Source: Gemmatimonadaceae bacterium (GTDB taxonomy: Bacteria; Gemmatimonadota; Gemmatimonadetes; Gemmatimonadales; Gemmatimonadaceae). From it: a stretch of DNA of 64,000 nt. How positions within the stretch are numbered: position 1 is the first letter of the stretch; the number at the start of each line of letters is the position of its first letter. Below the pieces are notes generated by a model, which was not told the DNA's origin, ran no database searches, and was given only the letters and a program-made list of their open reading frames with translations. Shown here piece after piece: positions 1 to 64,000 of this stretch. Location: the NCBI GenBank assembly GCA_013697785.1, contig JACCWE010000042.1:1-64000 (forward strand). The letters are read 5' to 3'. The position numbers and the translations under genes are program-made.

Positions 1-788
1 CCCTCCTGCACATCGAGTCCATACTCATCCACCGGGACGCGCACGATCTGCGCACCCGTCGCGCGAAACGCCGCACGCACGGGTCGCCATCCGGGATTCT
101 CCACCCACGCCTGATCACCGGGATCGAGCAGGATGCGCGACATCAGCGACACACCGTGCAGCGCGCCGTTCACCACGACGATCTGGTCGGCTGAGCAGCG
201 CACCCCGCGAGCGGTCATCACGTACTGCGCGACGGCCTCGCGGAACGGCAAATAGCCCCGGAAATCGCCGAAGCCCAGCATGTCGCGCGGCTTCGTCCGC
301 CACATGCGCGCGACGAGTCTCGACCACAGCTGGATCGGAAAGTCATCGATCGCTGGAAGGCCGAGCGCAAACGGAGCCATCATGGTCGGGGGATGCGGCT
401 TCCTTAACTCATCGAGAACCGCGCGCATCCCCTTCGACAAACGCGGCGGTCGCTCGGGCGCGCGTAGTCCGCGCCCCTCTACTCGAATCGCCGATCTGCG
501 CTGCGCCGAGGTGTTGAGCGTCGTCGCGACTCGCGTTCCTGCACCGGACTTCGCCGTCGCATAACCCTCGCTCACGAGCCGCTCGAACGCCTGCAGCACC
601 GTGGTGCGCGAGACGCCGAGATCGTCGGCGAGCGCGCGCGTCGACGGGAGACGCGTTCCCGGCGCAAAAGCACCGTCGAGAATTGCGCTTCGAAAAGTGG
701 AATACAGCTGGCGATGCATCGCCTCTCCACCGCCGCGCTGCAACGCGAGATGGGGCGTCAGGGCATCTGCTACACGGGCACGGGTCAT
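1..788 (-). CDS. MocR/PdxR-family GntR-type regulator with aminotransferase-like domain (partial)
   Basis: The gene starts at an ATG (complement of 786-788) and runs off the left edge, so only about 262 residues are visible. Residues about 20-85 form a GntR-type winged helix, with the typical GTRLPSTRALADDLGVSRTT pattern. A linker follows, then the start of a fold-type I aminotransferase domain (GFGDFRGYLPFREAVAQY, then VVNGALHGVSLMSRILLDPG). MocR proteins usually bind PLP and control vitamin B6, amino-acid or related pathways. The cofactor lysine lies beyond the edge. Direct repeats just upstream suggest autoregulation. The divergent neighbour is a DUF2911 gene, so the main target cannot be read from context. 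Confidence 0.9.
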   Translation of the reverse strand, partial: MTRARVADALTPHLALQRGGGEAMHRQLYSTFRSAILDGAFAPGTRLPSTRALADDLGVSRTTVLQAFERLVSEGYATAKSGAGTRVATTLNTSAQRRSAIRVEGRGLRAPERPPRLSKGMRAVLDELRKPHPPTMMAPFALGLPAIDDFPIQLWSRLVARMWRTKPRDMLGFGDFRGYLPFREAVAQYVMTARGVRCSADQIVVVNGALHGVSLMSRILLDPGDQAWVENPGWRPVRAAFRATGAQIVRVPVDEYGLDVQE

Positions 789-799
789 GGCCAAGCCGG

Positions 800-832
800 A
801 GCTAATGGACTCATCAAGGTATCAGCTAATGG
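800..832. promoter_or_regulatory. Direct repeats, candidate MocR operator
   Basis: The nine bases AGCTAATGG occur at 800-808 and again at 824-832, 24 bases apart, just upstream of the MocR start codon at 788. MocR/PdxR proteins are known to bind direct repeats in their own promoter. The site lies between the divergent regulator and the DUF2911 gene and could control either. Assignment is by position and pattern only. Confidence 0.5.
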
Positions 833-927
833 CCCTACAGATAAAGCCATCCAAAGCCCAGTTTAGCGCATCGGCACGGCTTCCGCACCGGCCATTTCAC
901 AGTCGCGCCTCTTAACGAGAGTTACGC

Positions 928-2115
928 ATGCACACCACGATTGTTTCGCTGGCAGCGATTGCCGCGCTGCACCTCGCCGCCCCAATCGCCGACGACAAGA
1001 GCGCCTGGATTACCACACTCGGCCGTGACACGGTCGTGGTCGAGAGTGTCGTGCGAACGGCGACGCACGTTACCGGCGACATGGTCGTGCGAGTGCCGAC
1101 CACTATTCGACTTCACTACGATGTCGAGCTTCGCCCCGATGGCTCCATCGCCCGCTCGACGGTCGATACGGATCCCATGGGCGCGAAGAACATGGCGGCG
1201 AAGCACATCACTCTCATCTTCGACGCCGACTCGATGCGCGGCTCGATCGACTCGGCCGGCGCCAAGCGCAAGTTCGCGAAAGTGATTCCGAAAGGTGCAG
1301 TGCCGACGTTCATGACGGGCTTCGGTGCATCGTATGGGCTCTACAGCTCGATGGGACTCTACGAGCTGATCCTCTCGCGCACGCGCCCCCCGGCGAACGA
1401 CACGCTCACCGTCCCGAGCATCGACATCGCATCGGGCGCGATCGCGAAGCGCAAATTCCTCGCGCGCTCCGCGATGCAGATCGATGTCGACTACTTCGGC
1501 ATCATGTGGACGCACCTCACCGTCGATCCGGGCCTGCTCATCACTGCGGCCGATGCGCGCGCGACGACCGAGCAGACCGAAACACAGCGCGTCGGCGTCG
1601 TTGATGTCGCGGCGATCGCCAAGAGCTTTTCCTCGGCCGATCACGCGGGGAAGGGCGTCGGGCTCGCGTCGCCGAATCTGATAGAGAAGGCGACGATCGG
1701 CGGACAGACCATCGTCGTCGCCTACGGCAGCCCGCGCCGGCGCGGCCGCACCATTCTCGGCGCCGTCGTCCCGTATGATCACGTATGGCGCACGGGAGCA
1801 AACGAGGCCACGACCATCGTCTTCGACAAGGACATGACCGTCGGCGGCGCGGCCGTGCCGGCGGGGGCATACAGCCTCTGGACGATTCCGAAGGCGGATG
1901 GCTCGGTGCAGCTCGTGGTCAACAGGCAGCACGGACAGTGGGGCACCGAATACGATCCCGCCCAGGATCTCGTGCGCGTGGCGATGCAGTCGAGCACCGC
2001 GCCGGCGCCGCAGGAAGACTTCGCGATCAACATCATGGGCAGCGGAACGAGCGGCGCGCTCCGCATCAGCTGGGATGCCTTCGTGTGGACCGTGCCGATC
2101 GTCAGCGGGGCGTGA
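928..2115 (+). CDS. Secreted DUF2911-domain protein
   Basis: A 395-residue protein with an N-terminal signal peptide (hydrophobic to about residue 20, AAPIA before the likely cut). The C-terminal third, about residues 250-390, matches DUF2911: SPRRRGRTILGAVVPYDHVW, RTGANEATTIVFDKDM, then PAGAYSLWTIPK. The N-terminal 230 residues look like a beta-rich domain that I cannot name. DUF2911 proteins are common in Bacteroidota and Gemmatimonadota and have no established biochemical role. The gene is transcribed away from the MocR regulator and shares its promoter region. Confidence 0.85.
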   Translation: MHTTIVSLAAIAALHLAAPIADDKSAWITTLGRDTVVVESVVRTATHVTGDMVVRVPTTIRLHYDVELRPDGSIARSTVDTDPMGAKNMAAKHITLIFDADSMRGSIDSAGAKRKFAKVIPKGAVPTFMTGFGASYGLYSSMGLYELILSRTRPPANDTLTVPSIDIASGAIAKRKFLARSAMQIDVDYFGIMWTHLTVDPGLLITAADARATTEQTETQRVGVVDVAAIAKSFSSADHAGKGVGLASPNLIEKATIGGQTIVVAYGSPRRRGRTILGAVVPYDHVWRTGANEATTIVFDKDMTVGGAAVPAGAYSLWTIPKADGSVQLVVNRQHGQWGTEYDPAQDLVRVAMQSSTAPAPQEDFAINIMGSGTSGALRISWDAFVWTVPIVSGA

Positions 2116-2176
2116 AGTGGCTGCGTACCCTCGCTTCCGGCACCGCGTAGCGCAGGAGCCCCACGGACAGGAGTCG

Positions 2177-2944
2177 ATGACAAAGACGTTCGTACTCGGC
2201 AGAGCCATCTTCGCAGTCGCACTCGGCTCACTCGGGGTGCAGTGCCTCCTCCGCGGCAACGCCATTCCGACGCTCGAGCCTGTGACCAGCGCTGCGGCGC
2301 TGCCACTCATTGGCTGGATCACCGGCATCGTTCTCATCGCGGCGGCGATTGCGTCGCTTCTTCGTGCGAGCGCGAGCTACGGCGCGGCGGTAATCGCAGC
2401 GGTGGTGCTGCTCTGGGTTGCGCTGCTTCACCTTCCGGCTCTGATCGCCGCGCCGAAGAATGGCGGCGAATGGACCGGCGCCTCCGAGTCTCTCGCGATC
2501 GGCGGTGCCGCGCTCGTGCTCTTCGGCCTGACACGCATTCCCGACGCGCTCGCTGCTCGCTGCATTCTGGCCGGTCGCATATTCTTCGGAGTCTGCATGC
2601 TCGGCTTCGGCGCGCTCCACTTCATTTACATCGCGTACGTCGCCTTCGTGATCCCCGGGTGGATTCCAGCGCACGTCTTCTTCGGATACGCCACCGGCGT
2701 CGCGCACGTCGCGGCGGGACTCGGCATCCTCACCGGAGTGCTCGGGCGCATCGCAGCGCTCTGCACCGCTCTGATGTTCGGCAGCTGGGTGCTCATCGTG
2801 CACAGCCCGCGCGTGATCGCGAAGAGTCAGGATCCGAACGAGTGGACGAGCATGCTGATCGCGCTCGCCATGTGCGGCGCGACACTGCTCATCGCGGAGG
2901 CGTTCGCGCGACGTACACAGCGCGTGGAGGGGGCGAACGATTAG
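2177..2944 (+). CDS. Multi-pass membrane protein, DoxX-like
   Basis: 255 residues, almost wholly hydrophobic, with about seven to eight predicted membrane segments. I chose the ATG at 2177 because an ACAGGAG ribosome site sits seven bases upstream; longer in-frame starts would read back through the end of the DUF2911 gene. The arrangement with small loops and a charged C-terminus (RRTQRVEGAND) resembles DoxX/DoxD-like membrane proteins, but the family call is tentative. It lies 61 bases after the DUF2911 gene and may be cotranscribed. Substrate and function are unknown. Confidence 0.75.
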   Translation: MTKTFVLGRAIFAVALGSLGVQCLLRGNAIPTLEPVTSAAALPLIGWITGIVLIAAAIASLLRASASYGAAVIAAVVLLWVALLHLPALIAAPKNGGEWTGASESLAIGGAALVLFGLTRIPDALAARCILAGRIFFGVCMLGFGALHFIYIAYVAFVIPGWIPAHVFFGYATGVAHVAAGLGILTGVLGRIAALCTALMFGSWVLIVHSPRVIAKSQDPNEWTSMLIALAMCGATLLIAEAFARRTQRVEGAND

Positions 2945-2956
2945 CATATTCCGGGC

Positions 2957-2992
2957 GCTGGACCTTCGATTGCCCCGCGTGTAAGGTCCAGC
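2957..2992. repeat. Inverted repeat in short intergenic region
   Basis: GCTGGACC at 2957-2964 pairs perfectly with GGTCCAGC at 2985-2992 across a 20-base loop. No T-tract follows on either strand, so it is a weak terminator candidate at best. It could be an mRNA stem or an operator for the downstream DinB gene. Confidence 0.4.
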
Positions 2993-3010
2993 ACCTTCAA
3001 CCCCCGTACG

Positions 3011-3493
3011 ATGACCGACATCGCCATCCCCCTGCTCGCCGACATCAGGGCGTTCTTCTTCGAAGACTATCTCCCAAAGATCGTTCGCTGCCTCGACACG
3101 CTCGACGAGGAGAGCGTATGGTGGCGCGCCAATCCCGAGTCGAACAGCATCGGCAACCTGATGCTCCATCTCGACGGCAGCACGCGCATATGGGTGCTCG
3201 GCGTCGCTGGCGGCAGGCGCGTCGTGCGCGACCGCGATGCGGAGTTCGCCGAGCGCGGGCCGCTGGCGAAGTCGGCGCTCATGGCCAGGCTCCGGGCGAC
3301 GCTGGCGGAAGTCGATGAGGTGCTCGGGCTGCTCAACGATGCGGCAATGCTCGAGCGGCACCCCTCGACGAAAGGAGACGTGACCGTGCTGTGGGCCATT
3401 CTTCACGCCGTCGAGCACTTCTCGATGCACACCGGCCAGATCATCCTCATCACCAAGCTCCGAACGAGATCAGTGCTCCAGCTCTCGAGTTAG
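3011..3493 (+). CDS. DinB-fold protein, DUF1572-like
   Basis: 160 residues. WWRANPESNSIGNLMLHLDG and HAVEHFSMHTGQIILITKL are the two hallmark segments of the DinB/YfiT four-helix superfamily, and their histidines (in LMLHLDG and the HAVEHFSMH region) would bind a divalent metal. These proteins often act as thiol-dependent S-transferases or have no known substrate. The C-terminus (TRSVLQLSS) is shorter than in relatives I recall, so a late frameshift is possible. It is one of three DinB-superfamily genes in this window. Confidence 0.85.
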   Translation: MTDIAIPLLADIRAFFFEDYLPKIVRCLDTLDEESVWWRANPESNSIGNLMLHLDGSTRIWVLGVAGGRRVVRDRDAEFAERGPLAKSALMARLRATLAEVDEVLGLLNDAAMLERHPSTKGDVTVLWAILHAVEHFSMHTGQIILITKLRTRSVLQLSS

Positions 3494-3663
3494 GGCGCGG
3501 ACGCGAGCGGATCCATCGACGCGAACGCCGTGCGAAGCTGGGCGTCGGTAGAATCGGTGCGCCGTGGGAGACTCCAAGTGTCCGCAATTCGGCAATGCGT
3601 CGAATGCGCACCTCCACATTTGGCACTGGCGAAGTGCGGTGTCGTCGGGAATTTTAGGCCACC

Positions 3664-3753
3664 ATGAGAGTCTTACGAGCGAGTATGGTTGCCCTCACCG
3701 TCGCCGCGTGCTCCGTTCGCGACACCGGCGCCACGTCCGGAGCTGGCGAGTGA
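3664..3753 (+). CDS. Possible 29-residue lipoprotein or leader peptide upstream of phoD
   Basis: A 29-codon reading frame encodes MRVLRASMVALTVAACSVRD and a short tail. It has a basic start, a hydrophobic core and a lipobox-like VAAC. Its TGA stop overlaps a GTG codon (3750) that is in frame with the phosphatase gene, a layout typical of translational coupling. It could be a tiny lipoprotein, a leader peptide, or the stump of a lost lipoprotein. Ribosome-site support is weak. Confidence 0.35.
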   Translation: MRVLRASMVALTVAACSVRDTGATSGAGE

Positions 3754-3758
3754 AGCCG

Positions 3759-5828
3759 ATGAATCGGCGCGAGGCGCTCAAGCTCGCCGCGGCGATCGGC
3801 GCGTCGCTCGCATGGAAGCCATCGGCATCCGCGCTCGGCGCTGCCTCTCGTGCAGCGCGCATCGAGCGTCGCGATCTCTTTCCCGAAGGCGTTGCGTCCG
3901 GCGACCCGCACTCCGACAGCATTCTCCTCTGGACTCGTCGCCCACCGGTTGCCGGTGACACGGCCGCACAGCTCACCGTGCAGGTGGCCGAGGATCCGTC
4001 GTTCGAGCGATTGGTGGCAGAGGCGAGTGCGCTGCTGCGCGCCGAGACCGACTGGACGTGCAGAGTGCTCGCAGCGGGACTCGAGCCGCGCCGGCAGTAC
4101 TGGTATCGCTTCACCGATGAGCGCGGGAACACGAGTCGAGTCGGTCGCACGATCACTGCGCCCGCGAGCGGCGACGGCGCGCCGGTGAGCTTCACCTTCG
4201 TCTCCTGTCAGAACAATCAGCTCGGTGCGTGCAACGCGTATCGGCGCATGATCTGGGAGGACGAGAAGCGGCCGGCGAACGAGCAGCTGGGCTTCGTCAT
4301 GCACCTCGGCGATTTCGTCTACGACCTGATGTGGTATCCGGAGGATCGCCCCAGCGGCTACTACGATCGCCGCATCCGCGACATCGTCCGCTATCCCGAC
4401 GGCGAGAAACACGAGGACTTCCACGTGCCGACGACGGTCGACGGCTATCGCGTACTCTACCGCGCGTATCTCGCCGATCCCGATCTGCAGGATGCGCGCG
4501 CCCGCTGGCCATTCGTCTGCATGTGGGACAACCACGAATTCTCGTGGAAGGGATGGCAAAGCCAACAGAACTTCGGCGAGGGCACGGTGCCCGCGCAGAC
4601 GCGGAAAGTCGCGGCGGCGCAGGCGTGGTGGGAGTATCAGCCCGCGCGCGTCGCGAAGGCGGGCGGCGGCTCACTCAACGACTTCAGAGCTCCGAAGGTC
4701 GCGAACAAGCCGCTCACTAAAATCGATGCGAACGGACTCGGCGAAGACGCCGACAACCTGGCGGCGATTCACGCGCTCACGTTGTATCGCTCGCTGCGCT
4801 ACGGCGGCAACGTCGATCTCATTCTCACGGACAATCGATCGTATCGCTCGGAGCCCGTGAACGATCGCGCGGAGATGAAGGCGTTCAGGCCGAAGGGATT
4901 TCCGTACTTCGATCTCGATGAGGCGTTCGGCGCGCTGGACGCGGGGCGCACGTACAGGGGCGGCCATCCGCCGGCGACGATCGAGTTCGATGGCGCGCAG
5001 CTCCCGAATCCGAACGTGCATGCGGCGCCGGGCACGATGCTCGGCGCGCAGCAGAAAGCGTGGTTTCTCGCGCGACTCAGGAGCGCGACAGCTCCGTGGA
5101 AGCTCTGGGGAAATTCGGTCGCGTCGCTCGACTGGCGTACGGATCTGCAGAACGTACCAGCCGTGGACGGTCAGCGCTGGCCCTCGCCGGGCTACGGGCT
5201 GAGCACGGAGGAGGACTGGTCGGCGTATCGCGCCGAGCGCAACGAGATCTTCGACAGCGTGCGTGCGCATCGCGTGTCGGGTTTCGTATCGCTGTGCGGC
5301 GACAGACACGCGTTCACGGCGGGACGAGTGTCGACATCGCTGCCGCCGGAGCAGTTCGCGCCCCTCGGCGTGGAGTTCATCACAGGCTCGATATCCGCGC
5401 CGGGGCTCGTCGAATCGACGGAGCACCGAATTCCGAAGGACCATCCGCATCGCGCGCTCTACTTTCACGACACCCCCTCGGGCGCTCGCTCGACGATCAA
5501 CGCGGCCTTGAGGCACGGCGTGAAGACATGCCTCGTGCTGCAGGAGACGGGCGACGAAGGAAAGGCGCTCGCGGCCAGCAATCCCGACGTGGCGCCGCAT
5601 CTCACCTTCGCCGATCTCGGCGGCCACGGCTACGCGATAGTGCGCGCGGCTGCGGATGCGCTTGACGTCGAGTTCGTGTGCATCGCGCGACCGGTCGAGC
5701 GCGCGCAGGGCAGCGATGGTGGCCCGCTCGTGTACCGGATCTCGCACCACGTGCCACGATGGGCAGCGGGCGACGAGCCGACGCTCGAGCGAAGGGATCT
5801 GGAAGGGGTGCCACCGCTGCTCTCGTGA
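3759..5828 (+). CDS. phoD: PhoD-family alkaline phosphatase/phosphodiesterase
   Basis: 689 residues from the ATG at 3759; a GTG at 3750 is an alternative that would couple to the small upstream frame. The N-terminus has a Tat-like signal (NRREALK, a hydrophobic stretch, PSASA), as expected for a folded metalloenzyme exported to the periplasm. A PhoD N-terminal domain follows (FPEGVASGDPHSDSILLWTR). The metallophosphatase core shows FVSCQNN, MHLGDFVYD, WDNHEF and CGDRHAF, which carry the Fe/Ca ligands of PhoD. The family cleaves phosphate mono- and diesters, often under phosphate limitation. No clear Pho box is seen. The gene converges on the nucleotidyltransferase downstream. Confidence 0.93.
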   Translation: MNRREALKLAAAIGASLAWKPSASALGAASRAARIERRDLFPEGVASGDPHSDSILLWTRRPPVAGDTAAQLTVQVAEDPSFERLVAEASALLRAETDWTCRVLAAGLEPRRQYWYRFTDERGNTSRVGRTITAPASGDGAPVSFTFVSCQNNQLGACNAYRRMIWEDEKRPANEQLGFVMHLGDFVYDLMWYPEDRPSGYYDRRIRDIVRYPDGEKHEDFHVPTTVDGYRVLYRAYLADPDLQDARARWPFVCMWDNHEFSWKGWQSQQNFGEGTVPAQTRKVAAAQAWWEYQPARVAKAGGGSLNDFRAPKVANKPLTKIDANGLGEDADNLAAIHALTLYRSLRYGGNVDLILTDNRSYRSEPVNDRAEMKAFRPKGFPYFDLDEAFGALDAGRTYRGGHPPATIEFDGAQLPNPNVHAAPGTMLGAQQKAWFLARLRSATAPWKLWGNSVASLDWRTDLQNVPAVDGQRWPSPGYGLSTEEDWSAYRAERNEIFDSVRAHRVSGFVSLCGDRHAFTAGRVSTSLPPEQFAPLGVEFITGSISAPGLVESTEHRIPKDHPHRALYFHDTPSGARSTINAALRHGVKTCLVLQETGDEGKALAASNPDVAPHLTFADLGGHGYAIVRAAADALDVEFVCIARPVERAQGSDGGPLVYRISHHVPRWAAGDEPTLERRDLEGVPPLLS

Positions 5829-5846
5829 GGCGAAAAGCGGAATTAT

Positions 5847-5865
5847 CTTAGTACTGAGAGATCTC
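5847..5865. repeat. 19-base near-palindromic repeat, copy 1
   Basis: On the minus strand this reads GAGATCTCTCAGTACTAAG. It differs by only two bases from 56823-56841 (GAAATCTCTTAGTACTAAG). It covers the last codons and part of the stop of the nucleotidyltransferase gene, between convergent genes. I read it as a copy of an interspersed repeat; only two copies are in this window. Confidence 0.5.
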
Positions 5866-6663
5866 CGCCGCGCGCCCGGTCAGCCGCTCCGTCGCCTCGC
5901 GAAATCCCTCCGGCAACCCGACATCGAGAAACGTCCCGTGCAGAACGCGCCCGCGCAGCGCGCCGCGCGCGAGCATCATCTGCATCACGGGAATGTCGTC
6001 GAGCTCCTTCCCGGCCGCGAGCGATCGTTCGACCTCATCGATCACTCCGAATGCGGTCGGCAGGAACACGTACCGGCCGACGCCGGTCATCGCGGATCGC
6101 GCGTCTCCGAGCGAGAAGGTGCTGCCGTGCGCGCCCTTGGCCGGGATCGACTCGATGATGAAGTCATCGTCGCTGCGTACTCCCGGATAGATCGGCGTCG
6201 GCCCTCGCGTCGCCGCGATCTCGTGCGTGATCTCCGTGAGGCCGACCACGTTCGTGCGATCGTGCACGAAGGTCTCGATCACCTGCGCGACCGCGGGCGC
6301 CGGCGCATCGACGAAGAGATTGTCCGGCAGCGCAACGGCCACCGGCTCGTCACCCGCGAAGTCACGACCAACGCGCACCGCATCCGCGAGTCCGCGCGCC
6401 GCAGACTGCACCGCCGTCTCGATTCGCCCCGGCATCCCCGCGCAACCGGCAACGCGCTTCGTGAAATCGATGACCGACTGCTTATCCGGCGAGACGACGA
6501 CCAGCACGTGCTCGATCCCGCTGAGCGCACACTCGCGCAGCACGTGCGCGAGCACCGGCTCTCCTGCTATCAGCACCAGCTCCTTCGCGGTGCCACGCGA
6601 GATCGAGAGCATTCGCGTTCCCTTCCCGCCACACGGAATGATCGCCCTGCGGACCTCGGACAC
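5848..6663 (-). CDS. GalU-like sugar-1-phosphate nucleotidyltransferase
   Basis: 271 residues with a GTG start. The N-terminal motif IPCGGKGTRMLSISRGTAKEL is a variant of the GxGTR...PKE signature of NTP transferases such as GalU. A nucleotide-binding ALPDNLF and a GRYVF...T region follow. It would couple a sugar-1-phosphate to UTP or dTTP to make an activated sugar. GalU is usually nearer 290-300 residues, so this is a short member. It overlaps the upstream glycosidase gene by one base and probably belongs to the same operon as galK, whose product galactose-1-phosphate is a plausible substrate. The last residues (EISQY) are encoded by a repeated 19-base motif. Confidence 0.85.
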   Translation of the reverse strand: MSEVRRAIIPCGGKGTRMLSISRGTAKELVLIAGEPVLAHVLRECALSGIEHVLVVVSPDKQSVIDFTKRVAGCAGMPGRIETAVQSAARGLADAVRVGRDFAGDEPVAVALPDNLFVDAPAPAVAQVIETFVHDRTNVVGLTEITHEIAATRGPTPIYPGVRSDDDFIIESIPAKGAHGSTFSLGDARSAMTGVGRYVFLPTAFGVIDEVERSLAAGKELDDIPVMQMMLARGALRGRVLHGTFLDVGLPEGFREATERLTGRAAEISQY

Positions 6664-7865
6664 TAGGCAACGATTTCCAGCGGCCGCGCCGCGCGCGCGC
6701 CCGTCAGGAGATGCTGGTGGCTCGCGATCACGCGACGATACGCCTCACCTACCGGGCGAATCTGCCGCTGCAGATCATAGAGCCCGACCGGATGCAGATC
6801 GTTGCGCTCGTGTCGGAGCGCGTGCTGCCAGTCGATCTGATCGGTCAGCGAGTACCAGGTGAAGCCACGCACCGGAATACCGCCCGCGATGAGACTCATC
6901 ACGTCTCCCCACTGCTCCTCGAGCCAGTCGACTGCGTGGTCGCTCACGCGATTCGTCTCGCAGTGAAAGAGCGGAATACGATACCGATCGTAGTACGAGC
7001 GCGCGAGCGCGCGAAATCCGAGCCCGTTGCGATTGGTCGTCTGGCGCCCGTTGGCCGCGATGCGATGCTCGCACGTCGCGTAGTAGTCGAGCCCGAGCCA
7101 TCGCTGTCCAACCGCGCGCTTCTCGCGGAAAAAGCTCAGGTCGTTCGACGTGACGCCATTGTCGTTCAGAAACGCCGCCATCCCCGCATCGAGCTGATGT
7201 CCGAGCGTGAGATCGAGCGATAGATGCTTCATCCCGTTCCAGTGATCGGCCATACGTTGCGAAGCCTTTCCCATCGGCGCGAAGTGCTCGGCCGACTCCC
7301 CCTGCACGATGATCGCGTCTGGACGCACGGAGAGAATGGCCTCGACCGCGAGCTCGTTCGCCATGCAGAGGTTGCGCATCGCCTGCACGAATGCACGATC
7401 GCTCGCGAGACACTCGTTCCACCAGCCGCGCAGCGCCGAGAAGCTCGCGCAGATGAAGATCTCGTTCACGGGAGTGAAGTGGCGCACCCACGGATAGCGC
7501 ACCGCAAACTCGCGCGCGTAGCTCGCGAAGTGAATCGGGAAGGCGACATCCTGAAAGCCGCCGAGCCAATCGGGCACGCCGAAGTGGCAGAGATCCGCGA
7601 TGACGGTGATGCCGAGCTCGCGAAGACGCTCCATGGGGGCATCGGAGCTCGACCAGTCGAAGCGGTCGGGCGCGGGGTGCGTCAGGTAGTACGCAGGTCC
7701 GTAACGGAGCGCATTGACGCCCAGCGAGGACAGAAGCGCGAAATCCTCCTCCCATCGCGCATAGTGCCCGCACTTATCCATCTGATCGATACGGCGCCCC
7801 GTCGGCAGAGTGGGGTAGCTGTTTTCGATCCCGGTGGCAAAAAAGAATTCAGAATTCATCGGCAT
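6663..7865 (-). CDS. Glycoside hydrolase family 1-like protein
   Basis: 400 residues from the ATG at 7865; a second ATG lies two codons later. The protein has a TIM-barrel layout with a likely acid/base Glu135 in FTPVNEI and a nucleophile Glu303 in FHCETN, matching the two catalytic glutamates of clan GH-A/GH1 enzymes. No signal peptide is seen, so it is probably cytoplasmic. It is shorter than classical beta-glucosidases (about 450). It sits between galactokinase and the nucleotidyltransferase, which hints at release or remodelling of galactose-containing glycans. Substrate is not readable from sequence. Confidence 0.8.
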   Translation of the reverse strand: MPMNSEFFFATGIENSYPTLPTGRRIDQMDKCGHYARWEEDFALLSSLGVNALRYGPAYYLTHPAPDRFDWSSSDAPMERLRELGITVIADLCHFGVPDWLGGFQDVAFPIHFASYAREFAVRYPWVRHFTPVNEIFICASFSALRGWWNECLASDRAFVQAMRNLCMANELAVEAILSVRPDAIIVQGESAEHFAPMGKASQRMADHWNGMKHLSLDLTLGHQLDAGMAAFLNDNGVTSNDLSFFREKRAVGQRWLGLDYYATCEHRIAANGRQTTNRNGLGFRALARSYYDRYRIPLFHCETNRVSDHAVDWLEEQWGDVMSLIAGGIPVRGFTWYSLTDQIDWQHALRHERNDLHPVGLYDLQRQIRPVGEAYRRVIASHQHLLTGARAARPLEIVA

Positions 7866-7945
7866 TTGTGGAGTTGCCGTAAGACGAATGAGGGGCGTAG
7901 AGCATAACAGCCGTCTGCATTCGTACCCCTCGAACAACGGAGCGA

Positions 7946-9079
7946 TTACGACTCGACGCGCGCACCGGCGGCAGGACGAACCAGCCAGCTTCGGGCCGAA
8001 TGCGGAAAGAGAGCGCCGTAGGCCGCCATAACGGGCTCTGCCATGCTCTCGAGCGCCTCGATCTCGCCGGTCGCGATCGCGCAGCCGCCCCAGCCCGCCC
8101 CCGTGAGCCGTGCGCCGCGAATTCCCGCCTGTGCAGTCGCGAACTCGACGAACCAATCGAGCTCAGGCGCAGAGCACTCGTACAAATCCCGTAATGACTC
8201 GTGAGACGCTACTAACAGTTCTCCCGGAATCGTCCCCGTCGATTCCAGCCACGCGACCGCCTCCTTCACCCGTGCGTTCTCCATCACTACGTGCGTGGCG
8301 CGCCTCCGGAGCAACGGATCGAGATCGCTGTCCTCGATGTCGCCAATCGTCGCATGGGCGAGCTGCCCAAGCTCCGGCCGACGCTTTTGAAGCCCCAGAA
8401 GCGCCCGCGCGCACTCGTCGCGACGCTCGGCGAAGGCCGACGTGCGAAGTCCACGCTTGACGCCCGTGTCGAAGATCAAAACGTGCTCCTCGCAGCGCAC
8501 GTGCGCGGTTCGCATGGTGTCGCACCAGACGTGGAGCGCGGAGTGCTCCTGCGCGAGCGCGGATGCGAATTGATCCATGATTCCGCACGGCACGCCGACG
8601 AACAGGGTCTCGGCGCTCCACGCGACGTCGGCCGCGTCCTGCAGCGAGAGATCGAGGCCTAGTAGATCGCCAATGGCGAGAGCGGTGGCGACGGAGATCG
8701 CGGCGGAGGAGGAGAGCCCGGCGCCGGATGGTACGTCGCTCACGACGGCTATTTCCAGGGCAGGCATCTTGAGAATTCGCAGCGAAAGCTCGCGTACGAC
8801 GCCGGCGACGTAGTCCCACCACTTGCCGCTCTTGTCGGGCGTCGTTGCGTGGAAGGAGCCGATTTCGGCGAGCTTGTCGCTCGCGACTCGCGTGGTGGTG
8901 TCGCGGCTCCGCCGTACCGCGACGTACGTCCGGCGATCGATGCCGATCGGGAGCACTTCGCCGCCGTTATAGTCGGTGTGCTCGCCGATCAGATTCACGC
9001 GCGCGGGCGCGGACGCCACGCGATCGGGCGGCGCGCCGAAGGTTGATGCGAAAAAGAACTGCGCCGTCGACGAAGTCAT
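7946..9079 (-). CDS. galK: Galactokinase
   Basis: 377 residues of the GHMP kinase family. RVNLIGEHTDYNGG (about 28-40) is the galactokinase signature that contacts galactose. SGAGLSSSAA is the ATP-binding glycine-rich motif, and the C-terminal GGCAIA region is also present. It phosphorylates galactose to galactose-1-phosphate in the Leloir pathway. It is the first gene of a leftward run with the GH1-like enzyme and the nucleotidyltransferase, divergent from the glycosyltransferase-glf genes. No galT or galE is in the window, so the nucleotidyltransferase may make UDP-galactose directly; that step is inference. Confidence 0.95.
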   Translation of the reverse strand: MTSSTAQFFFASTFGAPPDRVASAPARVNLIGEHTDYNGGEVLPIGIDRRTYVAVRRSRDTTTRVASDKLAEIGSFHATTPDKSGKWWDYVAGVVRELSLRILKMPALEIAVVSDVPSGAGLSSSAAISVATALAIGDLLGLDLSLQDAADVAWSAETLFVGVPCGIMDQFASALAQEHSALHVWCDTMRTAHVRCEEHVLIFDTGVKRGLRTSAFAERRDECARALLGLQKRRPELGQLAHATIGDIEDSDLDPLLRRRATHVVMENARVKEAVAWLESTGTIPGELLVASHESLRDLYECSAPELDWFVEFATAQAGIRGARLTGAGWGGCAIATGEIEALESMAEPVMAAYGALFPHSARSWLVRPAAGARVES

Positions 9080-9203
9080 CCGTTTAGAAATGGCATGCGA
9101 CGTGCTTTCTCTACTGTAGTAGTGGATGAAGCCGCTACTGGGGTCGCGACCGCTACCCGTTCGAACTGCCGTCTACGTACACCGAGTGTCGGAGCCGTCC
9201 TGC

Positions 9204-10448
9204 ATGACGAAGTCTATTGCTTCCGGAGAACTCTCGCGCCGCGGTCAAGCGACTCCCGTGGATCTCATCTGCTTTTCGCATCTACGGTGGGACTTCGTCT
9301 ACCAGCGTCCGCAACACCTGCTGTCGCGATTCGCGCGCCAGGGCCGTGTATTCTACGTGGAAGAGCCCGTGTACGGGGCCGAGTCGGCGCGGTACGAGGA
9401 AACGATTCGGGCGGACGGCGTGCACGTGGTCGTGCCCTGGCTTCCGCACGATCTGCTCGAGGAGACGCGCAACCAACGCCTGCGTGAGCTCATCGATCAG
9501 CTGATCGCGGCAAAGTCGATCTCGAGCTTCGTAGCGTGGTACTACACGCCCATGGCGCTGCCGTGGACGCGGCATCTCGAGCCCGTCGCCGTTGTGTACG
9601 ACTGCATGGACGAGCTCTCGGCGTTCCGCGGTGCGCCGCCGGAGATGGTCGAGCGCGAGAGCGAGCTGATTGCGCTCGCCGATGTCGTGTTTACCGGCGG
9701 CACGAGCCTCTACGAGGCGAAGCGTGTGCGGAGCGACAACGTGCACTGCTTCCCGAGCAGCGTCGACTCGGCGCACTTCGGCAAGGCTCGCACGTTCGAG
9801 AGCGATCCCGCCGATCAGGCCGACATCCCGCATCTGCGTCTGGGCTTCGCCGGAGTCATCGATGAGCGAATGGACATCGAATTGCTGAGCGCGTTGGCAT
9901 TGGCGCGGCCGGAGTGGCATCTCGTGCTGATCGGTCCCGTCGTCAAGATCGATCCCGCCCAGCTGCCGAAACATGACAACATCCACTACCTCGGCCCCAA
10001 GCCGTACGCTGATCTGCCGTCGTACATGGCCGGGTGGGACGTCGCCCTCCTTCCGTTCGCTCTGAACGAGTCGACGCGTTACATCAGCCCGACGAAGACG
10101 CCGGAGTATCTCGCGGCGGGACTCCCGGTGGTGTCGACGCCGATTCGCGATGTGGTCGCGCCGTATGGGATCGCGGAGCTCGCGCGCATCGGCAGAGATG
10201 GGAAGGACTTCGTCGACGCCATCGAAGTGGAGCTCGCGCGCTCCGCCAGCGATCGTCGCAAGTGGCGGTCGCGCGTCGATGGCTTCCTGTCGACGATGTC
10301 GTGGGATCGCACGCAGGAGCAGATGTCCTCGCTCATCGTGCAGGCGATCGCGCTGAAGAGTGCGAAGTCGATGCCCGAGGTCGAAGTGACGCCGCTGCGC
10401 CGTCCGCCTTCGATCGTACAGCGGTTCGACGTCGCGATGGAGGCCTGA
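9204..10448 (+). CDS. Glycosyltransferase (GT-B fold, TuaH-like)
   Basis: About 414 residues from the ATG at 9204; an in-frame ATG at 9126 would add 26. The start region DLICFSHLRWDFVYQRPQHL is typical of GT-B glycosyltransferases that sit beside UDP-galactopyranose mutase. The C-terminal half carries the donor-binding region (YISPTKTPEYLAAGLPVVST, with the conserved Lys and Glu). No membrane segment is seen. It is followed by glf after two bases, so it may transfer galactofuranose to a lipid-linked glycan or a wall polymer. Acceptor specificity is unknown. Confidence 0.85.
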   Translation: MTKSIASGELSRRGQATPVDLICFSHLRWDFVYQRPQHLLSRFARQGRVFYVEEPVYGAESARYEETIRADGVHVVVPWLPHDLLEETRNQRLRELIDQLIAAKSISSFVAWYYTPMALPWTRHLEPVAVVYDCMDELSAFRGAPPEMVERESELIALADVVFTGGTSLYEAKRVRSDNVHCFPSSVDSAHFGKARTFESDPADQADIPHLRLGFAGVIDERMDIELLSALALARPEWHLVLIGPVVKIDPAQLPKHDNIHYLGPKPYADLPSYMAGWDVALLPFALNESTRYISPTKTPEYLAAGLPVVSTPIRDVVAPYGIAELARIGRDGKDFVDAIEVELARSASDRRKWRSRVDGFLSTMSWDRTQEQMSSLIVQAIALKSAKSMPEVEVTPLRRPPSIVQRFDVAMEA

Positions 10449-10450
10449 CG

Positions 10451-11581
10451 ATGTTCGACTACTGTATCGTCGGCGCGGGCTTCGCGGGGAGCGTGCTGGC
10501 CGAGCGGCTGGCACGTGGGAGCGGGAAGCGCGTGCTCGTGGTGGAGAAGCGTTCGCACATCGGTGGCAATGCGTACGACCATTATGATGACGCTGGCATC
10601 CTCGTGCATCGCTATGGTCCGCACATCTTCCACACGAACTCGCGCGACGTCTTTCAGTATCTCTCGCGCTTCACGGAGTGGCGGCCGTACGAGCATCACG
10701 TGCTCGCGAGCGTCGACGGGCAACGCGTGCCGATGCCGATCAACCTCGATACGTTGAACCGCCTGTACTCGCGCAACATGACATCGCAGGAAGCCGAGGC
10801 GTATCTCGCGCAGGTGGCGGAGCCGCACGACCATCCGCGCACGTCGGAGGACGTCGTCGTCGCGCGCGTCGGGCGCGAGCTGTACGAGAAGTTCTTTCGC
10901 AACTATACCCGCAAGCAGTGGGGACTCGATCCGTCGCAGCTCGACGCGAGCGTGACGGCGCGCGTGCCCGTGCGCACGAATCGCGACGCGCGCTACTTCA
11001 CGGATACGTACCAGGCGATGCCGAAGCACGGCTACACGCGGATGTTCGAGAACATGCTCGACCACGACAACATCCACGTGATGCTGCAAACGGACTATCG
11101 CGAAATCGAGGGGCTGATTCCCTACAAGTCGATGATTTACAGTGGTCCCGTCGACGAATACTTCGACAGCTGCTACGGGAAGCTTCCCTATCGCTCGCTC
11201 GAGTTCAAGCACGAGACGCACGATCAGGAATGGTTCCAGGAAGCGCCGGTCGTGAACTTCCCGAACGAGCATCTCTACACGCGCTCGACGGAGTTCAAGT
11301 ATCTGACGGGGCAGAAGCATCCGAAGACGAGCATCGTCTACGAGTATCCGACGGACGACGGCGATCCGTACTATCCGATTCCGCGGCCCGAGAACGCGGA
11401 GCTCTACAAGAAGTACAAGGCGCTCGCGGATGTCGAGTCGCGCACGCGGTTCGTGGGCAGGCTCGCGACCTACAAATACTACAACATGGATCAGGTCGTG
11501 GCTCAGGCGCTCGCGACCTATCAGAAGATCGCTGGCGTCATCGACGGCGCTCACGCACTGGCGACGCCGCTTGCGGAGTAG
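10451..11581 (+). CDS. glf: UDP-galactopyranose mutase
   Basis: 376 residues. The N-terminal GAGFAGSVLAERLA is the FAD dinucleotide-binding motif, followed by EKRSHIGGNAYD and the conserved HRYGPHIFHTNS. FFRNYTRKQWG and the late GRLATYKYYNMDQV match the substrate and flavin contacts of bacterial Glf. The enzyme interconverts UDP-galactopyranose and UDP-galactofuranose. It lies between a glycosyltransferase and a GH1-RmlD fusion, so the organism very likely makes a galactofuranose-containing surface glycan. Confidence 0.96.
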   Translation: MFDYCIVGAGFAGSVLAERLARGSGKRVLVVEKRSHIGGNAYDHYDDAGILVHRYGPHIFHTNSRDVFQYLSRFTEWRPYEHHVLASVDGQRVPMPINLDTLNRLYSRNMTSQEAEAYLAQVAEPHDHPRTSEDVVVARVGRELYEKFFRNYTRKQWGLDPSQLDASVTARVPVRTNRDARYFTDTYQAMPKHGYTRMFENMLDHDNIHVMLQTDYREIEGLIPYKSMIYSGPVDEYFDSCYGKLPYRSLEFKHETHDQEWFQEAPVVNFPNEHLYTRSTEFKYLTGQKHPKTSIVYEYPTDDGDPYYPIPRPENAELYKKYKALADVESRTRFVGRLATYKYYNMDQVVAQALATYQKIAGVIDGAHALATPLAE

Positions 11582-11584
11582 ATC

Positions 11585-13237
11585 GTGTTCGCAGCTCCGA
11601 TCCGCGGCCTGTTGAGCCGCCGCAGTCCGCTCGAGCTGTGGGGCGGAGTCGAGTGCACGGTGAATCGGGTCGGTGACCGCTCGTTCGACCAGATCGCGCG
11701 CACGGGGCACATGTGGCGCCTCGACGATCTCGATCGCTTCGCCGAGCTGGGGATTCGCACGCTGCGCTTTCCTCTCCTGTGGGAGCACGTGCAGCCGGAG
11801 CGCGAGAGCGAGGCCGACTGGCGCGGGTTCGATCTTGCGCTCGAGCGTCTGCGCGAGCTGGGCATTCGTCCGATCGTCGGCCTGCTTCATCACGGCTTTG
11901 GTCCGCGCTGGGTTGATGTGTGCGCCGCTGAATTTTCGGAGCAGTTTGCGCGTTACGCGCGCGCAGTCGCGGAGCGCTATCCGTGGATCGACGCGTATAC
12001 GCCGATCAACGAGCCGCTGACCACCGCGCGCTTCAGTGGCCTGTACGGCCACTGGCACCCGCACGCACGCGACGACGCGACCTTCGCGCGTCTGTTCATC
12101 ACGCAAATCTCTGCGATCTCAGGTGCGATGCGCGCGATTCGCCGCGTGACTCCGGGCGCGGATCTCGTGCAGACCGAGGATCTCGGCAAGGTCGCGAGCA
12201 CGCCTGCGCTCGAATCGCAGCGCGACTTCGAGAATGAGCGGCGCTGGCTCACGTGGGATGCGCTGTGCGGGCGCGTGAATCCGGGTCATGCATGCTGGAG
12301 CTATTTGGCAGAGGCTGCGGGTGATGCCAACCGGATACTCGAGAGGCTCGCCGATGAGCCGTGCGAAGCCGGCGTGATCGGGATCAATCACTACATCACG
12401 AGCGAGCGCTATCTCGATGAGCGCGTGGAGCGGTACGCGCTCGATGAGATCGGAGGGAATGGCCGCGAGGTGTACGCCGACGTCGCGCAGGTGAACGTGG
12501 AGTCGGTGGAGCGCGCCGGGCTCCGCGGATTGCTCCGCGAGTCGTGGGAGCGATATCGGCTTCCGATCGCGATCACCGAGTGCCACATCGGCTGCACGCG
12601 CGAAGAGCAGATGCGATGGCTGTGCGAAGTGTGGAGCGATGCGAGCGACGCGCGTGATGCGGGCGCAGATGTGCGCGCAGTGACGAGCTGGGCGCTGCTC
12701 GGCTCGTACGACTGGAACTCGCTCGTCACTCGCGAGAGCGATCACTATGAGTCGGGCGCGTTCGACGCGCGCGGCGCCGTCCCGCGCCCAACGGCGCTCG
12801 CCGCGATGCTGCACGGGCTGGCGAGCGACGGTCGCTACGAGCATCCGGTGCTCGCGACTCCCGGCTGGTGGCATCGCGGGAAAGCCGGCGCGGCGCGCGG
12901 GCCTTCAATTCTGATTGCGGCCAGCGACGGATCAATGGGCGCCGAGGCCGCCGCCGCGTGCGAGAGCCGCGGGCTCGCGTACGTGCTCCTCGACCACGAT
13001 GCGATCGACATCCACTCGAGCGACTCCGCCGTGTGCGCGCTCGATGCGCATCGCCCCTGGTCCGTCGTCTGCACCACGAGCTACGCGGGCGCACTCGCCG
13101 AAGAGTGCGCGCGACGCGCGATCACACTCGCGACGTGCGACGAGCACGCGCTCGACGTGCACACACTGCTCGATCAGCTCATCGATTCCGACTGTACCAT
13201 TGCAAGCATCTCACCGTTAAATGGTGTGATCGTCTAG
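11585..13237 (+). CDS. GH1-like glycosidase fused to a shortened RmlD-like domain
   Basis: 550 residues with a GTG start, three bases after glf. Residues about 15-425 form a GH-A barrel with candidate catalytic Glu143 (YTPINEP) and Glu332 (AITECHIG). Residues about 440-550 resemble the N-terminal Rossmann part of RmlD/NAD-dependent sugar epimerases: SILIAASDGSMG, then the conserved LDAHRPWSVVCTTSY. The glycine motif is degraded, and the YxxxK catalytic region and sugar-binding half are absent. Longer versions with a complete reductase domain exist, to my knowledge, in other phyla. The tail is probably not catalytic here and may be a scaffold or a relic. Confidence 0.75.
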   Translation: MFAAPIRGLLSRRSPLELWGGVECTVNRVGDRSFDQIARTGHMWRLDDLDRFAELGIRTLRFPLLWEHVQPERESEADWRGFDLALERLRELGIRPIVGLLHHGFGPRWVDVCAAEFSEQFARYARAVAERYPWIDAYTPINEPLTTARFSGLYGHWHPHARDDATFARLFITQISAISGAMRAIRRVTPGADLVQTEDLGKVASTPALESQRDFENERRWLTWDALCGRVNPGHACWSYLAEAAGDANRILERLADEPCEAGVIGINHYITSERYLDERVERYALDEIGGNGREVYADVAQVNVESVERAGLRGLLRESWERYRLPIAITECHIGCTREEQMRWLCEVWSDASDARDAGADVRAVTSWALLGSYDWNSLVTRESDHYESGAFDARGAVPRPTALAAMLHGLASDGRYEHPVLATPGWWHRGKAGAARGPSILIAASDGSMGAEAAAACESRGLAYVLLDHDAIDIHSSDSAVCALDAHRPWSVVCTTSYAGALAEECARRAITLATCDEHALDVHTLLDQLIDSDCTIASISPLNGVIV

Positions 13238-13257
13238 CTCCCCGGAGGAAGTGAATC

Positions 13258-13914
13258 GTGGCAAAAGCAAAGGCGTGGCACTCACTTACCTTCGTGCTCA
13301 TAGCCGCAGCCATACTGACGCAGCTCGTGCTTACGATACAGGGAAGCGGCGTCCAACTGGCGCCGGATCGAAGCATCGCGGGCACGGGCGAGCGAGTGTT
13401 GCGCTTCTTCAGTTTCTTCACGATCCAGAGCAATCTGCTCGCGGCCGGCACCGCGCTCGCGCTCATTCTGCGTCCCGATCGCGACGGGCGCACGTGGCGA
13501 GTGCTGCGCGTCTCCGCCATTCTCGGGATGACCGTCACGTTCATCACCTACATGGCCGTGCTTCGCCCGATCGTGAATGTGCAGGGAGTCTCGAAGCTCA
13601 CGGATATCGCCTTTCACTACATCGCGCCGCTGCTCACGATCATCGGCTGGTACCTCTTTGGCCCCTGGCCGCGCATCGATGTCATGAGCCTCCTCCGCCA
13701 CCTCGTGTGGCCATTCCTCTACTTCGCGTACATTCTCGTGCTTGGCGCCTCCACCGGATGGTATCCGTATCCGTTCATCGACGCCGGCAAGCTCGGATAC
13801 CCACACGTGCTGCGGAATGCATTGGCGCTCACCCTGATGCTCCTGATCCTCGGCGCGATATACCACGTACTCGACACGAAGCTCGGAAAAGCGAAGGCGC
13901 AGCCGCCCCGGTGA
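13258..13914 (+). CDS. Pr6Pr-family integral membrane protein
   Basis: 218 residues, GTG start with a strong GGAGGAA ribosome site seven bases upstream. There are about six membrane helices. FFSFFTIQSNLLAAG, then HYIAPLLTIIGWYLFGP and the YILVLGASTGWYPYPFIDAG segment match the Pr6Pr (FAR-17a/AIG1-like) membrane family, which has no firm role in bacteria. It follows the galactofuranose genes by 20 bases and could be on the same transcript. Confidence 0.8.
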   Translation: MAKAKAWHSLTFVLIAAAILTQLVLTIQGSGVQLAPDRSIAGTGERVLRFFSFFTIQSNLLAAGTALALILRPDRDGRTWRVLRVSAILGMTVTFITYMAVLRPIVNVQGVSKLTDIAFHYIAPLLTIIGWYLFGPWPRIDVMSLLRHLVWPFLYFAYILVLGASTGWYPYPFIDAGKLGYPHVLRNALALTLMLLILGAIYHVLDTKLGKAKAQPPR

Positions 13915-13933
13915 GCGAGCGGCTGCCCTGGCA

Positions 13934-14902
13934 TCACTGCTGAAGCTTCTTCGTCATCATCACCTGCACCGGTTTGCCTGGCGTGGTCATCACCATGATG
14001 CCTCGCGCATCGACGGTCTGATTGGGCGGCGTGAAGATGGCGACGCCGGTGCCGTGCCCCTTCTGCGCCGCGGTGACGGATGCGGTGTCGACCGGGCCGC
14101 CGCTCAATGCACCCGAGATCATGTTCTTGATCGCGTCGGGCGAGAGTGCCTTCGACATCGCTTCCATGTCGCCTACCTGAGACGAGCGCCACCCCGCGGG
14201 GACCTTGCCCTTGTACCACGCCACCACACTATCGAACGAATCGGTGGTGACGATCGACGCCAGCGTCGACTTCTTGTGTCGCAGGGTGTCCGTGCTGATT
14301 CCGCTCGCCACACTGGTGACGTTGCTCGAGTAGCGTGGGAGACCCGTGGAGTCGAACGAGAAGTCGTGCGCCATCTGCAGATTCGGTGGTGGCGGGCCGG
14401 CGGGAGTCGTGTCCACCTTCGCGTTCCCGGTTTCCATCCTGCCTTCGGCCGACTTGATGATCGCGTCGCCCGCGTTGGCGTCGCCGTCCCCAGCCGTGGG
14501 AGGTGGTGGGTCACCGCCTCCGGGCTTTCCGCCGGGGGACTTCCCGCCCGCCACATCTCCGTCTCCGTCGTGACCCTCCAGCTTGCCGCCGCCGCCTTGG
14601 ATTACGCTGTTGGCCCCACCGCCGCCACCACCGCCGCCAGGGCTGCCGCCGCCCTGACCGAAGTGCGCAGGACTTCCATTTCCCCCGTGGCCACCGCCAC
14701 TTGAGATCGAGCCACCACCACCACCGCCTCCGCCGCCACCACCGAGCTGCGGACACTTCTTGAGAAACCACGCGAGCAGAAATCCGAACGCGAAGGCGAC
14801 GAGGATCGCGGCGATCTTCCGCTTCCACTGCTCGTCGCGCGCGCTCCACGCGCCGAGTCTCGAGCGGGACGGCGTCGCGCTATCGACCGAACCGCCAGTC
14901 AC
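13934..14902 (-). CDS. Membrane-anchored glycine-rich protein of unknown function
   Basis: 322 residues from a GTG at 14902 that overlaps the stop of the upstream gene (GTGA). A charged cytoplasmic segment (about 1-29) is followed by one membrane helix (30-47) and Cys50. Next come two long Gly runs and a Gly/Pro-rich linker to about residue 150, then a compact C-terminal domain (about 170-322). The Gly runs are encoded by GGT/GGC-like tandem codons. The topology suggests a domain held at a distance from the inner membrane. I do not recognise the C-terminal domain. It is probably coexpressed with the upstream secreted protein. Confidence 0.7.
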   Translation of the reverse strand: MTGGSVDSATPSRSRLGAWSARDEQWKRKIAAILVAFAFGFLLAWFLKKCPQLGGGGGGGGGGGSISSGGGHGGNGSPAHFGQGGGSPGGGGGGGGANSVIQGGGGKLEGHDGDGDVAGGKSPGGKPGGGDPPPPTAGDGDANAGDAIIKSAEGRMETGNAKVDTTPAGPPPPNLQMAHDFSFDSTGLPRYSSNVTSVASGISTDTLRHKKSTLASIVTTDSFDSVVAWYKGKVPAGWRSSQVGDMEAMSKALSPDAIKNMISGALSGGPVDTASVTAAQKGHGTGVAIFTPPNQTVDARGIMVMTTPGKPVQVMMTKKLQQ

Positions 14903-15477
14903 TTGATCCCCGACGGAGCCTGCACGTTCGCATAGACGTAGTTCGACACCATGTGGCTCTTCCCGAGCGCGCCACCTACGTCGAGAAATATCTCCGTGCG
15001 CAGAACGACGTTGCGGCTCTTCGAGATCCACAATTGATTGTCGCTTTCTCCGCCTTCCGTCTCCGAATGAACCTTCCACACCGCAGTGCTCTCGCCATTG
15101 ACGCTGTCATCCCGAAGATGCGTGCACGTTGCCTTGGAGGTTTTTCTCTTCTCTTCCATATCCTTTCGCATCTCGAGCACGTCGATCGGGCTCTTGACCC
15201 ACTTCCCCCTCACCATCACATAGTCGACGCCGTTGATGAAGACCGACTCCGAGACCGTCGGCTTGCCGCCGTGCAGACGGGCGTCGGTGCCGGCGGTGTC
15301 GACCGTGTACATGTGAAAAGGCTTGTCCCACAGCTTCTCCATCACGCCGAAGATCTGCGTGCACTGCGGGCTCATGCCCTGTGCCGCGAGAGGGGTCGAG
15401 CCGAACAGCGCAAGCGCTATGGCCACGGTGACGATCCGGATTTCCGTGAATCTGGGCTTCGAGGTCAACAGCTTCAT
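14899..15477 (-). CDS. Secreted protein of unknown function
   Basis: 192 residues from the ATG at 15477, which has GGAG nearby; a longer start at 15522 is less likely because it precedes the signal peptide. The N-terminus has a signal (VTVAIALALFGSTPLAAQG) and predicted cleavage after AAQ. The mature part has two spaced cysteines and a GVDYVMVRGKWVKSP patch like other small periplasmic beta proteins from this group. No named family. Translationally coupled to the glycine-rich membrane protein, so the two may interact. The divergent neighbour is a large lipoprotein. Confidence 0.7.
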   Translation of the reverse strand: MKLLTSKPRFTEIRIVTVAIALALFGSTPLAAQGMSPQCTQIFGVMEKLWDKPFHMYTVDTAGTDARLHGGKPTVSESVFINGVDYVMVRGKWVKSPIDVLEMRKDMEEKRKTSKATCTHLRDDSVNGESTAVWKVHSETEGGESDNQLWISKSRNVVLRTEIFLDVGGALGKSHMVSNYVYANVQAPSGIK

Positions 15478-15560
15478 GAGCGCAGCTCCGCAAACGAGTG
15501 AGAACAACGCCGGCGACGCCACTCCGCCGGCACCATCTGCGGCCCACGATGAGGCGAAGC

Positions 15561-15602
15561 CGTTATCCGGTCGTTATGCGAGCCGATAACAGCTGGATAA
15601 CG
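15561..15602. promoter_or_regulatory. Four-part GTTAT/ATAAC operator candidate
   Basis: CGTTATCC (15561-15568) and GGATAACG (15595-15602) form a perfect inverted pair. Between them are CGTTAT (15572-15577) and ATAAC (15586-15590). The two left copies start 11 bases apart, as do the two right copies, about one helical turn. The cluster lies in the divergent region between the secreted-protein pair (start 15477) and the lipoprotein (start 15721). This looks like a cooperative binding site for a dimeric regulator. Confidence 0.5.
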
Positions 15603-15720
15603 ACGACGTCGTAGTCTGCCCGTGCGACTGCCTACGCACTCGCGCCGAGACTACCCCGTCGTCCAGGAGCTGGAACTCATGCCCGTCGCCTCCCGCGAGC
15701 GCCGCACTCGAGTCGCAACC

Positions 15721-17496
15721 ATGAGGGCCTGCCACTTTGCCCTCGTCGCACTTGTGCTCGCTGTCCCCGGCGCGTGCGGCAAGGACAAGCCGGAAGCGCC
15801 CGCGCCACCGCCGCCCCCTCAACTATCCGCGCACGACACGACGCCCGCGGATACGGCCGCCGGCGCTCGCATGGTGCGCGCGGCGCTATCGTCCGAGGCC
15901 GAGAAGGGTGCGGCGATCGGGCATTCAATCGACCCGCATTCGTTGACGCCCACCGAGCTGCGCTTCGGCCGCTCTCCGAAGCAGAGCAGCGCGGTCGTGT
16001 ACCAGGACAGCATCGTGCTCATGGAGAACGGCGACAAGGCGCTGCGATCGATGAGCTCCGACGGCCTGACCTGGCACTTCGACGCGAATGCGCCGCACGT
16101 GAGCGAGATCCAGGCGGGAAAGGTCATCTTCGCGACCGAGCGCTGTGTGGGGACCGTGCTCGGCGTCACGCGCACGGGCGACGATGTGGCCGTCGTGCTC
16201 GGCCCCGTGCAGCTCACGGACGTGATCAAGCAGGGGCACTTCGCGTTCAATCAACCACTCGACCTCAACTCTCTCATCGCGGTCACTGCGCCGGGGTACC
16301 CGTGGCTCGCATCGCAGGACACGCTGGCGCACCATGCGAGTGCCAGGGGGCACATCTCCTCGATCACATACGCACTCGTGTCATCGGACGGGACGTGGAG
16401 GCCGACGCGCACCGTGACTTCGGGCGCAGACGGAAAGCTGGTGCTGACGAAATGGAATCACCCATCACGTCGGCATTCGCGAGGCGGACGAGTGGGCGAC
16501 AGCTTCGTCGTGCCGAAGACGGGTTGGATCAGGGTGCAAGTGCCACAGATCCCATCGGGAATGCCCCAGGGGCTGCCAGGCGTCCCGGGCATTCCAAATC
16601 CGAACGGACAGCTCCCCGCGCCCGCGCCGAGCATTGGTCCTCCGCCGACAGTCGACATCAGTGGCGGACTGGTGGCGACGCCTTGTCTCACCGACTGCGG
16701 AGGGCTCGGCATCAAGCTCTCGTACGATCAGGGAGGCGTGCTCGTCATCGCGTACGCCGTGTTCAAAGTCAAGGACGTGCATCTGCATTTCAACCTCGAC
16801 GTCAGCGGCGGCAAGATTCAGACTGCGGCGCTCGAGTTGAGTGGCGCTGCCGGCTTCGCGGTGCACTTCGAGACCGGAACCACGAAAGACTTCAACGGCA
16901 ACATTCATCAAACAGGACTCGCGCCGATCGACCTCAGCATCCCCGTCGGCGGATTTGGAATGCCGATCTCTGTCCACTTTCTGCAGAGCCTGAGCCTCAA
17001 CACGGGCTTCAGCGCGAAAACGTCGAAGCTCACCGCGGACGGTGATTACTTCGCATCCGGATCGATTCTGGTCGGATACGTGCGCGGGAGCTGGGGCGGC
17101 GCACCTCCCTTGCTCGGCACCAAACAGAATCTCGCCGACAACGTTGGTGGAATCTCAATGGGCATCAATTCGCTCGCCTTCGGGATAAGGCAGGAGGTGC
17201 TCGTCGGCATCGGTGCGCTCGGCTTTTCCGCGGGGCCGTACCTCGCGCTCACGACGGGCACTACGGCTCTCAAGCAATCGTCCGCGACTCCGATCGATTG
17301 TCATCAGGCAACCTTCACGATGGATCTCACCGCGGGAGCCGGATACACGCTTCCGAAGCCGCTCGTCTCGGTGTTCAACTTTTTTCTACGCGCGCTGCAC
17401 GTCAAAGAGTTGGCGCCGAACGGGTCCATCGCGGAGATGCCCCCGCAGCGCGTGGTGGAAATGCTCAGCCAGAGTCCGCACGGCTGTGCGGGGTAG
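15721..17496 (+). CDS. Large lipoprotein of unknown function
   Basis: 591 residues from the ATG at 15721. The signal ends in LAVPGAC, a lipobox, with a proline-rich stretch after the Cys (about 30-40). A Pro/Gly-rich linker at about 300-340 (PSGMPQGLPGVPGIPNPNG) divides the protein into two parts. The C-terminal part is beta-rich and ends in a region with a repeated hydrophobic alternation, possibly a membrane-associated barrel or sandwich. No family recognised. It is divergent from a secreted protein and shares the GTTAT/ATAAC site. Confidence 0.7.
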   Translation: MRACHFALVALVLAVPGACGKDKPEAPAPPPPPQLSAHDTTPADTAAGARMVRAALSSEAEKGAAIGHSIDPHSLTPTELRFGRSPKQSSAVVYQDSIVLMENGDKALRSMSSDGLTWHFDANAPHVSEIQAGKVIFATERCVGTVLGVTRTGDDVAVVLGPVQLTDVIKQGHFAFNQPLDLNSLIAVTAPGYPWLASQDTLAHHASARGHISSITYALVSSDGTWRPTRTVTSGADGKLVLTKWNHPSRRHSRGGRVGDSFVVPKTGWIRVQVPQIPSGMPQGLPGVPGIPNPNGQLPAPAPSIGPPPTVDISGGLVATPCLTDCGGLGIKLSYDQGGVLVIAYAVFKVKDVHLHFNLDVSGGKIQTAALELSGAAGFAVHFETGTTKDFNGNIHQTGLAPIDLSIPVGGFGMPISVHFLQSLSLNTGFSAKTSKLTADGDYFASGSILVGYVRGSWGGAPPLLGTKQNLADNVGGISMGINSLAFGIRQEVLVGIGALGFSAGPYLALTTGTTALKQSSATPIDCHQATFTMDLTAGAGYTLPKPLVSVFNFFLRALHVKELAPNGSIAEMPPQRVVEMLSQSPHGCAG

Positions 17497-17521
17497 CGAC
17501 GACGGTGACGTGGCGGCTCAC

Positions 17522-20152
17522 TCAGCGCCGCTGCGCCACCTGCCCGATCCCCGCGCGCGGCGAGTCCAATTCGGAGATCTTGAGCCTCGCACTCGCTGCG
17601 GCCGCGCGCACTGCGCGCTCACGAAAAGGCTCGTCGCCGAACGCCCAGTTTCGCGCCACGACGCCGTAATGCGCCATCGCGCTGTCCCGGTAGCCCATCG
17701 ACTCGAATGTTCGTGCGAGCAGCTCGTGAAGCTCCGTGCGCGTCACATAGTAGTTCGACGCCTCGATCGGCCCGCGCAACGCGGCCTGCAGCAGCACCGC
17801 GGCCTCCTGCGCTCGCCCCGCGCCGATCGACGCCCGCGCGAGCTCGAGGTTCGCGCGAGTGTAGCCATCCGTCGGCGACCATATCGAGTGCTGAAGCTCG
17901 CGGAGCGCTTGCGCGCGATCGCCCCTCGCGTTCCAAAGCAGCCCGCGCAGATAGTGTGGCAGCTTCCAGTCGCGCCCGTATGCGCTCAAGCGTGCACTCC
18001 CCCCGACTTCATCCGCGAGCTGCGCGAGCCGCACCGTGTCGCCTGCGCCCGCCCACGCCGTTCCCGCGTGCGTCAGGAACCAGCTTCGGTGGCGCGCGAC
18101 CGAACCCGGCTCGATCGGCGATGGAATCGGCGGCAGCGCCGCGAGGGCCTCGAACTGATTCGCCGCATCGCGAAAACGCTGCTGCTCGAATGCGATCTGC
18201 GCCTCGGCGATCGCTGCGGTCTGCGGCGGCGGCTTCTCCAGCGACGCGAAGCGATGCGCGAGCACGAGCGCATCCACGAGTCTCCCCTGATTGCGCCTTA
18301 CAATCACCATCCACCAGAGCGCGGTCTCCTCCGCATCCGCGCTTCCGTACTGCATCCGCTGCGAGAGCAGGTGATCGGCCTCGGTGAATTCATCCGCATG
18401 CACGGCGATGATCGCCGCCGAGACATCGGCGTCGGTCTTCGGGTCGAGTGCGACGAGCTCACGCTCGGCGTCGTCGGCGTCGCTCTCATGCCCTTCGCGC
18501 GCGAGAACATCCCTGAGCGCGCTCCACGCCGCGATCGACTGCGGCTTTCGCTTGCTCCATGCCCGCGCGACAATCTCGGCCGCCGGAAGCGAATCAGCCA
18601 GCTGATACGCGCTCACGAGCTGCTCCGACGCGACGCACGACGCGCAGAAAGGGGGGCCTCCGTCGCCTGGCGACGAATCCGCGCTGATGACGCGACGCAG
18701 ATGCGGCACGGCACCGAGGAAGTTGCCGGCGCCGGCGAGCACTCCGGCGAGCGCAATCTGTCCGTCGGGCTCTCCGGGAAATTGCGTCGCGAGCGATTCG
18801 GCGATCGCCATTCGATCGGGATCGTCCACCATCATCGCCCACTCGGTCTTGATGATGAGCCGCTCGCGATCGCGTGCGCCGGCTCCGAGCCGCATCGCGC
18901 GCGACATCATCCCGGATGCGTCCGCCGCATCGCTACCGTGGTCGCAGATGGCGATGTAGTACGCCGCCATCGCGAAGGTGCTGTCTGCCTGGAGCGCATC
19001 GGCGAAAAGCGAGCGCGCGAGATGCGCATCACCCTTGTCGTAGAGCGCGCGGAGTCCTTCGTCGAAAAAGCTGCTCGCGACGGGAGACGACGCCGCGCCG
19101 CGCGGACGCGCGGGTGACTCGGCGCTCACCGATACGTGGCTCGACTGTGCCTGTCCGGATCGAATCGCGTACGTCGCGAAGCCGATCGCGAGAACGGCGG
19201 CAGCTGCCGCGAACATCCATCGCAGCACGCGCACTGGCATGACCAGCGGCGCTTCAATCGCGCTCAACGGAATTGTCCCGATCGATTCCGCGACATCGGT
19301 AGCGATGACTGTGGGAGCGACGACCGGCAACTTTGCCGCGATCACGTGCTCCTCCATCACCGGCCTCGCCGACACCGTGTCGCGCGCGCGGATGCTCGCG
19401 ACCAGCGCGCGCGATTCCGCCGACGGCTCAGACTCGAACTCCGCCAGCGCGCGCTGCGCCAGCTGCTCGTACACACGTAGCGCTCCCGTGCGATCGCCCT
19501 GTCGATCGAGCAGCGTCATGAGCCGTCGTTGTGCGCGCTCGTCGTCCGGCGCGCGGGCGGCCGCCCAGCGCGCCCACTCCGCCGCCAGCGCACCGCGTCC
19601 CTCGGCCGAGCTCTGTTCGCTCAGCGACCACGCCGCCGTCGTCGCCTTCTGCCTGAGACGCACGCGCTCCCTCTCGAGCCATTCCTCGAAGTCGCTCGAT
19701 GCATCGGAAATGAAGAAGCCATCGAGCAGATCGCCGCGGTACAGCGCGAGCGCCTCCTCGAGCGCGCCGCGCACGAGTGCGTCGTCGAAGGCGCGCACAT
19801 CGCACCAGAGAACATCACTCGCGAGACCGATGTCCTCCCCGCCGCGCGTCTGCACGACGTCGGCGCCCAGCGTGCTGCGGAGAAAGTGCACGGCCTGGCG
19901 CAGCGCGCGGCGCGCGCGCTCCTGGTCCATCTCGGGCCAGAAGAGCGAGAGCATCGTATCGCGACGGTGAAAGCCGGCCGGCGTCGCGAGTGCGAGATAG
20001 GCGAGAAGCGCGAGTCGCTTGGGCTGCGCGAGTGCCAGCCGAAGCTCGTTGTCCTGCTCATCGCGCAGGTCCACGGCGCCGAGGGTGCGAAAATGGATCA
20101 CGCGGCGACTGGCGAAGTGGTCACTGGAAGCGGAGGAGTTTGCGGCGCTCAC
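17522..20152 (-). CDS. BTAD/SARP-type transcriptional regulator with membrane segment and TPR region
   Basis: 876 residues, GTG start. Residues about 19-110 form a winged helix of the SARP/OmpR-like type (FRTLGAVDLR...PKRLALLAYLALA...FWPEMDQERARRALRQAVHFLR). About 115-255 is the bacterial transcriptional activation domain. A hydrophobic stretch at about 311-330 (MFAAAAAVLAIGFATYAI) looks like a membrane helix, and the remaining 540 residues are alpha-helical TPR-like repeats. SARP-like genes of this long type are abundant in Gemmatimonadota. A membrane-tethered activator with an external TPR sensor is my inference. Target genes are unknown; the diheme peroxidase-like gene lies next upstream in the same direction. 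Confidence 0.8.
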   Translation of the reverse strand: MSAANSSASSDHFASRRVIHFRTLGAVDLRDEQDNELRLALAQPKRLALLAYLALATPAGFHRRDTMLSLFWPEMDQERARRALRQAVHFLRSTLGADVVQTRGGEDIGLASDVLWCDVRAFDDALVRGALEEALALYRGDLLDGFFISDASSDFEEWLERERVRLRQKATTAAWSLSEQSSAEGRGALAAEWARWAAARAPDDERAQRRLMTLLDRQGDRTGALRVYEQLAQRALAEFESEPSAESRALVASIRARDTVSARPVMEEHVIAAKLPVVAPTVIATDVAESIGTIPLSAIEAPLVMPVRVLRWMFAAAAAVLAIGFATYAIRSGQAQSSHVSVSAESPARPRGAASSPVASSFFDEGLRALYDKGDAHLARSLFADALQADSTFAMAAYYIAICDHGSDAADASGMMSRAMRLGAGARDRERLIIKTEWAMMVDDPDRMAIAESLATQFPGEPDGQIALAGVLAGAGNFLGAVPHLRRVISADSSPGDGGPPFCASCVASEQLVSAYQLADSLPAAEIVARAWSKRKPQSIAAWSALRDVLAREGHESDADDAERELVALDPKTDADVSAAIIAVHADEFTEADHLLSQRMQYGSADAEETALWWMVIVRRNQGRLVDALVLAHRFASLEKPPPQTAAIAEAQIAFEQQRFRDAANQFEALAALPPIPSPIEPGSVARHRSWFLTHAGTAWAGAGDTVRLAQLADEVGGSARLSAYGRDWKLPHYLRGLLWNARGDRAQALRELQHSIWSPTDGYTRANLELARASIGAGRAQEAAVLLQAALRGPIEASNYYVTRTELHELLARTFESMGYRDSAMAHYGVVARNWAFGDEPFRERAVRAAAASARLKISELDSPRAGIGQVAQRR

Positions 20153-20386
20153 TGCGCCAGGCCAGGCTGGTTGCTCATATCATAGTACGAGGCCGCAACT
20201 CGCGACGGCAAGCCGAGTGTTTCGCTCGAGTCGGAATTAGAGAGCCGAGTCGGCACGAGCGCCCGGAGGTGCAACCGCTGGGTGCGGAAAGAGCCAGTCG
20301 GCCGTCCGTGCGGAGCTCCACACGGTACGATCGCCTGGCTCCCTCTGTGCGCCCCCGCGAGGAGGGCGGTTCCTTCACCTACGTGG

Positions 20387-21766
20387 TCAACGATCGACGC
20401 GCAGACCGCTCGGCACGTGTCTCGGTGTGAGCCGTCCGAGATCCCGCGCCCGGTCGTCCGTGAGCGCGCTCATGTAGTCGGTGAGCGAGTTGATGATCGA
20501 GTCCGTCAGCACCACACCGAGAATGATCGTGTCGCGGTGCGCGTTGATGTCCGGCGCGTTCGAGAGAAGCGTGCTGCGGAGCGCGGGCTCGAGCTGCAGC
20601 GGATCGAAAGCGAGCAGCTTCTTGTCCGACTCGCTGTAGTGCGCAATGAAGTCGCGCAGCGAGGTCATCGCGCCGTCGTGCCCGTACGGCGCCGTGAGCT
20701 CGACGTTGCGAAGCGGCGAGGTGCGGAAGCGATACTTCTCCGACTCGTCACCCGTGACGTTCATGCGGCCGAAATCATCGCGAAGGCTCGATCCATTCCC
20801 CTTGCCGGGGCCGAACTGCGCCACTGCGACGTCGTGGAACTTCTCATCGCTGAACGTCGCACCGTTGTGGCAGAGCGAGCACTTGATGGTCATGAAGATC
20901 TGTGCGCCGGCGAGCTGCTTCGGCGTGAGCGCGTTGTCCTTTCCGGCCAGGAAGCGATCCCACGGCGTGTCGTCGAAGGTGAGCTTGTCGACGAGGAAGC
21001 CGCCGATGGCGTTCGACGCGTGCGCGAAGGTCATGTCCCTGAACCGCTGCCCCGGATACGCACGCTCGAACATGTGACGGTATTCGGGGATCTGTCCAAG
21101 GCGGTGCATCAGCCCTTCCCAGATCGCGGTGTTGTCCGAATCGGCGACCAGGGCGAGCTCATTGCCCGTGTAGGCGCGCATCTCGTCGCGATTGCCGACC
21201 GGGAACATGCCAATCGCGGAGACGGGTCCGAATTCCAGCACCCGACGCATGCGGGGCGTGAGCTGACTGCCGGCCGGCGTGCTCAGACGTCCGTGCAGTC
21301 CCGCCTCGACGCGTCCATCCCAGAAGAGATGCTGCATGGCCGCGAGGTTGAACGCCGGCGGTGCATTTCGCGGGATGAAGAGCCCCTGCGGATGCACGCG
21401 TTCGGGACCGGAACCCTGCGCGCCCTGTCCGATCGAAAGGCTCCGATCGTCGCCCGTGGCAAACTGGGGAAGGTGGCACGTCATGCACGAGATATCGCGG
21501 TTACCGCTGAGGATCTTGTCGAAGGCCAGCGCGCGACCGAGCTCGACGAGCTCCGGGCGCACGTGCTGTCGCCTCGGGAGGGCAACTACCCCTCGTCCCG
21601 CTGCGAGCTGCCGCACGAGGGCCGCGGTTGGATTCGGGGGTGGGGGAGCATGATGTCGCGAAGCCAGCGGTTCCGTGCTCGCGGCCGGCTTCTCGTCGGC
21701 GCAATACATGAGCGGTGCGGCTAGGAAGGCCACCGCTGCATACGTCTTCCACGTTGTCCGGCGCAT
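20387..21766 (-). CDS. Diheme cytochrome c peroxidase / MauG-like protein
   Basis: 459 residues. Two c-type heme motifs are visible: C94-M-T-C97-H98 and C296-S-L-C299-H300, with the order and spacing of the CcpA/MauG family. The N-terminus (about 1-20) is hydrophobic and serves as a signal. The typical IPRNAPPAFNLAAM and FWDGRVE segments follow the first heme. Such proteins reduce hydrogen peroxide in the periplasm or modify partner proteins. No amine dehydrogenase gene is nearby, so peroxidase is the simpler call. It is preceded by a 169-base gap with a 7+7 inverted repeat. Confidence 0.88.
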   Translation of the reverse strand: MRRTTWKTYAAVAFLAAPLMYCADEKPAASTEPLASRHHAPPPPNPTAALVRQLAAGRGVVALPRRQHVRPELVELGRALAFDKILSGNRDISCMTCHLPQFATGDDRSLSIGQGAQGSGPERVHPQGLFIPRNAPPAFNLAAMQHLFWDGRVEAGLHGRLSTPAGSQLTPRMRRVLEFGPVSAIGMFPVGNRDEMRAYTGNELALVADSDNTAIWEGLMHRLGQIPEYRHMFERAYPGQRFRDMTFAHASNAIGGFLVDKLTFDDTPWDRFLAGKDNALTPKQLAGAQIFMTIKCSLCHNGATFSDEKFHDVAVAQFGPGKGNGSSLRDDFGRMNVTGDESEKYRFRTSPLRNVELTAPYGHDGAMTSLRDFIAHYSESDKKLLAFDPLQLEPALRSTLLSNAPDINAHRDTIILGVVLTDSIINSLTDYMSALTDDRARDLGRLTPRHVPSGLRVDR

Positions 21767-21828
21767 AGAACCTCTTGGGGGGGTGTTCTCAGCTCAAAAC
21801 GCCAATTCCCGGACTCATCTGGGAGACG

Positions 21829-21870
21829 GTCCGCTAACTAGATAATCGCAAGAGGTGCGAAAAAGCGGAC
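21829..21870. repeat. Inverted repeat upstream of the diheme peroxidase gene
   Basis: GTCCGCT (21829-21835) and AGCGGAC (21864-21870) are perfect inverted copies with a 28-base spacer that is richer in A and T than its surroundings. It sits about 60-100 bases upstream of the peroxidase start. It could be an operator or part of the promoter region. Confidence 0.35.
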
Positions 21871-21935
21871 ATTTAATCATCTCAACTGGTTGGCCGCGTC
21901 TAATGCGAGCTAATTATGCCTGAAGCGAGCTGATG

Positions 21936-22499
21936 CTAGCTTCCCAATAGATTCCGATGCAGCAGGAGGCGCGCTTTGCGCCAGTCTCGCCGCACGGTTC
22001 GCTCCGAGACTTTGCGAAAGGTCGCGATTTCCACGAGCGTGAAGCCGCAGAAAAAGTGCATGTCGACCAGCTCGGCCAGCGACGGCTCGAGCCCCGCCAG
22101 CTCATCGAGCGCGTCGCCGAGCGCTTCGAGCTCTCTCGCATCCTGCATCGATTCCTGCGACGGGAGCTCGTCGCCATCGAGCGTGATCTCGAGCTCGCGG
22201 CCGCGCTTCTTCGCGCGCCGCCGCCGCGTGTAGTCGATGACGAGTCCTCGCATCGCGCGAGAGGCGTAGCCAAGAAACCGCGCCTCGTCCGGAAAGTCGA
22301 CGTTCTTGCGGCCGACCATGTTGAGATATGCCTCGTGGAGCAGCGTCGTCGCTCCGAGGGTGATCGATGAGCCGGCGCGACGCAGATTGCTCTCCGCAAT
22401 CCGGTGCAGCTCGGCGTAGAGCATCTCGAACAGTGCGTCAGCGGCCGCCGGATCGGAGCGGTTCGCTCGCTCGATCAGTGCTAAAATATCGCCCGTCAA
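21936..22499 (-). CDS. ECF-type RNA polymerase sigma factor (TIGR02999-like)
   Basis: 187 residues from a TTG at 22499 preceded by a run of eight G and GAG. Region 2 shows LFEMLYAELHRIAE and DEARFLGYASRAMRGLVIDYTRRR. Region 4 shows SLAELVDMHFFCGFTLVEIA and TVRRDWRKARLLLHRNL. This matches the group TIGR02999 that is frequent in Acidobacteria, Planctomycetes and Gemmatimonadota and often works with serine/threonine kinases rather than classic anti-sigma factors. No kinase or anti-sigma gene is adjacent. The start is a little unusual because the Shine-Dalgarno-like run nearly touches it. Confidence 0.85.
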   Translation of the reverse strand: MTGDILALIERANRSDPAAADALFEMLYAELHRIAESNLRRAGSSITLGATTLLHEAYLNMVGRKNVDFPDEARFLGYASRAMRGLVIDYTRRRRAKKRGRELEITLDGDELPSQESMQDARELEALGDALDELAGLEPSLAELVDMHFFCGFTLVEIATFRKVSERTVRRDWRKARLLLHRNLLGS

Positions 22500-22623
22500 A
22501 CTCCCCCCCCGCTACGCTGGCGATGAACGAGTCGCGCTGTTCGCTCTCCGCGGAGCTCTTCTCCAAGGTCGAGGCTACGCGGATTCGAGGATGAAGGCCA
22601 ATGCCCGTGACGACTTGCCGGAG

Positions 22624-22641
22624 CAGCGCCGGGCGGCGCTG
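22624..22641. terminator. Hairpin after the ferritin-like gene
   Basis: CAGCGCC (22624-22630) and GGCGCTG (22635-22641) make a perfect 7-bp stem with a four-base loop, 22 bases after the ferritin-like stop on the minus strand. No T-tract follows, so it is either a weak terminator or an mRNA 3' stem. Confidence 0.35.
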
Positions 22642-22662
22642 ATCCGCAAGCGCGCGAGTCTC

Positions 22663-23157
22663 CTACTTACCCTTCTTCGGACCCTTTTCCTTTCGCATCT
22701 TCGGGTTCGGAACAACGCCGAGCGCGGATGCGAGATCGATCTGGTGATCCTGCTCCTGCTTGATGAGCTCCTGGAGTACCTCGGCTAGTGCGTACTCACC
22801 AAGTTCTTCTGCCTGTTTGATACGCTGGCGATAGTTGTCGATGGTGTCATCTTCGGCATGCAGGTCCGCCCACAGCATGTTCTCGTTCTCTTCCGAGACC
22901 TCGACTGTGGCGGGCACGTGTACGGGGTACGCGCCGAAATAGTCGATCTGGCGCGCGATCGCCAGCGCGTGATCGAGCTCTTCGTGGGCGTGCTTTTCGA
23001 GCTCACTGGCGATGTTCTGGAAGCGAGCGGTGTCGAGCTTCTGGCTGAAAATCACGTACTGAATGATCGCCTTGTACTCGCGGGCGAGGTCCGCCTGCAA
23101 ACCCGCTACGAGCTGCTCGCGCGTCACCGGCGCGGACGAAGGTTCCTGTTTGGCCAT
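22663..23157 (-). CDS. Ferritin-like / bacterioferritin-type protein
   Basis: 164 residues from the ATG at 23157. The four-helix bundle pattern is clear: LAREYKAIIQYVIFSQKL, EKHAHEELDHALAIARQI, and a final helix with QELIKQEQDHQIDLASAL. The glutamates and histidines in EKHAHEELDH and EQDHQ are placed as in di-iron ferroxidase sites. The C-terminus is Lys-rich (KMRKEKGPKKGK), which may bind DNA or RNA as in some Dps-like proteins; that is inference. It stands alone between an ECF sigma gene and the DUF5076 gene. Confidence 0.85.
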   Translation of the reverse strand: MAKQEPSSAPVTREQLVAGLQADLAREYKAIIQYVIFSQKLDTARFQNIASELEKHAHEELDHALAIARQIDYFGAYPVHVPATVEVSEENENMLWADLHAEDDTIDNYRQRIKQAEELGEYALAEVLQELIKQEQDHQIDLASALGVVPNPKMRKEKGPKKGK

Positions 23158-23241
23158 TGATCGGTCTCTAGCGTTTGAATGTGAAATGGGGCATCCTGCC
23201 CACCTGAATGAACGCAGGAAATCGGCCCGTGCGCGAGGGGG

Positions 23242-23520
23242 ATGAGTTACCCAAAAGATGAGATGAGCCCGCCGCCGGCGGCCTCCGAGGACCCGAAGTC
23301 GTTCGAGATCGCCCGGCTCTGGGTGGCGAGTGACGAGCAGCACGTCGTGCTCCGAACCGACGTGTGGCCGGATCCGGCGGCGTGGGGGATCGTGCTCGCG
23401 GATCTCGCGCGTCACGTCGCGACGGCCTACCAGCGGAAGGACGGGCATGATGTCGAGGATGTGCTCGAGCGAGTGCTCGCGGGCTTTCACGCGGAGATCG
23501 ATGGAGCATCCAGTGAGTGA
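23242..23520 (+). CDS. DUF5076-like small protein
   Basis: 92 residues, ATG with GAGGGG directly upstream. EIARLWVASDEQHVVLRTDVWPDPAAWGIVLADLARH is the recognisable core of DUF5076, which has no known role. The end overlaps the following cupin gene by about 20 bases, and the two are likely cotranslated. Confidence 0.7.
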   Translation: MSYPKDEMSPPPAASEDPKSFEIARLWVASDEQHVVLRTDVWPDPAAWGIVLADLARHVATAYQRKDGHDVEDVLERVLAGFHAEIDGASSE

Positions 23521-23899
23521 GCACCCGGAGGACGCGCCGATCGCGAAGCTGAGTCTCGTCTCGAAGTTCGCGGCAATCGACGATCACTGGAATCCGCGCA
23601 TCGTCGGCGAGCTCAATGGCCAGCACGTGAAGATCGCGAAGATTCATGGAGCATTCGACTGGCATCATCACGAGCACGAGGACGAGCTTTTTCTCGTGCA
23701 CCGCGGCTCCTTCCGCATGGAGTTTCGCGATCGCGCGATCGATCTCGAAGCCGGCGACATTCTCATCGTGCCGCGCGGAGTCGAGCACAGGCCCGTCGCG
23801 GATCACGAGGCCGAGATACTGATGTTCGAGCCTGCCGGTACGCTGAACACCGGCAACGTGACGAGCGCGCGCACGGTGCGCGAGCCCGAGCGGCTATAG
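23501..23899 (+). CDS. Cupin-domain protein
   Basis: 132 residues from the ATG at 23501; a GTG at 23513 is possible. The single cupin shows both metal motifs: FDWHHHEHEDELFLV (histidines and glutamate) and later GDILIVPRGVEHRPV. It is a small mononuclear-metal cupin with unknown substrate, the kind often annotated as a mannose-6-phosphate-isomerase-like protein. Start overlaps the DUF5076 gene. Confidence 0.85.
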   Translation: MEHPVSEHPEDAPIAKLSLVSKFAAIDDHWNPRIVGELNGQHVKIAKIHGAFDWHHHEHEDELFLVHRGSFRMEFRDRAIDLEAGDILIVPRGVEHRPVADHEAEILMFEPAGTLNTGNVTSARTVREPERL

Positions 23900-23935
23900 G
23901 ACATCCCAACGGATGCACTCAACTCGGCAGAGATC

Positions 23936-24520
23936 ATGACCACGACTTCAGCGGCTTCGACCGGGACCGCAGCGCTCCATCCACGCATTCAGGAGCTCAT
24001 CGACTATATCGATGTGCACCGCCGCGTGCTGCGCGACGCCGTCGCTTCGGTGCCGGAAAAGATGCGCGAGATCAAGCCGGCTGACGGCTCGTGGTCGGTG
24101 GCAGAGGTGGTGGAGCATGTATCGATGATCGAGCAGCGGATCGCGGCGTTGGTGACGATGCACGTCACCGCGGCGCGTGCGAGCGGTGTCGGTCCCGATC
24201 CCGACACGAGCTCAGTCGTCGCGAGCTTCGCGAATCCGGGGCAGCTGATCGATCGCGGAACGAAGATCGTTGCGCCGAAGCCGGTGGTGCCGACCGGCAC
24301 GCTCGACGCGAAGGCTGGAGTGGTGGCACTCGAGCAGTCGCGCGCCGCGATGGTGGCGTCGCTACACAACGCGAACGGCGTCTCCCTCGAGAATCTCGTC
24401 CAGACGCACGCCGTGCTCGGCCCTCGCAATCTCTACCACTGGATCGTGGCCACTGCATTACATGATGACCGGCATGCCGCGCAGATCCGGGAGCTCGGAA
24501 AATCGCTCGTCGTCAGCTGA
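23936..24520 (+). CDS. DinB-superfamily protein
   Basis: 194 residues. ADGSWSVAEVVEHVSMIEQRI near residue 55 and HWIVATALHDDRHAAQIREL near the end carry the spaced histidines of the DinB fold, with a third in the middle. The protein probably binds a divalent metal and could be a thiol-dependent transferase. It follows the cupin gene by 36 bases. Confidence 0.85.
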   Translation: MTTTSAASTGTAALHPRIQELIDYIDVHRRVLRDAVASVPEKMREIKPADGSWSVAEVVEHVSMIEQRIAALVTMHVTAARASGVGPDPDTSSVVASFANPGQLIDRGTKIVAPKPVVPTGTLDAKAGVVALEQSRAAMVASLHNANGVSLENLVQTHAVLGPRNLYHWIVATALHDDRHAAQIRELGKSLVVS

Positions 24521-24556
24521 CTTTCGCGCACGAATTACACTCCTCAGGAGCTCCAC

Positions 24557-24772
24557 ATGCGACCACTCGGAATCATCGGCGTCATTCTCATCATCGGCGG
24601 CGTGGTCGTGCTTGCGATGAAGGGAATCAGCTATACGAAAGACCGCGACTCGGTGAAGATCGCCGGCGTCGAGATCGCGAAAGAGGACCGCGGCTTCGTC
24701 CCACCCGTCGTGGGGATCATCGCCGTGGTCGCGGGCGTGGTGCTCGTCGCTGCGGGTCGAAAAAAGGCGTAG
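24557..24772 (+). CDS. Small two-helix membrane protein
   Basis: 71 residues with a CAGGAG ribosome site. Two membrane segments (about 5-22 and 49-67) enclose a charged, beta-like loop (SYTKDRDSVKIAGVEIAKED), and the protein ends in RKKA. It resembles small DUF3185-type membrane proteins in size and layout, but the loop differs. Function is unknown. Confidence 0.65.
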   Translation: MRPLGIIGVILIIGGVVVLAMKGISYTKDRDSVKIAGVEIAKEDRGFVPPVVGIIAVVAGVVLVAAGRKKA

Positions 24773-24773
24773 C

Positions 24774-25184
24774 GTGACGCGCGACGGCCGCGGCGTCGCA
24801 GCGCTGGCCGCCGCGGTGGCCGTCGCACTCGGCGCGTGTTCCCCCGAGCCGCCGCTCGTTGCCGGAAGCACCGACTCCTACGAGTTCACGGCGCGCGTGC
24901 GCAATGCGATTCGCGTCGGCGCAAACGATGCTGCCTCCGAGAAGATGCTCGCAGCGCAGCGCTTTGACTGCGCGCGCACCGACACACTTCAGGCCGAAGA
25001 AGGGGACACGCTCCAGGCACATTCAGCGCCCGATGAGCCGGGCACCGAGTATCTCACCTGCGACTACGTGAGCAGGCGCCGGTGGGGCGAGAAGGCGCAG
25101 CGCCGATATCTGGTGGTACTATACGTACGCGAGCATCGCGTCGATCGCGTCTTCGCGGTCACGCATCTGCGCGAAGTGCACTGA
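24774..25184 (+). CDS. Small lipoprotein of unknown function
   Basis: 136 residues, GTG start. The signal ends in VALGACS, a lipobox. The mature part is small and charged, with two further cysteines and a YLVVLYVREHRVDRVFAVTH core that could be a single alpha/beta layer. It is two bases after the small membrane protein and so probably in its operon. No known family. Confidence 0.65.
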   Translation: MTRDGRGVAALAAAVAVALGACSPEPPLVAGSTDSYEFTARVRNAIRVGANDAASEKMLAAQRFDCARTDTLQAEEGDTLQAHSAPDEPGTEYLTCDYVSRRRWGEKAQRRYLVVLYVREHRVDRVFAVTHLREVH

Positions 25185-25207
25185 TCAACCGTCACCCCAG
25201 GACACAC

Positions 25208-25315
25208 GTGAGCAAGGGCGAGAGAAAGATCCATCACAAGATCGTGTTCGGCGGAATCGTGATCCTGATCGTCATGCTCGTCTGGATCTTCGCCTTCCCC
25301 AAGCCCGGCCCGTGA
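25208..25315 (+). CDS. 35-residue single-span membrane protein
   Basis: A GTG start gives a basic, His-rich head (SKGERKIHHK), one strong membrane helix (about 13-30) and a short FPKPGP tail. Such very small single-span proteins often modulate a partner complex. It is 24 bases after the lipoprotein and likely cotranscribed. It is short, so the call rests on composition. Confidence 0.5.
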   Translation: MSKGERKIHHKIVFGGIVILIVMLVWIFAFPKPGP

Positions 25316-25327
25316 CGGCGCGCGGCA

Positions 25328-25597
25328 TCAGTGATCGATGCCGCGTCCCGTCTCCGACTGCAGCTCGTCGATCTTCTTCGACGCCTCAGCCTTCGTGAGC
25401 CCGTCCTCGAACGGCTCGCCAGCCTCCTCCGAGAGCGTCTTCAGATACGACGCCTGAGCGCCAGTCATGCTCTCGTTGCCGGTGACCCACTGATCGGGAT
25501 CCTTCTGCGTGGTCGTCGGAATCGAATCGTCGGCCGCGTTCACGTTGCCGTCGTCGCGAACGTCGCGGTCCCGATGCTGCACATTGCGCGTTGCCAT
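25328..25597 (-). CDS. DUF3072-family small protein
   Basis: 89 residues with an AAGGAG ribosome site. The core TGAQASYLKTLSEEAGEPFED and TKAEASKKIDELQ is diagnostic of DUF3072, a cytoplasmic protein of unknown role found in soil bacteria. The first 35 residues are polar and probably disordered. It is divergent from the DoxX-like gene. Confidence 0.85.
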   Translation of the reverse strand: MATRNVQHRDRDVRDDGNVNAADDSIPTTTQKDPDQWVTGNESMTGAQASYLKTLSEEAGEPFEDGLTKAEASKKIDELQSETGRGIDH

Positions 25598-25642
25598 GCC
25601 GATCTCCTTTTCGCTGTCGAATGACGTTGCAGGAACGGACAA

Positions 25643-26068
25643 GTGAATAGCATGACGCGTGCCGAAGAAACACCGAAACATGGGCGCGGCGACGTTGGCA
25701 TTACATGGTCGCGTCTGCTTCTCGCCGCCTCCTTTTCCTTCGCCGGCATCATGCACTTCGTCGTGCCCGCACCGTACATCGCGATCGTGCCGCCGTGGCT
25801 CCCCAACGCCGCTTTCCTCGTGGTCATGAGCGGCGTCGCTGAGATCCTGGGCGGGCTCGGCGTACTCCTCCCGCGAACGCGCCGGCTGGCCGGATGGGGG
25901 TTGATAGCGCTTCTCATTGCGGTATTCCCGGCGAACGTGCACATGCTGCGATTGGGCTACGAGCATGACGCAACGGCGCTCTGGAAAGCGGCACTCTGGA
26001 TTCGTCTCCCGCTGCAGCCACTGATGCTCTGGTGGGTATGGCGAGCGGCGGCCCGACCGCCGAAGTGA
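25643..26068 (+). CDS. DoxX-family membrane protein
   Basis: 141 residues from a GTG at 25643; an ATG at 25652 is also usable. Four membrane helices with the family pattern FAGIMHFVVPAPYIAIVPPWLP, GVAEILGGLGVLLP, and HMLRLGY. Homologues take part in thiol or quinol chemistry in other bacteria, but this one has no redox partner beside it. It overlaps the next gene by about 30 bases. Confidence 0.85.
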   Translation: MNSMTRAEETPKHGRGDVGITWSRLLLAASFSFAGIMHFVVPAPYIAIVPPWLPNAAFLVVMSGVAEILGGLGVLLPRTRRLAGWGLIALLIAVFPANVHMLRLGYEHDATALWKAALWIRLPLQPLMLWWVWRAAARPPK

Positions 26069-26700
26069 GCGCGCGATATCCGGTGCCGGGCGCGAGGCAC
26101 CGCGCCGAGCAGACGATCGACCGAAGCCGCTTCATCTGCACCGTCGAGCGCATCTCGTCGCCGGCCGACGCGCAGGAATTCCTGCGCGAGATGAACGGCG
26201 AGTTTCCGGACGCGACGCACAACTGCTGGGCGTATCTCGTTGGTGCGCCGGGAAGCACCGACCGGATCGGGATGAGCGATGCAGGCGAGCCGCACGGCAC
26301 CGCGGGGCGCCCCATGCTCATGGTACTCCAGCACAGCGGCGTCGGAGACATCGCCGCCATCGTCACGCGATACTACGGCGGCACCAACCTCGGCACCGGC
26401 GGCCTCGTGAAGGCGTACGGAGGCACCGTCCAGCTTACGCTCGCGACGATGCCGCGCGTCGAGCGAATCGACTACAGCGAGCTGCTCGTAGCAGTCGGGT
26501 ACGAAAGCATCTCGGCTGTCCAGCAATTGCTTCCGCGTTTCGAAGCGACGTCGCTGGCGGAGGAGTACGGCGAGCGAGCGACCTTCAGGCTTCGGGTTCC
26601 GGAGTCGAACGTCGAAGCGGTGCGCGGTGCGCTGCTCGACGCGACGAGCGGCAAGGCTGAGATTCTATCCGGCGATCCGGATGGCCCTCCGGAACCGTGA
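26038..26700 (+). CDS. YigZ/IMPACT-family protein
   Basis: 220 residues from the ATG at 26038; a GTG six bases earlier is possible. SRFICTVERISSPADAQEFL, THNCWAYLVG, and SDAGEPHGTAGRPML with YYGGTNLGTGGLVKAYG are the IMPACT/YigZ signature. A DUF1949-type C-terminal domain completes it. The family is universal but its role is unclear (possibly ribosome or translation regulation). It starts inside the end of the DoxX-like gene. Confidence 0.93.
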   Translation: MASGGPTAEVSARYPVPGARHRAEQTIDRSRFICTVERISSPADAQEFLREMNGEFPDATHNCWAYLVGAPGSTDRIGMSDAGEPHGTAGRPMLMVLQHSGVGDIAAIVTRYYGGTNLGTGGLVKAYGGTVQLTLATMPRVERIDYSELLVAVGYESISAVQQLLPRFEATSLAEEYGERATFRLRVPESNVEAVRGALLDATSGKAEILSGDPDGPPEP

Positions 26701-26755
26701 CGCCCTTTCCCGCGCTTATCTTGTGTAGGAGTTGGATCTCACACCGCAGGTCACC

Positions 26756-26914
26756 ATGAAGAAAAAGAACAGCGTCCCGCCGAAGGCGGCTCCAAAGCCG
26801 GTTTTCGGTCGCGCTCCGAAGGTGCCGATCTGGGCGCCGCGACCGTCGAACGCTCCGCAGACGCGCATCAAGCCACGGGACACTTCGGGGAAGTCGGGGC
26901 AGCGCGGCAAGTAG
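26756..26914 (+). CDS. Small basic protein of unknown function
   Basis: 52 residues, strongly basic and rich in Pro and Lys (KKKNSVPPKAAPKPVFGRAP), without predicted helices or strands. It may be a nucleic-acid-binding or disordered protein. It lies between yigZ-like and yaeQ-like genes and is likely read in the same direction. The call is tentative because of its size. Confidence 0.45.
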   Translation: MKKKNSVPPKAAPKPVFGRAPKVPIWAPRPSNAPQTRIKPRDTSGKSGQRGK

Positions 26915-26923
26915 GCCGGCACC

Positions 26924-27472
26924 ATGGCGCTCACGGCGACGATCTACAACTTCGACATCGAGCTCGCGAACGTGGACCGCAACGTCTACGAGACACTCGC
27001 GCTTCGTGTCGCACAGCAGCCTTCGGAGACAGAGGAGTATCTCCTCACGCGCGTGATCGCGTACTGCCTCGAGTACGCGGAAGGGATCGCCTTCTCGCGA
27101 GGGATTGCGGAGCCGGACGAGCCGCCGCTCTCGATTCGCGATCTCACCGGCGCGCTCGAGTTGTGGGTCGAGTTCGGGGCGCCGGATTCTGCGCGCATGC
27201 ACAAGGCGAGCAAGGCCTCGCCGCGTGTGGCGATCTACACGCACAAGGATCCGCAGCATCTGCTCCGCCAGTACGCCGGCGAGCGCATCCATCGCGCGGA
27301 AGAAATCACGCTCCATGCCGTCGATCGCGAGTTGCTCGCGTCGCTGATCGAGCGGCTCGACCGCCGCATGTCATTCCAGCTCTCGGTCATGGAAGGGCAC
27401 CTCTACTTCACGATCGACGGTGATGCCGTGGATGGTGCGGTCGTCCAGCATTCACTCGTCCCTGCCGGATGA
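26924..27472 (+). CDS. yaeQ: YaeQ-family protein
   Basis: 182 residues. TATIYNFDIELANVDRNVYE at the start, RVIAYCLEYAEGIAFSRGI, and LWVEFGAPDSARMHKASK match YaeQ along its whole length. The fold is related to PD-(D/E)XK nucleases, though no catalytic role is proven; in enterobacteria it is linked to haemolysin or transcription effects. It starts nine bases after the small basic protein. Confidence 0.93.
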   Translation: MALTATIYNFDIELANVDRNVYETLALRVAQQPSETEEYLLTRVIAYCLEYAEGIAFSRGIAEPDEPPLSIRDLTGALELWVEFGAPDSARMHKASKASPRVAIYTHKDPQHLLRQYAGERIHRAEEITLHAVDRELLASLIERLDRRMSFQLSVMEGHLYFTIDGDAVDGAVVQHSLVPAG

Positions 27473-27502
27473 CGCTCGTTCGCCTTCACGCCGGCGCGTG
27501 AG

Positions 27503-27868
27503 ATGGTCGATATCCCGGTGGATGGAGATAAGGCAGTGTTCGCGGTGGAGGGGCTCGACAAGCTATGGGCATTTCGGAGCCGGCTCGAGATTCCACTCGC
27601 ACACATCAAGGGCGTGAGCGCGAACCCGGCGCTGGCGCGCGGATGGTATCACGGTTTCCGCCTGCTCGGCACCAACGTCTCCGGCATTCTCACCGCCGGC
27701 TCCTTTCACAGGGACGGCAACAACGTATTCTGCGACGTGCACGACCCGGAGCGCACAATCGTTCTCGAGCTGGACCACGAGTTCTACGACCAGCTCATCA
27801 TCGAAGTACCCGAACCGGCGAAAGCCGTGGCGCTGCTTCAATACAAAATTGGCTCGGCCCACACATAA
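27503..27868 (+). CDS. PH-like small protein of unknown function
   Basis: 121 residues. The pattern IPLAHIKGVSANPALARGWYHGFRLLGTNV followed by AGSFHRDGNNVFCDV is the same as in a conserved actinobacterial family of small beta proteins with a PH-like fold. No catalytic residues are evident. It is 30 bases after yaeQ and may be in its operon. Confidence 0.65.
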   Translation: MVDIPVDGDKAVFAVEGLDKLWAFRSRLEIPLAHIKGVSANPALARGWYHGFRLLGTNVSGILTAGSFHRDGNNVFCDVHDPERTIVLELDHEFYDQLIIEVPEPAKAVALLQYKIGSAHT

Positions 27869-27926
27869 ATCGCGGCCCCTGCCTGTTCGCCCGGTGCCAA
27901 GTGTACCGGAGAAGGCTATCTTTCAA

Positions 27927-28394
27927 ATGACTCATGACCACACGCTGCAACCGGTGACCACACCCCGCCGCCCCCGGCGTCCGCGCCGCCGAACGAGCGC
28001 TGCCCCGCGCCTGACGTCGGTACCAACCAGCCGGAATGCGTACCAGGCCACGCGCGAATGGCTGCTCTCGCGACACGGCTCCGTCTGCGCGTATTGTGAG
28101 CGGCGCTTCGACGCCGAGCTGATGACGCTCGACCACGTGACGCCGCGGCGCGGACAGACGGCGTACGATCGCCGCGACAACCTCGTGTTGTGCTGCCCCG
28201 CCTGCAACGCGCAGAAAGCCGATCAGCCTTTTCTCGCGTTCCTGCTGGCGCGACGGGCGCGCGCTGCTAGCCTGCTACGATACGGAGAGCATCTGAGCCC
28301 GATGCTGCTGCAGCTCGCGCGAGAGATCGCGGGGCCGGAAGCGTCCGCGCGCGCCTCGCGCCTCGCGGATCCCGATTATCCGTATGCCGACTGA
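27927..28394 (+). CDS. HNH endonuclease-like protein
   Basis: 155 residues from the ATG at 27927, with a GGAGAAGG ribosome site 11 bases upstream. The HNH core is clear: CAYCERRFDAELMTLDHVTP, then RRDNLVLCCPACNAQKAD. The four cysteines form a zinc-binding pair and DH...N the metal site. The first 45 residues are very basic (RRPRRPRRRT). Stand-alone small HNH proteins of this kind are often of unknown target; nothing nearby shows restriction or phage origin. It overlaps the next gene by about 10 bases. Confidence 0.9.
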   Translation: MTHDHTLQPVTTPRRPRRPRRRTSAAPRLTSVPTSRNAYQATREWLLSRHGSVCAYCERRFDAELMTLDHVTPRRGQTAYDRRDNLVLCCPACNAQKADQPFLAFLLARRARAASLLRYGEHLSPMLLQLAREIAGPEASARASRLADPDYPYAD

Positions 28395-28893
28395 GGCTCG
28401 GGACTCGGCGCACGGGCAGCTGAGCAAGCTGCTCGACCATCTCGAATGGGCGGACAGGCGCGTGCTCGACTCCCTTCGCGCGATGGTGCATCCAGACGCG
28501 CGTGCGCTCGACCTCTACGCGCACGTCCTCGGCACCGAGCACACTTGGCTTTCGCGCATCCACGAGCGCGCGCCCCGCGTGAAGGTGTGGCCCCAGCTCA
28601 CGCTCGCTGCGGCGGCCGAGCTCGCGGTTGAGAACGCGGCGGCGCTGCGTGCGATCATCGCGACTGACTCCCCCGAGCAGCTGCAGCGGAAAGTCGCCTA
28701 CAGCAATACCGCCGGCCATGCCTTCCACTCGACGGTAGAGGACATGCTGTTTCAGGTAGTGCTTCACGGCTGCTATCACCGCGGGCAGGTTGCCATGGTG
28801 GTCCGGGGCGCCGGAGCCGAACCGTCGCCCACCGACTACATCGCCTTCGTTCGCGGCGCTCCGGCCGCCGTCACTCCACGGCCAAACCGCTAG
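28384..28893 (+). CDS. DinB-superfamily protein
   Basis: 169 residues. LDHLEWADRRVLDSL near the start, DLYAHVLGTEHTWLSRI, and VLHGCYHRGQVAMVVR at the end carry the three metal-site histidines of the DinB fold. Its substrate is unknown. It overlaps the HNH gene and is the third DinB-superfamily gene in the window. Confidence 0.88.
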   Translation: MPTEARDSAHGQLSKLLDHLEWADRRVLDSLRAMVHPDARALDLYAHVLGTEHTWLSRIHERAPRVKVWPQLTLAAAAELAVENAAALRAIIATDSPEQLQRKVAYSNTAGHAFHSTVEDMLFQVVLHGCYHRGQVAMVVRGAGAEPSPTDYIAFVRGAPAAVTPRPNR

Positions 28894-28924
28894 CTCCTCG
28901 CTTTCGTCGCGCCATAGATACAAG

Positions 28925-29032
28925 TCACATCCTCACGGCGAAGAGCATCAGCAGCAGGAACGCGGCGAAGATACCGCTGTTGCGGCGAATCGCGACCAGC
29001 AGAAGCGCGAGCGGAACGACGAGCGCAATCAT
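28925..29032 (-). CDS. Possible 35-residue membrane peptide
   Basis: An ATG frame on the minus strand encodes two hydrophobic stretches (IALVVPLALLLVAI and FAAFLLLMLFAV) separated by RRNSG. It lies in a gap of about 340 bases between a DinB gene and the CopD-like gene. The ribosome site is poor, so this is a possibility rather than a call. The rest of the gap has no other feature that I can support. Confidence 0.3.
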   Translation of the reverse strand: MIALVVPLALLLVAIRRNSGIFAAFLLLMLFAVRM

Positions 29033-29234
29033 GGCAGTGAACGGGAAAGGGTGCAAGGAGCAAATGCACTTTTTCTATGAGACTCATACCATGAGAGCGC
29101 GACAGTCCCGACAAAGCGGATGCGCGATTTCGGCATTCGCACGGAGAGACGCGTAGAATGGCTGGCGCGCCGAGGGGATGGGCAATAGAGTAGCGGGCTA
29201 TTGTTTTCGTCCTCGCCTCGCACCCGACAATCAC

Positions 29235-29759
29235 ATGAACAACACGTACATCTTTCTGCTCGCGCGCTTCATCCACGTCGTCGCCGGCGTCACGTGGGCC
29301 GGCGCTCTGATCTTCATCAGCTGGCTTCTACTTCCAGCGCTACGCGGCGCCGGACCCGCGGGCGGCGTCGTGATGCAGCAACTCGTGCGCGTACAGAGCC
29401 TCCCGAAACAGCTGATCGCGCTCATGGCCCTGACCATTCTCTCGGGGCTCTCGCTCTTCTATCTCGACATCTCGGCCTTCGGGCCCGCGTGGGTGCATAC
29501 CGGACCCGGTCGCACGTTCTCGCTCGGCGCAGCCTTTGGAATTCTCGCGGCTGTCTACGGGATGTTCGTCAACGCGCCGGCAGCAAAGCGCATGGGCGCG
29601 CTCGGCGCGTTGGTCCAGGCGTCGGGCGGCCCGCCGTCGGCCGAGCAGGCGGCGGAGCTCGGACGGTTGCAGGGGCGGCTGTACAACGCGGGGCGCGTGA
29701 TCATGGTGCTCATACTCATCGCCGTCACGTGCATGGGCGTCGCCCGCTACATCCCCTGA
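29235..29759 (+). CDS. CopD/DUF2269-like membrane protein
   Basis: 174 residues, start at the ATG at 29235. Four membrane helices. FIHVVAGVTWAGALIFISWLLLPAL resembles the first helix of DUF2269 and the CopD-like membrane family, and a second His-containing region is weak. It overlaps the MFS gene (TGATG) and is probably translated with it. Role unknown. Confidence 0.7.
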   Translation: MNNTYIFLLARFIHVVAGVTWAGALIFISWLLLPALRGAGPAGGVVMQQLVRVQSLPKQLIALMALTILSGLSLFYLDISAFGPAWVHTGPGRTFSLGAAFGILAAVYGMFVNAPAAKRMGALGALVQASGGPPSAEQAAELGRLQGRLYNAGRVIMVLILIAVTCMGVARYIP

Positions 29760-30970
29760 TGATCCGTCCGTCGCGCGCGGCATTCGCATTCATCTTCATC
29801 ACCGTCGCGCTCGACATGCTCGCGCTCGGGATCATGGCGCCAGTGCTCCCGAAGCTCGTCGTCGCGTTCGAGGGCGGCGATGTCCCGCACGCGGCGCGCG
29901 TGGTGGGACTCTTCGGCTTCGTGTGGGCGGCGATGCAGTTTCTGGCGTCGCCGATCGTCGGCGCGCTCTCCGACCGATACGGACGCCGCCCTGTGGTGCT
30001 GCTCTCCAACTTCGGGTTGGGAGTCGACTATCTCGTGATGGCGCTCGCACCAACCGTCGGCTGGCTCTTCGTCGGGCGGATAGTCTCGGGGATCACATCG
30101 TCGAGCTATTCGACCGCGACCGCGTACATCGCCGATGTCACTCCGCCCGACGAGCGCGCGGCGAAATTCGGACTGCTCGGCGCCGCCTTCGGGCTCGGCT
30201 TCATCATCGGTCCGGCGGTGGGCGGCGTGCTCGGCGACATCAGCCTGCGCCTCCCGTTCTACGTCGCGGGTGGTTTGAGTCTCGTGAACGCCGCCTACGG
30301 ATTTTTCGTTTTGCCGGAATCACTTCCGCCGGAAAAGCGTGCCCGCGTGCCGTGGCGCATGGCGAATCCGCTCGGATCGCTCGCATTCCTGCGCGCGCAT
30401 CCCGAGGTGCTCGCGCTCGCACTTACCTATTTTCTCTATTATATCGCTCACGAGATCTACCCAACGCTCTTCGTGCTGTACGGCGACTACCGCTACTCGT
30501 GGTCGGCGAAGCAGCTCGGGCTGACGCTCGCGACCTTCGGTGTGGGATCGATGATCGCGTCGGCGTTTCTCATCGGTCCGATCGTGAGGCGAATCGGCGA
30601 GCGCAGCGCACTTCTGCTCGGGATCTCCCTTGGCGCACTGAGCTCGCTGGTCATCGCGGCGGCATACACGGGGTCGCTCTTCTATCTCAGCATTCCGATC
30701 GCTTCACTCGGCGGGCTGACGACTCCATCGCTCATGGCGATCGCATCGCGAGAGGCGAGCGAGAGCGAGCAGGGGAGGCTTCAGGGCGCACTCGGCAGTC
30801 TACAAGGGATCGCGATGATGATCGCGCCGCTTCTCCTGTCGGAGATCTTCGCTGTCGCGATCGCGCGCGGCGGGAAGGCGTACGCGGGCGCTCCATTCGC
30901 CTTCGTGTCCGCGGTCATGCTGCTGGCGCTGATCGTCGCCGCGCGTGCGACGCGGCCCTCTATCGTTTGA
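29759..30970 (+). CDS. MFS transporter, TetA-like subfamily
   Basis: 403 residues with about 12 membrane helices. [30 protein letters not shown] is the A-motif of MFS drug/H+ antiporters, and [20 protein letters not shown] and [19 protein letters not shown] are the C-motif region. The sequence fits the TCR/Tet family, but many members export other compounds, so tetracycline resistance should not be assumed. It overlaps the CopD-like gene and converges on the molybdoenzyme gene. Confidence 0.88.
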
Positions 30971-30974
30971 GCGA

Positions 30975-31682
30975 TCAGGTTCCGCCGTACCACTCGTAGC
31001 CCTGATCGCTCCAGTATCCGCCGTTCCGCTTCGGAAGAAACACGATCTTCGTCAGATACTTCGTGTTCTTGTAGCCGAGCTTCACGGGTGAGTGCACGCG
31101 TGCGGGTGCCCCGTGGGCCATGCCGAGCAGGTTGCCGTCCATCGCTATGACGACGAGCGTTTGCGGATGCATCGCGCTGTCGAGATCCCAGCTCTCGTGA
31201 TAGCCGTCGTCGAACGACTGAAAGTCGACGTAGGCGGCATCCGGCGCCACACCGACGACGCGTGCGATATCGCTGAGGCGAACGCCCTGCCACACCGCCA
31301 CCGCGTTCCAACCTTCCACGCAGAAGTGATCGACGCGCTGGCTGCGGAAGGGAAGCTTGCGAAGATCTTCGAGCGTGAGCTTCACCGGATTGTTCACGGC
31401 GCCGCTCACCTCGAGCGCCCACGGGCCGTGAACCTTCTCGTCCCAGACGGGCACGGTTTTGGAGATGAAATACGAAGGAAACGCCGCGCCGGCGATCTTT
31501 GCGCCGCTCTTCGCGCTGTTCATGGCGGAGTGATGGAAGAGCGAGCGTTCGACGCCCTCGTTCTTCTTCTCGGCGAGATCGAGCAGCCGCTGCGCGCGAG
31601 GCGAGCGGTCGATGCTGCACGCGGCGAGAAAGGCGGCTGTGAGCGAGAAGCCGCCCGCGCTCAAAAAGCTTCGGCGATCCAC
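30975..31682 (-). CDS. MsrP/YedY-like molybdopterin oxidoreductase
   Basis: 235 residues. The Tat-type head (DRRSFLSAGGFS) includes a lipobox-like LAACS. The sulfite-oxidase fold is shown by VDHFCVEGWNAVAVWQGVRL with Cys121 as Mo ligand, and by LVVIAMDGNLLGMAHGAPARV. The family includes MsrP, which reduces methionine sulfoxide on periplasmic proteins. It is shorter than E. coli MsrP (about 290 mature). It follows the b-type cytochrome gene by one base and belongs to the MsrB operon. Confidence 0.88.
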   Translation of the reverse strand: MDRRSFLSAGGFSLTAAFLAACSIDRSPRAQRLLDLAEKKNEGVERSLFHHSAMNSAKSGAKIAGAAFPSYFISKTVPVWDEKVHGPWALEVSGAVNNPVKLTLEDLRKLPFRSQRVDHFCVEGWNAVAVWQGVRLSDIARVVGVAPDAAYVDFQSFDDGYHESWDLDSAMHPQTLVVIAMDGNLLGMAHGAPARVHSPVKLGYKNTKYLTKIVFLPKRNGGYWSDQGYEWYGGT

Positions 31683-31683
31683 G

Positions 31684-32403
31684 CTATTTCTCCTCCGTTC
31701 CGCGATGAGCCCAGCGAGGAAGCAGGTGATAGAAGGGGCGCGCGTTTCGTGCCTCGGGCGAGAGATCCTCGCGATAGCCGCCAGTCACCATCGACTGGAT
31801 CGAATAGGGATCGACCGCGAACACCATGAAGATGTGCGCGAACGACAGCACGATGAGCAGCACCATCGCCACGAAGTGCCAGTAGCGGGCCCACACGTAG
31901 CCGCCGAAGACCGCGGTGATCCAGCCCAGCTGCACGGGCTTCCAGATCGCGAGCCCCGTGAGCACCTGCGCGACCGAGAGAATCGGAAGTGCAGAATACG
32001 TCGCCTTCTGCATCGCGTTGTGCTTGCCCTGATGCGGATGCGTCTTCGAGACGAAGAGATAGAACTTGATCATCGCCATCGCGTCGCGCGCGTCGCCTCT
32101 GCGCGGGACGAGGTCGCGCCACTCGCCGTGCAGGTAGATGAACGTGAGATAGACCAGCCCGTTCACCACGAGAATCCACATCAGCGCGAAGTGCCAGTGG
32201 CGCGCGCCGCCCAGCCATCCGCCGAACGTCAGGTAATCGGGGATTGCCTTGTGCTCGAACGGATAGCAGCAGAATTGTTCCCCGCGCCGGGCGAACGCGG
32301 GGTAGGCGTTGAAGATGCGCAGGCCACTGCCCACCAGGAGCGTCAGCGCGATCGCATTGACCCAGTGCGTCACGCGGACGACCCAATGGTGGCGGCCGGT
32401 CAC
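31684..32403 (-). CDS. b-type cytochrome (cytochrome b561-like)
   Basis: 239 residues with a GTG start that overlaps the MsrB stop by four bases. Four to five membrane helices contain spaced histidines ([34 protein letters not shown]), as for a two-heme b561/thiosulfate reductase-type cytochrome. It would pass quinol electrons across the membrane to the molybdoenzyme encoded next. It is not of the MsrQ/YedZ type, which has a different helix pattern. Its neighbours on both sides point to envelope methionine sulfoxide repair. Confidence 0.85.
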
Positions 32404-33041
32404 GGCTTGTGCGCTTCCGCCTTCGAGTCGGCCTTCTTGAACAGCGTGTCGTACTGTCCGTAGCCTGCCTTATCGAGCTGGCTCGCCGGAATGAACCTGA
32501 GCGACGCGGAGTTCATGCAATAACGAAGTCCGGTCGGCGCGGGTCCATCGTTGAAAACGTGACCGAGATGCGAATTAGCATGCTCGGATCGAATCTCGTC
32601 GCGCTCCATGCCAAGTGTGCGATCCGACTGCTTCTTGATGTTCGACGGCTCGAGCGGTTTGGTGAAGCTGGGCCAGCCGGTGCCGGACTCGAATTTGTCG
32701 GTGGAGCTGAACAGCGCCTCACCGGAAACGACGTCGACGTAGATACCGGCCTCGTGGTTGTCCCAATACTCGTTCCTGAACGGCGACTCCGTTCCACTCT
32801 TCTGCGTGACGTAGTACTGCTCGGCGGTGAGCTTCTTCTTGAGCTCTTCGTCGCTTGGCTTCTTGTAGTCCATCTTTTTCACTTGGGTGGCTTGGGTCAA
32901 TGTTGTGTCCAGCTGCGCGTCCGTGAGAAGGACCGGCTGGCGCGGCGTGTCATTCGAGGAGCGTGCGCCGGAGCGGCCGCTGATGCTCAGCGCCGCGAGT
33001 CCGACGGCGACGATCCCGACTGCGATTCCCAATGTGCTCAT
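32400..33041 (-). CDS. msrB: Membrane-anchored peptide-methionine (R)-S-oxide reductase
   Basis: 213 residues from the ATG at 33041. A hydrophobic anchor or signal (about 4-21) is followed by a spacer, and the MsrB domain from about 60: [46 protein letters not shown]. Catalytic Cys175 is present. The two CxxC zinc pairs of many MsrB proteins are missing ([11 protein letters not shown] in place of the first), as in the zinc-free group. The anchor places the enzyme in the periplasm. It is the first gene of a tight operon with the cytochrome and the molybdoenzyme. Confidence 0.92.
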
Positions 33042-33194
33042 GTCAGTGTCCTGCGAAAGATGTCCATACCATACTAACGATGCCTCGACCCGCGGTGTTC
33101 CGCTGTGGAGGCCCCTCATCAGCGTACCCAATGACGCGTTCCTGCGCCATACTACCTGTCGGGTATCCCGTTCAGCGCCTCAACCATTCTGCTC

Positions 33195-34319
33195 TTGAAT
33201 CCTCGATTTATACGCCGCAGCCGACTTGTCGGATTCATCGCGATCGTGGCTGCCGGGTGCGGGGGTGCGCACCACGCGAGCGGCGTCTCCGGCCCGCACC
33301 TCCCAACTCAACCTGCGAGAGCAATGACAGACAGCGCCATCGACGCGATCCTGGCCCAGTACAACCGGCCGGATGTGCCCGGCGCGAGTGTGATCGTGCT
33401 CTCTCGCGGGAGGGTGGCATACGAGAAGGCCTTCGGGAGTGCCGACCTTCAGGCGCACACGCGCGCGACGATCAACACGGACTACCGGCTTGCGTCGCTG
33501 ACCAAGGCGTTCACGGCGATGTCGATCATGCTGCTCGTGAAGGACGGCAAGCTGCATTACGACGATCGCGTCGTCGACGTGCTACCTGGCTTCCCTGCAT
33601 ATGCACGCGAGATTCGCATCCGCAATCTGCTGACGCACACCTCCGGGATCGTCGACTACGAGGACTTCGTCCCCGACTCGCAGACGACGCAGCTCGACGA
33701 TGAGGATGTGCTCAGGCTGATGCATCGCACGGACACGCTCAACTTCGCGCCCGGCTCCGCGTACCACTACAGCAACTCCGCGTTCGTGCTGCTCGGCCTC
33801 ATCGTCCAGCACGTCTCGGGGATGCCGTTTCCGAAGTTCCTGCACGACAGAATTTTCTCTCCCCTGCACATGGACGCGACGGTCGCGCACGTGGAAGGCG
33901 CTTCGCGGGTGCCGGACCGCGCATACGGATACTCGAGCGATTCCAGCGGACACTTCGCGCGCACCGATCAGAGCTCGACGAGTGCGACGCTGGGCGACGG
34001 GGGCATCTACACGTCGGTGGTGGACATGGAGAAGTGGAGCGACGCGCTCGATCACGCAACGCTCGTCGATGTGGCGACGATGGAGAGAGCATGGTCTCCG
34101 ACCATGCTCACGACGGGAAAGGAGAGCGGCTATGGCTACGGCTGGTTCGTGGCGACGGTGAATGGCGAGAAGCAACTCCGCCACCATGGCGAGAGCACCG
34201 GGTTCACGAATGCCATTCTGAAGTATCCGTCGCGGCAGCTGACGATCATCGTGCTCACGAACCGGACGGGCGGAGATCCGTGGGATACCGCGGACAGGAT
34301 TGCCGCGCTTTTTCCGTAG
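33195..34319 (+). CDS. Serine hydrolase, beta-lactamase class C/PBP-like lipoprotein
   Basis: 374 residues from a TTG at 33195; that start includes a lipobox (AAGC22), while the ATG at 33324 would lose the signal. The catalytic SxxK is S101-L-T-K104, and Y192-S-N194 is the second motif. The third region has HHGESTGF. These match the class C beta-lactamase and D-alanyl-peptidase fold that also contains esterases. The substrate could be a cell-wall peptide or an ester; resistance should not be inferred. It is followed by a fasciclin remnant. Confidence 0.85.
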   Translation: MNPRFIRRSRLVGFIAIVAAGCGGAHHASGVSGPHLPTQPARAMTDSAIDAILAQYNRPDVPGASVIVLSRGRVAYEKAFGSADLQAHTRATINTDYRLASLTKAFTAMSIMLLVKDGKLHYDDRVVDVLPGFPAYAREIRIRNLLTHTSGIVDYEDFVPDSQTTQLDDEDVLRLMHRTDTLNFAPGSAYHYSNSAFVLLGLIVQHVSGMPFPKFLHDRIFSPLHMDATVAHVEGASRVPDRAYGYSSDSSGHFARTDQSSTSATLGDGGIYTSVVDMEKWSDALDHATLVDVATMERAWSPTMLTTGKESGYGYGWFVATVNGEKQLRHHGESTGFTNAILKYPSRQLTIIVLTNRTGGDPWDTADRIAALFP

Positions 34320-34344
34320 TGTGCTTAGACCAATTGTCGCTCAA

Positions 34345-34646
34345 AACCGCTCGCGAGTCGACAATCTGCTCAAGCCCGAGAACAAGGCGGCGCTCACGGA
34401 CATCCTCACCTACCACGTCGTTTCCGGCAACATGGACGCGATGACGCTCGCCGCGGCGATCAAGCCGGCAACGGCACGGCGGAGCTCAAGACGGTTCAGA
34501 GCGGCAAGCTCTGGGTCATGATGAAGGGGAAGGTCGTCATGGTGAAAGACGAGAAGGGCAACGTCGCGAAGGGCACGATCGCCGATGTCAAGCAGTCAAA
34601 CGGCGTGATTCACGTCATAGACAAGGTGTTGATGCCCGCGAAGTAG
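34345..34646 (+). pseudogene. Fasciclin (FAS1) domain remnant with frameshift
   Basis: The first half reads NLLKPENKAALTDILTYHVV then SGNMDAMTLAAAIKP. At about 34470 the frame changes, and the next frame continues with TAELKTVQSGKLWVMMKG, DEKGNVAKG and NGVIHVIDKVLMP before a TAG at 34644-34646. Together these give the FAS1 H2 motif and the final strand. One base is probably missing near 34470, and the N-terminal half of the domain is absent. FAS1 proteins are secreted adhesion proteins. The remnant lies in the largest gap without an intact gene. Confidence 0.8.
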
Positions 34647-34749
34647 CTCTGGCGCGATCGCGCGCAAGACTCTCGCGACACGGGCGGCGCGTACCTTCGG
34701 GTGCGCGCCGCTCTTGCTTGTCGAAGGGAAGTTGCATTGCTGGTGTACC

Positions 34750-36702
34750 ATGGAAACACCGGATATATCTCGACAAGCCATGAACTCTTCTGCGGCACTC
34801 ATCCATCTGCTCGGTTTCTCCTCGGGCATCGTGCTCTACGCTATGCTCGGCGTGATGACGCTGCGCGCGGGGCGGAACGCGGGCGGCTTCGGAAATCGCG
34901 CGGATCGAATTCCGCTCGCGACATCGCTGCTCGGTCTGCTCTGGAACGTCGGCGCTCTCGTCGTCTACGGCACGCGGGATCTTGGCGGTGCGCCGAACGC
35001 ATGGCTCGAGGCCGCCGCCTTTGCAGCGCTCGGATTTCTCCCGGCAGTGGTCGTGCATGCATCGCTACAGTCCGAGGAACCGCGCAGCGCGCGCTCTCTC
35101 GTCGTGGCAGCGTACGTGCTGAGCGCGGCGGGCGCGCTGGTTCAGCTGCATGCGGCTTGGGCGCACCAGGAGATTCCCGCCTCGTTCGCGCTCTCGATGC
35201 TCACCGCCGGCTACATCGTGGTGATCGCGCTGCTCGCGCTGCTCGCACCGAGAGGGCCGCGCGCCGGGTGGACACTCTCTGCGGTTGCTCTCGCCGCGTT
35301 CGCGGTGATGGCGCTTCACCTCCAACGCCACACCACCGGAAGCGAGAGTGTGCCGATCGAGCTCGTCGGCCACCATGCCTCGCTCCCGCTCGCCCTTGTG
35401 ATTCTATATCAGGATTATCGCTTCGCGCTCGCCGACATTTTCCTCAAGCGTGTGTTGACGCTCCTCGCCGTCGTACTCCTCGCTGGGCTGCTATATGCGT
35501 TCGTCGCAGTGCCAGTCGTGCTCCCGAATCTCGCGGCCGGCAATGGGGCTTCGTGGGCGGTGAGCGCGCTCATCGCGCTGTGGGTCGTAACCGCGCTCGC
35601 GTACCCCGCGCTCGAGCGCACGATCAACCGATTCGTCGACCGCATCGTGCTGCGTCGGGCGGACTACGAAAAGGTGCGCGCCGATGTGGCGGCGGCGATC
35701 GCGAAGCTGTCGAGCGCCTCACTCGTTCTCGACACTCTTTGTGAGCGCATCGCGCCCGCAATGTCCGCGCGCGAAGTCGCATGGGCGCAGATCCCGGAAG
35801 CAATGCGCACAGGCGCTGACGGCGCGTGCGCGGTGACGACGACGCGCGCGGGAGGAGCCAGCGTCATGGTCCCCACCACCGAAGCGCCGCCGTATCGATT
35901 GAGCGTAAACGATCTCGCCGGTGGAAGGCGTCTGTTCTCCGGCGATCTCGCTCTGCTCGAAACGCTCGCCCTCCTCGCAGCGCGCCGGATCGACGCGCTG
36001 CGCGTGAGCGACGAGCGCCATCGCCGCGATCTCCGCGAGCGCGAGATCGTCCAGCTCGCCGCCGAGGCGGAGCTCTCGTCGCTGCGTGCGCAGCTGAATC
36101 CGCACTTCCTCTTCAACACGCTGACCACCATCGGACAGCTGATTCAGGAAGCACCCCCGCGCGCGCTCGACACCCTCTACAAGCTCACAGGACTTCTGCG
36201 TGCGGTGCTCAAGCGATCCGACGGCGGCTTCGTGACCCTCGGCGAGGAGATCGAGATCGTGCGCACCTATCTTGCGATCGAAGGCGCACGATTCGAGGAA
36301 CGGCTGGACGTGAGCATCGACGTGCCCGGCGCGCTACTCGACTTGCCAGTGCCACCGCTCGTGTTGCAGCCGCTGGCGGAAAACGCCGTGAAGCACGGGA
36401 TCGCGCCGATGCGCGACGGCGGTCGAGTGCGCGTCGCAGCGGAAGTGGAGGGGGACACGCTGCTGCTGAGCGTGACGGACAGCGGGGCAATGGTGCCGGC
36501 GGCGGAGCTCGCGCGACGGCGCGGCGGTGGCATCGGAATTTCCAATCTGGAGAAGCGGCTGGAGCGGTACTACGGTGATTCCGCGTCGCTCACCATGCAC
36601 AGCTCTGCGGAGCTCGGAACTCGAGTCTCCGTGCGCATTGCGCTGTCCGCAGTAGGTGGGGCGCGTAGGCCACGACACGCGCAGGCGGAGCGGATCGCGT
36701 GA
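34750..36702 (+). CDS. LytS-like sensor histidine kinase with N-terminal membrane domain
   Basis: About 650 residues from the ATG at 34750; an in-frame ATG at 34780 is also possible. The first 300 residues hold about seven to eight membrane helices. A GAF-like region follows, then the His_kinase domain of the LytS/YehU type: LRAQLNPHFLFNTLTTIGQLI with the phosphorylated His, EGARFEERLDVSID and VLQPLAENAVKHGI, plus the ATPase. It would sense an unknown cue and phosphorylate the LytTR regulator encoded next. The GTGA overlap with that gene ties the two together. Confidence 0.9.
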   Translation: METPDISRQAMNSSAALIHLLGFSSGIVLYAMLGVMTLRAGRNAGGFGNRADRIPLATSLLGLLWNVGALVVYGTRDLGGAPNAWLEAAAFAALGFLPAVVVHASLQSEEPRSARSLVVAAYVLSAAGALVQLHAAWAHQEIPASFALSMLTAGYIVVIALLALLAPRGPRAGWTLSAVALAAFAVMALHLQRHTTGSESVPIELVGHHASLPLALVILYQDYRFALADIFLKRVLTLLAVVLLAGLLYAFVAVPVVLPNLAAGNGASWAVSALIALWVVTALAYPALERTINRFVDRIVLRRADYEKVRADVAAAIAKLSSASLVLDTLCERIAPAMSAREVAWAQIPEAMRTGADGACAVTTTRAGGASVMVPTTEAPPYRLSVNDLAGGRRLFSGDLALLETLALLAARRIDALRVSDERHRRDLREREIVQLAAEAELSSLRAQLNPHFLFNTLTTIGQLIQEAPPRALDTLYKLTGLLRAVLKRSDGGFVTLGEEIEIVRTYLAIEGARFEERLDVSIDVPGALLDLPVPPLVLQPLAENAVKHGIAPMRDGGRVRVAAEVEGDTLLLSVTDSGAMVPAAELARRRGGGIGISNLEKRLERYYGDSASLTMHSSAELGTRVSVRIALSAVGGARRPRHAQAERIA

Positions 36703-37478
36703 GCGGCCAACTACGCGTTGTGATTGCGGACGACGAGCGCCCCGCGCGCGCATTTCTCGCGCGCCTGCTGAAGGAGTGCGGCGATGTCGAGCTCGTCGGC
36801 GAGGCGACGGGTGGCGCGGAAGCAATCGCGATGATCGAGTCTGAGAAGCCGGATCTCGCGCTGCTCGATCTGCAGATGCCCGAGGTGGACGGCCTCACGG
36901 TCGTGCGTCTCGTCAAGAAAAGGCTGCTGCCGCTGTTCGCCTTCGTCACGGCACATGATGCGTACGCTGTGCGCGCGTTCGAGGCGAACGCCATCGACTT
37001 CCTGCTCAAGCCCGTCGAGCCGGGGCGGTTGCGCCATACGCTCGATCGCGTGCATGCGCGGCTCGCGCGAGGCGCCGACGCGGCGATCGCCGCCCAGCGA
37101 GTGCGCGCGGCTGCGCCGCACGCGACGGGCGGCGATGTGCCCTGGCTGCGACGCATTCCCGTGCGGCTCAAGGATGACATCGTGCTGGTCCCCGTGGCGC
37201 AGCTCGCGTCGGTAGTCGCGGACGGCGAACTGCTCCATCTCACCACGGCCGACGGTAGACACTACACCATCAACTATCGTCTCAAGGATCTTGCCGCACG
37301 CCTCGATCCTGCGATCTACGTTCGTATCTCGCGCGGCGCGCTCGTGAATCTCGAGATGGTCACGAAGGTGAGCGCGATGCCCGGGGGCACCTACATCGTG
37401 ATGCTGACGAACAGGCAACAGCTTCCTGTGAGTCGTCAGCGCTCACGCGATCTTCGCGCAGAGCTGCTCAAGCTGTAG
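36699..37478 (+). CDS. LytTR-type response regulator
   Basis: 259 residues with GTG start. The receiver domain has the acidic DD at about 11-12, D57 as phospho-acceptor (LALLDLQMPEVDG) and the Lys in LLKP. Residues about 150-259 are a LytTR DNA-binding domain (TADGRHYTINYRLKDLA, YVRISRGALVNLEMVTKVS). It is cognate to the upstream kinase. Direct repeats of CGCTCGTT lie just after the gene, upstream of the TonB receptor, and may be its target. Confidence 0.93.
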   Translation: MSGQLRVVIADDERPARAFLARLLKECGDVELVGEATGGAEAIAMIESEKPDLALLDLQMPEVDGLTVVRLVKKRLLPLFAFVTAHDAYAVRAFEANAIDFLLKPVEPGRLRHTLDRVHARLARGADAAIAAQRVRAAAPHATGGDVPWLRRIPVRLKDDIVLVPVAQLASVVADGELLHLTTADGRHYTINYRLKDLAARLDPAIYVRISRGALVNLEMVTKVSAMPGGTYIVMLTNRQQLPVSRQRSRDLRAELLKL

Positions 37479-37480
37479 AC

Positions 37481-37548
37481 CGCTCGTTTCGTCATCGACG
37501 CTCGTTGGGCACAATCGACTGTTCATTGCCCGCCCGCGCCGCTTCGTT
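37481..37548 (+). promoter_or_regulatory. Direct repeats upstream of TonB receptor, candidate LytTR sites
   Basis: CGCTCGTT occurs at 37481-37488 and 37499-37506, 18 bases apart, and CGCTTCGTT at 37540-37548. LytTR regulators bind pairs of GTT-containing direct repeats spaced near two turns. The sites lie between the regulator gene and the receptor start at 37614. Spacing here is 18, not the usual about 21, so the match is suggestive only. Confidence 0.35.
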
Positions 37549-37613
37549 GAACTCCCCTCTCACAACCCGACGGCAACACCGAGCTTCGATGCTTCCACCA
37601 ATGGAGCAGCGCA

Positions 37614-39977
37614 ATGCACGGTACCCGGTTCGGTCGCCAACTCTCGTTCGTCGCCTCCTTCTTGACGATCGCCGCGCTCAGCGCATCGCGCCCGGGGACT
37701 GCGCTCGCCGCAACGGCTCCCGACGGCGGCGACATCGCCGGCGTCATCCGCGACTCCACCACCGGCGAGGCTCTCGCCAACGCTGAGCTCAGTATCATGC
37801 GTGGCGCGCGGCTCGTCGCGAACGCCGAGAGCGATCAGTTTGGGCACTTCATCGTCCACAACGTGCGATCCGGCAACTACACAATGGAGGTGCGCATGAT
37901 TGGCTTTCGGGCGGAGAGGCGCACGGTCACCGTCACGAACGCCGGCCAGCTCAACCTCGCCTTCACGCTCGCGCCAATCGCGACGCAGCTCGAGGCGCTC
38001 ACGGTCACCGCTCAGGCGCCGATCGCAGTCGACACTCGGAGCGGCAACCAGGTCTACAAACAGAACGACTATCACGGCGCGCCATCGAATACGACCTCGC
38101 AGATTCTGCAACAGAGCATCGCCGGCGCCGCGCGCGCACCCACCGGCGAGGTCCACATCCGCGGCCAGCACGCCGAGTACGAGTACTATGTCGATGGCGT
38201 GCCGGTACCGTCGGGGATCTCGGGCTCGCTCAACGAGCTCTTCGATCCATCCGTCGTCGACCGCATCGAGTTCCAGACGGGCGGATGGGACGCCGAGTTC
38301 GGGAACAAGAATGCGGCGATCGTCGACGTGCACACGCGCATCCCCGCCGGCGGCTTCCACATGAGTCTCGATGGCTACGGCGGCTCGTTCAGAACCAACG
38401 GACAGGGACTCAACATCAGTGACAACGTCGGCAAATGGGGGTTCTTTCTCTCCGGCTCGCGTCAGGAAACTGGAATGCGCCAGGAGCCCGTCGTCTTCGA
38501 CACTACGACGCTCAGGCCGATCAACTATCACAACAGCGGGCAGGATTACTTCACCTTCGGGAAGGTGCAGTTCACACCGAGCGCCCGCGATGTGTTCAAC
38601 CTCGAAGGCAACTGGTCGCGCACGCGCTTCCGGGTGCCGTTCGACTCGACCGTCGGTTTCTCCAACGATCGCCAGACCGACATCAACAGCTTCGCGAACC
38701 TCGGCTGGCGTCATCGCTTCGGCGATCTCGATTCCGCGACCGTATCGAGCTCCGATCTCTTCACCGGATTCTACTTTCGTCACGGCAGTCTCGATTATCT
38801 GCCAGGCGCGGCCGACGATCCGGGATTTTTCTTCTTCCCGGATACGGCCACGCCGTACAACATCGCGGAGCAGCGGAACTTCAACACCTACGGCACGAAG
38901 ATCGACTTCAAGTGGCGCGCCATGCATGCGCTCGAGCTCAAAACCGGCGTGCAGGCATCGGTCACCACGGGGCGCGAGGACTTCGTTTCGGCCGATGCGA
39001 GTGGCGACAACGGACCCGGCTCGAATTCCAGTCTCAAGGGACACGACATTGGTGTTTACGCGCAGGACACGTACACGCCGTTCGAGTGGCTCGAGTTGCG
39101 CACCGGCGTCCGCTACGACTCGCACGTCGCGCCCTTCGCGGGCGACCGGCATCAGGTGAGCCCGCGCGTTAAGCTCAGCTTCTTCCCCGACCTGTCGAAC
39201 ACACTTTATCTGTACTACGGACGACAGTTCATCCCCACGAATGTCGAGGATCTCCGCTCGATCACCACCGTGTCCGAGGGAGGCGACACGACGTCGACGT
39301 CTCCGACGCTCCCTGAGCGCGACGATTTCTACGAGGTCGGGTACATCCACCGCTTTCCCGCCGGCATCGTATGGAAGCTCTCGGGCTACGTGAAGAACAG
39401 CAGCCCCGGCATCGACGACAACACGATCGCGGGTACGGCGATCGTAACGTCGGTCAATCTCGATCAGGTGCGCATCCGCGGCATCGAGACGGTACTCGAA
39501 GTACGGCCGGGCGGACCATTCTCGGGCTACATGAACTTCGCGATCAATCATGCATACGGCCGCGGCCCCGTCACCGGCGGCTTCTTCCCGACCGACATCG
39601 CGGACGTGCCCGGGGGGTGGTTCGACCTCGATCACGACCAGCGGATCTCGTCGGTCGCATCGCTCGTGTATTCGAAAAGCCGCTTCTTCGCGAGCACCAC
39701 CGGTATCTATGGCACCGGGCTCGCGAACGGCGCCGACATCACCTCGCCGATCGGGACGGGGCTCTTCGACTTCAACAAGAGCATCCACACCGATCCGAGC
39801 TTCGTCATGAACGGCGCGCTCGGCTACAGCCTCATCATCGGCGGCACCGTCGTGCGGCCGCAATTCTTCGTCGACAACATCTTCGATCACAGATATCTGC
39901 TCAAGGGAGCGTTCTTCAGCGGCGCGTCGGTAGGAAGGCCGCGCACGCTCGAGGTGAGAGTCGACGTCGGGGTGTAA
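37614..39977 (+). CDS. TonB-dependent outer-membrane receptor
   Basis: 787 residues with an N-terminal signal (to about 35, ALAAT). Next is a carboxypeptidase regulatory-like domain (GVIRDSTTGEALANAELSIM), then the TonB plug (VDRIEFQTGGWDAEFGNKNA) and a 22-strand barrel that ends with a terminal aromatic strand (LEVRVDVGV). Such receptors import siderophores, vitamins or sugars with TonB energy. The substrate cannot be read; no transporter or enzyme for a particular ligand is close by. The gene may be under the LytTR pair encoded upstream. Confidence 0.9.
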   Translation: MHGTRFGRQLSFVASFLTIAALSASRPGTALAATAPDGGDIAGVIRDSTTGEALANAELSIMRGARLVANAESDQFGHFIVHNVRSGNYTMEVRMIGFRAERRTVTVTNAGQLNLAFTLAPIATQLEALTVTAQAPIAVDTRSGNQVYKQNDYHGAPSNTTSQILQQSIAGAARAPTGEVHIRGQHAEYEYYVDGVPVPSGISGSLNELFDPSVVDRIEFQTGGWDAEFGNKNAAIVDVHTRIPAGGFHMSLDGYGGSFRTNGQGLNISDNVGKWGFFLSGSRQETGMRQEPVVFDTTTLRPINYHNSGQDYFTFGKVQFTPSARDVFNLEGNWSRTRFRVPFDSTVGFSNDRQTDINSFANLGWRHRFGDLDSATVSSSDLFTGFYFRHGSLDYLPGAADDPGFFFFPDTATPYNIAEQRNFNTYGTKIDFKWRAMHALELKTGVQASVTTGREDFVSADASGDNGPGSNSSLKGHDIGVYAQDTYTPFEWLELRTGVRYDSHVAPFAGDRHQVSPRVKLSFFPDLSNTLYLYYGRQFIPTNVEDLRSITTVSEGGDTTSTSPTLPERDDFYEVGYIHRFPAGIVWKLSGYVKNSSPGIDDNTIAGTAIVTSVNLDQVRIRGIETVLEVRPGGPFSGYMNFAINHAYGRGPVTGGFFPTDIADVPGGWFDLDHDQRISSVASLVYSKSRFFASTTGIYGTGLANGADITSPIGTGLFDFNKSIHTDPSFVMNGALGYSLIIGGTVVRPQFFVDNIFDHRYLLKGAFFSGASVGRPRTLEVRVDVGV

Positions 39978-40055
39978 TCGTACGTTCCACGACTGCGGCG
40001 AGCGGGGCGCTCCGCTGGCCTTGCTCGCCGCCGCTGTTGGGTACAAAGTTTCTCG

Positions 40056-40970
40056 ATGTCGCTCCGTCCGATCTTGCTCGCCATCGTCGGCGACAGCGCT
40101 GCAGGCAAGTCCACACTCGGCGCCGGCATCAGCTCCCTACTGGGCGACGAGCGCGTCACCGTCGTCACGACGGACGACTACCACAAGCACAATCGAAAGG
40201 CGCGCCGCGAGCTGCGCATCAGCGCGCTCCACCCCGACTGCAACGACCTCGATCTGCTCGGTGAGCATCTCGACCGGCTCGCGAGCGGCACGCCAGTGCG
40301 CAAGGCACCGTACAACCATTCGACCGGCGACTTCGATGCGCCCCGGGAGATCGCGCCTTCCGAGTTCCTGATCGTGGAAGGGCTGCTCGGTCTCTACTCG
40401 CCGGCCCTACGCGATCATTATGATCTGACCGTCTACCTCGACACACCCGAGCCGCTTCGTCATCGCTGGAAGGTGTCCCGCGACACGGCCAAGCGCGGCT
40501 ACTCGCAGGGGCAGGTGCAGGATCTGCTCGAGCGGCGCGAGCAAGTGTCGGCCCGATACATTCGTCCGCAGCGCGATCACGCCGACATGGTGGTGCGCTT
40601 TCGCCCGGGTCCGAAGGCGATCGACGACACGATGCTTCATGCGACCGTCGCGATGCGCAATCAGGTGCGGCATCCCGCGCTCACGGCGGTAATCGAGGAG
40701 TCTCCGCTTGCGGCGCCGAGGCTGCAGCTGCGGAAGCAGGGCGAGGGCGCGGTGATCGAGATCGATGGGCGGATCGCAGATGAAGAGGCCGCGCAGGCGG
40801 AACGCGCGCTCATGCGCCAGCGTCCGGAGCTACGCCAGCTGCTTCAGCGGCACACAGGGCAGTTCATGTCGAACGGCACGCAGCGTCACAGCAATGCGCT
40901 GGGGCTCGCGCAGCTCCTGATCGCTTATCCCGTCATCAGCGCCAAGATCGCGCGCGGAGACACGGTATGA
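40056..40970 (+). CDS. Phosphoribulokinase/uridine kinase-family protein
   Basis: 304 residues. The Walker A motif GDSAAGKST is at the N-terminus, followed by TTDDYHKHNRKARRE and APYNHSTGDFDAPREI, which match the phosphoribulokinase signature, and IVEGLLGLYSPALRDHYDLTVYLD. Family members phosphorylate ribulose-5-phosphate or nucleosides. No RuBisCO or other Calvin gene is in the window. The stop overlaps the esterase start by four bases (ATGA), so the pair is cotranslated. The real substrate is open. Confidence 0.85.
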   Translation: MSLRPILLAIVGDSAAGKSTLGAGISSLLGDERVTVVTTDDYHKHNRKARRELRISALHPDCNDLDLLGEHLDRLASGTPVRKAPYNHSTGDFDAPREIAPSEFLIVEGLLGLYSPALRDHYDLTVYLDTPEPLRHRWKVSRDTAKRGYSQGQVQDLLERREQVSARYIRPQRDHADMVVRFRPGPKAIDDTMLHATVAMRNQVRHPALTAVIEESPLAAPRLQLRKQGEGAVIEIDGRIADEEAAQAERALMRQRPELRQLLQRHTGQFMSNGTQRHSNALGLAQLLIAYPVISAKIARGDTV

Positions 40971-41749
40971 TGTTGTCGCACGCGCTCGCATCGATCGCGC
41001 TGCTGCTCGCGGCGGCATTGCCGGCTCAGAAGCCGACGGGCTTTCTCGATCGCACGGTGAAGTCGGGCGCGCTCACGCTCAAGTACCAGGTCTACGTGCC
41101 GCCGACGTACGACGGACACGCGTCGCTGCCGGTGATCCTCTTCATGCACGGATCCGGCGAGCGTGGGAGCGATGGCCTCAAGCAAACGCAGGTCGGGATG
41201 CCTTCGCAGATTCGCTGGCATCGCGGGTGGTTCGATGCGATCGTGGTGATGCCGCAGTGTCCGGATGACAGCGTCTTTCGTGGAGTGGTCGCGGACGCGA
41301 CCTATGCGGCGCTCGAGAAGAGCGTGAAGGAATTTCACGGTGATCGTGAGCGGATCTACGTAACCGGGCTCTCAATGGGCGGCTACGGCACGTGGCAGGA
41401 GATCGTCGATCATCCTGGCGTCTTCGCGGCTGCAGTTGCGGTGTCGGCTGGGCTCACGCCGTCGGCGGACATGGACAATCTGTTCGTCAGCGTGAAGGGC
41501 GACGATCCGTACGCGTACGTCGCTCGGCAGACGAAGGGGATGCCGGTCTGGATCTTCCACGGTGAGAAGGACGACGTGGTGCCGACGATTCAGGCGCAGA
41601 AGCTCGTGAAGGCGATGCGCGATGCGGGCACTGACGTGAAGTACACCGAGTATCCGGACATGGGACACGGCGCGTGGGAGCCGGCGTATGCGGACCCGGA
41701 GCTATGGAAGTGGCTGTTCGCGCAGCGGCTCGTGAAGCCGAGCCGCTGA
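40967..41749 (+). CDS. Secreted alpha/beta hydrolase, esterase D-like
   Basis: 260 residues. A signal peptide (to about residue 20) precedes the mature hydrolase: LPVILFMHGSGERGSDG (oxyanion hole), TGLSMGGYG with nucleophile Ser136, GEKDDVVP with the Asp, and MGHGAWE with the His. This is a phospholipase/carboxylesterase family protein, common in carbohydrate-ester or feruloyl-ester cleavage. Overlaps the PRK-like gene, but the link between them is unclear. Confidence 0.88.
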   Translation: MMLSHALASIALLLAAALPAQKPTGFLDRTVKSGALTLKYQVYVPPTYDGHASLPVILFMHGSGERGSDGLKQTQVGMPSQIRWHRGWFDAIVVMPQCPDDSVFRGVVADATYAALEKSVKEFHGDRERIYVTGLSMGGYGTWQEIVDHPGVFAAAVAVSAGLTPSADMDNLFVSVKGDDPYAYVARQTKGMPVWIFHGEKDDVVPTIQAQKLVKAMRDAGTDVKYTEYPDMGHGAWEPAYADPELWKWLFAQRLVKPSR

Positions 41750-41764
41750 CGCGAGCGGCGCGGG

Positions 41765-42400
41765 CTAGCGACGCGTTTCCAGCTCCTTGTTTCCGACGCG
41801 GCGGATCTCGCCGATCTTCGGCGGCTCGCCTGTGATCATCGCCTTCGCAACCTTGAACAGCTGCACGGCGCGCGGCTGATTCGACTTGAGATACACCACC
41901 TCGTGCGCCTCGACCTCGATGAGCACGAGTCGCGGATCGTTCGGCCCGCCGTTGCGATCGCCGCCCTCGTCTCCGAACCACGCTTTCCAGTCCGACTTGT
42001 AGAGCGTGCGAATCAGATCGCGATCGCTTACGAGTCGCGCGGTGCCGCTGACGGACACCCACTCGCGTGACTTGCCGTTGTAGTAGGCGAGATTCACCTC
42101 TGGTTGCGCCTGAATCTCATCAACCTTGTGAGTCTCGGTGCTGGTGACGAACCAGAAATCGACGCGCGGGCGCTTCTCCTGTGTGGACATCGGGCGCGAC
42201 ACGAGCGTGCCGTCGAAGTTGCGGTTCGTCAGCATCGCGATGTCTATCCCCTCGACGAGAGAGTAGAGCTCTTCCATCTTCTTCGCGGGCGAAACGTTGT
42301 CGTTTCGCATGTTGTCGGATGCTTGTCCGCCACTCGTCTTGCTGCTGGTCTTGCTGGCGGTCTTGCTGGCGGCCTTGCTCTTGGGCTTGACGGTGGGCAT
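41765..42400 (-). CDS. Pyridoxamine-5'-phosphate oxidase-like flavoprotein (general stress protein 26 family)
   Basis: 211 residues with GAGGAG ten bases upstream. Residues about 45-205 are an FMN-binding split-barrel: DIAMLTNRNFDGTLVSRPMS, FWFVTSTETHKVDEIQAQPE and SREWVSVSGTARLVSDRDLI. The first 40 residues are Ser/Lys/Thr-rich (SKTASKTSSKTSG), encoded by short tandem repeats, and probably disordered. These proteins bind FMN or F420 and are stress-induced in other bacteria. Confidence 0.88.
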   Translation of the reverse strand: MPTVKPKSKAASKTASKTSSKTSGGQASDNMRNDNVSPAKKMEELYSLVEGIDIAMLTNRNFDGTLVSRPMSTQEKRPRVDFWFVTSTETHKVDEIQAQPEVNLAYYNGKSREWVSVSGTARLVSDRDLIRTLYKSDWKAWFGDEGGDRNGGPNDPRLVLIEVEAHEVVYLKSNQPRAVQLFKVAKAMITGEPPKIGEIRRVGNKELETRR

Positions 42401-42558
42401 GTGATTCTCCTCGCAAAGCGGTAACGGAGGCGCGGTGCGCGCTCTGCGGAGAGAGTAAAGCAAGGCGTGCGCCGCGAGGGATTGCCGGGCTCGTCTGCGC
42501 GCCATGTCCAAATGTTGTCGAGCCGTTGACTGCTCTTACGCAACTCAACGAGGGAAAA

Positions 42559-42786
42559 TTGGCCATCAGTCGCCGCACGAAATTCGTGCTGCTCGCTCTC
42601 GTATCCGTCTGCGCGAGCGTGTTCTGCTGCGGCGCCTATCTGCTCATGTCGTTCAACGCCGGGAACAACAATGATCCCGCGGCGTTCGACCGGCTCGCCG
42701 TCGCGTGGGTGGTTGGCGCCGTCGCGATGCTGTGCGTGGCCTTTGGCTCCGTGATCGCGGCGTGGCGGAGCAAGGTCAGTCGCTGA
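42559..42786 (+). CDS. Small membrane protein, two spans
   Basis: 75 residues from a TTG at 42559 with AGGGA just upstream; an in-frame TTG at 42526 would add 11. Two membrane segments (about residues 8-28 and 45-66) flank a polar loop. No recognised family. It is divergent from the stress flavoprotein gene. Confidence 0.5.
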   Translation: MAISRRTKFVLLALVSVCASVFCCGAYLLMSFNAGNNNDPAAFDRLAVAWVVGAVAMLCVAFGSVIAAWRSKVSR

Positions 42787-42813
42787 GCGCGACGGCCGTG
42801 CCTACCACGCCCG

Positions 42814-42972
42814 CTACGGACTCCATCCCAGGTTGCTCAAGCTGAAGAGGAGCAACGCGAGCAGGCCGGCCGCTCCGAGGCCAACCGCAAGCCCGGCCGT
42901 ATTTCTCGCCGAGAATCCGCGCACCGATACCTGCGCGATGCTGTCGACGGGGATGGCGACGGAGTCGTGCAT
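42814..42972 (-). CDS. 52-residue membrane protein or C-terminal remnant
   Basis: An ATG frame encodes HDSVAIPVDSIAQVSVRGFS and then one membrane helix (about 28-46) before SNLGWSP. The VAIPVDSIAQVSVR pattern is typical of the end of longer lipoproteins in this phylum, where it precedes a terminal membrane helix. Upstream in frame is a TAA, so either the gene is naturally short or the N-terminal part was lost. The remaining 174 bases up to the EEP gene hold nothing I can name. Confidence 0.45.
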   Translation of the reverse strand: MHDSVAIPVDSIAQVSVRGFSARNTAGLAVGLGAAGLLALLLFSLSNLGWSP

Positions 42973-43146
42973 CGCAAACCAATGCGAGAATGCGTAGCCG
43001 GGCGTTTAATGCGGTCATCGAATCAGAACCCATGGCTAGAGATCCCGCGACACTGATTCCGCCACTACGGCGCACCCTCAATCGAAGGTGTCTCCCGGAT
43101 TTCCTCGCGTCAATCTTCGTGACTGTTCGACAGCCCAATCGCATCA

Positions 43147-43848
43147 CTACGCGATATCGACGAGCAGAATGGAGTGATCGGAGATCGCCGCCCTTCGCTC
43201 CCCGTGCGAGTATGCGCAGCCGTTCACTCGCGCTGCGAGCGACGGCGACGCGAACGCGTGGTCGAGACGATAGGGATGCCTCGACCCTTGCCACGTATGC
43301 TCGCGCGCGTCCTCTCCATACCGCGCGCGCCACAGATCCGTGAATCCCATCGCCGGCAGTTGATCGAAGAATTCTCCGCTGAACACCGCGGCGTTCGTTG
43401 AATCGTTCTTTGGGCTTCCGGAATTGAAATCGCCCACAACGAGAATGGCGTCGGAGCTCTCCGACCGCAGCGATGACAACAGCCCATCCCAGTACTGCCG
43501 ATGCACGTCGCGACCCAGCGGCCCATAGATCGCGCGAAGCTCGAAGGCGTAGCCAGGCACCGACACCGCCGGGTAGTGACGCTCGAGATCGCGGAGCGCG
43601 CCGGGCCGCGGCCGAGCGACGAGTGGCGATCCCGAGAGCACCGCGATCCCACCCTGTCGCGGTCCCTGCGTCGTCACGAGCAGATGCGGCCATCCGCTCG
43701 AGCGGAGTGACTCGATGATCTGCGCGCTCCCACTCTCCTGATACTCGCAGAGCACGATGACGTCCGGTGCGTGAGCCGCAATCGCTGCCACGATACGATC
43801 GCTTCGGGCACGTCCGCCGCGACGGATGTTCCACGCCAGCACTCTCAT
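43147..43848 (-). CDS. Endonuclease/exonuclease/phosphatase (EEP) family protein
   Basis: 233 residues. The EEP motifs are present in order: LAWNIRRGG, VIVLCEYQES with the metal Glu, LVVGDFNSGSP, and finally HPYRLDHAFAS and ISDHSILLV. This is the fold of ExoIII, sphingomyelinases and phosphodiesterases. No signal peptide is seen, so it is likely cytoplasmic. Substrate unknown. It follows the aminoacylase-like gene by 19 bases. Confidence 0.9.
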   Translation of the reverse strand: MRVLAWNIRRGGRARSDRIVAAIAAHAPDVIVLCEYQESGSAQIIESLRSSGWPHLLVTTQGPRQGGIAVLSGSPLVARPRPGALRDLERHYPAVSVPGYAFELRAIYGPLGRDVHRQYWDGLLSSLRSESSDAILVVGDFNSGSPKNDSTNAAVFSGEFFDQLPAMGFTDLWRARYGEDAREHTWQGSRHPYRLDHAFASPSLAARVNGCAYSHGERRAAISDHSILLVDIA

Positions 43849-43867
43849 CGGCGTCGCGTATGTGACT

Positions 43868-45595
43868 TTACTTCATCCGTGTGCCCGGCCCGCGCAGCGC
43901 ACGTCCCGGCTTCGCGCCCGTGTGCACGCCGTCCTTCAGAACTTCCACCCCGTTCACGAACACTTCCCGCATTCCCACCGACAGCTGGTGCGGCTTCTCG
44001 TACGTCGCCTTGTCGATGATCGTGTTCGGATCGAACACGACGACATCCGCATACATCCCCGCGCGCAGCATTCCCCGTTCCTGGATCGACAGCCGCTCGG
44101 CGACGCCCGACGTGAACTTCCGGATGGCATCCTCGAGCGTCAGCACATGCTCCTCGCGCACGTACTTTCCGAGCAGTCTCGGATAGCTGCCATACGCTCG
44201 CGGATGCGTCAGCCCCTTCGCATCCGCTGGATCGAACCCCTCGGCATCCGTCCCGATCACCACCCACGGGCGCTTCAGCTGCATCGCGACATTCTCGTCG
44301 GTCATGCTGAACGTCAGCTTCCCCGCGCGGCCTCCGCTGATCAGCACCACGTCGGCCATCGCCTCCCCCCACGACTTGTGCATGTCATCCGCAATCTTGT
44401 CGAGCCGCCATCCCTCGTACTTCGCGAGCGACGGCGTCGTCAGCAGCCCGACGACCATGATCGGCCCTGGCCCCGATTCCTGACAATAGACCGGCCGGTG
44501 CGGCGTCGAGTCCATCGCCTCGGCGATGATCTTCGCGCGCGTTGAAGGATTCTTCAGATTCTCGAGGAGCTTCCCATTTTCCGCCGCCCACGGCGGCACG
44601 CATGACGCGAGACCATTCCCCGACGCAGTGTAGGGATACATCGTCGCGCCCACATCCTGCCCCGCAGCGCGCGCGGAGTCGATCTTCGAGACCATCTCGG
44701 CCGCCTTCCCCCAGGCGTGACGTCCGGCCGCCTTCAGGTGATAGATCTCCACCGGCACACCACCTTCGCGTCCGATTGCGAGCGCTTCGTCGAGCGCCTC
44801 GAGCAGCGAGTCACCCTCCGACCTGATGTGCGAGATGTAGACACCGTGATACGGCGCCATCGCCTTCGCGATCTCGCCCAGCTCGTGCGTTCCCGCGTAA
44901 GTCCCCGGCGGATAGATGAGCGCACTCGCGACGCCGAACGCGCCATCCTTCATCGCGTCGCGCGTCACGCGCCGCATCGTGTCGAGCTCCGCCGCCGTCG
45001 GCGCGCCCCGCGCCTGTCCGTTCGCGTACACGCGGATGGTTTCGGCGCCGAGGAACGAGCCGACGTTGATCGAATTGCCGTGCTTTTCCATCGCGTCGAG
45101 CCACGCGCCGAATCCGTGGTCGCCCATGAACTGCTTCGCGATACGGATGCCGCTGCTGTCGCTCGCGTCCAGAGTCGCGAGGAACTTGTCGTTGACCGGC
45201 GCGGGCGTGTGTCCCTCGCCGAGTATCTCGGTGGTGACACCCTGCGTGACCTTGCTGATCACGCGGCCATCGCCGGTGAGCAGCTGCTCATTCGACTGGC
45301 CCTGGATGTCGATGAATCCCGGCGCGACGACCAGCCCCTTTGCATCGACGCGCCTGCCCGCTCGCGCGTTGGCGAGCGTTCCCGCGGGCGCAACGATCGC
45401 GATGCGATCGCCCTTGAGCCCCACGTCTCCATAGAACCACGGATTTCCCGTCCCATCGACGATCTTCCCGCCGCTGATGACGACGTCGTACGACCCATCG
45501 GGTGCGGCAACCCCGGGATGCACGGTGCCCGCGCATCCCGAAAGCGCGAATGCGACGGTGGCGAGAGTGACAGTCGGGCGGAATGAGATTGTCAT
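43868..45595 (-). CDS. N-acyl-D-amino-acid deacylase-like lipoprotein (amidohydrolase)
   Basis: 575 residues from the ATG at 45595. The lipobox is ALSGC21. Residues 35-575 match D-aminoacylases: VVISGGKIVDGTGNPWFYGD, APGFIDIQGQSN, KVTQGVTTEILGEG, YISHIRSEGDS, EIYHLKAAGRH, and a terminal CDR-like TLEDAIRKFTSGVAERL. The usual HxH in PGFID(I/V)HxH is Q98-G-Q100 here, so one metal site is altered. H256 and H286 remain. The family cleaves N-acyl-D-amino acids. Activity may be changed, so the functional call is held lower than the family call. Confidence 0.85.
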   Translation of the reverse strand: MTISFRPTVTLATVAFALSGCAGTVHPGVAAPDGSYDVVISGGKIVDGTGNPWFYGDVGLKGDRIAIVAPAGTLANARAGRRVDAKGLVVAPGFIDIQGQSNEQLLTGDGRVISKVTQGVTTEILGEGHTPAPVNDKFLATLDASDSSGIRIAKQFMGDHGFGAWLDAMEKHGNSINVGSFLGAETIRVYANGQARGAPTAAELDTMRRVTRDAMKDGAFGVASALIYPPGTYAGTHELGEIAKAMAPYHGVYISHIRSEGDSLLEALDEALAIGREGGVPVEIYHLKAAGRHAWGKAAEMVSKIDSARAAGQDVGATMYPYTASGNGLASCVPPWAAENGKLLENLKNPSTRAKIIAEAMDSTPHRPVYCQESGPGPIMVVGLLTTPSLAKYEGWRLDKIADDMHKSWGEAMADVVLISGGRAGKLTFSMTDENVAMQLKRPWVVIGTDAEGFDPADAKGLTHPRAYGSYPRLLGKYVREEHVLTLEDAIRKFTSGVAERLSIQERGMLRAGMYADVVVFDPNTIIDKATYEKPHQLSVGMREVFVNGVEVLKDGVHTGAKPGRALRGPGTRMK

Positions 45596-45661
45596 CGAAT
45601 CCTGCTGGAAACGGGGTCGGCAGTGCATGCGGTAATGCATACAAAGTTGCGTATGTCGCTG

Positions 45662-45670
45662 TGATATACT
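45662..45670 (+). promoter_or_regulatory. Extended -10 promoter for tRNA-Asn
   Basis: TGATATACT is an extended -10 element (TGn plus TATACT) ending 17 bases before the tRNA. No good -35 lies at 17-base spacing, which is normal for extended -10 promoters. Confidence 0.5.
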
Positions 45671-45686
45671 AACTTGCGCATCCTTT

Positions 45687-45759
45687 TGGGGCGTAGCTGA
45701 GCTGGCAAAGCGCCGGACTGTTAATCCGGAGATCGGTGGTTCGACCCCACCCGCCCCAG
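45687..45759 (+). tRNA. tRNA-Asn (GUU)
   Basis: The acceptor strands TGGGGCG and CGCCCCA pair perfectly, with G as discriminator. The anticodon stem CCGGA/TCCGG holds a loop CTGTTAA, giving anticodon GTT. The T-arm is GGTGG-TTCGACC-CCACC, and the D-arm has the usual TAGCTGAGCTGG pattern. Length is 73 bases and the CCA is not encoded. It stands alone between the aminoacylase-like and aquaporin genes. Confidence 0.97.
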
Positions 45760-45763
45760 TGCT

Positions 45764-45805
45764 GAAAAACGAGATCGGCAGCGCCGCGAGCTTCGCAGCG
45801 CTGCC
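45764..45805 (-). terminator. Rho-independent terminator of the aquaporin gene
   Basis: On the minus strand a perfect 8-bp stem (GGCAGCGC with GCGCTGCC) closes a 13-base loop and is followed, seven bases later, by TTTTT. It lies 16 bases after the aquaporin stop. The same stem follows the tRNA on the plus strand but has no T-tract there. Confidence 0.6.
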
Positions 45806-45820
45806 GCTCTGTTCATACGT

Positions 45821-46555
45821 CTACTTGGTCGCCGCTCCGCCCGGCCGTGGCGCCGTGAACTCGCCCGGCTTCACACGCTGCTCTCCCGGAGGTGCGCCCG
45901 GAATCGCGGACCCCGTCTCGGGCTCCGGATTTTGCGCACGGAAGAAGAGCGCGGCCAGCGCGGCGCCCGCGAGCGGACCAACGAGGTAGAGCCACATGTT
46001 CGCCATCGATCCGTGCGCGACGAATGCGTCGACGAGCATCGGTCCGACGCCTACGGCAGGATTAAACGCGCCGCCCGAAATTCCACCGCCCGCGAATGCT
46101 GCGACCACGATCGTGAAACCGATCGCCAATCCATAGAAGGAATTCTTTTCGGTCTGCCGTGCAGTCGCGGAGTTCAGTACGACCAGCGCGAGCGCGAAGG
46201 TAAAGATCGCTTCGACCGCGAGCGCGCGACCCGGGGTCACGTCGGCGCCGGGCGCGGCGGCGAACGTCTTGCCGGTGAGATAGAGCACGGTGAGCGCAGC
46301 GAGGATGGAGCCGAGAAGCTGCGCGATCCAGTAGGGAATCACATCGGCGGCGGGGAGCTTGCCGCGCATCCATACCGCGAGAGTCACCGCGGGATTGTAG
46401 TGCGCGCCGGAGACGTGCCCTCCCATGTACACCATGATCATCAGCGAACAGCCGATCGCGAGCGGTGCGAGCGGCGATTGCGAGAGCGACGTGAGCCCCA
46501 CTGTCAGCACGAGAAAGAACGTGCCGATAGCCTCAGTGGCATACGAGATTTTCAT
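45821..46555 (-). CDS. Aquaporin / MIP-family channel
   Basis: 244 residues with six membrane helices. Two NPA motifs are present (SGAHYNPAVTLAV and GGAFNPAVGVGP), with the family pattern EAIGTFFLVLTVG in the first helix. The selectivity filter cannot be judged without alignment, so water or glycerol transport are both possible. The last 30 residues are polar and Pro-rich, longer than in AqpZ. Monocistronic, with its own terminator. Confidence 0.92.
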   Translation of the reverse strand: MKISYATEAIGTFFLVLTVGLTSLSQSPLAPLAIGCSLMIMVYMGGHVSGAHYNPAVTLAVWMRGKLPAADVIPYWIAQLLGSILAALTVLYLTGKTFAAAPGADVTPGRALAVEAIFTFALALVVLNSATARQTEKNSFYGLAIGFTIVVAAFAGGGISGGAFNPAVGVGPMLVDAFVAHGSMANMWLYLVGPLAGAALAALFFRAQNPEPETGSAIPGAPPGEQRVKPGEFTAPRPGGAATK

Positions 46556-46843
46556 CGTTCAGCTGTGGTAGTAGTGAGTGAGGAGCCTCTCCTGGTCGCG
46601 TGAATTAACGGCGCGAGCCGATGGGCGGCTAGAGTCCGGGCGGATCCGTGAACATTGTGGGCGACGCCGGCCGGTGGCACGCCAGGCAACTATCCGGACG
46701 CTCAATGCGTTACCCCAACAGGCGTTAGCTCTGTATTGCGCGGGCGCAGGTCGTGCCAAGGCCCGCTCCATGCATCAGCTTTCTTCCCACGCCACCCTGC
46801 GCGGCGATACGTTCTCGACCCATCCAATAGTGGAGCTACGAAC

Positions 46844-47044
46844 ATGAGCGACAACAAGAATGATGCTGGCAAGAAGGGCGACGCCAAGAGCGACAGCGAG
46901 CAGGCGCTTCAGGACGAGCTCCGTCGCGAAGCGGCGGAAGGGAAGGGCTCGGTAGGCGACGCCGCGAAGAACAGCAATCTCTCCGGCTCATCGACGTGGG
47001 AGACGCTGCCCGAGGGCGAGGGTGACAAGAGGGGAAAGAAGTGA
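46844..47044 (+). CDS. Small charged disordered protein
   Basis: 66 residues, rich in Lys, Asp, Glu, Ser and Gly (DNKNDAGKKGDAKSD, then SSTWETLPEGEGDKRGKK). Probably unfolded. It is the first of three small genes in a row; the next starts inside its stop codon (GTGA). The 288-base gap before it shows no recognisable promoter. No known family. Confidence 0.55.
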   Translation: MSDNKNDAGKKGDAKSDSEQALQDELRREAAEGKGSVGDAAKNSNLSGSSTWETLPEGEGDKRGKK

Positions 47045-47388
47045 CACGCGGTCCATCCAGCGATTCGTCCGACAGCTCGGCAAATGACCGCAAGAGGATC
47101 GGCGAGGAGATCGCATCTCGTCTTCGCCGGAACGGCGTGCAGCTCACCGGAAAGGAGTCCTCCGATGAGCTGGCGGATCTCGAAGATGCCGTGGAGAATT
47201 TCGAGCGCGCGGTAGAGCGCGCGGGTGGCGATCTCATGGTCGACGAGCCAGTGTCGAACGGCAAGCCGATCGCTCCCGACGACTCGAGCTTCGTGCTCCC
47301 TGCACGCAATGCATCCGAGCCGGTGGCTGCGTACATCACAAGCATCAATCACGCAGCGACGCTCGCCGGCGCAAAGGGCAGCAAGTAG
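47041..47388 (+). CDS. Small protein of unknown function
   Basis: 115 residues, GTG start. A helical segment (RKRIGEEIASRLRRNGVQLT) is followed by ELADLEDAVENFERAVERAGGDLMVDEP, which looks like a short coiled coil. The C-terminal third is polar. The layout suggests a small cytoplasmic adaptor. Overlaps the previous gene. Confidence 0.6.
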   Translation: MTRGPSSDSSDSSANDRKRIGEEIASRLRRNGVQLTGKESSDELADLEDAVENFERAVERAGGDLMVDEPVSNGKPIAPDDSSFVLPARNASEPVAAYITSINHAATLAGAKGSK

Positions 47389-47397
47389 TAGCGAGCG

Positions 47398-47820
47398 TTG
47401 ACGAACGCGCGACAGAAGGTGCCCGAGCGCCGACTTCCGGAGCTCGACCCTCCGTCGTCTTGTACGGCCGACCTTCGACCCTTACTCCCACGAGTGGTCA
47501 ATCTGGTGAATTCGCGAACCATTCCCGAGAGCACCATCTCCGCGCTCAGCGAATTGCTCGTGCGCATGGTGAACGATGAGCCGCCCACGACAGCCGAAGG
47601 CGCGATGCGCGCTGGCAATGAAGTCCGCCGCGCACTTCGCGGCCTCTGCGACGATGCGCGAGGCAACGGCGTGCGCGTCGAACAAGTGGTGATTGCGATC
47701 AAGCAGGGATGGTCATCGCTTCACAGCGATCACCCGCGCAGCCGCTCGGTGGGCCCGGATGCGCTGCTCAATCAGGTCATCACGCTCTGCATCGACGAGT
47801 ATTATGCGGGCGTAGCATAG
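47398..47820 (+). CDS. Small helical protein of unknown function
   Basis: 140 residues from a TTG at 47398. Mostly helical, with ISALSELLVRMVNDEP and NEVRRALRGLCDDARGNGVR. It could be a small regulator, but no DNA-binding motif is clear. Its start is nine bases after the previous gene. It converges on pqqE. Confidence 0.6.
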   Translation: MTNARQKVPERRLPELDPPSSCTADLRPLLPRVVNLVNSRTIPESTISALSELLVRMVNDEPPTTAEGAMRAGNEVRRALRGLCDDARGNGVRVEQVVIAIKQGWSSLHSDHPRSRSVGPDALLNQVITLCIDEYYAGVA

Positions 47821-47865
47821 CAGGTACCAACAATCGATAAGCGACGCATCCCTCGGCGTTGTGCT

Positions 47866-48990
47866 CTACTCGCGATCGATGGAAGGTGCGGTCGCCCCGG
47901 CCATCGCCGTCGCGGGTATGCGGCCCATTTCGCGGTAGGCGTACGTAATGGGCGGCGGGGTGCCGTCGAGCATCGCGTCGATGATCGCGCGATCGGATGT
48001 CAGCGTGCAGACGGGATCGGTGCGCGTCGCATCGCCGGTGAGGGCGAATGCCTGGCAGCGACAGCCGCCGAAGTCGACGTGCTTGCGCGGGCAGCTGCGA
48101 CAGGGCTCCTGCATCCAGTCATCGCCGCGGTACGCCTTGAAGGCGCTCGACTCTTCCCAGATGTGCCTGATGCTGTGATCGCGCGCGTTGTCGAAGCTGA
48201 GCGTCGTGATCTGCGACGCTGCGTGGCAGGGCATCACCCGACCATCGGGCGCGACGACGAGATAGAAGTTCCCCCATCCGCCTTGGCAAGGCTTCGGGAA
48301 CTCGCTGTAGTAATCGGGAAGCACATAGATGATCTGCATCTTCCCTCGATACTTCTCGACCGCGCGATCGACGATCGCCTCGGAGCGCACGATCTGATCG
48401 CGTGTCGGCATCAGCGACTCTCGACTCAGCACCGCCCAGCCGTAGTACTGCGTGTTCGCGAGCTCGATGCGATCGGCGCCGAGCGCGCCGGCCATGTCTA
48501 TGATCTCGGCGAGATGATCGAGATTGGCGCGATGCAGGACGACGTTCACGCTGAAGGCGAAGTCGAGCTCCTTGATCCACGCAGCCGCCTGATGCTTCGC
48601 ATCCCAGCTGCGAGTGCCGGCGATCTTTTCGGCGATCTCCTTTTCGGAATCCTGAAAGGAGATCTGCACGTGCTCGAGCCCGGCGTCCTTGATGCGCGCG
48701 GCGCGATCGCGCGTGAGGCCTACGGCCGAGGTAACGAGCGTCTGATAGAAGCCCAGCGTGTGCGCGTGGGCGACGAGCTCTTCGAGATCGCGGCGGATGA
48801 GCGGCTCACCGCCGGAGAGTCCGAGCTGGAGCGCGCCGAGCTCGCGCGACTGCGTGAAGACGCGCTTCCAGTCTTCCGTCGAGAGCTCGGACTGCGAGCG
48901 GGCGAGATCGACCGGGTTGGAGCAGTAGGGGCAGTGGAGCGGACAGCGGTGCGTGAGCTCCGCGAGCAAGGTCGTGGGTCTACGATCCAT
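47866..48990 (-). CDS. pqqE: PqqA peptide cyclase (radical SAM)
   Basis: 374 residues. The radical-SAM cluster is CPLHCPYCSNP, followed by LGLSGGEPLIRRDL. The C-terminal SPASM-type auxiliary clusters are CHAAS, CRSCPRKHVDFGGCRCQAF and a final DPVC. PqqE links the Glu and Tyr of PqqA by a C-C bond, the first step of PQQ synthesis. It follows pqqA after a terminator-like hairpin, and its position at the end of the cluster, after pqqBCD and pqqA, differs from the classical ABCDE order. Confidence 0.97.
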   Translation of the reverse strand: MDRRPTTLLAELTHRCPLHCPYCSNPVDLARSQSELSTEDWKRVFTQSRELGALQLGLSGGEPLIRRDLEELVAHAHTLGFYQTLVTSAVGLTRDRAARIKDAGLEHVQISFQDSEKEIAEKIAGTRSWDAKHQAAAWIKELDFAFSVNVVLHRANLDHLAEIIDMAGALGADRIELANTQYYGWAVLSRESLMPTRDQIVRSEAIVDRAVEKYRGKMQIIYVLPDYYSEFPKPCQGGWGNFYLVVAPDGRVMPCHAASQITTLSFDNARDHSIRHIWEESSAFKAYRGDDWMQEPCRSCPRKHVDFGGCRCQAFALTGDATRTDPVCTLTSDRAIIDAMLDGTPPPITYAYREMGRIPATAMAGATAPSIDRE

Positions 48991-49008
48991 CGCGCACCGT
49001 CATCCGTG

Positions 49009-49039
49009 GAAAAGAGAAGGGACCCGCCGAAGCGGGCCC
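49009..49039 (-). terminator. Terminator-like hairpin between pqqA and pqqE
   Basis: On the minus strand GGGCCCGC pairs with GCGGGTCCC, leaving one bulged base, around a TTCG tetraloop. A T/C-rich stretch (TTCTCTTTTC) follows immediately. It starts 22 bases after the pqqA stop and ends about 18 bases before the pqqE start. It is best read as a partial terminator or an mRNA stabiliser that favours pqqA over pqqE. Confidence 0.6.
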
Positions 49040-49061
49040 CCTGTGCTTCGCTGCGCGCTGG

Positions 49062-49136
49062 TTAGCGGCGGGCGACGTAGGCAGTTACTTCCATCGTGAC
49101 TTCCACGACTTCGAATTCCGGCTTGGTCCAGGACAT
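49062..49136 (-). CDS. pqqA: PQQ precursor peptide PqqA
   Basis: 24 residues: the peptide starts MSWTKPEFEVVEVT and continues MEVTAYVARR. Glu16 and Tyr20 have the E-x-x-x-Y spacing from which PQQ is built, and the WTKP start is conserved in PqqA. An AGGAG ribosome site lies eight bases upstream. It is transcribed from a sigma54-type promoter candidate. It lies between pqqD and pqqE rather than at the head of the cluster. Confidence 0.95.
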   Translation of the reverse strand: MSWTKPEFEVVEVTMEVTAYVARR

Positions 49137-49242
49137 TGCAGGACTCCTGTTAGCGGTAGGTGCATCCTCGCGACCGGCACCCGATAGGCGAGAAAGTTCA
49201 CCCAAACGAGACTACTCACTGGCTCGCGACTACCGTGACTAA

Positions 49243-49259
49243 AGCACTGACCGTGCCGT
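49243..49259 (-). promoter_or_regulatory. Sigma54-type -24/-12 promoter for pqqA
   Basis: On the minus strand the site reads CGGCACGGTCAGTGCTT. GG (49257-49256) and GC (49245-49244) are separated by exactly ten bases, and the CACG after GG matches the TGGCACG-N4-TTGC consensus. The predicted start is near 49232, giving a 5' leader of about 95 bases to pqqA. The adjacent genes encode a sigma54 activator, which supports the call. Confidence 0.7.
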
Positions 49260-49365
49260 GATTATCAGAGCGGTTTACAGACGTCTAAGCTTAATTGCCA
49301 TATGAGCTTACGAAATACATACAGCGTCGACACCTAGCCTGGATTTACCCCCAATTCATCGCCGG

Positions 49366-49385
49366 ATGACCCACAATTGGGTCAT
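49366..49385. promoter_or_regulatory. Palindromic enhancer candidate upstream of pqqA
   Basis: ATGACCC and GGGTCAT form a perfect 7+7 inverted repeat with six bases between. The centre lies about 140 bases upstream of the predicted sigma54 start, a usual distance for NtrC-type enhancers. The DNA between site and promoter (about 49270-49330) is AT-rich for this genome, as expected for bendable DNA. The cognate factor is probably the NtrC-like protein encoded nearby. Confidence 0.6.
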
Positions 49386-49419
49386 TTCACGCAGCGAGCT
49401 CTGCGACTGCTTTGCTACA

Positions 49420-49731
49420 TCATCCCACCGGAGATGACGGCATTTCGTCCCTCACCAGCTCACGGTCCGCCAGCTCCGACAGATACGTCTGCACATCCGC
49501 CAGCACGTCCGCCAGCACGTCCGCGTCATAGCGCTGATTGAGCGTCGCGGCGATCTCCTCGATCGTGCGCTCGCCATCGCACAGCGCAAGAATCTCCGCG
49601 GCCGTGTCGTTCAACAGCACCGCGCCTTCCGGATACTGCAGCACGCTTCGCTGCCTCGCGTCGTCGAATTGCACGCGAGCGAACTTCCAGAGCTTGGGAC
49701 GGGACGAACTCGTGAGTGCCATTCCCATCAC
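49420..49731 (-). CDS. pqqD: PQQ synthesis chaperone PqqD
   Basis: 103 residues from a GTG overlapping the pqqC stop; ATG codons at 49728 and 49722 are alternatives. The PqqD core is RQRSVLQYPEGAVLLNDTAAEILALCDGERTIEEI. PqqD binds PqqA and presents it to PqqE. The C-terminal helix contains a small repeat (ADVLADVLADV) encoded by tandem DNA copies. Confidence 0.94.
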   Translation of the reverse strand: MMGMALTSSSRPKLWKFARVQFDDARQRSVLQYPEGAVLLNDTAAEILALCDGERTIEEIAATLNQRYDADVLADVLADVQTYLSELADRELVRDEMPSSPVG

Positions 49732-50483
49732 TCCTCGCGATACGCGTTGTAGATCGTGTCGATCATCACCCAGAGCATCTCGATCTTGAACGAAAGCGCT
49801 TCGAACGCGCGCTGCTGTGTCTCGACGGTCGTGCAGTACGTCGTCACGATCTCGAGTCCGTGATTGCTGTCGCGCGGCGCCTGCGTGAGCCGGCTGTTGA
49901 AGTAGTCGTACGCGTCAGCACGAATCCACGAGTAGTGTTTGGGCAGCGACTCGAGCCTGCGGCGCATGATGTCCGGCGCGAACAGCTCCGTGAGCGATGA
50001 TGCCGCCGCCTCGACCCACGGCTTCGTCTTGCAGAAGTTCACGTACATCTCGGCCGCGAATCGCACGCCGGGAAGCACGTGACGCTCGTCCTCCATCTCC
50101 TCGCGTGGAACACCGAACGCGATTCCGAGCTGAATCCACTTCTCGATCCCGCCCTCGCCAGGATTGAGCCCATCGTGATCGATGATGCGCTGAATCCACT
50201 TGCGACGGACCTCCGGCAGCGGGCAGTTCGAAATGATCGCGCCATCCTTCCGCGGTATCGCACGCTGATACGCGAGCCGGTTCGCGACCCACCCCTGCAT
50301 CTGCCGCTGCGTGAGCCTTCCCTCGTGCATCAGGTGATGGAAGGGATGCTCCACGTAGTACGATCCGTGAAAGCCACGGAGCGCCCCGATCAGCGCATCG
50401 GGTGCGAGCGGCGACTCGAGCCTCGGGATTGGCGGTGCCGGCGGAGCTGCGACCGTCGGTGCGAAGAGAAGAGAGCTGAACAT
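49728..50483 (-). CDS. pqqC: Pyrroloquinoline-quinone synthase PqqC
   Basis: 251 residues from the ATG at 50483; longer starts exist. Motifs include RGFHGSYYVEHPFHHLMHEG, GWVANRLAYQRAIPRKDGAI and RIIDHDGLNPGEGGIEKW, which carry the substrate-binding His and Arg residues. PqqC carries out the final ring closure and oxidation to PQQ. Tightly packed with pqqB and pqqD. Confidence 0.96.
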   Translation of the reverse strand: MFSSLLFAPTVAAPPAPPIPRLESPLAPDALIGALRGFHGSYYVEHPFHHLMHEGRLTQRQMQGWVANRLAYQRAIPRKDGAIISNCPLPEVRRKWIQRIIDHDGLNPGEGGIEKWIQLGIAFGVPREEMEDERHVLPGVRFAAEMYVNFCKTKPWVEAAASSLTELFAPDIMRRRLESLPKHYSWIRADAYDYFNSRLTQAPRDSNHGLEIVTTYCTTVETQQRAFEALSFKIEMLWVMIDTIYNAYREE

Positions 50484-50540
50484 GGTGAAAGCATACCGCG
50501 TGGTGGGGGGAGTGCACGACACGCGCGCAAAACGCGCGCC

Positions 50541-51449
50541 TCAGATCTCGAAGCGCATCCCATCCATGCCCACGATCAGCCCCGACGCCTCGACCGCCGC
50601 GCGCTCGCTCGAGCCCTCGACGAGCATCGGATTCGTGTTGTTGATGTGCGTATAAACCTTCAGGCGACACGAGAGTTGCGAGAGCACCGCCAAACTTCCC
50701 TCCACACCGGAGACCGGCACGTGCCCCATCGACAGCGCGGGGCGATCGGAGATGTCGAGGCGGGCGAGCTCGTCGTCGGTCCAGAAGGTGCCGTCGAAGA
50801 GAAGCAGCTCAGCCTGATCGAGGCGCGCGAGCAGCTTGGGCCCGAGTCCGCCGCATCCGGGGACGAACGCGCACTCCTTGCCGGTGCTCGTGTCCCTGAT
50901 GAATGCAGCCACCGTGTGCCCAACCTCATCGCGTCGGGCGAAACGAGGCGGGTCACCGCGCACCGCCTTCATCTCGATGGTCAGTCCACTCGAGCTCCCG
51001 TCGCGGTAGTCGAGCGGCACCGGATCACCGAGGTCGACCTCGAGGATCTGTACCGTCGCGAAGGCCTGCGTCACGGCGAGCACGCGCGAGTCATCGGAGA
51101 TGGTGTGCACGACGGCAGGCGTTGCGATGACCTGCAGCAGCCGCCCCTCGCGCAGCAGCGTGATACCGAGCGTGTGGTCGAGCTCCGCGTCGGTCAGCAC
51201 GATTCCCTCGACCGGCACATGCCGCACTCCCTCAACCGCAGCATGCGGCAGCGTCGCGACCTGCTCGCGCACATCAGGGGACGCGTTGCCCAGGAACCAG
51301 CGTACGCCGTCGGCGCTGAACGCGATCGATGATTGGGAGCGCGGGTGCGCGCGCGACGGATCCTCGCGAGCGACGCGGCAGGTGGGGCACCAGCAGTTCC
51401 ATTGAGGGAATCCGCCACCGGCGGCCGTGCCGAGCAGGAAGACGTGCAT
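50541..51449 (-). CDS. pqqB: PQQ biosynthesis hydroxylase PqqB
   Basis: 302 residues of the metallo-beta-lactamase fold. GTAAGGGFPQWNCWCPTCRV at the start holds the Cys cluster that binds zinc, and LTDAELDHTLG, then SMGHVPVSG and YTHINNTNP carry the iron ligands. PqqB hydroxylates the Tyr ring in the cross-linked precursor. It starts six bases after the NtrC-like gene, so it is cotranscribed with the two-component system. Confidence 0.96.
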   Translation of the reverse strand: MHVFLLGTAAGGGFPQWNCWCPTCRVAREDPSRAHPRSQSSIAFSADGVRWFLGNASPDVREQVATLPHAAVEGVRHVPVEGIVLTDAELDHTLGITLLREGRLLQVIATPAVVHTISDDSRVLAVTQAFATVQILEVDLGDPVPLDYRDGSSSGLTIEMKAVRGDPPRFARRDEVGHTVAAFIRDTSTGKECAFVPGCGGLGPKLLARLDQAELLLFDGTFWTDDELARLDISDRPALSMGHVPVSGVEGSLAVLSQLSCRLKVYTHINNTNPMLVEGSSERAAVEASGLIVGMDGMRFEI

Positions 51450-51455
51450 GTTGGG

Positions 51456-52880
51456 TTATTGGATTCCGAATTTCTTGAGACGATAGCGGAGCGTGTCGCG
51501 GCTGACGCCGAGCCGCTGGGCGGCCTGCGTCTGGTTGCCGTTGGCTTCGCGGAGGGCCTGCTCGATCATCGACCTTTCCCATTGCGCGAGGTCGGTGCCG
51601 CGCGGCGGCAGTGCGCCCGGAAGTGAGAGCCCGGTGTTCGCGTCCGTCGCGCTCATGTCCGGTATGGGCATCTCACTCGTCACCCGCACCTGCCCCGCAT
51701 CATCCATCTTCGTCAGCGATAGCTGCTCGGCCTCGAGCACTCCACCCTCGCTCCAGAGCACCGCGCGCTCCATGACGTGACTCAGCTCGCGAACATTCCC
51801 CGGCCACGAGTACGCGAGCAGCGCGTCGCGCACGGCGGGGCTCATGCGCTTCACATCCTTCCCGTACTTCGTGCTGAAGCGGCGCACGAAATCCTCCGCG
51901 AGCAGCAGCACGTCGTCGTCACGCTCGCGCAGCGGCGGAAGGCGGAGCAGTATCACGGCGAGACGAAAGTATAGATCACGTCGAAAAGTGCCCGCCTGCG
52001 CCTCGCGCTCGAGATCGCGGTTGGTCGCCGCGAGGATGCGCACGTCGATCTTGCGATCGCGAATTCCGCCGACGCGCCGCACCATTCGCTCCTCAATGGC
52101 GCGAAGCAGCTTTCCCTGCAGCGCGAGCTCGACATCGCCGATCTCATCGAGGAAGATGAAGCCATGCTCGGCCGCTTCGAACAAACCGATCTTGCTCTGC
52201 TTCGCATCCGTGAACGCGCCGCGCTCGTGGCCGAACAGCTCGGCCTCCATCAGGCTGCCCGGGAGCGCCGTGCAGTTGACCTCGATGAACGGCTTGCTCG
52301 CGCGCGGCCCGCTCGCGTGCAGCGTTCGCGCGATCAGCCCCTTGCCCGTTCCCGTCTCTCCGGTGATGAGCACCGGCGGCGTGTCGTCGAGCGCAGCGAT
52401 CTGTCGCGCCTGCTCCATCACCGCGCGGATCGCAGTCGACTCGCCGATCATTCCGGCGAACGGAAGCTTCTTGGCCTCGCGGTTGCGATAGTAGCTGAGC
52501 TCCTGCTTGAGCAGCGATGTCTCGCGTGCGCGATCCGCGAGCAGCTTGAGCTCCTCGAGGTCGACGGGCTTCTTGAGATAGTCGAAGGCGCCGAGCTTCA
52601 CGGCTTCCACAGCGCCCTCGATGCTGCCGTACGCGGTCATGATGATGACGGGAATCGACGCATCGAATTCACGGATGCGCTCGAGCAGCTCGATGCCGCC
52701 CATGCCGGGAAGTCGCACGTCGGCGAAGATGACGTCGGGGCGAAAGCTTTCCAGCAGCTCGAGCGCCGACTCGGCGTCGCCCGCAACCTCGGCCTCGTAG
52801 CCGGACTCCGTGAGGAAGGTCTTGATCGAGCGCGCAAGCGTGCGCTCGTCGTCGACGATGAGGACGGTCGGGCCGCTCAC
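51456..52880 (-). CDS. NtrC-family sigma54 activator response regulator
   Basis: 474 residues. The receiver domain has D54 (VIFADVRLPGMGG) and K104 (LKKPV). The AAA+ domain shows Walker A GETGTGKG (174-181), the sigma54-contact loop GAFTDA (221-226, a common variant of GAFTGA) and Walker B, and the C-terminus has a Fis-type helix-turn-helix (NQTQAAQRLGVSRDTLRYRL). It overlaps the kinase gene by four bases and lies six bases from pqqB, so PQQ genes are the obvious targets. Confidence 0.95.
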   Translation of the reverse strand: MSGPTVLIVDDERTLARSIKTFLTESGYEAEVAGDAESALELLESFRPDVIFADVRLPGMGGIELLERIREFDASIPVIIMTAYGSIEGAVEAVKLGAFDYLKKPVDLEELKLLADRARETSLLKQELSYYRNREAKKLPFAGMIGESTAIRAVMEQARQIAALDDTPPVLITGETGTGKGLIARTLHASGPRASKPFIEVNCTALPGSLMEAELFGHERGAFTDAKQSKIGLFEAAEHGFIFLDEIGDVELALQGKLLRAIEERMVRRVGGIRDRKIDVRILAATNRDLEREAQAGTFRRDLYFRLAVILLRLPPLRERDDDVLLLAEDFVRRFSTKYGKDVKRMSPAVRDALLAYSWPGNVRELSHVMERAVLWSEGGVLEAEQLSLTKMDDAGQVRVTSEMPIPDMSATDANTGLSLPGALPPRGTDLAQWERSMIEQALREANGNQTQAAQRLGVSRDTLRYRLKKFGIQ

Positions 52881-54409
52881 GAGATCGCCACCCCCGCGAG
52901 TGCTTCCGCTTCGATGCCCGGGAGTCGAATGCGCACCGTCGTCCCCGTGCCGGCGATGCTCGTGATCTCGATCGCGCCGCCGTTCTGCTCCACGTAGCGC
53001 TTGGCGATCGCCAGTCCGAGTCCCGTGCCCTCGCTGCGCGTGGTGAAGAACGGCTCGAAAACCGAGTCGAGCACGCGTGTTGGAATTCCAACCCCGGTAT
53101 CGGCGATCTCGACGGTGACGGACGCGTGATCGTCGGTCTTCGCCGCGATGTTGAGCGAGCCGCCCTTCGGCATGGCATCGAGCGCGTTGGAGACGATCTC
53201 GACGAGCGCCTGCTCGAGCTGCATCGGATCGACTCGTACATCGGGGAGATCGCTGGCGATGTCGAGCGTGAGCGACACGCTCTTCTCCTTGAGGAGCTCG
53301 CCGAAGGGTGGGAGGAGATCCTCGATGAGCCGCGCGATGCTCTCGCGCAGTGGATGGAAGGGCGCAGGCTTCGAGAAGCTGAGCAGATGGCTGACGCGGC
53401 GATCGAGCCGGTCGACCTCCTCGATGATGACGGTCAGATGCTCGCGCGACGACGGCGATTCGGGGTGACGGAGCGCGACCTGCGCCGCGGCGCGGAGACT
53501 TGCGAGCGGATTCCGAATGCCGTGCGCGACGGCTGCCGCCATCTCCCCGATCGATGCGAGCTTCTCGGACTGGACGAGCTGCGCCTGCGTCGACTCGAGC
53601 TGCAACACCTTTCGCTGGAGCTCGGAGTTGAGCCGAGTAGTACCGGCCTGCGACTGCTTGAGGCTCTCGGTCATCTGGGCGAACGAGCGTGCGAGGTCGC
53701 CGATCTCGTCGGGTGAGCTCACATCGATCGGGAGCTCGACCTCGCCTGCGCCGACGCGCGCCATGGCCACGCGCAGCTGGCTGATCGGGCGCGCGAGCCC
53801 GCGCGAGATGAGCCAGGAGGCGAGGAGCCCGGCGCCGACGGCGACGATCAGGATGGCGATGAGCGCGTCGCGCTCGCGCGTCACGATCTCCTCGAGGCGC
53901 GCGTACGCACCACGCACGCTCGACTCTCGCGCCTGGCGATAGATGTCGCGATTGAGCTGCGTGAGCGCCGGCAGGAGCTGGTCGCGAAGATCTCGCTGCG
54001 CCATGCGGTACGACGCCTCGTGCTGCCCCGAGTCATACAGCTTGAAGACGCTGTCCGCGACGCTTTCGATGCGGCGCTGAATCTCCTCGGTGCTGTTCGC
54101 GAGCTGCGACTCGTTCGGCCTGAGCTCCGACCGCCAGCGCTGCTGCCAGAACTTTATTACTTCTCCCGTCGCGCGGAACTCCGCGCGCGCATGCGGATCG
54201 AGCCCGCTCAGATAGCGCCAGATGATCTCGCTCTGGTTGAACATCGCGGTCTCGAGCTCGGAGTACGTGCGCGTGCGGGCCATGTTCTGGCCGAGCATCT
54301 GGAGGGCGTCGCGCTCGAGGACGTTCGTGCGTATCGCCTCGACCCCGATGAGCAGCGCGGGGAGGACCATGAGGGAGAAGCCGAACAGCATCTTGCGCTG
54401 AAAGGTCAT
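52877..54409 (-). CDS. Histidine kinase with HAMP, partner of the NtrC-like regulator
   Basis: 510 residues. A first membrane helix (about 9-26), a periplasmic helical sensor domain (27-180), a second helix (182-203), HAMP (to about 257), a coiled coil and HisKA with His296 (AAAVAHGIRNPLASL). The ATPase has N, G1 and G2 boxes (EIVSNALDAMPKGG, ADTGVGIP, GTGLGLAIAKRYVEQNGG). The periplasmic domain resembles four-helix sensors, so a small ligand from outside may control PQQ synthesis; this is inference. Confidence 0.93.
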   Translation of the reverse strand: MTFQRKMLFGFSLMVLPALLIGVEAIRTNVLERDALQMLGQNMARTRTYSELETAMFNQSEIIWRYLSGLDPHARAEFRATGEVIKFWQQRWRSELRPNESQLANSTEEIQRRIESVADSVFKLYDSGQHEASYRMAQRDLRDQLLPALTQLNRDIYRQARESSVRGAYARLEEIVTRERDALIAILIVAVGAGLLASWLISRGLARPISQLRVAMARVGAGEVELPIDVSSPDEIGDLARSFAQMTESLKQSQAGTTRLNSELQRKVLQLESTQAQLVQSEKLASIGEMAAAVAHGIRNPLASLRAAAQVALRHPESPSSREHLTVIIEEVDRLDRRVSHLLSFSKPAPFHPLRESIARLIEDLLPPFGELLKEKSVSLTLDIASDLPDVRVDPMQLEQALVEIVSNALDAMPKGGSLNIAAKTDDHASVTVEIADTGVGIPTRVLDSVFEPFFTTRSEGTGLGLAIAKRYVEQNGGAIEITSIAGTGTTVRIRLPGIEAEALAGVAIS

Positions 54410-54510
54410 CTGGGCGAATGCGAGTGCGTACGCGGGAGAGGAGCGAGCGCGGGCGGGAAATGCCCGAGATTCAAGCTATCACGCATGCGTCGCCGGGGGG
54501 AGAACGGCGA

Positions 54511-55035
54511 TCAGTACGTCAGGATGCCGTCGACGACCCTCGCTACCGCAGTGTAGGGATGCTCCTTCGCCTCTCCGGCGTCGAGTATGTGGAGGACGGT
54601 CCAGCCGCTCGCCTTGAAGTAGTCGGCGATCATCGAGCGGTGGCATCGCCACCACACGGCTTCCGCGCACATGATTGCGACGCGTTCCGCGCGCGCGAGC
54701 GTCGCCAGCTCCGCAGCCGCCACCGCGAATTCGGGAGTGTCCATATAGTCGGCGTAGCCGCGGAAGGCCTCGCTGCGCCAGGCGACGTGCAGGGAATCGG
54801 GTCGCGCCTTGCGGCGGCCGCCAAGTGCGAGCATCGGGGTGTACGCGATTCCGCGCTCGCGCAGCGCTCCAGCGAGCGCGTCGGGGTTGAAGTGCGGATG
54901 CGCGCGCGATCCCGGGAAGCGGCGCACATCGGCGATGCGCGCGATGCCGTGCGCCTCGAGGATATGGAGAAAGTCCGCGATGGGATGCGTCGAGTGGCCG
55001 ATGGTCCACAGCGTTGCGGCAGGTTGGAGCAGCAT
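54511..55035 (-). CDS. DUF488-family protein
   Basis: 174 residues. TIGHSTHPIADFLHILEAHG, IADVRRFPGSRAHPHFNPD and MCAEAVWWRCHRSMIADY are the DUF488 pattern with its conserved Cys and Arg. Role unknown, perhaps a nucleotide or RNA hydrolase-like fold. It stands alone, divergent from the ABC transporter genes. Confidence 0.9.
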   Translation of the reverse strand: MLLQPAATLWTIGHSTHPIADFLHILEAHGIARIADVRRFPGSRAHPHFNPDALAGALRERGIAYTPMLALGGRRKARPDSLHVAWRSEAFRGYADYMDTPEFAVAAAELATLARAERVAIMCAEAVWWRCHRSMIADYFKASGWTVLHILDAGEAKEHPYTAVARVVDGILTY

Positions 55036-55102
55036 CCGTTGATGATAACGAAGACGGTCTGCGTGCGTTGCCACGAGGCAGGCGACGCGGCAGCTTAGGT
55101 GA

Positions 55103-55891
55103 GTGAACACATCCGGCGAGCCCCTGCCGCGCCGCCAGCCGCTCGCGCTGTGCGCGCGGGATGTTGTCCAGCGCTACGGGAGCGTCGTCGCGCTCGAGGG
55201 TGTGAGTCTCGATGTTGCGGCGGGGAAGAGCATCGCGCTCGTTGGCGAAAGCGGGTCGGGGAAGACGACGCTGCTGCGCTGCTTCAACCGGCTGGTCGAG
55301 CCATCGAGCGGTACGATCTCCGTCGGCGCACAGAACGTGCGCGCGATGGAGAGCGTCGCGCTGCGGCGGATGATCGGCTACGTGCCGCAGGACGGCGGGC
55401 TGATGCCGCACTGGCGCATCCTTCGGAACGTCGCGCTCGTCCCCTCGCTGCTCGGCATTCCGAATGCGAGCGCGGTCGCGACGGAAACGCTCGCGCTCGT
55501 TGGGCTTCCCGCCGCGACCTTCGGCGCGCGCTTTCCGCACGAGCTGTCGGGCGGACAGCGCCAGCGGGCGGCGCTCGCGCGCGCGCTCGCCGCTCGGCCT
55601 GGTGTCGTGCTCATGGACGAGCCGTTCGGTGCGCTCGACGCGATCACCCGCTCCGATCTCCAGGCGGCGTTCGACGCGCTCCGACGCGAGCTTTCATTCA
55701 CGATGCTGATGGTCACGCACGACATAGCCGAGGCGGCGCGGCTCGCCGATGAGCTCGTGGTGATGCGCAACGGCCGCATCGAGCAGCGCGGTACGATCGA
55801 TATGCTCGCGACCGCTCCGGCAACCGAATACGTCGGGACGCTGCTCGAGCGAGCGCTCGCGGCGTCGGCGCCGCTTCGGGGGCTCAGATGA
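55103..55891 (+). CDS. Osmoprotectant-type ABC transporter ATPase
   Basis: 262 residues from a GTG. Walker A is GESGSGKTT, the signature is LSGGQRQRAALARAL, and Walker B is VVLMDEPFGALD, followed by the switch His (MLMVTHD). It clusters with OpuCA/ProV-like ATPases but lacks the CBS domains of OpuCA. Its stop overlaps the fused permease gene by four bases. Confidence 0.9.
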   Translation: MNTSGEPLPRRQPLALCARDVVQRYGSVVALEGVSLDVAAGKSIALVGESGSGKTTLLRCFNRLVEPSSGTISVGAQNVRAMESVALRRMIGYVPQDGGLMPHWRILRNVALVPSLLGIPNASAVATETLALVGLPAATFGARFPHELSGGQRQRAALARALAARPGVVLMDEPFGALDAITRSDLQAAFDALRRELSFTMLMVTHDIAEAARLADELVVMRNGRIEQRGTIDMLATAPATEYVGTLLERALAASAPLRGLR

Positions 55892-57489
55892 GGCGAGCGC
55901 TTCTCGTGCTCGCGCTCGCGATTGCGCCACTTACTTCCCGCGCGCAGGCCCCGGCCCCCGCTGCGCCGGTCATCGTCGCCTCGAAACCTTTCGGCGAGTC
56001 GTATCTCCTCGCCGAGATGTTCGCACAGACACTCGAGGCGCACGGGATATCCGTCGATCGGAAGCCGGGGCTGGGCCAGACGCAGATCGCGATCGAAGCG
56101 CTCCGCTCCGGCGCGATCGATGTCTACCCCGAATACACCGGCACCGGCCTGCTCGCGGTGCTGCACGACACGCTCCCCGATTCGCTCGCGAGCGACGCGC
56201 CCCTCGTCTTTGCACACGTCGCACGCGAGTTCTCCCGACGGTACGGCATGCGCTGGCTACCGCCGCTCGGCTTTCAGAACAGCTACGCGATCGCGGTTCG
56301 AAAGAACACCGCCGCCGAGTATCGTCTCCGCACGATGAGCGATCTCGCGCGCGAGAGCTCGCACCTCACCGCCGGATTCACGGCGGACTTCATCGGCCGC
56401 CCCGATGGACTCGCCGGCCTCGCGCGCGCATACGGCGTTCGGCCGCGAGCGGTGCGTCCACTCGCACCAGCAGTGAAGTACCAGGCGCTCGCGAGCGGCG
56501 CGGTCGACGTCATCGATGGCTACTCCACCGACGGCCTCCTCGCGAAGTACGACCTCGTCACGCTCATCGACGACAAGCACTTTTTCCCGCCGTACCAGGC
56601 CGCCGCGCTGGTTGGCTCGCGCCTCGCGCACAACCGCCCCGACGCACTGGCCGCGCTCACGACGCTGAGTGGCATGCTCGACGAACGCCGCATGCGCGCG
56701 CTCAACCGGCGCATCGAAGTCGACGGCGAAGATGTGAAGCGCGTCGCCGCTGATGCGCTGCGGGACGTCGGCATCACCGCAGCAACATCGGAACGCGCCG
56801 CTGGTGGCGCATCCGAAAACCGGAAATCTCTTAGTACTAAGGGATCTTTGTCATCCTATCTCTGGCAGCGACGCGCCTCGATCTGGCATCTCGTTCTCCA
56901 GCATCTCCTCCTCGTCGCCCTCGCACTCGGCGCCGCCATCGTCGTCGCGCTGCCGCTCGCTCTCGCGCTCGAGCGCACGCGTCGGCTCGCCGAGCCGATC
57001 GTCGGCGCGCTCGGCGTGCTCGAAACGATTCCGAGCATCGCGCTCCTCGCCTTCATGATTCCCTTCTTCGGCATTGGGATCGAGCCGGCGCTCGTGGCGC
57101 TCTGGATCTACGCCCTCTATCCCATCGTGCGCTCTGCCTACAGCGGCGTCCGCGACGCCGACCCCTCGGCCGTCGAAGCCGCGGAAGCGCTCGGGATGAC
57201 GCCGTGGCATCGCCTCCTTTCGGTGCGCCTTCCACTCGCGGCGCCAGTGATCATGTCGGGGATTCGAACCGCTGCGGTCATTACCGTGGGCGCGGCAACG
57301 CTCGCCGCCTTCATCGGCGCCGGGGGGCTCGGCGAGCCGATCGTCGCGGGACTCGCGCTCGCCGACACGAACATGATTCTCTCCGGTGCACTCCCCGCCG
57401 CGGCGCTCGCCCTACTGGTCGACGGTGCGCTCGCGCTGGTCGAACGCGCGGTCGCACCGGCCCATCAGCGTCACACCGCTTCCAGGTAG
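55888..57489 (+). CDS. Fused binding protein-permease of a glycine-betaine/choline-type ABC importer
   Basis: 533 residues. A signal (to about 20) precedes an OpuAC-type binding domain (about 27-300; SKPFGESYLLAEMFAQTLEA, DVYPEYTGTGLLAVL, AVDVIDGYSTDGLL). A polar linker (about 305-325) leads to an OpuCB-type permease with five to six membrane helices and the EAA loop (EAAEALGMTPWHRLLSVRLP). Most fusions place the permease first. Here the binding domain is N-terminal. The linker is coded by a 19-base repeat also found at 5847. Substrate is a quaternary amine by family. Confidence 0.9.
   Translation: MRRALLVLALAIAPLTSRAQAPAPAAPVIVASKPFGESYLLAEMFAQTLEAHGISVDRKPGLGQTQIAIEALRSGAIDVYPEYTGTGLLAVLHDTLPDSLASDAPLVFAHVAREFSRRYGMRWLPPLGFQNSYAIAVRKNTAAEYRLRTMSDLARESSHLTAGFTADFIGRPDGLAGLARAYGVRPRAVRPLAPAVKYQALASGAVDVIDGYSTDGLLAKYDLVTLIDDKHFFPPYQAAALVGSRLAHNRPDALAALTTLSGMLDERRMRALNRRIEVDGEDVKRVAADALRDVGITAATSERAAGGASENRKSLSTKGSLSSYLWQRRASIWHLVLQHLLLVALALGAAIVVALPLALALERTRRLAEPIVGALGVLETIPSIALLAFMIPFFGIGIEPALVALWIYALYPIVRSAYSGVRDADPSAVEAAEALGMTPWHRLLSVRLPLAAPVIMSGIRTAAVITVGAATLAAFIGAGGLGEPIVAGLALADTNMILSGALPAAALALLVDGALALVERAVAPAHQRHTASR
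56823..56841. repeat. 19-base near-palindromic repeat, copy 2
   Basis: GAAATCTCTTAGTACTAAG differs at only two positions from the minus-strand copy at 5847-5865. It lies inside the fused permease gene and, with the following bases (GGATCTTTGTCATCC), codes for the linker. The core CTTAGTACTAAG is itself a perfect palindrome. Confidence 0.5.
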
Positions 57490-58442
57490 ACGACCCAGAA
57501 CTGCCGCTTCGCGTTCGTCCACAGCTTCCTGATGCGGAAGCCCGCCGTGTCGACCAGCTCCTCGAGGCGCGCGCGATCGTACTTGTACGAGCTCTCCGTC
57601 CAGATTGATTCGCCCTTCTCGAAGTCGACGAGCTCGTCCGCCACCTTCACCGTCTGAGCTTCCGTGCTGACGAGATGCATCTCGACTCTGCTCGCGCTCG
57701 AATTGAAGAAGGCGCGATGCCGGAACTTGTCGAGGTCGAAGCGGGCGCCCACATCGTGGTTGAGCACCTTCAGCATGTTCAGGTTGAACTTCGCCGTTAC
57801 CCCTGCCGAGTCATCGTAGGCCGCGTTGAGCACCGCGACGCCCTTGCGGCGGTCGACACCGAGGATCAGCGCGCCATCCTTGCCGACGACACGACGCACG
57901 CGACTCAGGAACGCGACCGCCTCCATCGGATGGAAGTTGCCGATCGTCGAGCCCGGGAAGAACGCGACTCTGCGCGAGCGCACGGGAAGGTCGGGAACCG
58001 TGTGCGGACGCGTGTAGTCCGCGTTCAGTGGTCGCACCGCGACATCGCGATACTCGGCCGCGAGCTCGGTCGCCACGCGCTCGAGCTGCTCGCGCGAGAT
58101 GTCGATCGGCACGTACGCCGCCGGCGACTCCAGCGCGTCGAGCAGCAGCCGAATTTTCACGCCGGCGCCGCTCCCGTACTCGAGCAGAGCGACCTGCGGC
58201 CCGGCGAGCTCCGCGATCTCGCCCGCGCGCGCGCGAAGGATCTCGAGCTCGGCTCGCGTGAGATAGTACTCGGGAAGATCGCAGATCTCCTCGAACAGCT
58301 CGGCGCCGACGGCATCGTAAAACAGCTTCGGCGGCAGCGTCTTCGGCTCGGCGTGCAGCCCGCGAAGTACTTCGTCGCGGACGCTCTGCTTATTCGAGCG
58401 CGCGACGATGCGCGGCACACCTTGCCGCGAAGTCATCGTCAT
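57471..58442 (-). CDS. egtD: L-histidine N-alpha-methyltransferase EgtD
   Basis: 323 residues from the ATG at 58442. The family pattern is PPKLFYDAVGAELFEEICDLPEYYLTR, then ALLEYGSGAGVKIRLLLDAL (SAM-binding) and FFPGSTIGNFHP. EgtD trimethylates histidine to hercynine in ergothioneine synthesis. It follows egtB after ten bases, and its 3' end overlaps the convergent permease gene by 19 bases. Confidence 0.96.
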   Translation of the reverse strand: MTMTSRQGVPRIVARSNKQSVRDEVLRGLHAEPKTLPPKLFYDAVGAELFEEICDLPEYYLTRAELEILRARAGEIAELAGPQVALLEYGSGAGVKIRLLLDALESPAAYVPIDISREQLERVATELAAEYRDVAVRPLNADYTRPHTVPDLPVRSRRVAFFPGSTIGNFHPMEAVAFLSRVRRVVGKDGALILGVDRRKGVAVLNAAYDDSAGVTAKFNLNMLKVLNHDVGARFDLDKFRHRAFFNSSASRVEMHLVSTEAQTVKVADELVDFEKGESIWTESSYKYDRARLEELVDTAGFRIRKLWTNAKRQFWVVYLEAV

Positions 58443-58452
58443 CGAGCACTCA

Positions 58453-59808
58453 TCACGCGTGGTCGGCAAGGCGAATCCCCATGAACTGCCACCGTGCATC
58501 CGATGGGAAGAAGTTTCTGTACGTGAGCCGCGCGTGCGAGCGCGGCGTGGCGCACGATGCGCCGCGCAGCACCCACTGATCGGCCATCCACTTGCCATTG
58601 TATTCACCAATCGCGCCAGTGTCCGTCTTGAAGCCCGGATAGCCGACGTACGCGCTCTGCGTCCACTGCCACACATCGCCATAGAGCTGCGTGAGCTCGC
58701 CCGACGCGATCGCTTCGGCGCTCGCCGGCGCCGGATGGAAATTCTCGCTCTCGACGAAGTTCCCCGTGATCGGAATGCCTCGCGCGGCGACCTCCCACTC
58801 GGCCTCCGTCGGCAGGCGACGCTTCGCCCACCGTGCGAATGCATCCGCTTCGTAGTAGCTCACGTGACACACTGGCGCATCGAGCTCCAGGGCTCGCGTG
58901 CCGGCGAGTGTGAACTCCGTCCAGCCATCGTCCACGCGCTCCCAGTAGAACGGCGCTTTCCAGCCGCCATCATTCACCATCGCGAGACCGGGCGAAAGCC
59001 AGAGCTCGGAGCGCTCGTAGCCGCCATCGTTGACGAACTCGAGATAGTCGGCGTTCGTCACGAGGCGCGACGCGAGCTCGAAGTCCTCGAGGAATTCGCG
59101 ATGCGCAGGGAGCTCGTTATCGAACGAGAAGCCGTCGTCCTGATGGCCGATGCGATGCACACCGCCGCTGAACGACTTCCACGCAGTGGCCGGGAGAGCG
59201 CGCGATGGAACTTCAGCGCGCTCGCGATATACCGGGCGGAGCGGGTTCATCCAGAAGACGTGCTTTATGTCGGTGACGAGCAGCTCCTGATGCTGCTGCT
59301 CGTGATGAAGGCCGAGCACGATCAGCGGGTATGCAGGGTGGCTCGGATCGTCGTTGATCTCGGCGAGTAGCGCGCGCACCGCTTCGTTCACGTGCGCGCG
59401 GTATTCGAAGACCTCGCGCACGGTGGGGCGTGTCACGAGACCGCGCATCGCTCTGCAGTGGCGCTCGCCCGCCTGCACGTAGTATGAGTTGAACAGGAAT
59501 GCGTAGCGCGGGTTCGGCGACACGTACTCGGGTGCGTGCGGACCGAGGATGAACGTCTCGTAGAACCAGCTCGTATGCGCGAGATGCCACTTCGTCGGAC
59601 TTACGTCGGCCATGCTGCTGACGACGAAATCCTCGGTGTCGAGCGGCTCGCACAACCGTTCGGTCTGCGCACGAACAGCGTCGAAGCGCTCGGCCAGCGT
59701 CTGGGTGCGGTGCTGTGATCGCGAGCTATCGGAGCGGTCGGACTCGGACTGGGCAGTGAGCATCGATGCAGCCATTGGTAGCCTTGAGGCAGAAGCAGAC
59801 GTTAACAT
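58453..59808 (-). CDS. egtB: Ergothioneine biosynthesis sulfoxide synthase EgtB
   Basis: About 451 residues; ATG codons at 59808, 59775 and 59763 are all usable. The N-terminal DinB-like part has the iron motif HHEQQHQE (HX3HXE) and SPTKWHLAHTSWFYE. The C-terminal FGE-sulfatase domain follows (SYYEADAFARWAKRRLPTEAEWE, then WVLRGASCATPRSHAR). EgtB forms the C-S bond between hercynine and a thiol donor. egtC and egtE are not in the window, so the gamma-glutamyl-cysteine or cysteine route cannot be decided. Confidence 0.96.
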   Translation of the reverse strand: MLTSASASRLPMAASMLTAQSESDRSDSSRSQHRTQTLAERFDAVRAQTERLCEPLDTEDFVVSSMADVSPTKWHLAHTSWFYETFILGPHAPEYVSPNPRYAFLFNSYYVQAGERHCRAMRGLVTRPTVREVFEYRAHVNEAVRALLAEINDDPSHPAYPLIVLGLHHEQQHQELLVTDIKHVFWMNPLRPVYRERAEVPSRALPATAWKSFSGGVHRIGHQDDGFSFDNELPAHREFLEDFELASRLVTNADYLEFVNDGGYERSELWLSPGLAMVNDGGWKAPFYWERVDDGWTEFTLAGTRALELDAPVCHVSYYEADAFARWAKRRLPTEAEWEVAARGIPITGNFVESENFHPAPASAEAIASGELTQLYGDVWQWTQSAYVGYPGFKTDTGAIGEYNGKWMADQWVLRGASCATPRSHARLTYRNFFPSDARWQFMGIRLADHA

Positions 59809-59903
59809 GGAGCCTACGGGTCGTTCGCCGACAGTAACTAGGGCAAAAAGAGTGCGTTTGGTTCCGTTGCCGCGTATGGGCGGTTAACTCGCATGAGCGG
59901 GGT

Positions 59904-61262
59904 ATGACAGGGCAATTCGACCTGGTAGTGCTCGGTTCGGGCACCGGAGGTGCGGCTCCGGCGCACGCGTGTCGAGCGGCGGGATGGAGCGTGGCCGTAA
60001 TCGATGATCGGCCATTTGGCGGCACATGCGAAAATCGCGGATGCGATCCGAAAAAGGTGCTCGTGGGTGCGGCCGACGTCGTGTATTGGGCTGAGCGCAT
60101 GAAGGGACACGGCGTGGCCGGCGACGCGCGCATCGACTGGCCGTCGCTCATGGCGTTCAAGCGCGAGTTCACTGATCCGGTTCCCGCGAGCATGGAAGAG
60201 GGCTTTCGCAAGGAGGGAATCGAGACGCTCCATGGCGAGGCGAGATTCGTCGCGGAGGATCGAATCGCGATCGGCGATCGCGAGCTCGTCGCGAAGCATG
60301 TAGTGATCGCGACGGGAGCATCGCCGCGCGTTCTCGAAATCCCCGGCGAAGAGCACGTCATAAACAGCACGGAGTTTCTCGATCTCGACGTGCTGCCCCG
60401 ACGAGTCGCGTTCATCGGCGCGGGCTACATCTCGCTCGAGTTCGCGCATCTCGCGCGGCATGCGGGTGCAGAGGTGATCGTGCTCGGCCGCGGTGCACCG
60501 CTGCCGTCGTTCGAAGTCGATCTGGTCGCCCGGCTGATCGAGCACACGCGGAAAATCGGCATCGATGTTCGTCTCGACAAATCGGTGTGCGCAGTCGAGC
60601 GCGTGTCCGAGTCGGGACCGTATCGGGTGCAGGTCGGACACGGCGCGAACACGGAGTTCGTCGAGACCGATCTCGTTGTGCACGGAGCGGGGCGGGTGCC
60701 CAACAGCGCGCGCATCGGCGCAGCGTCAGGTCGCGTCGAGCTCGAGCACCACGGAGCAATCCGTGTGAACGACTTTCTGCAGAGCGTGTCGAATCCACGA
60801 GTCTACGCTGCGGGCGATGTCGTGAGCCCGCCGGGTGCGATGCCGCTCACTCCCGTCGCCGGACACGAAGGCGCGGTCGTCGCGAAGAATCTGCTTGGCG
60901 GCAACGTTGCGCGGCCGGATCTTCGCGCGGTGCCCAGCGTCGTGTTCACACTTCCAGTGCTCGCGCGCGTGGGACTCACCGAAGCGGCCGCGCGCGCAAC
61001 GGGGATGCAGATTCGCGTCGAGACCAAAGACACGACGCAGTGGTTCACGAATCGCCGGGTGCGCGAGCCCGCTGGAATGTTCAAGACGATCATCGACGAG
61101 AAGACGGATCGCATCGTCGGCGCGCATCTCCTCGGCACGGAGGCTGCAGAGACGATCAATCTCTTCGCGATGGCGATTCGCTTCGACATCTCCGTGACGG
61201 AGCTGAAGACGATGATTTGTGCCTATCCGACTGGCGCCTCGAACATCTCGTACATGCTTTGA
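59904..61262 (+). CDS. Glutathione-reductase-like pyridine nucleotide-disulfide oxidoreductase, altered active site
   Basis: 452 residues. FAD-binding GSGTGGAAPAHACRAAGW, redox cysteines C42-E-N-R-G-C47, NAD(P)-binding FIGAGYISLEFAHLARHAGA and the second FAD patch (RVYAAGDV). In the C-terminal dimer domain the catalytic HPTxxE is replaced by CAYPTGASN, so the His-Glu pair is absent. This groups it with mercuric-reductase-like or dihydrolipoamide-type relatives of uncertain role. It is divergent from egtB. Confidence 0.88.
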   Translation: MTGQFDLVVLGSGTGGAAPAHACRAAGWSVAVIDDRPFGGTCENRGCDPKKVLVGAADVVYWAERMKGHGVAGDARIDWPSLMAFKREFTDPVPASMEEGFRKEGIETLHGEARFVAEDRIAIGDRELVAKHVVIATGASPRVLEIPGEEHVINSTEFLDLDVLPRRVAFIGAGYISLEFAHLARHAGAEVIVLGRGAPLPSFEVDLVARLIEHTRKIGIDVRLDKSVCAVERVSESGPYRVQVGHGANTEFVETDLVVHGAGRVPNSARIGAASGRVELEHHGAIRVNDFLQSVSNPRVYAAGDVVSPPGAMPLTPVAGHEGAVVAKNLLGGNVARPDLRAVPSVVFTLPVLARVGLTEAAARATGMQIRVETKDTTQWFTNRRVREPAGMFKTIIDEKTDRIVGAHLLGTEAAETINLFAMAIRFDISVTELKTMICAYPTGASNISYML

Positions 61263-61265
61263 GAC

Positions 61266-62204
61266 TTATTTCGAGCGCGGAGTCTCATCGCGCTCGAGTG
61301 CCGTGCGATTCCAGGCGCCGAGGGTAGCGGCGGCTTCGTAGGTGCTCTGAAAGAAATCGAGCACCGCGGCATCGGGATCGGCTGCATTGCGAACGGCATC
61401 CCAGGGGAGCACCCACTCGTGCATCGCCGCATCGTAGCGGCCGGCATCGGGGCGGATTTTCGCCGTGGGACAACCGACGGGCTCCGGATACGCGTAGGCG
61501 TAGAACACCGCCTCTTCGACGGGGCTGCCAAGCGCGCCGGGCCACCAACCGGCGCTGATGCACGCATGCGAATACGCCTCGCGCGTAGCCCAGTCGGCGA
61601 GGCCGGGCACGCCGCCCGGATGCAGCGGTGCGCGCTCGCCATTGAAGCGAGTGCACGCGAGATCGAAGCTCCCCCAGAAAAAATGCACGGGACTCGCTTT
61701 GCCGATGAAGCGTCCGCGGAAGATCGAGAGGAGCCGCGATGCCTGGGTGAGCGCGCGCCAGAAGTCATGCGCGGCGCCGGCGTCATACGGGGCGTGCGTC
61801 TCATCCTCGGCGAAGGGAATCGGATTCGCGATCTCTACCGGCACGGGCCAGATGTGGACGTCGATGCCGAGCGAGCGAAGGCCGGCGGTGTACGCCTCGT
61901 AGAAATCGGCGACGGAGCGCGGCGCGAGCGCCATCGTCCAGCTGCGGCCATCGTCGCACTGGATTTCGAGATTGTGCTCGATGAAATCGAATTCGACGGC
62001 GAAGCCCGCCTCGCCGTGCGGCATCCATGAGGTCGTCAGTCCTCGCGCCGAAACGTAGAGGGGAACCTGCCACCAGTGATTGACCATCGGCGCGAGCGCG
62101 AGTCGCGTTTTACCGACGATCTGTGTCCACATGTGCAAGGTGTCACGCGTGTCGCTCCACTCGGCGAGGGGCAGCGCCGGCCACATGGCAGCGCGCGCGC
62201 TCAC
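61266..62204 (-). CDS. DUF5996-family protein
   Basis: 312 residues, GTG start overlapping the stop of the zinc-finger gene. WPALPLAEWSDTRDTLHMWT, then VNHWWQVPLYVSARGLTTS, and SPVHFFWGSFDLACTRFNG are the DUF5996 pattern. These proteins have no described function but are highly conserved in soil bacteria. Probably translated with the UBP gene. Confidence 0.92.
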   Translation of the reverse strand: MSARAAMWPALPLAEWSDTRDTLHMWTQIVGKTRLALAPMVNHWWQVPLYVSARGLTTSWMPHGEAGFAVEFDFIEHNLEIQCDDGRSWTMALAPRSVADFYEAYTAGLRSLGIDVHIWPVPVEIANPIPFAEDETHAPYDAGAAHDFWRALTQASRLLSIFRGRFIGKASPVHFFWGSFDLACTRFNGERAPLHPGGVPGLADWATREAYSHACISAGWWPGALGSPVEEAVFYAYAYPEPVGCPTAKIRPDAGRYDAAMHEWVLPWDAVRNAADPDAAVLDFFQSTYEAAATLGAWNRTALERDETPRSK

Positions 62205-62494
62205 GAGGCCGGACGGGCCGCAGGCTCCATGAACAGCTCATCGACATAGCACCAGCTCCAGTCTTCACCGGGCTGATAGCTCTTCATGATCGCGTGCTTC
62301 GTCGAGTGGAAGTGCTTCGTCGCGTGTGTTCCCTGCGACTGGTCGCAGCAGCCGACGTGACCGCACTCCTGACAGAGGCGAAGATGAAACCACTTCATGC
62401 CTGTCTTCAGGCACTCCTCGCATCCCGCGGGCGTGTTCGGCGAAACATCACGCACCTGGCCGAGGTGAGCGCAGCTTTCGGTCGGTTGCGTCAT
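62201..62494 (-). CDS. UBP-type zinc-finger protein
   Basis: 97 residues. The zf-UBP pattern is complete: CAHL...CEEC, LRLCQECGHVGCCDQSQG and THATKHFHSTKHAIM. In eukaryotes this finger binds the C-terminal glycines of ubiquitin. Bacterial stand-alone versions have no known ligand. Cotranslated with the DUF5996 gene. Confidence 0.92.
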   Translation of the reverse strand: MTQPTESCAHLGQVRDVSPNTPAGCEECLKTGMKWFHLRLCQECGHVGCCDQSQGTHATKHFHSTKHAIMKSYQPGEDWSWCYVDELFMEPAARPAS

Positions 62495-62554
62495 GGCTTC
62501 TCCTCGAGTCGGGTCTCCAAAGTTACACGAGAAGCAGCGGGGTGCGTGAGACGC

Positions 62555-63553
62555 TCAGGGAGCGAGCAGGGCGAGCACATCGTCGATGGCGATGTCGCCG
62601 AAGTATTGTCCCACATCGAGATCGCTCAACACGGCGACGATGGCTTCGCGATCGTACGGAAGTCCCTCGAGCCGTGCCTCGAGCTCCCTCACCTCGGTGC
62701 GCCCCATGAAGTCGCCGAAGAAGCGCACGTGCGCGATGCGGCCGCCCTGCACGTCGAGCCGCACGTCGATCTCGCCCGCCGGAAAGCGCTGCACCCGCTG
62801 CACGTTGCTCTGCGGATTCTCGCCGTAGTTCCAGCCCCAGCTGCCGTATCGCCGCTCGACGAGATCGCGCGCTGCATGCCAGTCCGCCGGATTGAGCGCA
62901 AGCGACGGCACGAGGGCACGATCGCGCGTGCCGAAGATACGCTCGAGGATACGATCGCGAAGCTCGCGTACGGTGATCGGCTCGCGAAGAAACTCGCTGA
63001 TGTTCGCGACGCGGCTTCGAATCGACTTCACTCCCTTCGACTCGACCTTCCCCGGCTTGGGTCTCAACGCCGCAGTGACATCGTCGAGATTCGAATCGAG
63101 GAGCAGCGTCCCGTGACTGAACATCTTGCCGGCCGTCGCGAACTGCGCATTCCCCGAGATCTTGCGCCCGTCGGCGAGGATGTCGTTGCGCCCGCCGATC
63201 TCGGCGGGCACACCGAGCTCGCGCAGCACCTCGACGACCGGCTTGTTGAACAGGTCGTAGCGATTGAAGCGCGCGTTCACATCTCGCGTCATGAAGCTGA
63301 AGTTCAGGTTGCCGAGATCATGGTACACGGCACCGCCGCCGGAAACGCGACGTACGACGCGGATCCCTCGCGCGTCGACCACTTCGGAGTTGATCTCCTC
63401 GATCGTATTCTGGTTGCGCCCGATGATGATCGCGGGTGCATTCACATAGAACAGGAGAAGATCATCGTCCGCCATCCTGCTGCGAAGCACGTGTTCCTCG
63501 AGCGCCAGGTTGAGGCGCGCATCGTTGTTCCCACCGTTGTCGACGAAGAGCAT
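62555..63553 (-). CDS. lplA: Lipoate-protein ligase A-like protein
   Basis: 332 residues from the ATG at 63553; a longer start at 63577 is possible. RLNLALEEHVLRS, IIIGRNQNTIEEIN, RRVSGGGAVYHDLGNLNFSF and GRNDILADGRKISGNAQF match LplA and its lipoyl-AMP-binding loop. The C-terminal domain is present. It attaches lipoate (or octanoate) to 2-oxoacid dehydrogenases. Divergent from the ATP-grasp gene. Confidence 0.92.
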   Translation of the reverse strand: MLFVDNGGNNDARLNLALEEHVLRSRMADDDLLLFYVNAPAIIIGRNQNTIEEINSEVVDARGIRVVRRVSGGGAVYHDLGNLNFSFMTRDVNARFNRYDLFNKPVVEVLRELGVPAEIGGRNDILADGRKISGNAQFATAGKMFSHGTLLLDSNLDDVTAALRPKPGKVESKGVKSIRSRVANISEFLREPITVRELRDRILERIFGTRDRALVPSLALNPADWHAARDLVERRYGSWGWNYGENPQSNVQRVQRFPAGEIDVRLDVQGGRIAHVRFFGDFMGRTEVRELEARLEGLPYDREAIVAVLSDLDVGQYFGDIAIDDVLALLAP

Positions 63554-63633
63554 GAAGAAAGATGCACGAGGGGACACACGAGTGCGCTTGTGAATGCACT
63601 ACAGAATGAGGCGACACAAGTTCAGATTTGGGA

Positions 63634-64000
63634 ATGGCCTTCCCGCTTTCCAACAGCAGAGTCGCGCTGATTACCTATTCCGGCGTTCCGGCGATCACGA
63701 CCGACGATCGCCTCCTGCGCGATGCGCTCGTCGCGCGCGGGGCCGAGGTCGAGGCGAGGCCGTGGGATGCGAAGACGGACTGGTCGTGCTTCCATCGCAT
63801 CATCCTGCGTTCCTGCTGGAACTTCCATCATCTCCCAGCGGAGTTCCGCGTCTGGATCGACGATGTGAAGGCGCGCCATGATGGCTCTCTCATGAACGGG
63901 CCGGCGCTCGTTCAGTGGAGCGTGGACAAGCGCTACCTGCGGGATCTCGAGGCCAGAGGCGTCGCGGTGGTGCCGACGATCTGGGTGAGCTCCGCCGATG
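63634..64000 (+). CDS. ATP-grasp-like protein (partial, cut by right edge)
   Basis: At least 122 residues, open at the right edge. The pre-ATP-grasp pattern is clear: DDRLLRDALVARGAEVEARP, then WDAKTDWSCFHRIILRSCWNFHHLPAEF and VQWSVDKRYLRDLEARGVAVVPT. It is close to DcsG-like and RimK-like ligases of unknown substrate. The catalytic part lies outside the window. Confidence 0.8.
   Translation, partial: MAFPLSNSRVALITYSGVPAITTDDRLLRDALVARGAEVEARPWDAKTDWSCFHRIILRSCWNFHHLPAEFRVWIDDVKARHDGSLMNGPALVQWSVDKRYLRDLEARGVAVVPTIWVSSAD

Follow-up and report, generated by a model that had tools for sequence, protein, structure and literature searches.

PqqA, the precursor of PQQ, is a peptide substrate of PqqE acting with PqqD (PMC7936290, PMC12997753), and several regulators have been described around this pathway. 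In Pseudomonas, the PQQ synthesis genes are activated by the alcohol-linked AgmR/ErbR (PMC12997753), and in Pseudomonas aeruginosa the sigma54-type CbrA/CbrB affects the levels of the pqqA transcript, mostly indirectly through crcZ/Crc and perhaps agmR (PMC3480352). Two-component control is also found around the PQQ-dependent alcohol dehydrogenases, with MxcQE/MxbDM, MxaY and PedS2/PedR2 (PMC6115532). In our literature search, no NtrC-type regulator acting at pqqA is described among these last systems, and no direct sigma54 system at this gene was found in the full texts searched, most subscription journals being outside the scope.

The locus that we examine here lies in the window, that is, the whole stretch of 64,000 nucleotides that was analysed from a Gemmatimonadaceae genome, and it is a known kind of circuit in a new use, at pqqA. 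Like CbrA/CbrB, its kinase and regulator form a sigma54-type two-component system, but no UAS at pqqA is described for CbrA/CbrB in PMC3480352. AgmR/ErbR differs from the regulator of the window in being LuxR-type and in having the whole pqq operon as its target, while MxcQE/MxbDM, MxaY and PedS2/PedR2 control the dehydrogenase genes (the Ca/lanthanide switch), PedR2 being LuxR-type as well. The likeness is rather to the NtrB/NtrC-type systems, which also have a palindromic UAS, about 110-160 bp above the -24/-12 start. Among NtrB/NtrC, AtoS/AtoC and ZraS/ZraR, the core of the kinase is closest to AtoS and ZraS and the regulator to the AtoC and NtrC models, but the sensor is another one and the target is a PQQ precursor gene. 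The pair is neither NtrB/NtrC proper (406 bits vs 558.6 for ntrC, 125 vs 240 for NR(II)) nor AtoS/AtoC (241 bits vs 646 for AtoS, 447 vs 714 for AtoC), all scores being far below the equivalog cut-offs.

Table 1. Features of the PQQ locus in the window, with the basis of each call
Feature	Position	Strand	Basis and remarks
Sensor histidine kinase	52877..54409	-	Periplasmic helical sensor (about residues 30-180), HAMP, HisKA (His296), HATPase; Pfam/NCBIfam
Response regulator	51456..52880	-	Receiver, sigma54 AAA+ (GAFTDA loop), Fis-type HTH; Pfam/NCBIfam
pqqB	50541..51449	-	TIGR02108, 335 bits vs cut-off 245
pqqC	49728..50522	-	TIGR02111, 299 bits vs cut-off 240; true start possibly internal
pqqD	49420..49731	-	TIGR03859, 78 bits vs cut-off 46
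Predicted enhancer (UAS) palindrome ATGACCCA-ATTG-TGGGTCAT	49366..49385	.	Motif and counterparts in relatives
Sigma54 -24/-12 element CGGCACGGTCAGTGCT	49243..49258	-	Predicted start near 49232
pqqA, 24-aa PQQ precursor peptide MSWTKPEFEVVEVTMEVTAYVARR	49062..49136	-	Sequence pattern, E-x3-Y
Intrinsic terminator hairpin after pqqA	49017..49042	-	11 pairs, then CTCTTTT
pqqE	47866..48990	-	TIGR02109, 522 bits vs cut-off 381

The PQQ biosynthesis gene set is complete, with pqqA to pqqE present and the E-x3-Y of the precursor intact, and PqqB, PqqC, PqqD and PqqE are called from scores above the NCBIfam equivalog cut-offs (Table 1). The order kinase, sigma54 activator, pqqB, C, D, A, E on the minus strand, as first read from the letters, is backed by the Pfam/NCBIfam domain matches; the host is a member of the Gemmatimonadota and not a proteobacterium. 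The genes pqqBCD follow closely behind the pair, and pqqE lies beyond a terminator hairpin that is absent from the initial annotation. By pattern search the genome has a single pqqA; strong sigma54-activator domains are found in 13 of its genes, 12 of them besides the regulator of the pair, and there is one rpoN. Further along the window (57471-59808), an EgtD methyltransferase adjoins a DinB/FGE-sulfatase-type protein, as in ergothioneine synthesis.

All the pieces of an NtrC-type sigma54 two-component system are thus found: a regulator with receiver, AAA+ and Fis HTH domains, a histidine kinase, rpoN, and a -24/-12 element with an upstream palindrome. The relatives of the kinase that bear a name come from Gemmatimonadales/Gemmatimonadaceae MAGs (81-89% identity), which places the window in the Gemmatimonadota. 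The phospho-acceptor His296 and the AAA+ motifs are conserved. The sigma54 contact loop of the regulator reads GAFTDA, not GAFTGA, in 30/30 orthologs. The N-terminal 260 residues of the kinase are predicted as long helices (AlphaFold, pLDDT 81.5), and in a Foldseek search the sole PDB match below E 0.001 is a NarQ sensor fragment (E 7e-4); chemoreceptor bundles come next, including the citrate/malate MCP2201 four-helix bundle, with a weak E-value and a TM of 0.77-0.78 (target length). From this model, the domain is likely a periplasmic small-solute sensor, but no ligand can be named from a fold search in which only NarQ passes E 0.001 and MCP2201 has a weak E-value.

The gap of about 285 bp between pqqD and pqqA holds both elements that had been claimed before pqqA. 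The -24/-12 element, CGGCACG-GTCA-GTGCT, has 10/12 matches to TGGCACG-N4-TTGCW, and the palindrome has perfect 8-bp arms, its centre being 118 bp above the GG of the -24 box. The exact palindrome is unique in the 3.8 Mb genome of the window; allowing one mismatch adds 3 places, each of which is overlapped by a long open frame and lacks a -24/-12 in its vicinity. An exact inverted half-site pair is found in 0.24% of Markov sequences, whereas about 10% of 350-bp Markov sequences hold a -24/-12 of score >=9 (of 12), so that the element in one genome alone is weak evidence and its significance comes from the comparative set.

For the Gemmatimonadota, this set draws on 395 genomes, of which 44 carry pqqC above the cut-off, and the loci were fetched and their genes mapped. 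A -24/-12 precedes the adjacent pqqA in 45/45 loci with an orthologous pair (score >=9 in 43, score 8 in two), as a TGGCACG-N4-NTGCW-like element 57-128 bp above the pqqA ATG, a count to be read knowing that the genomes are related and hence not independent. Among the linked loci, 35/36 score at least 9/12, as do 5/6 of the relocated ones and 3/3 of those from other phyla. In an alignment anchored on the element, from a scan that required its GG and GC and left C, A, C/T, G and T free, GGCACG carries 1.3-2.0 bits and TGC 2.0 bits; the flanks stay near 0.12 bits per column, so the conservation of the element is not simple relatedness. Exact inverted TGGGT[GC] half-sites are present in 34/42 Gemmatimonadota loci (29/36 linked and 5/6 relocated) vs 0/9 pqqA copies that are not beside the pair, and the TGGGT[GC]/[GC]ACCCA pair is mostly centred 84-134 bp above the -24 GG. 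The remaining 8/42 loci, and all 3 in other phyla (0/3), have no exact 6+6 pair. Of the nine pair-less pqqA copies, three reach score 9 and none reaches 10. A hairpin after pqqA is called in 35/40 loci with the pair.

The situation in which relatives would keep the pair and lack both palindrome and -24/-12 is therefore not what we see, since the element stands in all 45 loci; the palindrome itself is conserved in another form than was announced. Indeed, the exact ATGACCC-N6-GGGTCAT is a version private to the genome of the window, its relatives carrying TGGGTGA/TCACCCA half-sites, and we rule out the exact string as a conserved feature: of the 7/395 genomes that have it, only that of the window is pqqC-positive. 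In the nearest relatives, one half-site is degenerate (TGCCCCA-N4-TGGGTGA in G313; one clear half-site kept in L194). Could these motifs be due to chance, or have another role, such as a palindrome that terminates pqqBCD and a pqqA that uses an ordinary promoter? The 10% background of the -24/-12 speaks for it, but conservation in 45 loci, several families and three phyla, the lack of a T run behind the palindrome at 49366-49385, and the absence of any sigma70-like site in a search of the region make this the reading that we disfavour most strongly.

Some pqqA leaders hold further palindromes. In L054, L055, L060, L083, L084, L089, L090, L091 and L199, TGGGTG-N4-CACCCA occurs a second time, downstream of the promoter and at a near-fixed distance of 51-53 bases from the start of the -24/-12 element; a feedback operator or a leader hairpin are possible roles for it. 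In a sister group (L064, L065, L067-L070, L072, L074, L075, L079, L213), the palindrome found in the leader is a different one, resembling TGGTCGACCA, and sits 32-41 bases past the start of the element.

The gene pqqA travels with its promoter through four gene orders (HK and RR standing for kinase and regulator). HK-RR-A-BCDE is that of most loci of the second family of the survey, with pqqA mostly 150-500 bp after the regulator. HK-RR-BCD-A-E is that of the window, G313 and L194, so that in the genus of the window pqqA and its upstream region sit between pqqD and pqqE. The other two are HK-RR-A-E, apart from BCD, and HK-RR-A alone. In six genomes (G026, G104, G199, G357, G362 and G328), the pair does not adjoin pqqBCD, and in each of them the gene directly behind it is a pqqA with a -24/-12, followed by a hairpin and, in four, by pqqE. 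All of these but G328 have two pqqA genes, of which the copy on the side of the pair alone has the element (with exact half-sites in 4/5), while the copy heading pqqBCD has neither element nor half-sites; L156, L157, L158, L159 and L160 are such second-copy cassettes. G107 belongs to the genus of G026 and G104; it lacks both a kinase ortholog and the control region, and a single pqqA was found in it. Kinase orthologs occur in 38/44 pqqC-positive genomes vs 0/351 pqqC-negative ones, which we quote only as a count because shared ancestry inflates any test. With the sensor half of the kinase as query, orthologs of >=53% identity that cover most of its length came from 37 genomes, every one of them pqqC-positive, and G371, in which the kinase gene is cut by a contig end, is the 38th.

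This co-movement bears on whether sigma54 control of pqqA might come from a different one of the 13 activators, in which case the pair beside it would serve something else and the linkage would be historical. The genome does offer 12 other activators, and the binding specificity of the regulator is predicted from sequence; however, pair and control region coincide even away from pqqBCD, the pair-less pqqA copies lack the region, and the regulator, 56-91% identical to its orthologs at pqqA loci, is at most 42% identical to its 12 paralogs (tblastn). We therefore consider this explanation very improbable.

The target of the circuit appears to be narrow. No sigma54 element was found for pqqBCD themselves in the window, and there was no support for the pair regulating itself through a sigma54 site in front of the kinase gene (0/26 loci with score >=10 or half-sites). 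Sigma54 control had been announced for the PQQ genes as a whole: it stands for pqqA itself and is given up for the operon, since pqqA has a terminator behind it and keeps its promoter in all four gene orders. Second targets were sought by pattern searches. In the genome of the window, with one mismatch allowed, no second place combines palindrome and -24/-12, and in 32 genomes the strict TGGGTG-N4-CACCCA is mostly at pqqA, with a few other places at about the chance rate (our own estimate being about 0.4 per genome). A wider regulon, in which the pair would chiefly regulate PQQ-dependent alcohol/methanol dehydrogenases, or lanthanide/methanol use, with pqqA as one member, is improbable, though the least so of the alternatives. 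It would fit the five TIGR03075 quinoprotein dehydrogenases of the genome, which bear the W-D-[YF]-D lanthanide-type signature, and the distant homologs of the pair that lie beside xoxF/xoxJ-like genes in verrucomicrobial methanotrophs (L247, L249); but there was no support for those five genes as targets, neither a half-site pair nor a strong -24/-12 lying close upstream of them, and the genome-wide half-site searches return pqqA plus matches at about chance.

Beyond the Gemmatimonadota, the kinase has full-length orthologs in Methylomirabilota, Rokubacteria and Acidobacteriota; those in verrucomicrobial methanotrophs are distant. The HK-RR-(-24/-12)-pqqA arrangement recurs in Methylomirabilota (NC10; L219 and L242, with pqqBCDE) and in Rokubacteria (L237), while L224 and L228 are orthologous pairs of other phyla without pqqA alongside. 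In NC10 L234, L235 and L243, the -24/-12 after the regulator leads to non-pqqA genes, by eye a luciferase-like monooxygenase (L234/L235) or a creatininase-like gene (L243). In Acidobacteriota L233, after 7083, a PqqE-like gene comes behind the pair and several TGGGTC/GACCCA half-sites, and no pqqA was seen in the interval. In L247 (7343-10950) and L249 (7415-11699), a distant pair (kinase 33-36%, regulator 48-49% identity) adjoins an xoxF-type dehydrogenase and an apparent xoxJ-type solute-binding gene. Since non-pqqA genes accompany some of the outlying pairs, the link to pqqA is strongest in Gemmatimonadota and the targets of the family vary further out; judging from gene neighbourhoods, the regulator may have other or additional targets in other phyla.

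Taken from sequence, the evidence makes it very probable that PqqA, the peptide used in PQQ synthesis, has a two-component sigma54 circuit of its own that governs its supply. The membrane kinase would sense a periplasmic signal via its helical-bundle domain and would phosphorylate the NtrC-type regulator, which in turn would bind the inverted TGGGT[G/C]A half-sites about 85-135 bp above the -24 element and activate the sigma54 polymerase at the pqqA promoter. The resulting short transcript, a leader of about 100 nt plus pqqA, would mostly end at the terminator, with read-through into pqqE if termination is partial. One PqqA peptide is used per PQQ cofactor, which makes pqqA a natural control point. 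That pqqBCD follow the pair closely in the window, with no sigma54 element of their own found, points to the peptide, and not to the enzymes, as the regulated step. The NtrB/NtrC-type control first proposed at pqqA is supported by the parts seen in the sequence and by their conservation, co-occurrence and co-movement; the operon-wide target and the conserved exact palindrome are given up.

To our knowledge, little is known outside Proteobacteria about how the supply of PQQ is adjusted to the need for it. In one soil proteome from beneath the grass root zone, the protein that ranked first in abundance was a Gemmatimonadetes PQQ methanol dehydrogenase (PMC5103831). The data, as far as sequences go, point to a previously undescribed switch for cofactor supply in soil Gemmatimonadota and in some relatives in other phyla. 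More tentatively, and with slightly less than even confidence, the HK-RR-pqqA cassette of Gemmatimonadota, NC10 and Rokubacteria could be a stand-alone module that responds to a periplasmic signal linked with lanthanide/alcohol metabolism and meters PQQ supply through its peptide, in some cases by adding an inducible pqqA to a constitutive one. We know of no earlier case in which a ribosomally made cofactor has a sigma54 circuit reserved for its precursor peptide, and if this metering reading is true, this would be the first. The cassette gives a defined predicted start site, operator and sensor, and the conserved sensor domain opens an approach to the signal, for which methanol or another alcohol, a lanthanide, PQQ or an organic acid are the candidates.

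Follow-up and report, generated by a model that had tools for sequence, protein, structure and literature searches.

The window (the whole stretch of DNA analysed here, 64 kb long) contains two copies of one short palindromic sequence, which lie inside a transporter gene and at the end of a nucleotidyltransferase gene. The genes and sites concerned are the following:

3564..5828, + strand: PhoD-like phosphatase gene (phoD), whose 3' end adjoins the 5843-5862 site
5843..5862, unstranded: palindromic operator-like site TTATCTTAGTACTGAGAGAT, in the short gap between the convergent phoD and nucleotidyltransferase genes
5847-5865, - strand: second 19-mer copy, GAGATCTCTCAGTACTAAG
5848..6663, - strand: GalU/RmlA-like nucleotidyltransferase gene, with its last codons and stop inside the site
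55103..55891, + strand: ABC ATPase partner (ProV-like)
55888..57489, + strand: OpuAC and BPD_transp_1 fusion ORF, 533 aa
56823-56841, + strand: first 19-mer copy, GAAATCTCTTAGTACTAAG
56826..56845, unstranded: palindromic operator-like site ATCTCTTAGTACTAAGGGAT, read in frame within the linker that joins the two parts of the substrate-binding domain (SBD)-permease fusion

A sequence-only reading had drawn attention to the two 19-mers, and a sequence comparison within the 64-kb window confirmed that 17 of their 19 bases are identical. When up to three mismatches were allowed, the 19-mer gave four matches in the window, all at these two places, and no match of that quality was found in 100 dinucleotide shuffles of the window, which places the similarity beyond chance. 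The full palindrome measures 18-20 bp at both sites, and the site at 56826-56845 is an almost perfect 20-bp palindrome. As the same reading had proposed, this copy codes for the linker between two domains: it lies in frame between OpuAC (residues 27-292) and BPD_transp_1 (354-522), where its codons (TCT CTT AGT ACT AAG GGA) translate to S-L-S-T-K-G. At the linker site, inspection by eye suggests a weak TGGCGC-N16-TCTCTT in G000 but not in G001, and we do not claim a promoter there. At 5843-5862, the palindrome supplies the stop codon of the nucleotidyltransferase gene, and the site 3' of phoD is kept in genome G004 despite a different next gene there.

The binding domain of the fusion is closest to EgtUC, an ergothioneine-binding domain (9egj, 2.4e-54), and the neighbors of the fusion are the convergent genes egtD and egtB, both above NCBIfam cut-offs, in a block that covers 55103-59808 of the window; these neighbors are kept in G001-G003. 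From sequence, the ABC ATPase and the fusion together are a candidate EgtU-like ergothioneine importer. Known EgtU proteins have the domain order permease-SBD, whereas the fusion here has the reverse order, SBD-permease.

The palindrome is not confined to the window, and the earlier count of two copies proved too low. Pattern searches of the genome recovered about 10 copies of TTATCTTAGTACTAAGATAA (reversed-pattern control: none genome-wide), nine places with the core CTTAGTACTAAG at one mismatch, and ten places with the 20-bp consensus WTMTCTTAGTACTAAGAKAW at up to three mismatches, compared to none for the reversed control. The further copies that the sequence-only reading suggested looking for thus exist, in nine to ten places. 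When the flanks of the copies were set side by side and compared by eye, we saw no evident similarity beyond the palindrome. The genus of the window genome has 8–9 sites outside what we call the classical regulon below, within or at the ends of genes. In addition to the two window sites, the genes with such a copy are:

an anthranilate/aminodeoxychorismate synthase gene (within the linker)
a geranylgeranyl-reductase-family gene
a PLP-dependent decarboxylase gene
a gene with an F5/8 domain (site in only two species)
a deoxyhypusine synthase gene (immediately upstream)
a short gene on contig C138 (at its end, kept in G004)
an argB-like kinase gene (a weak copy)

No clear common function was found among the intragenic loci. 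Coding copies are read in all three frames (e.g. SLSTKG, ISVLRD, and ISQY-stop), which points to a constraint on the DNA rather than on one peptide. In several cases, a copy coincides exactly with a stop codon or lies between two convergent genes (window 5843-5862; L044 at 5972; L180 at 1602); within the palindrome CTTAGTACTAAG, each strand carries TAG and TAA in a single frame. A looser pattern also brought up a pair of imperfect palindromes, ATCTCAGCAGTGAGAT and ATCTCACCACTGAGAT, that lie 102 bp apart at L179 (G000 C85), on G004 C389, and on G001 C135; the pair had no Rfam match, and we set it aside as probably unrelated.

Two of the ten copies flank a single MarR-family gene on contig C112 of the same genome (L038:3513-4052), and these two are the best matches in the genome. 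One of them, TTATCTTAGTACTAAGATGACT, overlaps the start codon of the MarR gene; the other lies at the gene end and stop codon, ahead of a glyoxalase-fold gene (Pfam). The palindrome overlaps the MarR ATG in G000, G001, G003, G004, G016, and G017, and in most of these six genomes a second site follows at the 3' end of MarR, ahead of the adjacent gene. This second copy precedes a glyoxalase-like gene in G000, G004, and G001 (identified by Pfam in G000, and by position and matching N-terminal sequence in G004 and G001) and a YceI gene in G016; an alpha/beta hydrolase gene adjoins MarR in G001. Across 31 genomes, a MarR orthologue of at least 50% identity and the motif go together (Fisher P = 0.0007); G013 has an orthologue (50%) and lacks the motif. 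In 25 related genomes, 88.9 Mb in total, there were no motif matches. A scan of 84,980 species found the exact 18-mer at 27 loci, at least 12 of them from Gemmatimonadota, where seven loci are at a MarR gene start, two precede glyoxalase-fold dioxygenases, and two precede pirins (one called by Pfam, the other by matching N-terminal sequence). A third pirin with the 18-mer (L159) belongs to a MAG whose title reads just 'bacterium' and is outside the Gemmatimonadota count. Most of the 18-mer loci have CCTTGC(G) about 16 bases ahead of TATCTT, i.e. the promoter-like spacing TTGC(G)-N16-TATCTT, and in that arrangement the operator would cover a promoter-like -10 element. Paralogous MarR genes (L110 on G000 C95, L101 in G018, and L108 in G017) have perfect 18-bp palindromes of their own near their starts (TCTCTTGAATTCAAGAGA, TATCTTGATATCAAGATA, and TAGTTAGAATTCTAACTA), apparently a family of operators with changing inner bases.

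The C112 regulator has a MarR winged-helix domain (Pfam MarR_2 1.4e-14, MarR 3.4e-13), and its closest relative among solved structures is MhqR of Staphylococcus aureus (9QDR, E=1.9e-21; next best 4.8e-13). The quinone pocket of MhqR is formed by Phe11, Phe39, Glu43, and His111 (PMC12893000). In our alignment, in which residue numbers were matched by hand and the chain numbering was assumed to be offset by three from that publication, Phe39, Glu43, and His111 are identical and Phe11 is replaced by Trp. The protein sequence contains no cysteine, which fits the non-thiol mechanism of MhqR. The MhqR operator, TATCTCGAA-aTCGAaATA, is a 9-9 bp palindrome (PMC6798810); the outer half-sites TATCT…AGATA of our motif are identical to it and the location at promoters agrees, whereas the inner four bases differ (TAGT here, CGAA in MhqR). 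In the recognition helix, Ser64 and Tyr69 are unchanged, Thr takes the place of Ser68, and Gly-Gly that of Ser65-Ser66; this fits an operator with the outer half-sites of MhqR but a different inner part. The likeness to MhqR (YkvE) of Bacillus subtilis and S. aureus extends over the MarR fold, a 9-9 bp palindrome with the same outer half-sites, a putative operator at the regulator's own promoter, a predicted independence from thiols, and targets near the operator that resemble the MhqR regulon (dioxygenases/glyoxalases and detoxification genes). The system here differs in the Gly-Gly substitution, in its pirin and YceI targets, in its extra intragenic sites, and in belonging to a different phylum.

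Together, the homology to MhqR, the positions at regulator, dioxygenase, and pirin promoters, and the common outer half-sites suggest that the motif is most likely an MhqR-type operator and not a mobile repeat. We put a probability of roughly 0.8 on the reading that the palindrome is the operator of a MarR/MhqR-type repressor, of which extra sites were gained in this genus by point mutation and kept. In the mechanism that we propose, the 18-20 bp operator (consensus TATCTYAGTACTRAGATA) would be bound by a dimer of the MarR-family, MhqR-type repressor encoded on C112, whose binding to ATCTTAGTACTAAGAT we infer from sequence. In the core regulon, the operator overlaps a promoter-like -10 element together with the start of the genes for the repressor, glyoxalase-fold ring-cleaving dioxygenases, and pirins. 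Once bound there, the repressor would keep these genes from being transcribed, and a quinone or a related aromatic electrophile would free it from the DNA; the quinone-like ligand and the release are suggested by analogy with MhqR. In this genus, point mutation has made extra sites within unrelated genes or at their ends, both window sites among them, and these sites have been kept.

The sequence-only reading had instead suggested that the motif is an interspersed repeat that may have joined two genes. As a small mobile or palindromic repeat (REP/RPE-like) that inserts in genes and sometimes joins them, it would account for several dispersed copies, some of them in frame within genes and interdomain linkers. 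However, orthologues without the site align gaplessly to those with it for the decarboxylase, the F5/8-domain gene, and the reductase, with no insertion length difference, so these sites were gained by substitution, not insertion, which largely refutes an insertion element. There are also only about 10 copies, their similarity is confined to the 18-20 bp palindrome, and in different genera the exact 18-mer turns up at one and the same MarR gene. REP and Rickettsia palindromic elements share the scattered palindromic copies, some in coding frames, but these elements are either much longer or present in much larger numbers, and they arise through insertion. We therefore consider a mobile repeat highly improbable: further genomic copies do exist, but they do not behave as a repeat and are better explained by an operator.

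The joining of two genes by the motif is rejected as well. Nine relatives encode the OpuAC-permease fusion as a single ORF: three belong to the genus, five to other genera in the family, and one to a different family. The six carriers from other genera or family f2 (G008, G011, G017, G018, G021, and G010) lack the motif. The fusion therefore predates the motif, which arrived later in an existing linker. Separate binding-protein and permease genes, for which the sequence-only reading had proposed to check, occur in more distant relatives (G019 and G024-G028). The linker palindrome is found only in the window genus, including the orthologues in G001, G002, and G003, with degenerate copies in G003 and G002 (3-4 mismatches); outside the palindrome, the linker of these genus members varies freely (TCTCTTAGTACTAAGGGA, TCTCTCAGTACTAAGGGA, TCCCCTAGTACCAAGGGA, and TACCTTAGTACCAGGATA).

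Alternatively, only the promoter operators of the regulon may be real and the intragenic copies coincidental, neutral look-alikes without effect. Chance intragenic transcription factor sites are discussed in the literature (PMC6397444 and PMC4591121), and the loci lack a functional theme. Against this, the window genome has five non-regulon matches, compared to none at the same threshold in the 88.9 Mb of the 25 related genomes (Poisson P about 3e-7, even at an assumed rate of 3 per 88.9 Mb). Moreover, our main retention test, a site-by-site codon-substitution simulation based on empirical codon exchanges, predicted average summed mismatches of 31, 31, and 25 for G001, G002, and G003, whereas we observed 19, 19, and 14. 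Retention was thus above the simulation in three species, with P values of 0.0079, 0.0076, and 0.0046, respectively, which are rough because the rare-codon background is small; the value for G004 is unreliable, as some rare codons had 1-4 background observations. Taken by itself, a test of A/T third positions reached significance in G004 and G003 only. We consider neutrality of the intragenic copies unlikely.

The intragenic copies are often weaker than the strong sites, with a GGG or GAG flank in place of GAT, and show no -35 element at a promoter-like distance; their binding may therefore be poor, or due to another factor. Such a factor, acting at the copies within genes and at gene ends, could be a paralogous MarR protein (with TCTCTTGAATTCAAGAGA upstream of its gene) or a nucleoid or terminator protein. 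The genome does have a paralogue with its own, related palindrome, and several copies lie between convergent genes or over stops (phoD/galU, C138, and the MarR end). The core of the internal copies, however, is of the TAGTACTA type seen in the C112 MarR operator and not the TTGAATTCAA core of the paralogue, and we regard a different factor as very unlikely.

If the C112 repressor does bind its intragenic sites, it probably obstructs elongation there as a roadblock or modulates transcription locally, or else these sites are weak decoys that titrate it. More tentatively, the repressor might, within this one genus, have recruited operators inside unrelated coding sequences, thereby tuning elongation to quinones; such a coding-embedded regulon, built by synonymous or near-synonymous mutations, might include the transporter, the chorismate-using enzyme, the prenyl reductase, the decarboxylase, and argB. 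As a guess, an ergothioneine importer under a quinone-sensing repressor would suit thiol/redox defense. Genus-specific sites that appear to have arisen inside ordinary genes by point mutation and to have been kept are unusual. A report on E. coli sigma54 (PMC4591121) likewise describes binding-type sites in coding regions that are conserved between species; there the factor is a global sigma factor, whereas here the site is a putative operator of a local repressor, known from sequence.

Our literature search found no relevant description of the operator or regulon of an MhqR-type repressor in Gemmatimonadota, and the present analysis supplies an operator and a probable regulon for one. The genus is also a clean natural setting in which to ask whether repressor sites within genes function: one site occurs in all three reading frames and in linkers whose remaining sequence is free to vary, and synonymous changes can destroy it. 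The exact TATCTTAGTACTAAGATA was also found upstream of a MarR gene in the alphaproteobacterium Aminobacter (L156 and L171), as an independent or a shared operator; this MarR gene is divergent from a second ORF, which likely encodes a membrane protein.
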